Assembly (NCBI GenBank): GCA_963855995.1
Contig: OY979719.1
Span: forward strand, 620,001-684,000
DNA length: 64,000 bases
Direction: 5' to 3'
Source: Muricea muricata
Taxonomy: Eukaryota > Cnidaria > Anthozoa > Malacalcyonacea > Plexauridae
The position numbers were made by a program, and so were the translations under genes. The notes under the pieces were generated by a model, which ran no database searches, was not told where the DNA came from, and saw nothing but the letters and a program-made list of their open reading frames with translations. Shown piece after piece: positions 1 to 64,000 of this stretch (the stretch's first letter is position 1; each line of letters begins with the position of its first letter).

Positions 1-90
1 TTTTAAAGGCTCTAAAGTGTTTGCGCATCTTTGCGCATCCATGCTCCTGTACCGTAAGCTTTGGGAAAAAGTCTGCCATATACATTTGGC

Positions 91-245
91 ACAGTGTAGT
101 GGTTTAGGTGACTAAACCACTACACTGTAGTTTTACAGTGTAGTGGTTTAGTGGTGCCTTGAAGTCTTCTCGTTGTTATTTCTCGATGAAGACAACTTGT
201 CTTCTTGAACGAAGGGAAATAACGGCGAGAAGTCTTCAAAGCACC
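91..245. repeat. Two adjacent hairpins
   Basis: ACAGTGTAGTGGTTTA is followed by its complement and then by a third, direct copy (91-150). It is followed by a palindrome at 152-245 with arms GTGCCTTGAAGTCTTCTCG and CGAGAAGTCTTCAAAGCAC. Probably MITE remnants. Confidence 0.8.
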
Positions 246-1877
246 AACCCTACAGGTCTGTCCCCAACAGTCACGTTAAGGAAATTTGCTTAAATATTAG
301 TTAAATACACTGAGCAAATAACGTATGCCTCCTTGGCCTCGCGGTACTGCCTAGTGTTTTCCTGCACTCCACACCCAGCTTTGAGTTGAGTTTTGCGTGG
401 ATCGTCGACCAGTCTGTCCAACTGAGCGAGTGAAGAATTGTAAGTTGGACTTGACCTGTCGACGAACCACCCAAAACCAAAGTCAAACGATGTGGACAAT
501 CAGGAAGACAGTTACCTTTACCTCTCGGCCACGGAGGGAAAGATATTTGCAAACAAAAACTCAAACGGGTCATTCCTTGTTCATCAGCATGCAAATAAAA
601 AAAATATACAAAAAAGCACCTTACATGCGTTTTTTGAGCGAATTAACTGAGTAAACTAGAAGTAAAGAAGTAGAAGAAAGACCTGAGTTAGAAATAATGT
701 TAAAAACACTTCGCTCGCGCAATAAAATCCTTTTTACATTTTCGTACATAGACTCTTAAACATTATACATACGGGTATTTCCTTGCGGACAATGGTCATC
801 TGACGTCATTTGCTGCTTGTCTTCGAAGGAAAGGCTTCGTTGAAAATTTCTCCGCTTGGACAGAATATTCAGGCTCCAAAAGTCTTCAAAAAGTCTTCAA
901 ACTGCTGATTGATTCAACAAAAATGACAAGGACGATACAAGGAAGACATCTGGGCGAAATTCGAGGTAAAATGACGAAGAAATGGGAAAAAATTGCGAAG
1001 CAAATCTGGAACCTTCGAGGGGCATTCAAAATCAAAATGGCGTCGTCTTCTTGTCCAATCTAAAGATCCAAGGAAAATCGCTTTAGAGTGGTTGGATATC
1101 AATAATATTGGATTGTTGTTGCACATGTAAGTATGCTCTAACTACTCTACGTACGTTTTAGCTGTTAAATGTTATCTTCTTTGACAAAAATTCGATCTGC
1201 TTATACCAGGTCGAAAGTTCATTGTTTAAATTTAATAACATATTGACTGAATTATATTTTTTCTGGCTAGAACGTAAGAATGGAATACCGGTGACATTAT
1301 TAATACACAACCTTTTCAAGGTAAAATAATTTTTATCCACAGTCTGGGTCATTTTGCTCAACAACTGATTCAGGCAAACATTATATTATATTTCGTTTTA
1401 CATTTTAGATATTCCAGAGATATAGCAAGACAACCACGTGACAATACGATGCGAGAAGCCAACAAAAAGGGACACTGATGATGATTTAATGGTAAGAAAA
1501 TATACTTGCTATTATTGTAAATTTTTCAATCGCCCCCCCCCCCATATTTAGAAATTTACTTGCAAAAATTAATTCGGCCATCTGTTTGGTAAGCTTCTTT
1601 CCTGAAATTTTTTTCGTGGTCAAAATTATTTTTGGCAATGAGAGCAGTGAGCATGCCCTGTTCTTTTTCAAACCTTTCTCTCCAGTAAGCTTAATAGTGA
1701 TTTCTCATGTATCAACTGCTGTAACAATAATCTCTTCACTTTTCTTTACAAACTGTATTAGGGACTTACTTTTATTGTTTCTTTCTTGTTTCTTTTTCTT
1801 TAAAACTTTTTCTGTCTGCTCATACACTACAATCTATCAATGAACAGAAAACTCAGATTTCAAGTTCGAAGGCAATT

Positions 1878-2283
1878 CCTCGCTAGGAATAAACCATTCC
1901 CCTTTTAGAAAACTTTTGAGTTAGGAATATTCATTAGCACAGCTGGAAAGAGCATCCTAAATTTAGTAAAATGGTGAAGTTTGGTAGCAAAATATTGTAA
2001 AATGTGGAAAATACAGTCCTGCGAAGTTAGAAAATTTTGTATACTTTTGTATTACGCGCGGAAAAGTGTAATCAGAATTCGAAATGTGATTACACTCTTC
2101 CGCGCATAATACAAAAGTAAGTACAAAATTCGCAAACTTCACAGGACTATATTTTTCACATTTTACAACATTTTTTAACCGAACTTTATCATTTTACTAA
2201 ATTTAGGATGCTCTTTCCAGCTGTGCTAATGAATATTCCTAATTCAAACGTTTGTCTAAAAAGGGGAATGGTCTATTAACAAC
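1878..2283. mobile_element. Palindromic MITE, copy A
   Basis: A foldback element of about 400 bp. The left arm begins near GGAATAAACCATTCCCCTTTT and the right arm ends with its complement. The inner core includes AAAGAGCATCCTAAATTTAG and TATTACGCGCGGAAAAGTG. Duplication unit 2 lacks it. It shares its core with copy B at 38343-38751. Confidence 0.85.
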
Positions 2284-3050
2284 TGATTTAATCAGTGCTC
2301 ACCTGACGTTTGAACCGTGTTTTATTTGGTAGTCTGAATTTCGTGATCTAATCCAATCTTCATCCTGTTGAAATCTTTCTTTGCCCCCCTCCTCACTATC
2401 CCCCTCCTAGGGTCTGTACTCCTCCTATAAGGTATACTTTAAGCTATTCATTTGTCGTAGTTACTGGAGAATTATTCATTTAGTTTGACAATTACATTTA
2501 TTTGATAACTACAGTGAAACATGTACTTTTATTGCCCCTTCGTCACCTAGCCCTAGCAAACTTGGCTAGTTACCCGGGTTTACCGATATTTCACAGCCCT
2601 GTCAATATTCTTCACCGGTGCACCCGGAATAAACCTACGACTGTCGGCAGAGCGTTGACTAACTCCTCATATAAGTGTCACGATTCTTAACTGAGGATTG
2701 AACCAACGATCGCAGGGATGGCAGGCGTTGCTCTGACGATTGGGCCAATTAGTCATTACTGTGTAGAATCAAACAATCAAGACGAAAAATTCTCCCGCGT
2801 AGTCTTGTGTTTCACTGTAGCTATTTTACAAAGCAGTTACGAATTAGTTTTCTGAGGAGATAGCGTCATCAATGAATTCGGGATGTTGCCCGCGCGCATG
2901 GATGACGCTATCGTGAACAGAAAAACATTTGGTATTTTATTACTTTCACAACGTAACAAAAAAATATTGCGATCATTCTTGAGGGTTAGCTTCAATCTCC
3001 TAACGTATGCAGTCAATACTTTGTATTTTAAAAACCTTTTCCCGGGGGTG

Positions 3051-3140
3051 TTTTAAGTGAACCCAAATAGATCTTATACTCCCGGCATTATGCCGGTTGT
3101 TTTTAGAAGAGTATAAGATCTATTTGGGTTCACTTAAGAC
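3051..3140. repeat. 29-bp-arm palindrome within duplication unit 1
   Basis: TTAAGTGAACCCAAATAGAT is followed by TCTTATACTC, a short GC-rich centre, and then the exact complement. Unit 2 has only a single arm (near 5850), so unit 1 gained an inverted copy of its own arm and the adjacent GGTTGTTTTTAGA. Confidence 0.85.
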
Positions 3141-3732
3141 GGCATTCAACTTTTTATTTAAAAATGTCATCCAGTTTTTCTTAAAAAAATTAACTGCGTG
3201 CGTGAAAATGACGCACAAGAATGCCTTCAAATTTTGTGTTGCGTTTTTTCTTGAGCTTGAGTTGTCCTTCCATATATACAGTTTAGTGTTTACACGCGTA
3301 CACGATTGCCAGCTGGTGCATTGCAACTGGAATATTGTCATTTTTTCAGTGGATTTTTGTCATTTCGAGAATTTTGTTCGTTGACTGCCCTCTGTGACAT
3401 GCTACGCCTATTGTGATTATTTAGTCCTCTCAATGTTGTAGGATCTTATCTTGTAAAAGTCTTCTAAACATCGTAATTATATATTTTTAAGGACTCCAAG
3501 TGAGAAAGTGAATACACCAACCCAGGACAAAACACGATGGGAAAGAGCTGATATGGACCTAAGAAATGAATCCCTAGCTGTGCCATAAAAATATGCCAGG
3601 ACGCAAATACCACCGCAATGTATGGTTTGTCAAAGTCATTTATAATCAAATTTCCTTACGTTTCTAATATTCTGAAATACTGCTTTCTATGTAATACGAA
3701 TTTTCTCCTTATTTTATGATGACCTACTGGAT

Positions 3733-3860
3733 ATGAATGATCCTCTTACCTCCTGGACCGACGTGATGTTCCGTGAAGAGTGGCACTGATGGCACTGATC
3801 ATAAACAGCATGATGAAACTAGACCAATCGTAGCAACAACGATCTCCGGACAGAATAAAC
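3733..3860 (+). pseudogene. Broken duplicate of the 6509-6640 exon
   Basis: This segment aligns with the exon at 6509-6640, sharing the ATG, CTCTTACCTCCTGGACC and the GTAAGTTTC donor. It carries a net deletion after GTGAAGAG that shifts the frame, plus a substitution giving an in-frame TAG (CAATCGTAGCAAC). It lies in the first unit of the 1.56-6.80 kb tandem duplication. Confidence 0.5.
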
Positions 3861-4164
3861 GTAAGTTTCTTTGCTAGTTCATCTTTCACTATTCTTTGCT
3901 TCGTAAATCTATCGCAAATTTTGCAATAAAGGTATTAATATGGCAATATAAATTAAGATCTCGAAGAACGTTGTCATCATCGGGAGGGCAATTAAATTAA
4001 GGCACACAAAGTAATAAGATCGTTCGCTGCCTGAAAAAACAATTGCTCTGCTTGTGACATCATGGGCTTTTTAAATATCCAAGATTTGGCAGATGACTAG
4101 TGACTTTGTCCTTCAATATTTCAGAAATAGTCCGGCAGATAGAAGCCGATATACTTACCATATC

Positions 4165-4770
4165 GAGGGCCAATTCCATTTTAGTTTTATCTTGTTCCTT
4201 TAAGGTTAGTACGTATGTTTCTGAATGTTGGCCGCATTGAAATTTCTTGTGGGCTCTTGCCAACAGGTTTTTGTACGATATTATATCATAAAACTGCATA
4301 ACTGTCAAAAAAGGTGGTATTTCAAGTTCAATTTTAGAAAAAATAACTTGCATCAACAGAAAACTCGCAAAAAACTAAATGGCAGAGATTTAAATGGCCA
4401 CCTCGATTTTTCAAGCGGTTTTCAAGTTATTGACCTTCAAACTACGAAAAAATGCTAAAATCGCGCAAAAAACCTGGGCAACGTACGGTTGGTATCAAAG
4501 GCTGATAACTCACTAATTGAAAAAAATTAGCCTTATCAGAGTGGCCATTTAAATGTCTTATAATTAGTTTTTTACGAGGTTTATGTTGATGCAAGTTATT
4601 TTTCCTAAAATTGAACTTGAAATATCACCTTTTTGACAGTAATACAGTTTTATAGTATAACGTGAACACCTATTGGCAAGAGCCCACGCAAAATTTCAAC
4701 GCAGGTAACATTCAGAAATATACTTACTAACCTTGAAGGAACAAGATAAAACCAAAATGAAACTTTTCTC
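4165..4770. mobile_element. Foldback element at the end of duplication unit 1
   Basis: Left-arm sequence (TTTTATCTTGTTCC, GGGCTCTTGCCAA, TTGCATCAACA) recurs in reverse complement on the right (GGAACAAGATAAAA, TTGGCAAGAGCCC, TGTTGATGCAA). Arms are about 220 bp around a spacer of about 150 bp. No coding capacity. Confidence 0.8.
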
Positions 4771-4789
4771 GGGCTGGCTTCGTCACTGA

Positions 4790-6800
4790 TTCAGCCATCT
4801 GTTTGTTAAGCGTCTTTCTTGAACTTTTTTCTCTTGGTGAAAATTATTTTTGACAATGAAAGCGATGAACACACTCTGCTTTCTTTTAAATCTTTTCTCC
4901 AGTGTAAGAATAATAGTGACTTCTCATGTATCAACTGCTGTATTAATAGTCTCTTCATTTTTCTTTACCAATTGTATTAGAACTTACTTTTATTGTTTTT
5001 CTTGTTTCTTTTTCTTTAAAACTTCATCTGCCGACTGATACAGTACGCTGCAATCTATCAAGGAACAGGAAATTCAGTCTTTATTCCAATATTTATCCTG
5101 TTGAAATCCTTTCTCCCTCTCCACTATCCTTCTCCCAGGGTAGCACCACATTTTCTGACTCCAACCTAATCTTTCTTCTGTACCTCCTTATCCCCTGTAC
5201 TCCTCCTATATAATATACTTTAAGTTATTCATTTGTCGTAGGTACTGGAGAATTTTTCATTTAGTTTGACGATTACATTTATATGAAAACTACAGTGACA
5301 CACGTACTTTTATTGCCCTTCGCCACCTAGCCCTAAGAACCTTGGCTAGTAATCCGGGTTCTTTCAATTACCGATATTTCACAGTTCTAATCACGTTGTC
5401 AATATTCTTCACCGGGGGAACCCCGAATAAACCTACGACTGTCGGCAGAGCGTTGATTAACTCCTCATATAAGTGTCACGAATCTTAAGTGAGGATTGAA
5501 GAAACAATCTCAGGGATGGCAGGCGTTGCTCTGACGATTGGGCCAATTAGTCATTACTGTGTAGAATCAAACAATCAAGACGAAAAATTCTCCCGCGTAG
5601 TCTTGTGTTTCACTGTAGCTATTTTACAAAGCAGTTACGAATTAGTTTCCTGAGGAGATAGCGTCATCAATGAATTCGGGATGTTGCCCGCGCGCATAGA
5701 TGACGCTATCCTGAACAGAAAACCAGTTGGTATTTTATTACTTTCACAACGTAACAAAAAAATATTGCGATCATTCTTGAGCGTTCGTTTCAATCTCCTA
5801 ACGTACGCAGTCAAATACTTTGTATTTTAAAAACCTTTTCCCCGTGTTTTAAGCGAACGCAAATTAATTTTATACTCCTCTAAAAACAACCAGCATTCAA
5901 CTTTTTATTTACAAATATCATCCAGTTTTTCTTGGTCCAAATTTTGTAAAAATAATTAACTGCGCACGCGTAATGACGCCCAAGAATGGCTTCAAATTCT
6001 CCATTTTGTGTTGCGTTTTTTCTTGAGCTTGAGTTGTCCTTCCATGAATAAAGTTTAGTGCGTACACGCGTACACGATTGCCAGCTGGTGCATTGCAACT
6101 GGAATATTGTCATTTTCTACGGATTTTAGTCATTTTGGGAATTTTGTCCGTTGACTGCCCTCTGTGACATGCTACGTCTATTGTGATAATTTAGACCTCT
6201 CAATAACCTAGTTTTTTTATCTTATCTTGTAAAAGTTTTCTAAACATAGTAATTATTCAATTTTTAAGAATTCCAAGTGAAAAGTGAATACACCAACTCA
6301 GGACAAAACTCAACGGGAAAGAACTGATATGGACCTAAGAAGTGAATCACTAGCTGTGCCATAAAAATATGTGAAGATGCAAATACTATCGCAATGTACG
6401 GTTTGTCAAAGTCATTTATAATCAAATTTCCTTACGTTTCTAATATTCTGAAACATTGCTTTCTATATAATACGAATTTTCTTCTTATTTTATGATGATC
6501 TACTGGATATGAGTGAGCCTCTTACCTCCTGGACCAACGTGATGTTCCGTGAAGAGAGAGCGAGTCTGATGACACTGATCATAAACAGCATGATGAAACT
6601 AGACCAATCGAAGCAAAGACGATCCCTTGATAGAATGAAAGTAAGTTTCTTTATTAGTTCATTTTTCAATTCCTTGCTTCGTAAACCTATCGCAAATTTT
6701 GCAATAAAGGTATATATGGCAATATAAATTAAGGTCTCAAACACGATGTCATTATCGGGAGTGCAGTTAAATTAAGGCACACAAAATAATAGGACCATTT
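4790..6800 (+). repeat. Tandem segmental duplication, unit 2
   Basis: The copy of 1560-4025 without the palindromic MITE: the uninterrupted site reads AAATTCAGTCTTTATTCC near 5070. It retains the intact version of the candidate exon at 6509-6640. The GATAGCGTCATC..GATGACGCTATC hairpin is present in both units (about 2857 and 5657). Confidence 0.88.
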
Positions 6801-7660
6801 GCTACCGGAAGCGATATAAACAGAATTCGATGTTTCGAAAGAAGAAACTTTTTGAGCGAAGAAAACGTCGGGAAGTTAGTAGTCACTACTAAGTTTGTCT
6901 CGTTTTATAGTAATTTAAAATCATAAGTAAGCAAAAATACTTAACGGAATTATTACTGTAAAATCAGTCACATACAAGAAAAGTAGTTTGTATAGGAAAT
7001 TACACGGTCCGAGAAGTATTAATGGAAATCACACGCGTGACTGTTTGGCGAAATGTCTATAATAGCGCGAGTGCTAAGCAAGAGCGGTATTATGAATATT
7101 TCGCCAAACAGCAGTGGCGGATCTAGCGTAAGTCAAAATAAATTACCACAGCTCATTCTAGGATATATTTACATTTTGAAATACCTTTAAAGCAAGTTCA
7201 TTGGTTAGATTTTATTCTTTTGAAATCTATAACCAATGACATTGTTATAAAGTTATTTTGAATTTAAAATTGAGCTGCTATAATTTATTTTGACTTACCC
7301 TGGATCCGCCACTGGCCAAACACAAGTGTGATTTTTCATTAATACCTCAAGGATAAGTGTAGTTTCCTATTAATATCATTTTGTCACCAAAGTTTTTAGT
7401 TTTTAAAAATCGCGCGCGGGCTCGCGATCCATGCCGATTAATTTTTAATCGGCACACTATGCCGATTAATGATTAATCGGCGCAGTTCTTAGCCAATCAG
7501 AATCCAGTAAACAAAGAAAAATGATATTAATAATTTAATCGTAATTATTATCTAACGGATACGATTTTTTTCGTTTCCAAAGGTGATGGGGTGTAAGGGA
7601 ACGCAAAAGAAAAAGACCAGAATGCAGAAGCTTGGACGACATAGACCAACAAATCAATAA
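6509..7660 (+). CDS. Candidate two-exon small protein (69 residues)
   Basis: An ATG at 6509 opens 44 codons (MSEPLTSWTNVMFREERASL onward) that stop exactly at a consensus donor (AATGAAA/GTAAGT, exon 6509-6640). A consensus acceptor at 7581-7582 (TTTCCAAAG) leads in frame to 25 more codons and a stop (exon 7583-7660). The second exon is strongly basic (KGTQKKKTRMQKLGRHRP). I recognise no family. Favouring a gene: paired consensus splice sites and frame retention. Against: short length, no homology, and a neighbouring duplicate copy that is broken. It may be the 3' end of a longer gene whose earlier exons I could not identify. The 942-bp intron contains a nested pair of MITEs. Confidence 0.3.
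6990..7370. mobile_element. Outer palindromic MITE, split by a second MITE
   Basis: Left arm ATAGGAAATTACACGGTCC through GTGACTGTTTGGCGAAAT; its complement resumes at ATTTCGCCAAACA and, after the inner element, continues CAAGTGTGATTTTTCATTAA to TTTCCTAT. The break at GCCAAACA is the target-site duplication of the inner element. Confidence 0.75.
7112..7314. mobile_element. hAT-type MITE nested in another MITE
   Basis: Terminal inverted repeats CAGTGGCGGATCTAGCGTAA and the complement of TTACCCTGGATCCGCCACTG. The 8-bp duplication GCCAAACA flanks it at 7103-7110 and 7315-7322 with one extra base on the left. CAGTGGCGGATC ends and 8-bp duplications are hAT hallmarks. Confidence 0.85.
7419..7475. 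repeat. Twin GCCGATTAAT hairpins
   Basis: ATGCCGATTAATTTTTAATC and ATGCCGATTAATGATTAATC follow each other, each a near-perfect hairpin. Confidence 0.8.
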
Positions 7661-8140
7661 CAATCAATCAACAAGAATGAGAAGACACAACATCGAAATA
7701 GAAAGTAGTGGTAATTTACAAGTTAGTAGAAAGCAAGATACTTATTTAAAAAATCAAAGGGGATTCAAGTAAATTTTAATGTTACTCGTTGAACAAAACG
7801 ATTGTTTTTCCGTTGTGAAAAAAGCAACAAGAATAATTAAATACATGGAATATGTTAAGAGTTTCTAAGTCTTGCAATAACGACACTTTTGTTTGGTTTC
7901 AAATATTGGGTTCAAAAAATCATGTAAAAATATAATGGTCAATGTTGAGAATATTTTTGAAAGAAACAATACCTTAACGCCAGTAAATTTTGCCTTTAAC
8001 ATTTGGATTGTAGCTATTTCTACAAACAAAACAAAGTAATGCATGTTGGTTAATATTCAGGATTGAACGTTTTACAAAAATGAGTTTCGAGTAATACTAA
8101 GTTGACGTATTTTGTGATTTTTGATTATCCTATCTTATTA

Positions 8141-8347
8141 TACAAGGTGCCCCACCAGTAAATAAGTGCACGGTATGGTGCTATTCGGAATTTAAAATTT
8201 ACAATTAGTGCTATAGACGATTCAAATTCTAACAATAGGTGCTTCTCAAAGATACTAGGGATACGATGGGGCACTAATAGTCTTGGGCTATTTAAATTTT
8301 AACAATAAGTGATTTCAATAGCGTCTTCTTTTTTGGGGCACCCTGTA
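8141..8347. mobile_element. MITE with TACAAGGTGCCCCA ends
   Basis: TACAAGGTGCCCCA at the left and TGGGGCACCCTGTA at the right form terminal inverted repeats 207 bp apart. The interior is AT-rich with repeated TTCAAATTCTAACAATA-like segments. Ends beginning TA could reflect TA target preference. Confidence 0.65.
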
Positions 8348-9980
8348 CAGGGTGAGTAAAAAAAAACTGATGCCCTTTCAAATTCAAATTAGCCGCGAAT
8401 TTCATTACGGAACTTTAGGTATTCCCATAGGTATACAGAAAACAGATCGTGACTAAATACACAGTACAGGATGAGTAAAGAATGAGCATTTTTATTTAAT
8501 TCCCAGGGGAATTTAATATTTGTTTGTTCCTTAGTTAATTTGATTCATTGACAGTAACCATCAAATCAGTAGGATCATTATATTTTGCGCATTTTTAATT
8601 CCCTAGGGAATACACTATACTTTGCTTTCACGCTAGAGGTTTGACTTTGTAATGAGAATCCTCTTTGATTATAAATATATTAGGTATCTTGGTGCTTTCG
8701 AGTTTGTTTTAGTAAGCAGGAACAATGGGACGATTATGCCATTGTTTGTACGCACTAAAGCCAATTACGGAAGTGGTTTAAGAGCAGCCGCGAGGTACCA
8801 TGCTAATGAAGGCGTTTCGGTTAAATGAGTATGAGAATTGCGGTGAAGTTTTGAAATATTTTGATGCTTTGAGCTATGTAGAGTAACTGTGCTAGATATA
8901 GGGACCTTAAATTACACAGCAGCTATACGGTTAAGAACCTAAATTCCAATAGATGAGTCTTGAGTGAAAAAACTTGAGTTTTTAACGTTTTCAAATGATT
9001 TAAACTCTTTGTATTCTCATGCTTATTTGACCCAGCCTTAGACTTAGGTAAGTATTAGGTTTATATTTATTTCGGTCCAGTTAACACAACGAGAAGCCCA
9101 TGCCCTTTCAGCTAAGGTTTTACGCTTGAAAACGCAATCAAATACTCAGCCTAAGTGGGTTTAAGTAGCTAGAGATAACGTAATTTATCTTTTTATTTTC
9201 TTTTTTTGTTTATAACGTAATTTATTAGCTAAATGTATGGACTGTGAGGGTGTGCGCCGTGTGTAAGTTGCATGGGGTTAGGCTTATTAAAGGAATTAAA
9301 ATTTTTGAAAGTATGTTTCACCAAATTCTACCATTTGAAGGTCATATTAATGAAAAAGTTTCCTGAGTAAATATTATTATCATTATGAAAACAACACAGC
9401 TAACATTGATTTTTATTATTCCCAACCTTTTTTAGTAGTATTAGTGCATGCCATAATAAGAAATTTTGAACGAAATTGCGGCTCAAGTTTTGTATATTTT
9501 TGCAAGTTTCATGCATATATAAAACAGCAGGCAGCTCACCTGTTTGTATATAGGACCTTTTTAGGATTTTTTCTTTGCGTATGGCCTAAAATATCGGAAT
9601 AAATAACATTCACTATACATACTTTAACGAAATTTTAATTCTTTTAATTTTCGTATTTGGGTGGCAGTCGGGGTGGTGGTGGTGCATGCGGGTTTATCAG
9701 CTGTGAGTGACTGTGCGATGGTGAGGAAAGTGAACGTAACGAATGGAATGCAGGAGTTTAGGACCGAGGAAGACAGCTTAGAACTGAGGCAGGTAGGCAG
9801 TCGGTAGGATCAGCGGGGGGCACTTGTCATTTGGCTTTGGGAATCAAATTTGCATGGTGAATATTTAAGTCCACTAACGTTTGTTGTTTTAATTTGTCAG
9901 GTATGCGCGGCTGCTCTCTAGGGAAGATCAACTTAGCAATTTGCATTAGCATTTGCAAGGTTGGTCTTCTCTTTGCCGGC

Positions 9981-10095
9981 TACCCCGGCCAGCTCTCCGA
10001 GTGCTACTTCCACCGTAATTAAGTAGAAGTACTTAACTATATGTACAAGTACTTCTACTTAGGTGGAAGTAGCACTTGGGGAGCTGGCCGGGGTA
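9981..10095. repeat. Near-perfect palindrome, ~50-bp arms
   Basis: TACCCCGGCCAGCTCTCCGA on the left pairs with the right arm ending GGGGAGCTGGCCGGGGTA. The centre contains AGTAGAAGTACTT repeats. GC-rich tips in AT-rich surroundings suggest a small foldback transposon. Confidence 0.85.
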
Positions 10096-10325
10096 GGGGG
10101 ATTTTTTTTATTCAATTTCTCAATTCCCATGGGAATTGAATTTTTAATTAAAAAAGGGTCACATGTAAATTTTGTAAACAATTTATTGAAAAGACTTTGT
10201 AAATACGACATTTCAATAACAATAAAAAGAGATTAACTAACACACAAACTTGTACTTATTCAAATAACAATAGAAGAAAACACAACATGGCACAAAGAGG
10301 ACAAACTAACATTGCACTTAGCAGA

Positions 10326-10396
10326 AGTGAATGAACACAAGTGAATGAACACAAGTGAATGAACACAAGTGAATAAACACAAGTGAATGAACACAA
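10326..10396 (+). repeat. 14-bp minisatellite, five copies
   Basis: GTGAATGAACACAA is repeated five times, one copy with a substitution (GTGAATAAACACAA). Confidence 0.95.
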
Positions 10397-13300
10397 GCTA
10401 AATGCTTTAGGAGATAAATGTTTATATTTCAAGATATAGATGATTATGAAACAACTGGAAGTGATAAATGTCTCCAATTTGATAGAAAAATTGTCCAACA
10501 TATATATCGAGTTGTTTCAAAATTACAAAGAAAGTATATGGCTCATGCACGCTATTTATTTTGTCGAAGAGACGGTTTTCATAAGAATTATATTTTTTTT
10601 AAGTTTCCTCTCGCAAGTGGACGGTAACATCCCACAGATCCAATTAGAAAAGTTTTTCGGAGTTCTAGTGATCTCAACTACTCTGACAATATTTTTTGTG
10701 GGAAGCAAGTTACGTGGTAACGGGAGAAAACCCACGACTTCACTGATGTTCACATAGGTAATGCAAATCTCAGAGATACAATGCGCTTTATACCATTTTG
10801 TTCAGCTGGGTTTTTCATCATCAGGCAGAAAAAAAATTCAGACGTCGAAACAGTGCATTAGAAACGAGTACTTTTTTGCGAAGAAACTTAAAAAGGGTAG
10901 AAATTTTCACTTCTAGAGCCGTCTATACTTTCTAATTGTGTTTTTAACCTGACAATTGTTAAATTTATAAAAAACTAGCTTTCTGTTTTTAACAAAAATG
11001 CAAGAATACATGGACGAAATGCTGTACAGTTTTAGGATATTGTGTAAAGCAAAACCTTTTTCTTCATAAACAATTTCTAGAATTCCACTTGGATAAAAAG
11101 TTATCCTGAATAAAAGTTTATACAATTTTTTCAACTTCTTTCAAACATACATCACATTTCTTCAGTTGTGCACAAGTACAGAGGTTTTCTGCGCTAATTA
11201 TGATAATTTGGACGAGATAACGTTGAAAATGTTCACAAAGTACTTTGATATTCATAATTCTGCTTTCATATTGGTCCAAATGCTAAATTTTCATCTAGAA
11301 AAAGCTCACTAACTTATAAATAAACCTGTAAAACCGTTTAGGGTGTCTCCTTACTACTGAAGTTACTCAATAGCGGACCAGTTTTTTAGGATTTGTTGTG
11401 AGTTCAAAAATGTAGAGCAGTTTTAATATAATAAAAAAATGTGCGTAAAATCATTATGACTTTCAACAGAACAAAACTCTTGTTCCATTTTATCAAATTG
11501 TAGTTTCCACATTGAACAAAACCAAAACGAAAAGTTGAAACATACATGACTGTTCTTGCAGTGAAAAGATGGGATCTATTCGTGTAAATGCTGAATAATT
11601 GAATTTAGTCAAGGTCTTGGCAAGGCATCATTGTCAGGTTAAAAACAAATCTTGAAACATAAACTTATCTTCACTTACTTGTTGAAAACACCGTGTTCAA
11701 TAGCCATGTAAACCTGTTTTCTTATATCATTATTACTACACTAGTGTTACAAAGTGGAACTATTTAAAATGCTGACTTGAACTGAAGCAAAGGGAATGTT
11801 GGACATATAAAATTCTTTCAACTGCCAAAGAATTCACAACAATCAGACAATATGAAAGGTTCAGGAAAGTTTTTTTGAAGATTAAATTTTAAAATCTTTT
11901 AACTAATGCTATAAATCAAAGTCTGGAAATATACTATACTATTCCATCCATGCATTGGCCAGACAAATTAATCGCCATTCATCATTGGGAAAGAGAAGAT
12001 ATTCAAAGATCTAATTATTTTATTAGAAATCTGTAATTGCCCAATATCAACCAAACACTTAACTTGATTTTACTATCAGATTAACTATTAGACGTCGGTA
12101 AAATATGCACACAGATTCAGATCTTACTCTATCTTAAGCATGAATGCATAATGTTTGAAATAAAATTTATTCTGGTTAGACTTTCATGCTTATTATTAAT
12201 TAATCTCCGTAAATCTCCCAACACTCTTGCTTTACTTTTTGTTCATGTACAAAGACAACGAGGGCTTAAAAATTTTGAAAAGTCATTGCCCTTGGGAAAG
12301 GCACACCAACAATTTGGTTGCCTCAAGGCATTTCGCACCTCCGCACATTATATTAGATAAAAATTTTTAAAAAAATGAAGTTATAAAGCACAACCGCAAA
12401 AACAGTGTTGACCAAAACATAAAAATGTGGCTACCTTATGGGACATTAGTTTAACTTAAAGAATCTAGTTGCCTAATTGTGGTTTTCTTTGTTACATGCA
12501 ATAAATAGTTTTCCACTTTTACCATTTTAGACTTCCCACTAAATCACGTATGTTTTACTGCTTCAGTTCGTGTCAATTCCAAACAAGTTCCGCCTTGCAA
12601 TGAAGTAAAAACACATGCTAGCTTATTTTGACCTTAAGTAGTTCATTTCAAATTTAAAAAGTTTAATTAAAAAATCACAAAGGTTTTTCCAAAGATAAAA
12701 TTTCACAAAACAACAAATTTCTGTACTTTAACAGATTCTAAATTGCTACAAAATACAATATTCAAATTATGCTCCAATAACATCTAAAACAATTGTGATT
12801 TTCAAATAAACTTTCCAAACTTTTAAACGAACACTCAAAGTCAATTTAAACAAAAGAAGATTGAGGAGGTGTTTGAATTGATGACAAATGCAAATTTTTG
12901 TTTTCAAATATGTCAGAAATATATTTCATGTGGTTAGAAATTAAGCAATGAAATAGACTCAGAATTTAATGCATACTGTATATTGACACTTTAGTATGAT
13001 AATTTTTTTGTTTCTGACACCATCCCAACCTTTTTTTATGTTAAATCACTTTAACATTAAAAAGCTAAATAATGACAAACTTGTTTGTATATAATTAAAG
13101 CGAATATTGAAACCTTCTGTGCACTTTTTATCAACAGCAACCAATTCTCATGATCAATCAGCTTCACCCATTCACATTGGTTAATTATGCATTCGTGATA
13201 CTTTCAACATCTAAAAAGGATTCAAATTTTAAATTCTTAAAACATAAAACAAGTAAGCAACTTAAAAGTTAATTGGACATGTCTGGATTTCATCACATGT

Positions 13301-13651
13301 CTGGATTTCAAGGGTTTTGTGATACAACCTTCAACCAAGTTCTTAGCAAGATCAGAGAATAATGATTAGTAGAAATGTGGTGGCAATAACTTTTTATCAA
13401 CATTCTTATTGAATGTAACAATTTCCTTGCTAATCATTTTAAAACCAGTTTTGAGTAAATTATTGACATAAAAAAGTTGAGCCATAACTCAAAACACTTA
13501 TTGACTATTCACAACTTAGTTAAGGTTGACTTTATAACCTAAGAATAGTTTACAGAGGTCATTTAATGTCTTGGAAATTGCTAAACATTAAAAACGTTTC
13601 AGCCATTTTTAAGAACTGGGTTAAAGGCTGCCCAGGATAGACCAATATGGA

Positions 13652-13834
13652 CAGTGGTGTAGCTAAGGGGGGGGGGGGGTGATGGGGGGCAACCGCCCCC
13701 CCCCCCCCCCCCAATTGTGTTCAAGACCATTCAAAAAGTCTAATTCTATGTAGAAGTTGCCCCTCCCCCTGGAATGCCTTCGCCGCTTGCTACTTGCCCC
13801 CCCCCCCCAAACAATGACCCTGGCTATGCCACTG
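13652..13834. mobile_element. hAT-type MITE with 8-bp target duplication
   Basis: Ends CAGTGGTGTAGCTA and TGGCTATGCCACTG are inverted repeats. AATATGGA lies immediately outside both ends (13644-13651 and 13835-13842), a perfect 8-bp duplication. The 183-bp interior is dominated by polyG and polyC runs that pair with each other. Confidence 0.92.
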
Positions 13835-13842
13835 AATATGGA

Positions 13843-14750
13843 TAGACTACATTATTGTCACTACATGGTTAGAAATGTTTTAGAACATAGAATGCCAACT
13901 ATGAGAATCCACTACAACCAAAAAACATACAAGTTGCAACAAATTATTACAGCAATATCAGGATATGCTTGCACAATTTCCAACAGCTTTTTGATGACAA
14001 CTCTGTTGTCACAAGTTGTTTCAACAACTTGTTGCACCATGTATCCAAAAACTTGTAGACAACAGGTCAGAGTATATACTGTCGTTGACCTCATCACAAA
14101 TTTAGGATTGGGATAAAAAAAGGACATCTGTAAGATCATATACCATGAACCTATTTTTCAATAACCTATTCGGGGCTGAGCCAAGTTTACAATCGGTCTT
14201 ATCACGTTAATTAGGAAGTTAAATGAATAGAACGTCGCCGCTCAAATACGTTTTTACACGCATGCTTTGCAGGAAATTTTATACTTTTTTTATTCAATAG
14301 TCCTCATTATTTTCCACATTTTAAAACTAACGGTAGCTTCCACCTACACTGCGGTTTTATTTCGGCAATCGCCGAATGAGAGCGAAGACCTGGACTAGCT
14401 ACTAGCAAAGATCAAGTATGGTTTCGACACGTGCAAAATACAAAGTTTAGTTTGTATGTTCAAACATTTCGCTATACTCGGCCTGATTGTCCACAAAATT
14501 CATCTGTATCATAAATCTAGATACTCTTCTACAACTGCTGATAGAAAATAAGGCATATTACCTTGAAATAAAGCCAGGATTGCTTCGAACTGACCTTCGC
14601 TAATACTTTCTATATGACAACCTCACCACGCGGAAAAAATTGTATGACTTGTACCTAATGAAGTACTAGCACCATTTTTGATTTTCTGAGAACACAGTGG
14701 GCTCATGATTAGAAAGGAAATCTATAATGCCCAATACAAAATCCGAGGTA
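13843..14750. other. Unassigned stretch left of the giant palindrome
   Basis: No exon or clear element. Around 13985-14080 there are CAACAAGTTGTTG-like motifs of the dispersed ACTTGT/ACAAGT repeat type also seen in TTC7 introns. Confidence 0.5.
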
Positions 14751-17329
14751 TTATTTCAGACAAAATTTGTTCAAAAACCAACAACTGAAACCAAGGCATG
14801 GTTACTAAGCTAAACGCGATCAAAGGTACTGGTAAGTAATTTCAACATGGCTTCCTTTTCTAACAAGAGTCAAAATATGAATATGGATGATATTGGATGA
14901 TATGGATTAGATATGGATGAGCTTTCTAATAAAAGTAATAATGAGGGCTTGAATATTCATGAATCGACGGAAAGTAGCGAGGTAAATAGAATTGGTAATA
15001 TTTTTCCTGAGTACAGACTGTGCGACTACGTGGTTTGTTTATGAATTTCACCAGTTTAATATACGTACGGATATTGGATGATATTAATAATATGAAAATG
15101 GTGCGCGGAGTCGCAGAGATACCAGACTTATTTCGAGTGTTGAACATGATATTCTAAGAGCGAGTGCAGCGAACGAGGGCATTTCCTAGCACCATGTATT
15201 TTTCTGTTTATTATATAAACTACAGTGTTTTCTACTAATATAAAACATCCAGAAGCTATTAGTTGATTGTTTGAAAAGCGATAATTTTCACATGTCATGA
15301 TCTCACATTTGAGATTATCAATTTTATCAGTGCTGGAAATCTTTATGAAGCACTGTACTTTAAATAATAAGTATTGATAGACTATGGTCTGTCTAGTCAC
15401 AAAGTTTAGTAATTCATTGCATGTAGTGATCATGTGATGGCAAACAGGCAGGTAAAAATTCGAGATTGTATTCAACCTACAATTATAGTCCTATATAAAA
15501 CCCACAAGTAAGTCTCTTTTGACTTTATTTTGTAATCAGCCGGTATGGTCTGGAAAGTATGGCAATTAGCCACTCAAGAATTTTTGTTGTGTTCAGGTTT
15601 GCATACTTGGCTTAATACTGAATATGGTGAATATGGCCAGTGCTAGGTATCTAACATGCACACTGAAGTGCATTTGACACATGTTTGCACACTGTACATT
15701 TGAAATTTTTGAAACCCGATATCTTGTTAAAAACAGCCATACTTTCCAGTCTAGGTCATCAGTCTACAGTATCTGACTGCCTATCAAAGTGGATTGTTTG
15801 TACTGCACAGCCAAGATACAGTATTGGGCTGCAATTTTGATGTCTTCTAATAAATTTTCTATTAAATGTCTTCTATTAAATTGCCTATATTTTAGTCCCT
15901 ATATATTTTCTATTAAATATTTTAAATCTCAGCACATAATCTTTCCAGTCTGGACTGCAGGTTCATAAACATGAAAATTTTCGAACAATCAACATTATTG
16001 ATTTCTTGTGGGTACAAGACTGTTGTTTGAAACATTTGAAAATGTGAAAATAATGCAACCGACTGTGGCTAGTTTGAAAATAAGCTAGTTAAGTGGACTA
16101 TTTTTTATCACTCCCTGTATACTACCCTTCTGCCCATGCCATCTTTTTGCAACATTCAGTAACTGTCTAATTAAGGTTAAGTTAACAGTATCTAGCCATC
16201 CACAGAAATTTAATGTTTATTTAATCAGAAATCTTTAGTAATGTTTGGTCACTATATACTTTGGAACTTCAGTATTAGTAGAGAATAGCCAACAATAAGT
16301 CTCACTCATGTTGGGACCTATATGTTTTTGTCTCCTTGGCTGTGACAATGCCATCATTCTAGCAGCTAAACCTGGGGCATAAAAAACATTTGAAAAACTT
16401 CATGAGATTTAGTCTGTGCAGAGATTGTGCAGAATGGAAATATATGAGCATGCACCCCCCCCCCCAATCATGAGTAATTAATATTTGATAATTATTTTTA
16501 GTCTCTGAGGCTGAGACCAACTGGCTGGACCAACATTTCAGTCCTGTAAAGTATGCATTCACCAAAGGATCTGGCCTGCACAGTCATATTTGGACAATTC
16601 AGTCATCCACGAAAATGCACAACATAAATTCCAACAAAACGTCTGGAAGTTGTTTTAGGAAAAGAAAGAAACTTTAAAAAGACACACAATGGATGTGCTG
16701 TAAAGCCATAGATTAAGGATAAACAGATGTGCAACTGGATATGTGCCAGTCTCTCATGTTCTATGCTAATATACGACGTCATATCCACGAACCATGAAAG
16801 TGTTCATAAAATCGTCAATTAATTGACATTTCTCTTTCTAATTCGTTATAAACTTTGGCTTGTGTACTCGCCAGTATACTGCGCATATGACCTGGTTTTT
16901 GTTGGCAGCATGAGCATCAGTAAAATAAAAAGGGATATTTATAAATCAAAATACAATATAATCATCTTATTACGAAAAAGAGTGCATGTACCATATACTT
17001 TTGCTAACCTCATACATATATTATTCAATTTTCAACATACCTTTGTCTCGCTACTAGCCTAGTACTCACTCTTAAGCGCTTAAGATAATATTCTCCCTCT
17101 CCAAAATGCATGGTTACATAAATGTAGTTGTATACAAGACCGAATTTTGGGAGAGGTGCGCGCCTTCCCTGGGAATAGAAGAGGTGCACACCTCCCCAAA
17201 AAACCCCCCACATTCCCTTACAATTTCTCCAAAATCTGGCCTTGGTCATATGTTAACTCGGTTTTTGCATGCATGCCACTTGATTTCTTATCTTTACTTC
17301 AAAGTTCAAATGGTCATTGTGGCCATGCA

Positions 17330-18812
17330 TGTGTCTTTAGTGTTGGAAAATGTTATTATAAGGATTGAAATTATTGTTTTCAGAGATTTTATGACTTTGG
17401 TTAAATAGGCATAAATTTTGACATTGTTTAACCAAGCCCATTATTACACGAATTATTCTATCTTCAGTGTTGGAAAATGTTATTATAAGGATTGAAATTA
17501 TTGTTTTCAGAGATTTTACGACTTTGGTTAAATAGGAACAAATTTTGTCATTATTTAACCAAGCCTATTATTACACGAATTATTGTGTCTTTAGTGTTTG
17601 AAAATGTTATTATAAGGATTGAAATTATTGTTTTCAGAGATTTTATGACTTTGGTTGAATAGGAACAATTTTTGTGATTACTTAACCAAGCCTATTATTA
17701 CACGAATTATTGTCTTTACCGTTGGAAAATGTTATTATAACGGCTGCTGTATTGTTTTCAGAGATTTTATGAGTTTGGTTAAACATGATCAAATTTTGTC
17801 ATTATTTAACCAAGCCTATTATTGCACGAATTATTGTGTCTTTAGTGTTTAAAAATGTTATTATAAGGACTGCTGTATTGCTTTCAGAGATTTTATGAGT
17901 TTGGTTAAATAGGAACAAATTTTGCGATTATTTAACCAAGCCTATTATTAGACGAATTATTGTGTCTTTAGTGTTTAAAAGTGTTATTATAAGGATTGCT
18001 GTATTGTTTTCAGAGATTTTATTAGTTTGGTTAAATAGGAACAAATTTTGTCATTATTTAACCAAGCCTATTATTACACGAATTATTATGTATTTAGTGT
18101 TTGAAAATGTTATTATAAGGATTGAAATTATTGTTTTCAGAGATTTTATGACTTTGGTTGAATAGGCATAAATTTTGACATTGTTTAACCAAGCCCATTA
18201 TTACACGAATTATTGTATCTTCAGTGTTGGAAAATGTTATTAGAAGGATTGAAATTATTGTTTTCAGAGATTTTACGACTTAGGTTAAATAGGAACAAAT
18301 TTTGTCATTATTTAACCAAGCCTATTATTACACGAATTATTATGTATTTAGTGTTTGAAAATGTTATCGTAAGGATTGAAATTATTGTTTTCAGAGATTT
18401 TATGACTTTGGTTGAATAGGAACAATTTTTGTGATTATTTAACCAAGCCTATTATTGCACGAATTATTGTGTCTTTAGTGTTGGAAAATGCTATTATAAC
18501 GGCTGCTGTATTGTTTTCAGAGATTTTATTAGTTTGGTTAAATAGGAACAAATTTTGTCATTGTTTAACCAAGCCTATTATTACACGAATTATTGTGTCT
18601 TTAGTGTTGGAAAATGTTGTTGTAAGGGTTGCTGTTAGTGCTGTATTGTTTTCAGAGATTTTATTAGTTTGGTTAAACATGATCAAATTTTGTCAATATT
18701 TAACCAAGCCTATTATTACATGAATTATTGTGTCTTTAGCGTTTAAAAATGTTATTATAAGGACTGCTGTATTGTTTTCAGAGATTTTATGACTTTGGTT
18801 AAACATGATCAA
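17330..18812 (+). repeat. ~126-bp satellite array, forward orientation
   Basis: CAGAGATTTTA recurs at 17381, 17508, 17635, 17759, 17885 and 18011 and on to 18776, giving monomers of 124-132 bp. Each monomer includes TTGGTTAAATA and its complement TATTTAACCAA about 18 bp apart, so each can form a hairpin, and an ACACGAATTATTGTGTCTTT block. Variant subtypes (GGATTGAAATTATTG versus GGCTGCTGTATTG) are interspersed. The ORFs across the array simply follow the repeat period and are not genes. Confidence 0.95.
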
Positions 18813-20840
18813 TAATTCGTGTGATAATGGGCTTGGTTAAACAATGACAAAATTTGTACATATTTAACCAAAGTCATAGAATCTCTGAAAACAATAATTT
18901 CAATCCTCATAATAACATTTTCAAACACTAAATACATAATAATTCGTGTAATAATATAGGCTTGGTTAAACAATGACAAAATTTGTACATATTTAACCAA
19001 AGTCATAAAATCTCTGGGAAGAATAATTTCAATCCTTATAATAACATTTTCCAACACTAAAGACACAATAATTCGTGTAATAATAGGCTTGGTTAAACAA
19101 TGACAAAATTTGTTCCTATTTAACCAAACTAATAAAATCTCTGAAAACAATACAGCAGCCGTTATAATAACATTTTCCAACACTAAAGACACAATAATTC
19201 GTGCAATAATAGGCTTGGTTAAATAATCACAAAAATTGTTCCTATTCAACCAAAGTCATAAAATCTCTGAAAACAATAATTTCAATCCTTATAATAACAT
19301 TTTCCAACACTAAAGACACAATAATTCGTGTAATAATAGGCTTGGTTAAACAATGACAAAATTTGTTCCTATTTAACCAAACTAATAAAATCTCTGAAAA
19401 CAATACAGCAGCCGTTATAATAACATTTTCCAACACTAAAGACACAATAATTCGTGCAATAATAGGCTTGGTTAAATAATCACAAAAATTGTTCCTATTC
19501 AACCAAAGTCATAAAATCTCTGAAAACAATAATTTCAATCCTTATGATAACATTTTCAAACACTAAATACATAATAATTCGTGTAATAATAGGCTTGGTT
19601 AAATAATGACAAAATTTGTTCCTATTTAACCTAAGTCGTAAAATCTCTGAAAACAATAATTTCAATCCTTCTAATAACATTTTCCAACACTGAAGATACA
19701 ATAATTCGTGTAATAATGGGCTTGGTTAAACAATGTCAAAATTTATGCCTATTCAACCAAAGTCATAAAATCTCTGAAAACAATAATTTCAATCCTTATA
19801 ATAACATTTTCAAACACTAAATACATAATAATTCGTGTAATAATAGGCTTGGTTAAATAATGACAAAATTTGTTCCTATTTAACCAAACTAATAAAATCT
19901 CTGAAAACAATACAGCAATCCTTATAATAACACTTTTAAACACTAAAGACACAATAATTCGTCTAATAATAGGCTTGGTTAAATAATCGCAAAATTTGTT
20001 CCTATTTAACCAAACTCATAAAATCTCTGAAAGCAATACAGCAGTCCTTATAATAACATTTTTAAACACTAAAGACACAATAATTCGTGCAATAATAGGC
20101 TTGGTTAAATAATGACAAAATTTGATCATGTTTAACCAAACTCATAAAATCTCTGAAAACAATACAGCAGCCGTTATAATAACATTTTCCAACGGTAAAG
20201 ACAATAATTCGTGTAATAATAGGCTTGGTTAAGTAATCACAAAAATTGTTCCTATTCAACCAAAGTCATAAAATCTCTGAAAACAATAATTTCAATCCTT
20301 ATAATAACATTTTCAAACACTAAAGACACAATAATTCGTGTAATAATAGGCTTGGTTAAATAATGACAAAATTTGTTTCTATTTAACCAAAGTCGTAAAA
20401 TCTCTGAAAACAATAATTTCAATCCTTATAATAACATTTTCCAACACTGAAGATAGAATAATTCGTGTAATAATGGGCTTGGTTAAACAATGTCAAAATT
20501 TATGCCTATTTAACCAAAGTAATAAAATCTCTGAAAACAATAATTTCAATCCTTATAATAACATTTTCCAACCCTAAAGACACAATAATTCGTGTAATAA
20601 TAGGCTTGGTTAAATAATCACAAAATTTGTTCCTATTCAACAAAAGTCATAAAATCTCTGAAAACGACAATAATTTCAATCCTTATAATAACATTTTCAA
20701 ACACTAAATACATAATAATTCGTGTAATAATAGGCTTGGTTAAACAATGACAAAATTTGTTCCTATTTAACCAAAGTCATAAAATCTCTGAAAACAATAA
20801 TTTCAATCCTTATAATAACATTTTCCAACACTAAAGACAC
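18812..20840 (-). repeat. ~126-bp satellite array, reverse orientation
   Basis: About 16 copies of the same monomer as the left array, all reverse complemented (TAAAATCTCTGAAAAC, AATAATTCGTGTAATAATAG). The order of variant subtypes mirrors the left array at a constant coordinate sum of 37914 over most of its length. Extra copies lie next to the turn and near 20500-20760. Confidence 0.95.
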
Positions 20841-23440
20841 ATGCATGGCCACAATGACCATTTGAACTTTGAAGTAAAGATAAGAAATCAAGTGGCATGC
20901 ATGCAAAAACCGAGTTAACATATGACCAAGGCCAGATTTTGGAGAAATTGTAAGGGAATGTGGGGGGTTTTTTGGGGAGGTGTGCACCTCTTCTATTCCC
21001 AGGGAAGGCGCGCACCTCTCCCAAAATTCGGTCTTGTATACAACTACATTTATGTAACCATGCATTTTGGAGAGGGAGAATATTATCTTAAGCGCTTAAG
21101 AGTGAGTACTAGGCTAGTAGCGAGACAAAGGTATGTTGAAAATTGAATAATATATGTATGAGGTTAGCAAAAGTATATGGTACATGCACTCTTTTTCGTA
21201 ATAAGATGATTATATTGTATTTTGATTTATAAATATCCCTTTTTATTTTACTGATGCTCATGCTGCCAACAAAAACCAGGTCATATGCGCAGTATACTGG
21301 CGAGTACACAAGCCAAAGTTTATAACGAATTAGAAAGAGAAATGTCAATTAATTGACGATTTTATGAACACTTTCATGGTTCGTGGATATGACGTCGTAT
21401 ATTAGCATAGAACATGAGAGACTGGCACATATCCAGTTGCACATCTGTTTATCCTTAATCTATGGCTTTACAGCACATCCATTGTGTGTCTTTTTAAAGT
21501 TTCTTTCTTTTCCTAAAACAACTTCCAGACGTTTTGTTGGAATTTATGTTGTGCATTTTCGTGGATGACTGAATTGTCCAAATATGACTGTGCAGGCCAG
21601 ATCCTTTGGTGAATGCATACTTTACAGGACTGAAATGTTGGTCCAGCCAGTTGGTCTCAGCCTCAGAGACTAAAAATAATTATCAAATATTAATTACTCA
21701 TGATTGGGGGGGGGGGGGGTGCATGCTCATATATTTCCATTCTGCACAATCTCTGCACAGACTAAATCTCATGAAGTTTTTCAAATGTTTTTTATGCCCC
21801 AGGTTTAGCTGCTAGAATGATGGCATTGTCACAGCCAAGGAGACAAAAAACATATAGGTCCCAACATGAGTGAGACTTATTGTTGGCTATTCTCTACTAA
21901 TACTGAAGTTCCAAAGTATATAGTGACCAAACATTACTAAAGATTTCTGATTAAATAAACATTAAATTTCTGTGGATGGCTAGATACTGTTAACTTAACC
22001 TTAATTAGACAGTTACTGAATGTTGCAAAAAGATGGCATGGGCAGAAGGATAGTATACAGGGAGTGATAAAAAATAGTCCACTTAACTAGCTTATTTTCA
22101 AACTAGCCACAGTCGGTTGCATTATTTTCACATTTTCAAATGTTTCAAACAACAGTCTTGTACCCACAAGAAATCAATAATGTTGATTGTTCGAAAATTT
22201 TCATGTTTATGAACCTGCAGTCCAGACTGGAAAGATTATGTGCTGAGATTTAAAATATTTAATAGAAAATATATAGGGACTAAAATATAGGCAATTTAAT
22301 AGAAGACATTTAATAGAAAATTTATTAGAAGACATCAAAATTGCAGCCCAATACTGTATCTTGGCTGTGCAGTACAAACAATCCACTTTGATAGGCAGTC
22401 AGATACTGTAGACTGATGACCTAGACTGGAAAGTATGGCTGTTTTTAACAAGACATCGGGTTTCAAAAATTTCAAATGTACAGTGTGCAAACATGTGTCA
22501 AATGCACTTCAGTGTGCATGTTAGATACCTAGCACTGGCCATATTCACCATATTCAGTATTAAGCCAAGTATGCAAACCTGAACACAACAAAAATTCTTG
22601 AGTGGCTAATTGCCATACTTTCCAGACCATACCGGCTGATTACAAAATAAAGTCAAAAGAGACTTACTTGTGGGTTTTATATAGGACTATAATTGTAGGT
22701 TGAATACAATCTCGAATTTTTACCTGCCTGTTTGCCATCACATGATCACTACATGCAATGAATTACTAAACTTTGTGACTAGACAGACTATAGTCTATCA
22801 ATACTTATTATTTAAAGTACAGTGCTTCATAAAGATTTCCAGCACTGATAAAATTGATAATCTCAAATGTGAGATCATGACATGTGAAAATTATCGCTTT
22901 TCAAACAATCAACTAATAGCTTCTGGATGTTTTATATTAGTAGAAAACACTGTAGTTTACATAATAAACAGAAAAATACATGGTGCTAGGAAATGCCCTC
23001 GTTCGCTGCACTCGCTCTTAGAATATCATGTTCAACACTCGAAATAAATCTGGTATCTCTGCGACTCCGCGCACCATTTTCATATTATTAATATCATCCA
23101 ATATCCGTACGTATATTAAACTGGTGAAATTCATAAACAAACCACGTAGTCGTACAGTCTGTACTCAGGAAAAATATTACCAATTCTATTTACCTCGCTA
23201 CTTTCCGTCGATTCATGAATATTCAAGCCCTCATTATTAGAAAGCTCATCCATATCTAATCCATATCATCCAATATCATCCATATTCATATTTTGACTCT
23301 TGTTAGAAAAGAAAGCCATGTTGAAATTACTTACCAGTACCTTTGATCGCGTTTAGCTTAGTAACCATGCCTTGGTTTCAGTTGTTGGTTTTTGAACAAA
23401 TTTTGTCTGAAATAATATCTGAAAATCCCCAATGCTAATA

Positions 23441-23505
23441 ATCCAATCCAATCCAATCCAATCCAATCCAATCCAATCCAATCCAATCCAATCCAATCCA
23501 ATCCA
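23441..23505 (+). repeat. (ATCCA)13 microsatellite
   Basis: Thirteen perfect tandem ATCCA units directly flank the right end of the giant palindrome. Related TGGAT-rich sequence occurs in both arms near 14885 and 23255. Confidence 0.98.
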
Positions 23506-23665
23506 AGTAACCTTACAATAGGCTATATTAATAATATTATTATAGGATTTGTAAACCAAAGATTCGATACAGAGTAAAATTTTAAATTTTCCTAAATTCT
23601 TGATAAATGTCATATATGCAACTAAAACGTAAATGAAGATACTCTCACATCTGGCAAGCCGCTCA

Positions 23666-23900
23666 GGGGCCGGTTGTTCGAAGCCCGTTTAGCGTAAACG
23701 GTGGATAAGTCAAAATTAAATAACACTCTTACATGACTCATTAAACAGTTAACTTAAATATTTTGCAGTAAATATGTAGTTGTAAGCATAATCATTCTAT
23801 TAAGGTTCAAAACGTTTAGTTTGGTTGTTGAATGAATCTATAAACTTGGTTTCTATTTTGAGCTTAACCACCGCTAAACGGGCTTCGAACAACCGACCCC
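23666..23900. mobile_element. MITE with GGGGCCGGTTGTTCGAAGC ends
   Basis: GGGGCCGGTTGTTCGAAGCC at the left pairs with GGCTTCGAACAACCGACCCC at the right, the pairing continuing through CGTTTAGCG/CGCTAAACG. Arms about 40 bp, element 235 bp. Lies just downstream of TTC7. Confidence 0.9.
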
Positions 23901-24303
23901 AGATGCTCCAGTCAGACAGTCACACCCTGTAGCTGCCTTCATACTTTCGTCCATGGAGGGCAGCTCAGATGATAGATAAACACATTCCATATAGCTACCA
24001 TTAAGCAATTAAGATCACATAAAATATATTTCTTTGTCTTCTTTATCAATAAACTAAAAAAAAACCCCAGAAGGCTCGGTATAGCCTACAGAGATTTCAA
24101 AATATGACCGTTAATTACGTAGAAAATAACACTTTCTTAGGACAACTTGTCCCACTTGCATGGTAGCTCACCAATGTTGCGAGTTTTTAGAGATTCCAGC
24201 TAATCTAGCTCAGGTCTGGTATGTTATTATTCTATATAAGAAAAGGCCTATTTCCATCCGTGCGCCTTATCACCTGTATACTCATAGATATCTATGCTTA
24301 ATG

Positions 24304-27300
24304 CTACATTAGTCTGGGCAAAGTTGTGAACGAGAGAACAGGGCAGGTAGCTTCAAGATCCACCGCTGACATTAAACACTCGCTAGCGGATTCATGTTGG
24401 TTCTGTGCTTGCAAAACAACGCCCAAATGATGCCTGAAAAGAACTAGAAATTAGCGCCCTGTACACACGAAAAAACACATACGTTGTTCCAGACATGCAA
24501 AAAAGTTGTTACTAGTCTGTTCACAAGCTGTTGACAAGATGTCTTTGCACTGTTTGTGCCAAGATTGAAAAAGCTGTGAATAACTTGGAACAAGCGTGTC
24601 GGATTATCAGACTGCAAGAAGGTCGACAACACAATGCTGTAACAACATTGTTGTATCAATACTGCAACATGTTGTTAAAGTGCCTATGAAACGAAATTTT
24701 CTCTAACAATTTTCTTATTGCATTAGAAAGATCAGTTGAAATCACTGTATAACTTCTTTCATAGAATTTTTGTAACTGCCTTACTTTTCGAGATATTCAA
24801 TTTCATTTGATTTGAAAATTACCTAACCAGTGACGTCATACTGCATAATCACTTTTCAAGAAAGCTGAAATTGTCGGAGAAAATTTCGTTTCATAGGCAC
24901 TTTAAGAAAAACAGAAAACCTTGATGCTCTCATCAAGTTTGCTACAAGTTGTTAACAGCTTGTTTCAAAATGAAGACAAATTGGGAGAAGCAGTGCGAAG
25001 ACTTGTTGCAATCTTGTTTCAAGATGTGCGTTTTTTTGGTGTACCTAGCAAATTGTGTTATGATCCATGCCATGCATGTGCAAAAATACGCCTGGCCAAG
25101 GTGGAATCCTAGCCCAGTGCTCCAGAAGCTGAGCTACGCGGTCAGGTCGGTATGATATTTTATAATTGAGTGCATAAAGCCAGCAACATTCGCATACTTT
25201 GATAACCTCAAAGTAATGATACTTGGTTTGAAAATCAAACTTGAATTTATGTAAATCAGAGAAAAATCCTTATTCGATTTACAAGTATTGATTAAATATG
25301 TATTTCGTTTGTGTTTTTTTTATGAATTATCATTAAACTTCACAAATTTAGTGAGCGCAAAAAATTCACTCTGGTTCAAGCCTCTCTCCTCCACAGACCC
25401 TTTGTAGCCTTTCAGGATACTTGACAAATGAATGCGCTAGAAGGTAATATGTGCGAAAAATGTTTTTGTCAATAATCCGGAAAAGGCTACAAGGGCTTTG
25501 TGGAGGAGAGCTGGTTCAAGTACTTACCAAGATAAATGCGATGTTGGGTCAATGTTGATTGCCTCACGTAAGATCTTCTCACTCATTGTGTAATTGTTTA
25601 GTTTGTAATAGACGATTCCCTAAAGTGATAATATACGAGTATAATGTTCAATCGCTTGTCCCATGTAACGTACAATATAATTTCCTGTGCATCCATGAGA
25701 AAATTGTGGCTCATAGTGAAAAAACTAGGGTTTTTTTAGAGGAAATTTTTAGGATCGTAAAATCCTCCCCGCCAAGAAACTCTATCTTGAATGAGTTTTG
25801 AAACTCAATCTTCCCAACAAAGTGTTTAGCGTAGTTCAAGTGAATTTTTTGGAAGTCCAGTTCGTATCGTTTAGATAATAAAATTCCTTTGTTTTGTGTA
25901 GAACGACATTATCATTTCTATGCCTCTCACCTGGTAGCGAAGTTGTGATATGTAAGACATACTGAAAGCAGAGCAATGAATGCGAGGGGTAATTTTCGGC
26001 TTCGAGAACTTACCAAATGTTGTAAAGCAGTTGTGTGATGAGGATTGACAGCAATAGCATTTTCATAGAAGTTTTTGGCGAGCTCAAAACTTCCTTGGTT
26101 TTCGTAGACGTGCCCTCGCTTTAACAGAAAAGTACAAGTCTATCAAAAGGGAATGAATTCGAAAAATAATCTCCATGCAGGTTAATATCTTACAAGGAAC
26201 AGCCGTGGTTTGTGTATGAACATCATTAATTATGGCCTAAACTATACGCGGGTAAAAACTCACAAGTTGTCACAAATATGCAAACAAGCTGTGACAAGTG
26301 TGTTCAGCAGGTACTGATAAGTTTTGTTTACACTACTTTGTCTTTGTTGTTGGAACACCTTAATGGGGCCTTCAGACTTGTTACAAGGTTGTTCCAACAA
26401 GACTGATACAGTCATGATATAACAATATTGTCACAGCTTTGTGTTGTCAACCCCCAGAAGCAAAGTCTTTATCATGACGGCCACATGAAAAGTACTGGCA
26501 GCCTCATTAAGGTGAATGAAGCAAGCATGCCCACCTGAAATAAAACATCTGGAGAATGTGGGAAAAGTAAGTTAGCCTCCTTAATACACGCCGTTGCTTC
26601 AGTTTCTTTGTCGAGACCAATATAAACTTCAGCTGCGAAGATAACAAAACAATAAATTATCCACTCGGAAGTATTCAATAAACTGACTCTTTGAAGACCT
26701 AGGTAATTGCTTTCAAACATCACTGAGAACGAAAATATGTGATGTACACTACGCTGACTTTACTTTCACATCTATGGCTCTATCACTTCCGAATGACTGT
26801 CTTCCTTACTCAGTATATCTGAGGAAACCTGAACTAAACCAAGTTTGTTTATACTCTTCTTAGTCTTGCGAGGACCGTCTGTTGTTAATCAAGATTTCAT
26901 ACAATAGCTAACCTAAACTAGCGCAAAAGTTCCAATTAGCACATGCTTTCTCTAGCTCACAAATATTGAAAGAAGCTAGAAGTATATGAGGAAACAGATT
27001 ATCAAAACTTACCGATTGCCAACCATACGCGAGCCTGCATTGCCAGAGCAGCAGGAATACTCAGTTGACAAAGAGATAACGAGCCCGCCTCTTCAGATAA
27101 CGTACTTTCCAAACGAACTGAAGCGCCAATAGAAGATGTATCTAGAAAGGAAAGAACGTATGAAGTTTCAAGCAGGTATTACACCATTCAACAATAGAAA
27201 ATTATACTGAAAACATACTGCAATTTGATCAGACAAACTATACTTGTTTTATATCCCTTAATAGATTGCCAGTAGCAAAATAATTGTGTGGAAAAACTAA

Positions 27301-30300
27301 AAAATTAATTTCTAGTAGGGAATATATTGTATTTTGCATGTCTGACTCTACAAAACAATTAGATTACTTTCTCTGTAATGGTTCTGTGATAGTTCATTTC
27401 GTTGTTATTCTGATTGACTATCATCCCATAGAAGGGGGTATCTAATAGCTACAGTAATTTAGAGACGATGCATAAGCTAGATCGAGCGAATTAGTCACAC
27501 TGGACTTCTCTATCTGTTGGAAAGTCTATATAGATCTTATCGATTTGATCAAGTGTTAAACTGACTCTATTTATTGTAGATCTCGGCGATAATGTTTATC
27601 ACTGAAAAATACGGCATTACCATCCTGGTCATCCCCCAGTTCAGCTACGGGTAAATTCTTCAAACTTCTTTTATCAGAGACAATCTTGTCGATAAGGCCA
27701 GAACCAGTTTTCCTGATGTTAGGAACTCTGTAAAATAATTGAATCTGAAACATCTTGTCGTAAAATATATCTTTTAATAAGATTCTTAAAGGCATATGAA
27801 ATGAAATACAATTTACTGTATGTGAACATTATTTTGTTATAGCTCTGTATAGAAAAACCTGATCCTACCGGAGATATTGATGTCATAACTTATCAGGTAA
27901 TCAGCGTAACAGTACGGCAAGGGCCACTCACACGGCCTCCATGGTAGAACATGAAATTTTTTAACAATAACCTTTCAACTTCCATATCATAAAGTGTTTT
28001 CCATGTTTGTAACAATCTCTTACAAGTCACCAAAGCTTGATCTCCACCCAACCAAACTTCTTCCAGCTTTACTTTAATCAATAATAAACTAGAAATAAAC
28101 ATCTCACAATCATTGCCGATACTACCACTATCACCTTTTTCTCTTCAGTTCCGCGCAGCCACTCGCTGTCAAACGCCACAGACTTGCTGCAAATTATCAA
28201 CTTTGTCGACCAGTTACAACTTGTTAACATCAGTTGCAAAAAAACTTGTCTATTTATAAAGTTGGGGCAAGTCTGTTAAATTCAGGCTTGATACAACTTG
28301 TCTTTTGAAGACATGTTAAACCTTGTTGAAACAACCTGCAGCAGGCCTGCGGATGGCAAGTTTTGACAATCAACTTGTGACAAGTTTCTTGACAACTTGC
28401 AAAAGACTTGTCATCAACAAACACACAAGAACGCCTTCTGGATGGCAAGTTTTGACAATCAACTTGTGACAAGTTTCTTGACAACTTGCAAAAGACTTGT
28501 CATCAACAAACACACAAGAACGCCTTCTGGATGGCAAGTTTTGACAATCAACTTGTGACAAGTTTCTTGACAACTTGCAAAAGACTTGTCATCAACAAAC
28601 ACACAAGAACGCCTTCTGGTATCGGTTGTCGATCAAACCCGAGCACTAAAAAATGTTGCAATTTTCGCGTTTGTGACTGCGCAAAGTAATGATTATATTC
28701 GTCACACAGTATTAGCTAAACCACGTTTAGCAATTATTGATGCTTGCTGTTGTACTAATCAGCTGGTTTGTTAACAATTTTCTATTGGTATGTTGGAGAG
28801 AGGGAGTCATGCGGTTAGAACGGACCGAGTTTGTTTGGTCACAATTCTATTCAGACGTGCTATAGATTTTATCATACTTTATTATATGGTTATGGGTGTT
28901 TTACCGTAAACTATTCTCACTGACCATATAATAAAAAGAACATTACACGGTATCTTGAAGATATGAATATTTCATATGAATTTTCTCGTGTTGAAAACAA
29001 TATTTTACACAATATTGTCTTCATCACCCGAAAATAATATTCACATCTTCGCTACAGTGTAATACCTCTATATACGTGACATCTTGTCATGCTACGTGAT
29101 ACTTACGTGAAATCCTCTGGGTACTCTAATAAAGCTGTGTCACACGCATCTAAAGCTTCGCGATACTAAAAACACAAAGTAAACAGGACTTCATGTTCGG
29201 TACTGTTGGTGACTGCTGGACGTGCTTTTAAATTACATTATAGTGAGAGGCGTTTAAGGCCTATTAAAGTCAACAAGATACCAACACAGGCAAGCTGCAT
29301 GAGGTGGGAATTCTTCTCGGAAATACAGAAAGAGAAGCTAAAATTTTTTTGCAAGCTCATGTGCTAATTGGTATTGGATAACTTTGAGACATTGTGCATG
29401 AAAAATGGAGTATTGTTAGCAAATTGAAACTTTATTACAACCGATCATGACATAAGCAAATTGAAACTCTGTTAATCAATTGGAAATACTTTAAGTATTT
29501 TCCAGGAACCAATTTTCCAATGATCCATATATCACCCGCCACTGCTGTCAAAAGCTCGGTGGTGTTATGAGCCACTTTGCTAGGGTGACAAAATTATGAT
29601 ACCATAATTTAATTTGTACCTTTTTCTTGGATGACAACAACAAGACAAGCAACTGCAATGCTGCCAAATAGTTACAGTCTAACTTTAAAGCTGCATAAGC
29701 ATTACGGAGAGCTTTCGTTGTCTAAAAACAAGAAAAACACTACTATAATTACCAATTCATAGACCAACTGTCTGAGAAGAAAATCCAAAAAGTAGGGCTG
29801 CAATTCCACCAATTCCCCTGTCCAGAGTGTAACTTCCCCAAGCAATTACTAATAACCCCCTGACATCCTTGCAGTTTTATTACAAACTGATAGTACCTTT
29901 CTCATGAGAGATTGTGTTAAAGCCAGATGAAAAAGAGCTTCTTTGTCCATGGGGTCAAGTTCAAGGCATCTGGAAATGAAAATAAATAAACGAATGTTAC
30001 ATCTAGACTGCTCGTTGCAGTCTTGCACTGAGTCGATATCCACACCGGGTAAGCTGAAAAATAAGACCGTACGAATATTTATATACCTATCTATTGCCAA
30101 CGTGGCCAGGTAATTTTTCAGCTTTCTTGGTGTGGAGAGTTCACTACAAACACCACCACTCATATTGATGTATCTATCTATATATCAATAACTTTGATCT
30201 TACTTCTCAAAGGCATGAATTCCTTCTAAGTGTAGATCTTGTTTTTCTTTATTCGTTAAAACTAGTAAAAAAACGTCATAATATAACTAATTCTAACAAA

Positions 30301-33300
30301 ATTAGTTTATTTCGTTACCAATTACTGCATTACGGATAAATTATTAATGACAACTACATTAGAACTGCTTGACTAAGCCACCTTACGTAGAAAGATGTTG
30401 AGCCTACCTGTCGAAGCCTTGCAACAGCAGCCAATACCAAACGCCAAATATCCTCTTCCAATAATGGGTGTCTTTTGGTTGAGCTGAATCACACTTCTTG
30501 CCATTCCAACACCTTCATCATACTGTAACACACAAAAAATCAAAACACTACCGTAAAGCTTGTGTGCAAATCTTACGCAAGAAATACTACATACCTGGTG
30601 AAGGTTATTAAAGCACAACTTTGCTGCATGAAGTAATACTAACGGATCATTTGGACGAAGTTCATGACATTGCTTCAAAACTAGTACTGCCATAGAATAC
30701 TAAAGAAAGGAAAACAACATCTGGGTATTTTGATTCTTTTACAAAGCTGCTACAGAAAGTGATAATATTTTTATACCTTTCGTGCGTTAGCCAAAGCAAG
30801 ACCAAATTGAAACCACAAATGAAATTCTTCAAAAGCTAATTTCATTGCTCGTTCTAAACACTGATAGATGTACCAAAATAAGGTTACAATTAGTACTATA
30901 ATTGTAATCAATCGGTTACATTTCGGTCACACAAGGTTATCAACAATAGCTGACAATTTAGTCTGAATTTAGAATGAGAGATGACAACACACTAGCAACT
31001 GCCAAGTACCATCATCCGTTGAACCTGGTAAAACGCGAATTACAGTTTTATCTTTGCTTTACTAGATTTTGTACTGAAAGCTAAACTTGTGGTTGTAAAC
31101 TATTCTCTAATTTATCGAGTGCCAATACAAAGGAAAACACTGGTATAGTATACCAATAATCATGGTAATAATGGTATACCAAGTATGGTCTATTACTTTT
31201 TTCCCTATGCCAACCTTATTATTCCAGACAGCTTTTTAATGACTTAATGACGTCTTCTTATCGCTCAGGGACAAGGCAAAACATCAATTGACAAAGTACA
31301 AGGTTGGAAAAACCTGGAGACAAAATTTTTAGACTATGCAGGAAATACCTCAACAAGTAAAGGAAACTGAGCATATCTCGCCAAACCAATGGTTAAAAGA
31401 TTATAGATATGATTTCCTTCAGCTGTGCTTGACTTTCTAGCTTCAGCATTTTCTGGTGCAATACTTGATGTTGCATTATGCAGAACCTTGAGAGAGGAGA
31501 AAGGATGTTATTTTGCATTTTCTCCTTTAAACCTAAATTTTAAAGTCCTCTCCCCGGCGAAAATTTGTTCATGAAGTCATGAACTTTCATGGTCTGTTCA
31601 TGCTCTGTTCATCTGTTCATGCTTTCTTCAAAATGCATGAGCGGTTCATGCTCTGTTCATCAAGAGTTGTCAGCTAAAACTTAATACAACTGGTTGCTGC
31701 TAAGTTGAGGTAATAAGGGTCTGTTTTTAAACACCCTGTACATTTTTAATTAATGTATTTGTACTAACGTACAAATAGCATAACCTTGAGAAATAGCTAT
31801 GTGAAAATCGTAAAAATGAACATCATTTGCACACAACAGAGTTTTGTGGAACCTTTATAAACTACTAAGATTGAAACATAAGCTTATCATCGAAGTTTGA
31901 CTCTAAAAAAATGTGACTAAGATAGTTATCTGCTCTAAAGTACATATTACCCCTGCAGGCTTGTTTGTACAAAGAAAGCTTGGCCATCTGGTCGGCGCAT
32001 GAATAAATGTCAAGTTATTGGGAAACAATCTATGAGATTTAAGAACAAATTTAACGTATATCATGTATATACATGCAAGCAAATGACAAAAATTGTCGTA
32101 GTTCGTTGTGAGGTATCAGGTTATGAATATTCCTCAAATATTCATGAACAGTTTAATGAGAATTTCATGAATATTGTTCCTTAAATATTCATCAAATATT
32201 CATGAATATTTCCCAAATTTTTTTACAAATTTTTTTTTCAGAATTTTTTCCCAAATTTTTTTTCAAAAATTTTTCCCAATATTTTTGTCAATTTTTTTTT
32301 AAGATTTTTCCCAAATTTTTTTTCAAAATTTTTCCCCAAATTTTTCTCAAATTTTTTGGTCAAAAATTTTTTGTCAATTTTTTCCCCATTTTTTTCAATA
32401 TTTTTGACAATTTTTTTCCCAAAATTTTTCCCCAAATTTTTCTCAAATTTTTTGGTCAAAAATTTTTTGTCAAATTTTTTCCCCATTTTTTTTTTTCAAA
32501 TTTTTTTCCAATTTTTTTTTCAAAATTTTTTCCCAATTTTTTTTTGAAAAAAAAATGGGGAAAAAATTTGACAAAGAATTTTTGACCAATAAAATTGGAG
32601 AAAAATTTGGGGAAAAACTTTGGAAAAAATCTTGAAAAAAAATTGACAAAAATATTGGGAAAAATTTTGAAAAAAAATTTCCTAAATTTTTTCCGAAATT
32701 TTTCCCCAAATTTTTCTCAAATTTTTTGGTCAAAAATTTTTTGTCAAACTTTTTCCCCATTTTTTTTTAAAAATTTTTTCCCAAATTTTTTTTCAAAATT
32801 TTTTCCCAAATTTTTTTTCAAAATTTTTTCCCAATTTTTTTTTGAAAAAAAAAATGGGGAAAAAATTTCACAAAAATGTGCATGAACTTTGTTCACAAGT
32901 TCATGTTCTTTTGATGGATGTTCATGAACAATTTTCATGAATAATTCATCAAATTTTCGCCGAGGCGTAGCTCTTCTATTAACCCTCTCTCCATGGGGGG
33001 GGGGGGAGGGATTATATCTTTCAAACCTTCTAATAGGGAGGGGGGCTTAAGAGAGGTAAATATACTGTGCTTTTATGTTAAGTTTGGAATTCCCATATTT
33101 TTGTATCCTGAGTTTTGTCATAATGTTTAATTGTTTAAACAAATAGTTTTAACTTCATTCATTAATACATCGTACCAAAGATTCCTTGAGTAACAACAAT
33201 AAAATCACATCTTCTGTTATATTGCAAGGTATAAAACATAACCTAAAAAATTGAAAATAAGTGACAGATATTAAATCATAGTCAAGCATCTAGTGAAACA

Positions 33301-36300
33301 TGCATATTAAACTATGTATTATCTAGACAAAATCCATGGTGCAATTAAAAAAATTTAACAAATTCTTAAAATTGTTTCTTCATCAAAAAGGTTTGCAAAC
33401 ATTTATAAGGTATAGGGAGATAAACTCATATTAAGAACTTCAATAGACGACAGCATATAGCTATATAATTATATGAACGTAAATGTCTAGCTAAAGAGCA
33501 TTCTAGCACATAAACTGGAATAGACATACCCTTTATCAAAGAGCTGAGTATTGGATTGGAAACTAGATCCAGTAAAAGATGTTTTCGATGGTGAGCTAGG
33601 AGTTATGAGTTGCATCATATAACTTCTCTCGCTGACACCATTCATTAATAAATCTATCAGCTGCTGAATTAGTGCCTGAAATAATTCATAAAATTCAGAA
33701 ATATGTTTTAGATTATCTGATTAGATAAATTAGTAGTTTTTGAGTTGAGTCCAGAGGTATAAACCAGCAAAAAATACCACAGAGTCTCTGCTGACTTCAT
33801 CTAAGTTTGTCATGAAGCTGCATCAAGCCTGTTGACTTCTTTTACATCAAACATATTTTACCTGTCTATGATTTCACCCATTTGGCAATCAAATGCCTTG
33901 TCTGTGCTAGATGTGTTGCATCAAAACCTGATCATTTTGCATCGAAATCATGTGAAAATTTGTACGCATAACTGAAACATTGCTGTTTAATGAATAAAGT
34001 AACTTTGAGCTAGTGAAGTTATAGTTAGGAAGCTTGATTGCCTGAAGCACTGTTTGTTACTTTTTTGTAACTTTTTTCCAAATTGCTATGAAATCGCTTG
34101 AAACTTTGTACAAATCACAAAATGAGTAGTTGTTGATGGAAAAACTTATTTCAGAGTGATCGACATAAATTCTAGTTACAAGTCTTTCTACTATGTGCAT
34201 GATTTCACACCCACTTGGACATATCAAATTAACTGGCAATTGCTCCAAAAGCTGAAATTACTGCCATTTACGTTCAAGCATGATGCATGAACTATTCCAG
34301 GCATTTGTTTACGTTGGAAACGAAACGTTGCGCAATTGAAACGCGACATTTCATAATTAATTGCTACACTTTGCTCGGTGAAATTAACATGTTCGAAGCA
34401 TGATTTGTAAACAATTCTGACGTCAAATCAAACCTTTTGCTACTTTTTTGGTATGTTTACTGGCTTCCTACAGCTTTTTTTTCACGTTTCATCCTGGAAT
34501 GGTAAAATGGAAACGTTTAAATTTAATGAAAACGTGAAAAACAAGCTGTAGGAAGCCAGTAAACGCTCCAAAAAAGTAGCAAAAAGTTTTATTTGACGTC
34601 AGAATTGTTTACAAATCATGCTTCGAACGTGTTGGAATTAATTATGAGACGTCGCGTTTCAATTACGAAACGTTTCGTTTCAAAGGTAAACACATGCCTG
34701 TAATAGTTCATACATGCTTGAACGTAAATGGCAGTAAAATGTCTCATGTCAAAAATGCATGATATAAAAAATACATATAAATTAAACATAGAATTAAAAA
34801 ACACACAAAATACAAGTAATAAAGAGAAATCTCACAACGTAAGTATAAGACAAAAAACAACAAATCTATCAGAAATTAATAGAATCACACTAGTATACTA
34901 TTGCAAATGCTGTAATTTGATTGGTTACTCTACTCGCTATCTATTCATCATTAGATAGCGAGTAGCGAAACAATCATCTTCCTATAGAGATTTCTTTTAA
35001 AAAAATTGCTTAAAAATCAATTTTTTTGTTGAATACTCCATGTTTGACCTCTGATTCTACTAAAACAATTAGATTACTTGCCTCACCGCATAGAAATGTC
35101 GAGCTCGTAATCTAATTGCTAATTAGAATAGTAATGGAAAGAAACGATTTGTAGCAATTATAAAATTTTGAACTTCAGAAAGCATGTTGACTTCAACAAA
35201 TAAAATAAAAATCAGTGATCATATTAATCAGCCTTTCTAGGTGCTACAACTTAATATTTTCAGACATGTCGTAAGTAGTTGATTAAAACAACTTGCATCA
35301 AGTTCTAAATAAAAAGTCTTGACAATTAACTTGCATCAACAACTTGCAGCAGACTGGTTATCATCACGCTGGAGCAAGTGATGTGAATGCATCCTGATAT
35401 TAGCTGATGAATACATAACCCAACAAGTCTGAGGAGGCAATTGAAATATATCTTCAAGATACCTTTCTGAGATCCTGTACTGATATGTCTTCCACATTTC
35501 TTAGGAAATAACGCAACTGTTCTATTGCTTTGTCTGTCCGTCTGGGGTATAAAAAAAATAATGATTACACAACTCTCACTGTCTTGCCAGCTTCGTTTAC
35601 TTCAGATCTATTTCTTTTTAGTATAAATTTCCAGGTGACTATTGATTTTTCTGCATTCTGATTGGTCAAGATTCACTGCCTCTGAAGTGATAGTCACTGA
35701 CCAGTGACTATAGCTTTTTGATTTTTGCTTTTTTATACAGTACTGAATAAAAAGTGAATTTTTGTAAAGTTTAATGGATTATTATTAGTAGACACCTGGA
35801 AATTTATACTAAAACATTTAGTCGCCTCAGGCTCGGTGATTACAAGCCTATATTCACTTCGCCTTCGGCTCAGTGAATATAGGCTTGTAATCACCTCGCC
35901 TTCGGCGACTAATCGTTAAATATTTAAGATATGAACAACATTTTAAGATGATAATAAAATCAACATTACTTTACTCACCCTTGCTTTACAGTCAATAGGA
36001 TCAAACGACGAAAAGCAATTTCTAATGGTTGACCAATACAACCGTACAAATCATCACTTAAAAAACTTGTTTGACTCGTTATCCTCGTCAATGAGTTTTT
36101 GCTGTCAGTAGAAAGCAGCATGGTTAGAAATGCATCAGTAGCATGATTGTAGCTTGAGATTATGTCATTTTCTTGTATTGTTATAGCTGATGAGCCTTGC
36201 AGTTCTTCTTGACTTATACCTAAATTTTACAGAAACTTCACTCAATGTCTTGATACTGATGGTACACTGGTTAACAATTCTTTTTTTAGTCCCTAGGACA

Positions 36301-39300
36301 GGATGCGAATCAACGCCTCGCACTTTGCAATTTGCGAAGCATTTAAAACATTTTGCGAAGGAAATTTCTTTGGCAGACGTAAAAATTCGAAGCTAGTGAA
36401 AATGCAAAGCTAGTGAAAATTCTTTAAACCCATCGCGAAAAAATTGTAACTGCGACCGTGCGTTTTGATTGTTGATGTATGTGTTCAGAATTGAATTGTT
36501 TTGACAGAAATAACCAATTAAAAATAAACAAGTGCTAAACCAGAAATGAAGAAATCTGTGCTTTTAATGTAAACAATATAATGGTTTTAATGTAAATAAT
36601 ATGATATAATGGTTAAAACGCCAGTGAGGGCGTGATGTTTTAGCACTTCTATAACTTGTTGTGGAATCGTGTTTTTGGCAGCATGGCTAGTCTTAAGGCT
36701 GTTAAAAAAACGGTCGAATAATCATTCATGCGATTTGGAAAAGGAAATTCACTGCGGCAAAGTTGTAAAGTTGAAAAGCAAACTGCGCTGTAAATACGAA
36801 AGTAGAATAACATCAATTAAAAGTTTTTCTCGCAGTTGGATTGAAGGAACTGATTTCGGTAAAGAAGGACAGTCTTTTGAAGTATATTAATGGGGATCGG
36901 CGCAAATATGCCATCGAACTTCAACGAAAAGAAACTGTAGGAGTTGGTTCGTACAACCAAGAAATACTTGAACTCACGCATTGGACGAGGTCTAACGAAA
37001 ATGACTGATCAGGAACACGACCTTCTTAAGACGCGATTTAATACGGCATACTATTTGTCAAAAAGTGAAAGACTGTACAGCGATTTTGAAGAACAGTTAC
37101 TTAATTCTTAGAAGAAGTTTAATCGGAGGAATGATCCAACAAACATCAGGAAATTGAGCTACTTCATTTTGATGCAAGCTCGGAGAAAATGAAGAACTCG
37201 TACAGCAACGTTATTTCGTGTTTGACGGAGAAAACGAGCGAGAGATTTCAAGATCTAAAAACCCACCCAATTTTTAAGAGCATTGTGATTCTTGACGGTA
37301 GTCTCTGGCCAAGAGATGACCTTAATTTGTCCGTTTATGGCGAGAAAGAGATCGATGCGTTCTCCAAGCATTTCTCTCCCCTGTTGTCCAACAACGGTTG
37401 CGATGTTGACAAAATTATGGCCGAGTGGGATTTGGTGAAATTAGAAGTCAACACGTTGATATCCGGGCGGTGTGTGATAAAATACTTCGATGTCTGGCAA
37501 CGTTTACTTCAACAGCCCGGGATTCCTACGAAAATGGATTGCACTATTGTTGCTTATCACGCCCACAACAAATGCCAAACTGGAAAGAATGCTTACCAGC
37601 TGGTCTGAAAACACGGAAAAGTCTGGCACTAGTTGTCAAATAGAAATCCATTTTTCGATCCAAACTATAAATTTCTCATGAAATAGAATTTACTTTGTTT
37701 GTAAATTTCTGGTAGACTTATAATTATCTTCATTAAAGACAGTTACTAAGTTTCAACAAGTTTCACAAAGGAAAACAAAAGATATTTTACGTGATTAACA
37801 ACAGCAAGATGGATTTCTATTTGGTAGCTAATTTCAGGCCTTTTACTCACGGTCAGATCAGCTGGTAGTCGTATGAATCGGGTAGTAAAGAATGATTGGC
37901 GTAATCGTTTAACACGTGAACGTTTAATCCCCTCCATCAAGGATTTTGATCCTGAACAGTCGATCATACACTGGTCCAATGAAAAGATGCGAAGAATAAA
38001 CGGTGCAAAACCACATAGATATCCAAACGCAAAAAAAAACGGAACAGTCCTCTTATTGCATGTCCGATTTTGAAGCTGACTCTGGCGAAGAATAACTAGC
38101 GTGGTACGCATCGTCGCCCATTGACTTTTCTTGAGTTGTTTTTGACAACTTAAAATTAACAGTACACTTGAGTTTTTTATGACAGTAATCATCATTACTG
38201 AGGCATTTTTGTTGGCAATTTTTGCATTTGAAATAAGATATTAGGGCAATTTATACGAGACAAAATAAGTCGCGACTTATTTGGTCTCGTATAAATCGCC
38301 CTAATAAGACTGTCATGTATCCAATTCTTGTTGTATCAATAGACGATTTGCATGTTAGACTAACTTTCAAACTAGGCAAGACGAACAAAATCTTTTACCA
38401 CAGTTAAAAAGAGCATCCTAAAATTAGTAGAATTGCCAAGTTTGGTGGCGAAATGTTGTAAAACATGGAAAATATGGCCTCGCAAAGTTTGCAAATTTGT
38501 ATACATTTGTATTACGCGAGGAAAAAGTTACCACTTTTCAGCTAAAATTGTATCAAAAGTGGTAACTTTTTCCTCGCGTAATAAAAATGTATACAAATTT
38601 GCAAACTTTGCGACGCCATATTTTCCATGCTTTACAACATTTCGCGACCAAACTTGGCAATTCTACTAATTTTAGGATGCTCTTTTTAACTGTGGTAAAA
38701 GATTTTGTTTGTCTTGCCTAGACTGAAAGTTGGTCTAACATGCAAATTGTCCTTGTACCTCTTATGTAGCTTTGTAATAGGATTGAATAAATGAACAGTT
38801 TACTAATTAACGAACTTGCAGCTTACGAATAGTTTAGGTAGTTTATTTTTGATAAACGCTGCTGAAACAAAGTCAATTTCCACAAATATTCAAACAAACT
38901 AAAAAGCCCTTTGATTTCGCTTTTGTACACACTGTTTATTCGTTAATAATTTCTTATTAGACACTATTTATTTGCTAGAATTTTTGCGAAGTTGTTTTGG
39001 CAGCATAATTCGTACCCTGTAAGGGGTCATATTGACAAGGTAAATGGGGGTGAGTTCTGACAATTAGACATTGATGGTGAATTACAGAAACAGCACAAAT
39101 AAACAGGTAGGATTGAGCTCCACTCAGACTCTTTTAGCCAATTTGGAAGACTTCGCCGTAAATGTGTCAGTACACGAAGTGTTATTTGGGGATTAAATTT
39201 AGTGACTTGAAACGATAGCTCAAAATCACTTGGCACAAACAACCAAATAAGTCTTTACACACTTCATGCATGGTACTTCGCTTGGGGGTAATTACTAATA

Positions 39301-41923
39301 ATATGCTTGTTTGTACCTCATGCACCTTGAACAATTAAAACTTTAATAAAATGCTACCTTTAATAGCAAATAGATCAGCAGCCATTTTCAATCTTCGACG
39401 TGAACCATCAAAGTTGGCAATATCTTGTTCTAGAAGATTGATGCATTTCAATGCCTCATCATAGGCCCGCAACATAAAGTGGATTTTACACAGCAGAAAC
39501 TGAGCATCAACTGTTACAGATTGCTGAAAGTTATAAGAAATATTTGAGATTCATTTGAAAGAGGGTGTGGTTATTAGTTGGCACTTGTCATTTGTCAAGG
39601 AATCAGACAAGACATATCATGAGTTTTATCAGATGGAGTCAGGGTGTTAGCCAGGATTCCAAATCTGGCCGTCCAAAATATGTTTGTTGGTGTCGTCTCG
39701 TATTTGTGTGGGCGTGGTCGGACAAAAACATGTGTTTTGGGATGTTGCCGCAATTTTTTGTTTTACAAAGTTGCACTTTAATTCAGCCATATTTAGGCAT
39801 ACTGTGTTTTCAAAAGGATAAGGAATAAAAATATATAACATTGATAAGTTAAACAGCATATGACTATAAATGGAGATATTCAATGAATATTACAAGTTGT
39901 AATTTTCTATCTTACAGAAAATAGTCCCTTTGGCTGTCTGTGGCCGTCTATGTAAATATAGCTGTATAAATTCAGAAGTAAGCGTCCCTATGACGGCCAG
40001 ATGGCCACCTGGCTAACACCCTGGATGGAGTATTATATCTGTACCACGGTGTTCTATTACAGGGTGTTCATAATTTATATGGTCAAGAGTCATGAAGAAT
40101 ATACATTTCAAAGAATTTTTTGGGTAGCCCCCCCCCCCACTCTCTAAGCTGAAGATATCTTAGCCCTCCCCCTCCCATAAACTCCTCGTGCAGATGTTCA
40201 GTAGAAACCATATAACACCCCTGCCTCAAACTATTCAATATTAACCTGCCTCCTAGCTGTCCTTTTTTTATCCTCAACAACAGCCTTCACCATATATTAA
40301 ACTATGAAGGACACTCCCTATTAGGTTACTTTAGTTCAATCAAGTTTATAATAAATACCATTTCATTGTCACCATCATTATCTTTAATTGTTTCAAGTTT
40401 TCCCTTTAGTTTTGATAAATAAATTTTCAATGGTTCGTCAATTGGATGTTCCACTACATACTTATTAAACTGGATTTCAATTTGAAACTCACAGTCCACC
40501 AAAGTCTTGTATGATTCTGAACAACAACAAAATTGTCAAATCAGTATTAAACATGCTGGTCAGAATAGTCATCTCACGATTGAATTACTGATGAATCGTA
40601 CTTTGCCTAATTGTAACAGGGCATGCCGATATTAAAGAAAATGCACTAAGATGTCTACAGTTTTGTCATGGAAAATGTTTTGTTAAATCACAATTGTATA
40701 AATTGCATTTGAGGTCAACCACGTCGACCAGCAAGCTGAAAAGTAATGCCTGACTGATGGCAGAAATCAATAGCCCAATCCTCCGCCAACTGAGCTACAC
40801 AGCCACATCTCAAGTCAAACTGCAGAGCATGGGTTGAAGAATATCTAACCGGTGTGCTGGCGTGCAAAAGAAATATCTGGTGTACTAATATGCAAATGAC
40901 TGAATGTGATACAATACTTTGGCTATTTTTTCAGGAGGGCATCAAGTTTATATTTTCAAAAAAGTAAACTGGTGAGCAAAAAATATAGGACAAAAATATC
41001 TCTGGTCTGCAAATGCCACACTCTGCAGCCTGGGTCTCAGGTAATACCTGTGAAATTTCATGATCAGAGTCTAGATGATATCAAATGTAAACTAAAGATA
41101 GAAACTGAGTAACACTGCATAAACAATATGGCAGATGGCATTTATTTTTCGTAATAATTTCGTAAAATACAAAAAAAAACAGGGGTAAAGGTGATGAAAA
41201 CACTTTGGAAATCCAACAGGTTCCAAACTGGAAAGTACGAAACTTGGTTGAAACCCTAAGATTTATAGAATTTATTAGAAAATATATAAGACATCATAAT
41301 TGCATGCCCGATATCTCAGTTGTGCAGTGCAAACTTTTCACTCTAAAAGGAGACGAGGTGATTCAACCTGGAAGATCTATTAAATCACAGGAAATGCAAG
41401 GGAAGCATGTGATAAGAAGGCAAAAGTCAAAAGGAGAATTTATGAAATCATCGAGATTCCCAGGAAATTCTGAAGGAGCTGGCAAATATGAATTGCATGG
41501 TGTATGATAAGCAGGTCCCAGTGGCAAAGCCAGCCCAGCGTTTGGTCATGCAAATGCAAATTTTTCAGTGTTTATAGACTGAACAAGAAATCAATTTCTA
41601 AAAAAATTAATGATAGTGATTTAAATTTGCATAGCATGACCGAACTGTCGGGCTGCCTTCGCTACTGGCAGGTCCTCTTCCTCTGTGAACAGCATTAACA
41701 GAATTTAACATTTCAAGCAAAGAGCAACTCCACTGTTCGGGTCGTTTGAGTCAGTGAAAGAATATATCTGAACTACTGACTGAATCAAGCTGTCACTTCT
41801 ACCTGACAAAGTTGCTTTACTGGTTTCCACATCATTCAATAATTTCGAAATGTCAGCCCATCTTGCATCGTTTCTGGCTTTTTCTATCTCAAGCTCTACA
41901 CCTCTGGTAAGTTTCTTTGCCAT
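24304..41923 (-). CDS. TTC7: TTC7 homologue (tetratricopeptide repeat protein 7), 22 coding exons
   Basis: Joining 22 segments with GT/AG borders and consistent phases gives one open frame of about 829 residues, close to the roughly 840-860 of vertebrate TTC7A/B. The start ATG at 41921-41923 has A at -3 and G at +4. The N-terminus (GVELEIEKARNDARW) matches the conserved TTC7 start. Middle exons carry CLERAMKLAFEEFHLW and NDPLVLLHAAKLCFNNLHQ. The C-terminus carries AEVYIGLDKETEATACIKEA and MSEKILREAINIDP and ends in LPRLM-stop. In known animals TTC7 is a helical TPR scaffold that binds FAM126 (hyccin) and PI4KA and is recruited by EFR3 to the plasma membrane to make PI4P; the role here is inferred from homology. 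Every exon has a plausible homologous place and I saw no frameshift. Introns hold many MITEs, a hAT relic and simple repeats. Exon coordinates are in the three entries below. UTRs are not defined. Confidence 0.93.
24675..24904. mobile_element. MITE with TTAA target sites
   Basis: TTAA-AGTGCCTATGAAACGAAA and its complement TTTCGTTTCATAGGCACT-TTAA bound a 230-bp element in TTC7 intron 21. TTAA duplications are typical of piggyBac-type mobilisation; the family is inferred from that alone. Confidence 0.82.
25090..25145 (-). repeat. tRNA-like fragment, probable SINE remnant
   Basis: On the minus strand GACCGCGTAGCTCAGC is followed by TTCTGGAGCACTGGGCTAGG, resembling a tRNA 5' half with an A-box. 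The rest of a tRNA fold is not evident. Confidence 0.35.
28352..28619 (+). repeat. 89-bp tandem repeat, three perfect copies
   Basis: GATGGCAAGTTTTGACAATC recurs exactly at an 89-bp spacing through ACACAAGAACGCCTTCTG, in TTC7 intron 15. The identity of copies implies recent expansion. The unit itself is rich in ACTTGT/ACAAGT motifs. Confidence 0.95.
29620..31486 (-). other. TTC7: TTC7 coding exons 8-14 (middle TPR region)
   Basis: Exons, high coordinate first: 8 31486-31349; 9 30860-30777; 10 30699-30595; 11 30522-30408; 12 30261-30204; 13 29969-29897; 14 29721-29620. They encode residues 327-551. Exons 9 and 10 are the best conserved, giving a run of TPR helices (CLERAMKLAFEEFHLWFQFG, then ELRPNDPLVLLHAAKLC). 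Exons 11-13 join in phases 1 and 2 to give a continuous TPR pair ending in CLELDPMDKEALFHLAL. The introns here are short (78-253 bp) apart from intron 8 (488 bp). Confidence 0.9.
31549..32966. mobile_element. Foldback-like element filled with AAATTTTTTCCC arrays (TTC7 intron 7)
   Basis: Ends CCCGGCGAAAATTTGTTCAT and the complement of ATTCATCAAATTTTCGCCGA are inverted repeats about 1.4 kb apart. Inside are GTTCATGAA-type repeats at both sides and a central array (about 32215-32870) of 13-17 bp units built on AAATTTTTTCCC, with segments in the opposite orientation (GGGGAAAAAATTTGA at 32556 and 32855). Phe/Lys/Asn-rich ORFs here reflect the repeat. Confidence 0.75.
34258..34737. mobile_element. 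480-bp palindromic MITE (TTC7 intron 5/6 region)
   Basis: TTACTGCCATTTACGTTCAA and its complement TTGAACGTAAATGGCAGTAA form the ends. The arms pair through AAACGAAACG, TGACGTCA and CTTCCTACAGCTT to a short centre near 34505. It lies in TTC7 intron 5. Confidence 0.92.
34917..34972. repeat. 22-bp-arm hairpin
   Basis: TGATTGGTTACTCTACTCGC..ATCT loops back to AGATAGCGAGTAGCGAAACA.. over a 10-nt centre. Confidence 0.85.
35620..35811. mobile_element. MITE with AGTATAAATTTCCAGGTG ends
   Basis: AGTATAAATTTCCAGGTG and CACCTGGAAATTTATACT are perfect 18-bp inverted termini 192 bp apart in TTC7 intron 4. Confidence 0.85.
35819..35911. repeat. 45-bp-arm palindrome
   Basis: TAGTCGCCTCAGGCTCGGTG and its partner ending CGCCTTCGGCGACTA fold around TTCGCCTTCGGCTCAGTGAA. 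It directly abuts the 35620-35811 element. Confidence 0.88.
36669..38095 (+). pseudogene. Decayed hAT-like transposase gene inside TTC7 intron 3
   Basis: Fragments in changing frames match the hAT-derived ZNF862/KIAA1586-type protein family. The N-terminal piece has ITSIKSFSRSWIEGTDFGK (about 36813-36869). Next is EHDLLKTRFNTAYYLSKSER (about 37012-37071). A C-terminal core fragment (37189-37608) contains FKSIVILDGSLWPRDD and LSVYGEKEIDAFSKHFSP. The tail fragment (37873-38070) contains VKNDWRNRLTRERL and NGAKPHRYPNAKK. Stops and frameshifts separate the pieces, and most of the catalytic middle is missing. A small inverted-repeat insertion breaks the gene between the core and the tail. The orientation is antisense to TTC7. 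No intact transposase can be encoded. Confidence 0.75.
37637..37824. mobile_element. Small inverted-repeat insertion within the hAT relic
   Basis: The ends TGTCAAATAGAAATCCAT and ATGGATTTCTATTTGGTA are near-perfect inverted repeats about 190 bp apart. They interrupt the transposase-like sequence between the fragments ending near NAKLERML and starting at VVKNDWRN. The arrangement is that of a MITE that inserted after the hAT copy arrived. Confidence 0.5.
38241..38304. repeat. 64-bp near-perfect palindrome
   Basis: TTAGGGCAATTTATACGAGA is mirrored by TCTCGTATAAATCGCCCTAA around AAGTCGCGACTT. It sits just after the hAT relic. Confidence 0.92.
38343..38751. mobile_element. Palindromic MITE, copy B
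   Basis: The foldback arms start at AGACGATTTGCATGTTAGAC and end in the diverged complement. The core shares AAAGAGCATCCTAAAATTAG and TATTACGCGAGG with copy A, but the outermost arm sequences differ from copy A. It lies in TTC7 intron 3. Confidence 0.85.
39640..40023. mobile_element. hAT-type MITE with 8-bp target duplication (TTC7 intron 2)
   Basis: Ends CAGGGTGTTAGCCAGG and CCTGGCTAACACCCTG. GATGGAGT is duplicated exactly at 39632-39639 and 40024-40031. Internal GGCCGTC/GACGGCC extends the inverted repeat. Length 384 bp. Confidence 0.93.
40059..40321. mobile_element. Degenerate MITE with ACAGGGTGTTC ends
   Basis: ACAGGGTGTTCATAATTTAT on the left and AAACTATGAAGGACACTCCC on the right are imperfect inverted repeats; a polyC run lies inside. 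Confidence 0.5.
40690..40805 (-). repeat. tRNA-derived SINE-like remnant in TTC7 intron 1
   Basis: The minus strand reads GGCTGTGTAGCTCAGTTGGC, then GGAGGATTGGGCTATTG, a good A-box and D-arm. The anticodon and T arms are degraded, so this is not a functional tRNA gene. Confidence 0.45.
41185..41400 (+). repeat. Diverged copy of a giant-palindrome arm segment
   Basis: TTTATTAGAAAATATATAAGACATCATAATTGCA-like sequence followed by a TGTGCAGTGCAAAC motif matches the right arm near 22320-22380 (TTTATTAGAAGACATCAAAA and TGTGCAGTACAAAC). It lies in TTC7 intron 1 and shows that part of the arm is a dispersed repeat. Confidence 0.5.
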
Positions 41924-42632
41924 TATGTAGTATTTCACGTCAGAGTATGCGATATTTCAATGAATTTTGCAAAAATATTCTCACACCTGCCAAATGCCAA
42001 CTTCATTTTTTAAAAGTTGCACCTTAGCCCATACTTCATGTAAGTCAAATTTATAATGGTAAAACTGAGAAATACACTAATTGCGGAAATTTCGTATTTT
42101 ATTTTAAATATATTTATAAATTGACCAGCAATTACAGCAAGTCTCAATACTTATTTATATAAGTTTAAACAATCCGTATGGAGTAAGATATTCAGAAACT
42201 TCTAGTGCAAAATAATACCGGTCCATATATACAATTGTTCTCACATTTTACTCTTCTCACGTTTCCACAGGAACGACGTAATCTCGATCGCAAGCTTAGC
42301 ATTGAACACACATGTAAGTACTCTGAGTTGATTGCTGTGTTCGCAGCAATATGACTGTTTTCATGCTTGATAAACCAGGGAACATTATTTCCAGATAAAC
42401 AAAATGTAGTTCCAAATTTCTACGAAAACGTAGAAACCATTCCACGTTTCAAATAATTAGGAACACGTGGTTTCTTGAAGAAATTAGCAGCAGTATGTGT
42501 GTATGAATCCTACTTTGGTTACACTGATGCACCTATCAAAGTCTTGCCCCTAACAGGGGGAGTGCGGGCGTAACCATGAATACTAAACAACGAAACGGAA
42601 CAGCAAAATAAATTTATGAATAATGAAACAAG

Positions 42633-42890
42633 CACGGGCTATAGGACAGGCGCATTGCGATACTGTTTACGTACGTAAATAAGAAAATTATTAAAATGTT
42701 ATAAACCGTATTGTACTTACTCATGAATTATTTAGATATTCAAATGATGGGAGTGTTCTAAACGTCGTGATTTCGTTCGGAAATAGTGAAATACAAATCC
42801 TTGTTCTGTTACACATCGTCGCCATAATTTTAATAATTTTCTTATTTACGTATGTAAACAGTATCGCAATGCACCTGTCCTATATCCCGT
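42633..42890. mobile_element. Palindromic MITE with 8-bp target duplication
   Basis: ACGGGCTATAGGACAGGCGC and the complement of GCACCTGTCCTATATCCCGT pair through TTTACGTACGTAAATAAG. GAAACAAG is duplicated at 42625-42632 and 42891-42898. Confidence 0.92.
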
Positions 42891-42978
42891 GAAACAAGGA
42901 ACACAAAATTGTGAAACAAGAAATCGAAACAACAAAAAGAGGCGACAAGAAGAACTGTGTTTCGTGTTCTTTCGTTTC

Positions 42979-42984
42979 TTTATT
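42979..42984 (-). promoter_or_regulatory. Candidate polyadenylation signal of PP2A-B56 gene
   Basis: TTTATT on the plus strand reads AATAAA on the coding strand, about 280 bp after the stop codon. It sits in a low-complexity tract repeating a TTTCG-rich motif, so chance occurrence is possible. Confidence 0.4.
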
Positions 42985-43261
42985 TCGATTCATTATTTCG
43001 CTGTTCCATTTCGTCGTTTCGCTGTTTACTAATGTCGCTTTAAGAAATTTTTCATCAATAATACCATAAAGGGACTCAGAAGAGTGGGATAACCGAAAAA
43101 ACTTTTAAATGTCAATAGCCCGTGGTTATGCCCTCACTCGTCTTGTTTGGTCAACAATTGACAAGTGCATCAACATATTGTTGCGAGGACATATTGTCAA
43201 CGCGTATCGAGTGTGCACTCCGTGTCTCCACACGTGCGAGGATCGTGGCCGCCTCAAACAA

Positions 43262-50178
<6,917 letters not shown>

Positions 50179-50700
50179 TGCCACCTCGTAGCTCTCGGCC
50201 GCCTTCTCCGCCTACACCGTCGGCAAAATACGAATATCAAAATTATGTAGTGTTACATAGAGCATTTGATCAATCACGATCGGTTGTCAAGCTTAAAATG
50301 AACACTCGTTGTCAAAAAAATACTATACTTCTTGACAATTTTACCGTACGAACCTCATCAGCTGGCTTGTCGGCGTCTTGGCTTGGAACCTAGCAAAACA
50401 CAGCACAAAATATTGTCTCAAATGAAAGTTTATTTAAGCAATCACAAATTCAATAGCCAAAACAACGATACCGAACTGTCTGACATGCGAACGTTGGACC
50501 AGCCGATGTCGCGATAAAATATCGCAAAATTACAGAAACACGAACGGAAAACGATCAAAACGAAGCGATAGAAGTCCGTTAATCCTACCTTATCTTTTCT
50601 AGCCTTGTTTAGCATCACCAGGCGACAAGGTCCCTCTGCAATTGCAGCAAACTTAGCTCCTAATATGCCTCAAAAACATTTTTTTAAATATTCAAATCGC
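50179..50700 (-). promoter_or_regulatory. 5' flank of PP2A-B56
   Basis: This should contain the transcription start and promoter of the B56 gene. It is slightly less AT-rich than its surroundings. I see no TATA box or recognisable site, so only position supports the call. Confidence 0.3.
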
Positions 50701-50967
50701 ATCCTCGGTCAGTTGTTCGGTCAGTTGGTAACAATAATAATCCATGTTCCATACATAGGGGTTCCATAGGACAAACACCTTGTATATATACTATTATCCC
50801 CTGCTATCTACAGTTACCACGTGTTACCTACGCCGAGGGCGAAGTGATTATTGGTGAGTATTCACCGAGACGAAATCAATGTGATGCAGTTAAGTGGGAA
50901 TCTTGACTTCTTCTGAACTGTGCATTTGATCATATAAAAATTAAGCAAAAAGGAGGGCAAATAAAAT

Positions 50968-51257
50968 TAGCGTAATCTCTCTTATTTAGCCCCCTCTCAA
51001 GTAGGCCTCCCTCTCAAATTAGTCCCCCTCCCTTTTGAGTGAAAAAATGGGTATTAATTCCGTGTTCTAATATAAATCTTAATCCAAGCTGTAATCCAAA
51101 CCCTAATCCTAACCAGCATTTTATTTGTCATGTTTTATCTTTGATGGATTGAAGATTAATTTCGCGTACTGAGAACACAGAATTATTACCAAAAAATGAA
51201 ACAAGCCCCCCCCCCTCTCTAATAAGCCCCCCCGGCTAAATAGAGAGAATGCGGTAA
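50968..51257. mobile_element. MITE with TAGCGTAATCTCTCTTATTT ends
   Basis: The left end pairs with the complement of GGCTAAATAGAGAGAATGCG at the right. Polypyrimidine runs (CCCCCTC) lie next to both ends, and a CCCTAATCCTAACC stretch is in the centre. Confidence 0.8.
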
Positions 51258-51562
51258 AAGTACGCGCAGATTTTTAAAAGCTTGCTTGCCTAGTGCAGGG
51301 GGTTATATTTGGGTTATTGATCCATTTTTACATCACTACAACCAATACACATACTAATCCCACCCGCCTCACAACACCCCCTCCCACACGTCACCCAACA
51401 CACGCCATCTTGAATTTCAGCCAGCTCAGCTAGCAGCGGCCGAGACCGTGGAAGGTGGGGTGATTTTCAAAGTGCTCAGAAAAGGCTTGTGAAGACTTAC
51501 ACCAAGTCTGCCTCTTGAGTTCAGGGTGAGTGAGTGGAAAAATAGGAAGCGAAAAATTGCAA

Positions 51563-51925
51563 CTCTACAGATGCACAACTCTACAGTTCCACAACTCTAA
51601 TACTCTATAAATCCACAGCTCTACAACTATACATCTCCAAAACTCTACAGCTCACACCACAACTCAACACGTCTACAATTCTACAGCTGTACAACTCCAC
51701 AGTTCTACAACTCTACAGCTCTACAGTTCCACAACTCTACAGCTCTACAGTTCCACAACTCTACAGCTCTACAGATCTCAAATCTACGTCTGAACAGCTA
51801 TACAACTCTACAGCCCTACAGCTCTACAGCGCAATAACTGTACAGCTGTTTAACTCTACAGCTCTAAGACTAAAACTCTACGGCTCAACAGCTCTACATT
51901 TCTACAAATCTATAGTTCTACAATG
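51563..51925 (+). repeat. Degenerate CTCTACAG/TTCCACAA minisatellite
   Basis: About 360 bp of 8-bp and 16-bp units such as CTCTACAGTTCCACAA and CTCTACAGCTCTACAG, increasingly diverged towards the ends. Confidence 0.92.
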
Positions 51926-54900
51926 CATCTGTGATACATTTGTGAGATTGGTGTTTGTTACCTAGTGATAAAATTTGCTTTGATAGAATTTGCTTCATGT
52001 CGCCTTTTATTTATCAAGAAGGAATTGTTTTTTTCTATGGGCATGTGATTATGAAAGGCTACAGTAGAGGTACTTGGAATATAGGCACTCCAATTAAATG
52101 TCTAGACTGGCATCGTCGAACATGGTTGGTGGTTCCAAGAGGGAGTGCCACTCAGACTAGAAAAGTAACAGTCAAAAGCACACAAAAACAAAAGATATTC
52201 AAGTCTAATATATTTCACTATTCTATCATCACACAGACGACCTTCTCTTTCCCTAAATTCGAGTTGTTCAAAGCTATTCATAAGATTTTTTGGGATAAAA
52301 ATTTGGAGCTTCTGAAAATGATTTTCCTATGTACACTGTCAGCGTGTTCCCCAATTAGAACTGTTTAAACATGATCGTTTGGTAACTTTTTTATTGGCTT
52401 TATTAGTTCTGTTTGTACCTTGTCCCCAGATTTGTAGATTTTGCGCCACGAGGGTCGCGATTCTCGCAGACAGCAGTCTAACTCCTCTGCATTAATAGCG
52501 TTACCGAGCTTGTATATTTGGCGCGTAAATCATCGCGCTTTGCCGATATGCATCACGGGAAGGCCATTCATAAAGCAATCCCATGATGCTTAGAGTGTGT
52601 AGGAGTTGTAAAGTCAACTCCCCTCAATCACTAACATAACGTAGTTACGATCTGCTCTCGCAGACAACATATGACACAATGCGGATTTGAAACAAGTCAT
52701 AGTAACAGAAATTTTTGAACTTTAAAAATTTCCCCTTTTCGTCGCTTCGACAAAATGGAAGAAGGTTCGATGAGATTGCGGAAGTGTTATAGACATGGCA
52801 TAATATGAATATAGTCTACAGGAGTAAAGGCGATTCCCTTGATGCTCTGAACAACGGTAAGAATGGTTCCTCATGTTTATTTTCACAATATCTCGCAACA
52901 CCCCACAGTTTGTGTCATTATATTGGCAATTTTTTGCAACTTTAGCGACAGTATTGTCGGTAAAACATAGCAAAGTTATATAGAGTATTGTACAAATATA
53001 TTAACCGCTATACAGGGAATTATTTGTGTAAACATACGGCTATAGACAACCCTGTTATATATCGAGATAACGTTCGGTATTTTTGAGGATTCTTAACAGT
53101 ATCAAATTACTTTCTAGAAGCCGGTTCAGCAGAGTTTTAAATATTTTCAGTTTCGATTTAATATTCAAACTGTGGAAACAAATTTAACGCTTGATCCGAG
53201 GCAATATTACTGTTTCCCTTTCGTAGTCTCCCCATTGACTATTATTGTACATATATGGGATTGTTTTATGGCGCGAAAACGTTCTTCACCGCTTCAAGGA
53301 ATGTGAGACATGAATTGCTTAACTGTTACAAAATATGTTCAAATTTTCAGGGTGTAACTTTACTATGGCGAGCAACTATGAGAAATTATGCATGAGTAAA
53401 TTTTTCATTAACAACCGTAGTAGCGTTGGTAATATAGTTCGTATATTGCGCTTTATAGTAAATTACGTTTCCGCCATTAATTAATAATTTGGGGCGAATA
53501 TCGTAGTGCATAACAATAAATTGTAACATTTTTGCAGTAACTGATGCGACTATATTGTGTGTTACACGAGTACAAAAGGCAACCCTTGTTTGAAACTAGA
53601 GAAAGAGGACGAGATAACATCACAGCATTTATAACAAAAATTTTCTGTGGCGCATCTATGACTAATTACTACTAAGCTACAACGTCTATACAAAATTTAA
53701 GAGATAAATCAGATAGATCTTCAGTCGCAATTTCCTAATGCTTCGTAAAAACGCTTTAAGCAAATAGAGCTTAGTTTTGGTAATATCTGAGCGTTCAAAA
53801 GCGAAGTAAAGACGATTTTTCGAGGTTCTTGTAGCTTGGAGCCAGGAGTAAATCGCTCAACACTCGCAGAATATGGCTGGCATCATCGGAGCATTTCTTT
53901 TTTTCTACAGTCTGAGACACAAATCCATCAACAATGCGACGAAATATTCTAACGCATGGTCAGAAAGCGAGTCATGTTCCTCTAACACATCAATGAGCCA
54001 AGAAGAATACACCTTCTTCAAAGGAATCAAACTTTCCTCAGTCTAACAACAGCAGTTCTTACTCATCATTTTCGGCTCTTATCAATCACTGGTTTTCCCT
54101 GCTTGTCTAATTATTTTCGTGTTTAAATTCTCAAATGCTTTGCATACTTGCAGGAGTTTGTTTTAGAGATAACTTTGACTATTTTTAAGCTTGCCTAATT
54201 TGCGAATCAAAAGTTCCCTGCTGTTGGGAAAATTACCTTAATTAGCTTGTTTGTCCGGACCATAATTTCAGGCAGACGTCAGTGAGCTGTGAAATATAAA
54301 AACCAGAAACCTTGCTTAAGTTACTGGAAACAAATAAGGCTTAACACAGATCCACAGTTTATAAAACAATCGTGTTTTGGTGGGTCTAATTACAAAAATG
54401 CACCTTGCATTATTTTGGAGCTGTTAGTTTTTCGCATAACTCTGTTTCCTGTGATGGACATGATTTTAACCAGACGGTAAGAACTGATAAAGTTGACCAT
54501 TTATCATTTGTGCCAGTCACACAAGCGTGCTTTCCGTATCGTCGTATCAGTGAAACGAAAAATACAATCCAGTGGTCCACTTTGTGCATGAATACATTCA
54601 AGTACACCCGCCGTTGAAAGGTAAAGTAAGATTGTAAAATTTTGGTGGCATATAACTTCGCCACTCGGTATAAAATGTGCCGCAAAACATAAATTTGCGA
54701 CGAGAAAACATTTTGGACTAGTTTGAGCCTTTGAGGGAATCTAAACCGAATATTATTATCAATTAGATGAGTTTAAAAGCCGTTATAGCACTTGAAACAC
54801 AGTTACTGAGTCGAATTCGCTCTATCTTGCATGTTTAATCTTGAATAAACACCTCCGCGTATCACCTTCAGTTATGGCACGCAACCCACGAAATAAATTG

Positions 54901-55528
54901 TCTTAACCTGAACTCAATGACTTACTATGTTTTAAATTGTTCCCTAGGTGGTATTTCAGCAAAGTCTTCCTTTCTTGGTCTGAGTATAATATAAGAAAAC
55001 GATCTGATCAAACTAGATGCAAGTTACTAAATGCAATTGAGACAAAGATAAGATTATTTAACTGCTTCAAAACTATCACGTACTAGCACTCTACAGCAAC
55101 CTAGTTTGATCATTAATGTGACACGTGTACAACTACACCATCATGCCCAACTCAGAAGGGGGTTATTTGTCTTATTGTGATTGTTGACTTTCATTGCTGG
55201 GCTTGAAGCGTTAGTATATATTGCTATGATCTCATGCCCCTTTGTTGGTGACCAATGAGGGGTAAATCCTGCCCCTTAGACAGGTAATTTTTTACACCAA
55301 TGACTGTGAGCACTGCAATGCGCTGTGACATATGAAGAACTGGTTTAGTACTGGTGTAGAGGGTTTTTCTTTCATCCTAGGTGGGCTGTCAGAAGCTAAA
55401 ATAGAAAACATTCCGGAGAATGACCGACGTTGATATTACTTCCCCGGGGCTAGGGCTGCATGTAAGAATAATTGCTGCACGAAAAAAGTTGATTCAATCT
55501 ATTATAGATAACTAATTACTCGTTGTTT
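51926..55528. other. Unassigned stretch upstream of the zinc-finger gene
   Basis: No exon is firmly supported. A GC-richer block at about 52430-52640 contains GGCGCG and CATCACGGGA/CCCATGATGC inverted motifs. The small ORF at 53873 lies here. A short ORF from ATG 55420 runs into GTAAGA at 55462 but does not keep frame with the zinc-finger exon. Confidence 0.5.
53873..54046 (+). CDS. Possible 57-residue small ORF with hydrophobic N-terminus
   Basis: ATG in the context gaatATGG opens [20 protein letters not shown], followed by a Ser/Glu/Lys-rich tail and TAA. The first 14 residues are hydrophobic and could be a short signal anchor. The base composition is less AT-rich than its surroundings. 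I know no homologue and see no second exon. It may be chance or part of a longer transcript upstream of the zinc-finger gene. Confidence 0.2.
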
Positions 55529-58091
55529 ATGCCAGGTAACGACCTCTACAATACCCAAGTCAAAGATATGAACACAGCCGTGATTCTAAACCATTCCGGT
55601 GTATTTCAAGGCAATGAATGGAAGGGTGGACATCATCCAATATTCCCACCAGGTTATCAACTACCGGTGCAAAACTTGCTACCCATTTCTGGCCTCAAGC
55701 AATTATCCATTGGCAAGACGAGCAGTACGTGGACAAATCTCAATGGAGTTTATTCGCCACAAATGTCAATGCCAATGGTGCCAATTTATAATCTACCTTG
55801 CTTCACTCAAGCTTCGGTTAAACCACCAGGAACTAGTCCAGTGATCGAACAAGACAGCATCCGAATTAGCCAGGTTTCTACAAACTTTGGTGCAGTCATC
55901 AAGAACACAGGGATACAACAAAGTCGGAAAACAGTTCAGAACATAGCATCCACAAAGCTACAATTTAACACGACAGCAAGTCAACTTAACCAAACAACTG
56001 TACTAACACGTCACGTACCAGAATGTGGCTCAGATGTTACTGAAATCAACCCAGGCCAAAACATTGGCAGTTATACGATAGAGAATTTGGTAGGAAAACA
56101 AAGCAATAACATTGGTGTCAAAACACAATCTAATTCACCTCTTAAACTGACTGAGCTTTCACCGCACAAAGCTGCACCCAACAGGAACAAGGAAATGCAA
56201 GAGAAGCAGATGTTGCAGACACGAAAGCGTTCTTCCTCGTGGCCTGCAGGATTCGGACTGTCCAAGAAGAAATCAAAAGATGGGCTGAGCAAAGATGACC
56301 AAGTTGTCGAAGAGTACAAGAATTTAGAAATGGATGTGGCGAGGATTTTAGTGAGTGATATACCGTTTCCTGTCGTAAGCTCGGGTACTGAGAGGCCGAG
56401 TAGCGAGGATGGACAAGCAGATATGTCCGTCCTAGCGCTCTGGAAAACGATGGAGACAAATAAACGAGACGAGGGGGTGTTACAATGGAATGCTGCAACA
56501 CGAGGGCCTCACCCACAAGGAAACAAGTCCATCTTCGACAACGGGGGAATAGTGGTGTCAAAAGCACAAGTGAGTAAGTCAAATGTCCCCAGTGGGAAGT
56601 TGTACAGGGGACACATACAAATGCCCTCTTCGGCGAGTGGAGCAGAACTAAGCAAACAGTCAGAGACACGTCCGATTGCATGCAGTAGCGTAGAGACCAG
56701 TGAAGAAATGAACAAGGTCACTGTGGGAGGTGGATCAACGACCGAGCCGAAGACACAGGGGGACACTTCGAATCAGTGGAGTAGGCAAACAAGAGTGATC
56801 CAGTCACCAGAAAAAGTGGCAAATAAATCAGGTTTATTAAGTGGGAGAATCGTTGGAGCTGGTATACCAGTAAATATGTCTCCTCTGGCAGGTGATGGGG
56901 AGTCAAAGAAGCAAGAAAAGGAGCCTATGTGGAGCAGCGATGAGACTGAAGCGGAGAAACAAATGAACACCTTGGATGCAGGTATTGGCGTGGTGCAAGA
57001 ACCAAATAAAGAAGGAAACATGTCACCAAGAACTGGTCAGGGATTAGAGTCCGAGAAATCGTCCATCGACGTCACTGACTCAGATACTTCACTGCACTTT
57101 GAAAATGAGAAAGAAAATTACTCCAAGAATCATACCGGCCCAAACAAAGTTGTATTCACTTGTCAACAGTGTGTAGTGAGCTTCGAGTCAACGCAAGACC
57201 TCATCTCGCACACGGCCAGTCACGCAAACTCAAATTTCACACTGAAATGCAATGTTTGCACTCAAGTTTTTCGCAGTACCAACGGTTTACAAAAGCACAT
57301 CGAGTTTCACGCTGATCATCGCAGTAACTTCCAATGTAGTTTCTGTTTCCAACCGTTTTCTGACCGAGATAGCTTGGAAGAGCATATCATTGGCTCGCAC
57401 ATGAGCAAGCGTCCCCACAAGTGTTCCTACTGTCCCAAGGCATTCAGAGACCCCGGCTCGCTTCAGAAACATATCAGGATTCACACTGGAGAGCGTCCAT
57501 TCAAATGTAAAGGTAAGAATTGGTGAACAACTTTTTGAATAAATATACACTATTTATAGACGCCAGTGGCCAGTTGTTCGAAGCTGGGTTAGTGCTAATC
57601 CAGGGTTAAACCACTGTTTTAGTTTCTGTATCTCTACACGCCAGTTTCTTTCAAAACTTCAGAAACCAAAACATATATTGATCCAGAGAAGATTTGTGAA
57701 GCAATATTTCTAATCCTCCGAACAAGCTGCTGGGAAATTTCTCTTGAATCATAACCCAGGGTCAAGCTAATCTGCTTTTGAACAACTGGTTTCAGAAGGT
57801 TCATCCCAATGACCGATAAAATTCTTGCTCTTTTATTTAGCTTGTGACAAGTCGTTCGCGGAGTATAGTTCTCTTCGTAAGCATTACAGAGTACACACAG
57901 GTGAGCAGCCCTACAAATGTCAGTATTGTTCGAAAGCATTCTCGATTTCCGGGAATTTACAACGTCATATCTTGATCCACACTGGAGAACGTCCGTACAA
58001 ATGCAGCGAGTGCAGCAAGACGTTTAATAATCCGAGTCACTTGAGAAGACACGAAAAGAATTTACACTCCAAATTGGAACGAGAGAAGTAA
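55529..58091 (+). CDS. C2H2 zinc-finger protein, two exons, seven fingers
   Basis: Exon A 55529-57512 and exon B 57841-58091 join across a GTAAGA..TTTAG intron of 328 bp. The splice lies inside finger 5 and restores its C-x2-C pair (FKCK + ACDKSF). The product is about 744 residues. Residues 1 to about 540 lack recognisable domains, are rich in Ser, Thr, Gln, Asn and Lys, and contain a basic patch (SKKKSKDG near residue 250) that may be a nuclear signal. Seven C2H2 fingers follow. Fingers 4-7 are joined by HTGERP/HTGEQP linkers typical of DNA-binding arrays; fingers 1-3 are spaced less regularly. A nuclear transcription-factor role is inferred. I see no PRDM/SET, KRAB, BTB or SCAN domain. The start is uncertain: the ATG context is weak (T at -3), and ATGCCAG/GTAAC could also be a splice acceptor, so an upstream coding exon is possible. 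Orthology not recognised. Confidence 0.92.
57513..57840 (+). other. Intron of the zinc-finger gene, largely a MITE
   Basis: The intron starts GTAAGAATTG and ends TCTTTTATTTAG. Most of it (57568-57792) is an inverted-repeat element with ends GGCCAGTTGTTCGAAGC and its diverged complement GCTTTTGAACAACTGGTTT. The same terminal motif family occurs at 23666-23900 and about 43988-44213. Confidence 0.75.
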
Positions 58092-61000
58092 CATTATCAC
58101 AGTAAGTGTTTGTGCACTATTTTGAAGTAGCTGTTTTGAAAGGTGCGTTTCAGTGCTACGTGTTGTGGGGAGGAGACGGTGGTCAACTGTAGTTATGGGA
58201 GAAGGGGGAGGGGTTTCTTGAACCATATACAACACATTTAACTGAAACGCACCTATGGTCAGCATACAGCATAGAGTATCCGTTTGTAATACAATCAGTC
58301 AGATCTGATTGTAGCGTCACAATTTACAGTTTAAATTTTAAACTAACCGTTATTAATTTTACTAATTATGTATGTCATTAGTTCATATTGAAATTGTTTA
58401 TTAGTTAGTATCATCATTTAAAGTTGGCGATTTTTGAAAGCTCAACAAAAATCGTCAACAGCACTTTCGGTCGAGAAGACAAAGAAACCAACGTTTCTTC
58501 AAACTGTGTCAAATACACATGCAATTTTTCCTACGATGGCTATTACGAAGGTCATAATGTTTACCTGAGGATACACTCATATACTCAAACACTCGTGATG
58601 CACCATTCACAGGGGAAATCACACTAGAAAATGCATCAATTGCAAAGCGTAAACAAATCATAAGGCTGAACAACGCGAGTCTAAACAATGCGAGTCTTAC
58701 AAAGAGATGTTGGTTGATTTTGTCTTCTTTTGATTGAAAGCCAAGTTACACGCTGCAGATTTTGTTATTTAGAGCTATTGGTGGATGGGGAGGGGGATTG
58801 TACTGATGACAGTTTTCAGAAACCCAGAAAGAGCCGCTTTGTTGCGACAAAGAGGTTCAGATTTGGCTTCCAATACCTCTACCGCTACCTTAATCTATCT
58901 TTCAGCCAATCAGATGTGCCGGACCTATCCGAATAACCAATCAAATTGTCTAAAAATCAGGAAAAGGCAGCGTAGTGGTAGTCAAATATGAGCCTCTGTG
59001 TTGCGTAGATCTCAGGGATTAACAAAACATCTCCTTCAAGTTTAGACAAAATTTGCCTCGTGTAAAATGGCGGGTCTTTGCAATATTTTGCAGTAGTCAT
59101 TTTTGCACGGTAGTTTTATTGTTATCAAAGAAGCTTTTGCACGCCTGTTATTGGCAGTTGATTATTACTTTAAACTAAAGTAATAATTTTCATGTTTTAG
59201 TGAATTATCGTTAGTTATCTAACGTTATTTCGAAGTAAATTCATGTTAAGCATGACCAGGTGCAACTCATTTTCGAGTTGAGCTCAATGATCTCTATGTA
59301 CACATCTGGAGTACAAACTGGAGTCCAAACGGGATGTTCGATAAACCAGACATTTACTATTTTAGCGATACAGTTTGTTATCAAAGCTGTTCGAAAACGT
59401 CGTAGTTTTTGGACGTGAATTAAAGTTCTGCATCCAGATATACTATATGATGTATAGAGCTCACTGGTTTGGGTCTAAACAGACCCTGGTCGCAATAGCG
59501 ACGCCATATTGATTTGCAATTCATTGTCGTCTCTAAGAATGGCGTAGGAATTGTGAAATTATTTTATGTTTGTGTAACTAGTATTTAGTTGCGTAGCTAC
59601 ACTAATATGTTGAGCAATTATTAATTAATAATTAATTGACAATTATATAGTATCGTAGTATATACTTATTAATAGGTAAAATGTATCAGATAAGAGTCAG
59701 TCATGATATGGTCTGGAAACCTGACTAAAGACATGTTTTATGCTGACCTGTGCAAGGTGAAAACAAGATTTTTTCGTATAGTGAAGCAGAGTTACCACGC
59801 CCAATCATTCAATTGTACTACTCAAATATTAATAATTAGAATATCAAATGTTGGGCATGTATGAAATCTTCTCAACTTAAATTCCTAGCTCATTATAATT
59901 TATAAATGTTTTGAAGTTCGCCAAGTTCTCAGAGCATGTCTCTATGACCATGACCAGACCATGTCTGTGCTCAAATATTATAGCCAGGATATACATTCCA
60001 GTGACGTAGGTGGCACACAGTTGGTTAATATATTAACGCACACACTCCCATCCCTTGAGGCTGGTTTGAGGCAAGGTTTCCAGCGATATCTGTTGAGGAA
60101 GCAAAGTTTCTTCAACGATGTGATATAGTCTAGATTTATCCTGTGTTTTGTGAGCTGTATTCAAATCAGTCACTATTAAGTGTAGATCTGTATGCATACT
60201 CTATCACATTGGTCACTAGATAAATTTAGAACAGTTGCTACCAAATAGAAAACATGCTCAATTAAGGTAAAGACCTCTCAACGTCTTTTGTTCAGTGATA
60301 TTTAGTAGGGTAGCAAAATAGATAGCTAAGAGGGTACATATCGTGTTCACAAGCCACACAAACAATCGATTTCAAAAGAAATTAACTGTGTAGAACACGA
60401 GTGAATATGCGTCTCTTTCCCCAATTACCATACTTGCTACGCCACTGGTCATATATTCTCGCGTGTGAGAACGATTTTTGATGGGAATCTAATCTTATCG
60501 CGAGGCAGTGAGACAAACATCTATCGTGTTCAATATCTGAGGTACTTGTTAACCTCTGACCCGTCTCTTGGCGGTCTGCTGTGCTCAAACCGGCTCGTGT
60601 GGTTGGTCAGAAATGTAAGCGTGCCGCCTGCGTGTGGGGTTCACTGGATACACAGTATTTTTAAGCTCTGGAACAAGTATAGTTAAGTTCCCAAGTGATT
60701 ATATTAATTGTGAGCGTCATTAATAGTTAGTCAAGTGTCATTTTAGCTAAGTAGCTTCAAAAGCTATATATTGCGTGAGAAAATGTATTCTAGTGTTGGA
60801 CTTTGTGTAGGATGTCAAGTGTACAGGACATTAGGCCGCGAAAAAATTCTGTGGTAACGAACGCAGTTACACATCATTTTGTTGTCATTTCTGTCCTGTG
60901 CACGGACAACCTCTTTTAGAAGTAGTTAAGAACATACTGCTTAAACGAAATATTTTAGTAAAATTAAAGTACCACATTGGTAATCTGGTTGGAATTGGTA

Positions 61001-61807
61001 ATTCTTAACTTTGTTGCATGATTTAACGTTTTCATGCTTTATATCTATACGCTAGTATGTTAACATCGAACTATACTAGATACACTTATTTTTGAAAGGC
61101 TGTCATTTACATATTGTTATTTCACAGTCATTGACATTAGAATTAATACGTAGACTAGTTCATGTAGATTTCGTTCGACTGTTGACGTTTGGAAAAATAA
61201 ATGTTTCATTTTTCGCGTGAAATTTCGGCTTTTACAAGGACTTTATTACTGTACTGTTACACTCCCTCTGTCATAGTTGGACGGTACATAACCATGATTT
61301 ATTGAATCTGTAGAGAGGAATGCATAGGAAGGGTTAAGATACTATACAAAGTCTAACTACTTTTCATGCTGTGTTGAATGAATTCAGACGCATTCGTGGT
61401 CTCAATTTACATACCAACAAAAACAAATTGTTACTACGGACACCGCGAGTCACGAAAATTTTTTGCAAATTTTCAAAGCAGGTAATTTCCTCGCAAAACA
61501 TTCCGAACAGTTTCTGCATATTCGGAAAGCGTTCGAGACAAAAAAGCTTCGATGTGATTGGCTAGACGAGTACCGTCGCCATACGACTGCCACCGAGATT
61601 AGCTTTCCGTGACGACTTCCAACTGTTGAATGGCTACATTGTTTACACTTGTGACGGTTAAAACAATTATGGAAAATAATTAGAATATATGCTTTTAAAG
61701 TCTCGCATTTTTTTTGTCCTCAAATAATTGGCAATACTCAACGAGCCTATATGGGCATAACTTAAGAAGCCTTACGAATACGAATTAATACCTGTTGACA
61801 TTTTACA
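58092..61807. other. Region downstream of the zinc-finger gene
   Basis: No further exon found. A small palindromic element with AGGTGCGTTTCAGT ends is at 58141-58254, and an ATTACTTTAAACTAAAGTAAT palindrome near 59165. AATAAA hexamers occur, for example at 61196, but I cannot place the zinc-finger transcript end. Confidence 0.5.
58141..58254. mobile_element. Small MITE with AGGTGCGTTTCAG ends
   Basis: AGGTGCGTTTCAG and CTGAAACGCACCT are perfect 13-bp inverted termini 114 bp apart, 50 bp after the zinc-finger stop codon and probably within its 3' UTR. Confidence 0.75.
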
Positions 61808-62164
61808 ATGGCATTAGCGACGGAGATAGCGGCAAAGCGAATCTCTTTTATAAAAGATTTTGACATGGAGTTTCAAAACCAACTGCACGCCTACGTGGAA
61901 AGCATGCGCGGTAAAAATGATCCACCGAACGCTTGTCGCGAAGGAGCAAGCGACAAAGAAAGGTGTCAATACTTAGAAGCGGCGTTGATGTGGTTAAAAG
62001 ACGAGCTGCGAGAGATGCGCTGCCAAGATAGATCGCTCGCGAAGCAATTAATTGGACTACGAACGAAAATACAAAACATTATGCAGGGAAGCGACGATGA
62101 CTTTTACGCATCTGAAACGATGCTGCCGACGATCAACAGCCACAACGAAGACACGAAGTTATGA
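61808..62164 (+). CDS. FAM167-like small protein, intronless
   Basis: A 118-residue ORF starts at an ATG with a good context (acaATGG) and ends TTA-TGA; a polyadenylation signal follows about 100 bp later. The central stretch, about residues 58-87 (ALMWLKDELREMRCQDRSLA then KQLIGLRTKI), strongly resembles the conserved WL-x-x-EL-x-EMR-x-QD-x-x-LA-x-QL-x-x-LR helix of vertebrate FAM167A/B. The related AARD protein has a weaker version of the same motif. The N-terminal 50 residues look helical and charged, and the C-terminus is acidic and probably disordered. No signal peptide or membrane segment is visible. The biochemical role of this family is poorly defined, so I assign none. Codon use and GC content are higher than in flanking DNA, which supports a real gene. 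An additional upstream exon cannot be excluded. Confidence 0.7.
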   Translation: MALATEIAAKRISFIKDFDMEFQNQLHAYVESMRGKNDPPNACREGASDKERCQYLEAALMWLKDELREMRCQDRSLAKQLIGLRTKIQNIMQGSDDDFYASETMLPTINSHNEDTKL

Positions 62165-62261
62165 CCGATATTTTATAACGCTGCTGTATTTTGTTCACAC
62201 ATTATCTCGTAAAATGTACACAAGGAAACATAGGACTTATAAGCATCAAGATTCTGATCTA

Positions 62262-62267
62262 AATAAA
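62262..62267 (+). promoter_or_regulatory. Polyadenylation signal of FAM167-like gene
   Basis: An AATAAA hexamer lies 98 bp after the stop codon in otherwise non-coding sequence, a normal distance for a short 3' UTR. Confidence 0.55.
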
Positions 62268-64000
62268 AGCGTGTAGAAAGCTGAAAGAGCGCTTATCGAA
62301 AAGCACCGGATATCTCAGATAATAATCGGGAAACGGGAAATTCACGAACTGAATTGAAACTAAACGGTTAATATACAATTTCATCGCCAATGGAAATTCT
62401 AACATTATTAAATGTAAACAAGATGTTAGCCAAGCTCTGCGTGTTATTTGCGCTGGCACACGTTCCTGGGTGTAAACTACCAATTAAATGCATGAAAAGC
62501 TTGTAGAAAAATATACATAAACGTGTGTTATATAACTCTGCGGTGCAAAAAGAAAAAAAATAAAATACCATTGAAAGAACGCGGGATAAATTGAAAACAT
62601 TCGTTATTAGTAATTTTAACCTCGATTACAGCAAACACTTAATTGTTACGTGTCATCCAATTTTAGAATCCATCAATTCTTTGGCAGTAGTACCAAAATG
62701 TGCATTTATATTATGCAAGGTTAACCAGGCATGGCAAAATATTTGGAGAATGAGGAGTGTTTTTAAAAAAGGAAAGTGACTCAATATTGTTTAGCAACCT
62801 TATTTTATCAAACAGTTAATTTTATTCACGTACGATTGTTTCAGGTCTAATTTAAAGTGTTTAAACGAAGTAAGAGTTTATTGGGAGTTAGGTAGCTCAG
62901 AAGACCACTGCATACAAAAAATAAAGTATGATAGGATTAACATCAGAAGTCTGTCACACCACAGTCACACGAGCGAGGTCGTAGCAACAATATCAGAGGG
63001 GTTACGATCTAAGTGTCTACGACGCGCCGATTAGAAGGCTGTTGAAACGCACACGTTTAAACGAGAAAAAATGTTAAAACGCCTCGCGTCGTAGTAAAAG
63101 CTTTTTAAAAATGTTTGCATGGACCCCGCGGGCACATTGTCATTAGAGGACAAACGTCTATAAGAAATTGATTATTCATACATACCCTAAATGCTATAGT
63201 TTGCTGGTTATGAAAGGCTCCTGATGAAACTGTAACTCCAGAATTTCTCCTGAAATTAGAAACGTACAAACAAAGCAAGAATATCATTTATAAGAACAAG
63301 TATAACCGTTTGGCAGAAGGTTAATTGACCTGATTTTGATCGTCAAGTGGTAGTATAAACTGGTCTTACACTGAAGTAGCCACGATATACCATGGACAAT
63401 ACAGTGTACATAGCTATTACAAATTTAATTAAAATTTAAAAAAGTATTACAAATTTAAAAAAAAAACACTACAAAGGAAATCGTAGTAAAGCACACGTGT
63501 ATTTTCAAAATTTTTGCCAAATTTTAACGACTTTTACGACATCTATATTGAAAATTCTCTCGTAAACAAACTGACAAGATGGGTATAAAATGGATCGTTT
63601 TTCAAGCCATATTTATTGCGTTTGTGTTCTATCTATTAAATAGTATATTAAATAGTACATACTACATAAATAGTACATACTACATAAATAGTACATACTA
63701 CATAAATAGTACATACTACTGACTGCCCACTCGACCAACTGTATTTCAGGCCGTATAAGTATATAAATTCAGCTTACCCAGAGTGACTGTTAGATTGTAA
63801 AGAGATGATTTATTGGATATCACAATCACGTGGTCCGATTCCCTCTTGCTTCAGATTAAGAAGAAAAAAAAAGCAGTAATCCAGTCAAACGGTCACTTTA
63901 ATCCTGGGATATGCCGGCGATCTTAGAATATTTTGCGCGCTGTCAAATATCGAAAACAACAACAACTGTCAAGTATATGTAATTTTAGACTTTGCATAAT
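62268..64000. other. Right-hand end of window, unassigned
   Basis: AT-rich sequence without a supported exon. It contains the 18-bp tandem repeat at about 63642-63718. Confidence 0.5.
63642..63718 (+). repeat. 18-bp tandem repeat, four copies
   Basis: AAATAGTACATACTACAT repeats four times, the first copy incomplete. Confidence 0.93.

Follow-up and report, generated by a model that had tools for sequence, protein, structure and literature searches.

A large satellite-cored palindrome in the genome of Muricea muricata is very probably a non-autonomous foldback transposon

The stretch of Muricea muricata DNA analysed in the present study (the window: 64,000 nucleotides, C4:620001-684000, from a genome of 453 Mb in 74 contigs) contains a large inverted repeat, which raises the question of whether such a structure is a mobile element, and if so of which kind, or a product of assembly or of a single local duplication. 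In a preliminary description based on the sequence of the window, it had been reported as a near-perfect inverted repeat of approximately 8.7 kb with arms of approximately 2.6 kb around a satellite core that switches direction, had been likened to foldback elements, and had been surmised to be mobile. We consider this palindrome very probably to be a non-autonomous foldback DNA transposon, judging from its sequence and those of its relatives. Its features are as follows.

14738-14744, no strand: left target site duplication AAAATCC, the same 7 bases at both ends
14745-23421, 8,677 bp: complete inverted repeat, its ends set by other copies and by the duplication
14745-17329, plus strand: left arm, non-coding, with the terminus GAGGTATTATTTCAG (self-BLAST, arm alignment, terminus motif)
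17330-18803, plus strand: 127-bp satellite, 11.6 copies (TRF)
18804-18820, no strand: turning point of the satellite, AAACATGATC meeting AATAATTCG, off-centre and common to most other copies
18810-20841, minus strand: 127-bp satellite, 16.0 copies (TRF)
20842-23421, minus strand: right arm, non-coding, with the terminus CAGATATTATTTCAG on the minus strand (self-BLAST, arm alignment, terminus motif)
23422-23428, no strand: right target site duplication AAAATCC, the same 7 bases at both ends

The reported anatomy was borne out by measurement. Self-BLAST paired 14749-18812 with 23417-19363 at 95.3% identity over 4,076 columns, and the arms of the window copy, of 2,584 and 2,580 bp, showed 8 differences in 2,575 aligned bases when aligned with each other; the formation of a hairpin of very large size is plausible from the sequence. 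The absence of a coding region also held: the longest stop-to-stop frame was 120 aa in the arms examined, namely those of the window and one from another copy (L010), and 0/7 ORFs of the L010 arm reached the curated cut-off of Pfam (best E 0.011). A coding element was ruled out on the basis of these seven ORFs of one arm. To the right of the palindrome, a frame at 30376-30699 on the minus strand matched TTC7B over 33 residues (E 7.7e-5), and the adjoining gene is a TTC7 relative. Elsewhere in the window, TRF detected an 89-bp tandem repeat (28351-28619; 3 copies, 100% matches), and a large direct repeat was present at 2414-4035 and 5195-6810, pieces of which were 87-91% identical.

The arms had been described as unique sequence, which is the case inside the window, but they are repeated genome-wide. 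Among 1,385 candidate places for a 601-bp arm piece, 40 were scored, and all showed 97-100% identity. Exact matches to the 25-base terminus numbered 137 genome-wide (72+65) and those to an inner-arm 25-mer 183 (87+96), with 0 in the reversed control for each, and the genome is estimated from these two counts to hold about 90 copies with recognisable arms. Twenty copies, picked among the best matches to the 601-bp piece, were retrieved as 10 kb stretches, which contained both arms in 13/20 cases and a single arm in the remainder (L009, L011, L013, L015, L023, L024, and L025). The satellite was present in 20/20 and ran in both orientations in 18/20; the single orientation in L013 and L024 reflects either a stretch that is too short or a missing second half. 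The length of the satellite array differed among copies.

Although palindromes of this type can be misassembled, the proposal that the window contains an assembly artefact or a one-off local inverted duplication, the alternative named in the preliminary description, is scarcely credible, because copies occur across many contigs, differ in their flanks, bear 7-bp duplications, and vary independently in core length; we regard it as ruled out by these dispersed copies. The off-centre turning point of the satellite was conserved within 4 substitutions in 19/21 copies whose centre was retrieved (L016 and L017 differ), and since these copies have the same junction, the palindrome probably arose once and then spread as a unit.

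The distribution of the family was assessed using 99 of 100 listed termini (137 in total), located on C1-C10 and collapsed to loci, with C1 (6 loci) and C9 (8 loci) being excluded from the tests. C4-C8 and C10 (98.3 Mb) together had 53 loci versus 8 on C2 and C3 (132.4 Mb), and the outer fifths of the former held 39/53 versus 21.2 expected, an unevenness for which insertion bias, weaker selection, or segmental duplication may be responsible. Like termini lying far apart in the end regions of C2 and C3 had the appearance of palindromes of 110-136 kb, which were rejected because the inner-arm 25-mers revealed ordinary arm pairs. In two copies (L029 and L030), a foldback-like repeat, designated repeat B, lies near the arm end and interrupts the arm, part of which is absent; it carries 21-bp and 12/25-bp tandem repeats plus inverted repeats of its own, and looks like a different foldback-like repeat rather than an autonomous copy of the family. 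An array at 32126-32848 of the window, with 12/25-bp tandem repeats of the TTTCCAAATTT type and inverted halves, resembles the core of repeat B in its TRF units.

Regarding the ends of the element, pairs were chosen by eye among 100 listed of the 137 termini, with the addition of L010. A script identified an exact 7-bp duplication in 19/23 end pairs, 7 being the only exact length among those tested from 3 to 11; one further pair had a 7-bp duplication with 1 mismatch, and 3/23 were without a duplication. L010, a 24th pair that was missed by the script, showed ACAAAAG versus ACCAAAG by eye (1 mismatch). The 19 exact duplications represented 11 distinct targets, with 9 pairs at TTTTATC. Moreover, the two ends of an element were not alike: all 19 copies with an exact duplication had GAGGTATT at one end and CAGATATT at the other, a GAG end was combined with a CAG end in 21/23 pairs evaluated, and the end sequences of the family are GAGGTATTATTTC / CAGATATTATTTC. 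The two like-ended pairs (L041/L042 and L031) had no duplication, and the ends of L037/L038 are unlike, yet no duplication was present. Chimeric copies of Galileo are flanked by differing 7-bp sequences in the cases described in a previous study (PMC3573991), and the like-ended pairs without a duplication in the present study parallel them. Three copies (L011, L013, and L024) all end, near position 9540 of the retrieved stretch, against the same repeat of ~70 bases, with two GAG ends and one CAG end, which suggests repeated insertion at one site.

Long inverted repeats with tandem repeats form most of the element, and its copies are dispersed with target site duplications, both of which are features that define the foldback class. 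The assembly-wide search for further arm copies found many of them, flanked by 7-bp target duplications, and, with defined ends that differ from each other, one anatomy common to dispersed copies, and nothing recognised that is coded, these results support the earlier likening to foldback elements as well as the guess of a mobile structure. A transposase acting in trans would recognise one GAG and one CAG end, and the whole palindrome would be moved by cut-and-paste.

Transposition may instead have been rare, with most copies having spread as passengers inside a mobile repeat, designated repeat T, or by segmental duplication. The TTTTATC site, common to 9/23 pairs, is embedded in ~70 near-identical bases on either side. 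In the 40 of 88 candidates that were scored, 21 half-sites of T were found, corresponding to 19 insertions, two of which were seen from both sides, and the site was uninterrupted in 19 places with 83-100% identity; by eye, 18/21 half-sites adjoined a listed terminus, all 18 in the same orientation. Among the T-site arms compared, L031_R and L032_L were mutually closest (0.55%; next 1.36%). Repeat T, which extends at least 320 bases to the left and ~235 bases to the right of the insertion, carries a short palindrome close to one of its ends, ~280-bp tandem units, and the element at one fixed site (L078 768-1287; L079 and L080), and we presume it to be a little like non-autonomous Helentrons. 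This pattern at the T site is best explained by a single insertion followed by composite spread, and some copies are probably passengers. As an account of most copies, however, the passenger model is possible but doubtful: the 10 other duplicated targets are unrelated and each has its own exact 7-bp duplication, such that independent transposition did take place repeatedly, L031_L does not group with L031_R and L032_L, and the T site is not present in the window.

Besides transposing, the foldback element that we propose appears to undergo recombination between its own arms. Within-copy arm divergence had a median of 0.6%, and none of 20,000 re-pairings was as low (p < 5e-5; 14 two-armed copies); the nearest right arm was that of the same copy for 5/14 left arms (p = 0.002) and that of another copy for 9/14. 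The omission of L027, the left arm of which is damaged or misaligned, changed the result little. Since arms resemble their own partner more than the arms of other copies, these results point to recombination between the arms of one copy, which may pair with each other and have their likeness maintained by gene conversion. A crossover between the arms may sometimes flip the core. Relative to the ends, 12 copies had the core in one orientation and 5 (L011, L014, L020, L023, and L028) had it in the opposite one. Core flipping is a lead rather than a result, because a single end was the basis for classing each of these 5; core orientations all agreed in 5 copies with both ends read. The CAG end of L014 was located on the far side, ~1.1 kb past its expected position, which would make this copy a true reversal.

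The size of the core was also variable. Inner arms were spaced by 768-5,611 bp in 34/35 neighbouring plus/minus pairs (among 100 listed of the 183 25-mers), and the exceptional pair, C3:18591019-18884915, had inner arms 293,896 bp apart. Three samples taken between the latter (18.612, 18.720, and 18.830 Mb; 1,003 bases) consisted entirely of the 127-bp satellite in a single orientation and carried a local variant of the unit; 33/35 short gaps between exact 25-mer matches in this block deviated by no more than 3 bp from a multiple of 127, and the variant 25-mer had 3,291 occurrences genome-wide. Based on the three points sampled, the core apparently grew into a satellite block of ~294 kb between the same arms. 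Unequal exchange or slippage would lengthen and shorten the satellite, and one copy may have run away to this size; it is possible that C3:18591019-18884915 is a centromere or heterochromatin block. A second array, in the minus orientation, has its start at C3:10955289, and the matches listed remain dense over at least 13 kb from there. Further matches to the first 25-mer adjoin a right arm at 11.007-11.008 Mb of C3, and the array would span 53 kb (C3:10955289-11008350) if it were continuous. Another right arm is located 15.8 kb past the arm at 11.008 Mb, which suggests local duplication.

A broader proposal, to which we attach little probability, is that the family readily makes satellite DNA, with the arms recombining, the unlike ends being retained as the sole mobilisable pair, and the core running to a chromosome-scale block (~294 kb on C3 and perhaps the second at C3:10.955-11.008 Mb) that may be heterochromatin or a centromere. 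The origin of satellite DNA is a long-standing question, and its stages seemingly coexist in this genome, where many copies have cores of 0.8-5.6 kb and one has a core of ~294 kb still flanked by the same transposon arms. In addition, fixed unlike ends together with the similarity between the two arms of a copy make the rules of foldback transposition and recombination testable.

Which transposase moves these elements is a related issue. We lean slightly towards a Galileo-like enzyme of the P superfamily in view of the 7-base duplications, the foldback anatomy, and the genomic P-transposase matches, which number at least 150; duplications of 7 (to 8) bp characterise this superfamily and Galileo, and the length was exactly 7 bp in 19/23 pairs. 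Many of the genomic P matches are in long open frames. C1 holds 64 of the 113 matches examined, but only 6 of the listed palindrome termini loci. No P partner was found near the termini: for 113 of the at least 150 matches, distances were examined to 180 terminus-like places, made up of 81 looser matches and, from C1-C10 only, 99 of the 137 exact termini, and the shortest distance was 25 kb. In addition, no transposase or remnant thereof was present among the 7 ORFs of one arm (L010). An autonomous partner with the ends of the palindrome was similarly not found among the parts of the lists of P matches and termini compared. A match to the first 17 terminal bases with a non-family base after it occurred once, beyond the L014 copy. 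The first 13 followed by a non-family base occurred 81 times versus 42 in the control, leaving room for a distant relative with similar termini, which may exist. Two P loci (L076 and L077) match the window at 13709-13835; this match looks like a short dispersed repeat and was rejected as a link to a partner, and none of the P proteins of L068-L077 matched the window. An open 732-aa frame for a hAT transposase lies at 541-2736 of L032 within the arm, which resumes after it with an 11-base overlap; it looks like a nested insertion and was not retained as a partner.

Two other superfamilies were weighed. Mutator has been proposed for Tetris and is said, in the statement on this point in the source (PMC4079207), to include most foldback elements, and the anatomy is similar; however, a Mutator enzyme is unlikely since all 19 exact duplications were 7 bp, with none of any other length from 3 to 11, versus the 8-10 bp of Mutator and Tetris. 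Dada elements have duplications of 6-7 bp and insert into multicopy sequences, which agrees with the length of the duplications and the recurrent use of the T target here, but they are a very improbable source of the enzyme: as described in the relevant part of the report (PMC3706591), they are without terminal inverted repeats, whereas these are kilobases long here, and those with definable ends were all located in specific small RNA genes, whereas 11 distinct targets, among which RNA genes may be present, were found in the present study. Duplication length and inverted repeats thus led us to reject Mutator and Dada as formal homes of the family, and a P-superfamily enzyme remains our slight preference.

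FB elements of D. melanogaster have long inverted repeats with tandem repeats, as does the palindrome family, but differ in their ~9-bp duplications and short inner repeats. The literature searched, in which the family was compared by description rather than by sequence, contains no listing that is evidently this family, which may already be present in a repeat library. The idea of an undescribed type is, nevertheless, not supported, because tandem-repeat foldback elements as large as this one, and the conversion of such elements to satellites, are already documented in the relevant passages on Galileo of D. willistoni (PMC4168063) and Tetris of D. virilis (PMC4079207). Galileo copy 112, of 9,021 bp, lacks a transposase segment; its inverted repeats measure 4,246 and 4,680 bp, and it contains direct tandem repeats. 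In D. willistoni, 7-bp duplications are found at the majority of Galileo copies (PMC4168063). The likeness observed is one of anatomy and comprises a non-coding palindrome of ~9 kb, inverted repeats of more than 4 kb with tandem repeats, and mostly 7-bp duplications. In contrast, some Galileo copies hold transposase sequences, whereas no transposase copy was found here, and tandem-repeat arms are described for one D. willistoni copy only, whereas the satellite was present in 20/20 copies retrieved in the present study.

Satellite arrays have arisen from the tandem repeats of the foldback element Tetris, and, as far as this source describes them, Tetris/DAIBAM elements of the D. virilis group resemble the palindrome family in being non-autonomous, in having arm tandem repeats of variable number from which satellite-like arrays of kilobase size arose, and in having an autonomous partner that was not found (PMC4079207). 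Tetris has duplications of 8-10 bp, inverted repeats of up to 1,735 bp, and three complete copies, versus duplications of 7 bp, arms of ~4 kb with the satellite, many copies, and one core of ~294 kb that is still between its arms in M. muricata. Taken together, these comparisons suggest that the palindrome family works like Galileo or Tetris, a likeness of working that need not mean membership of either.
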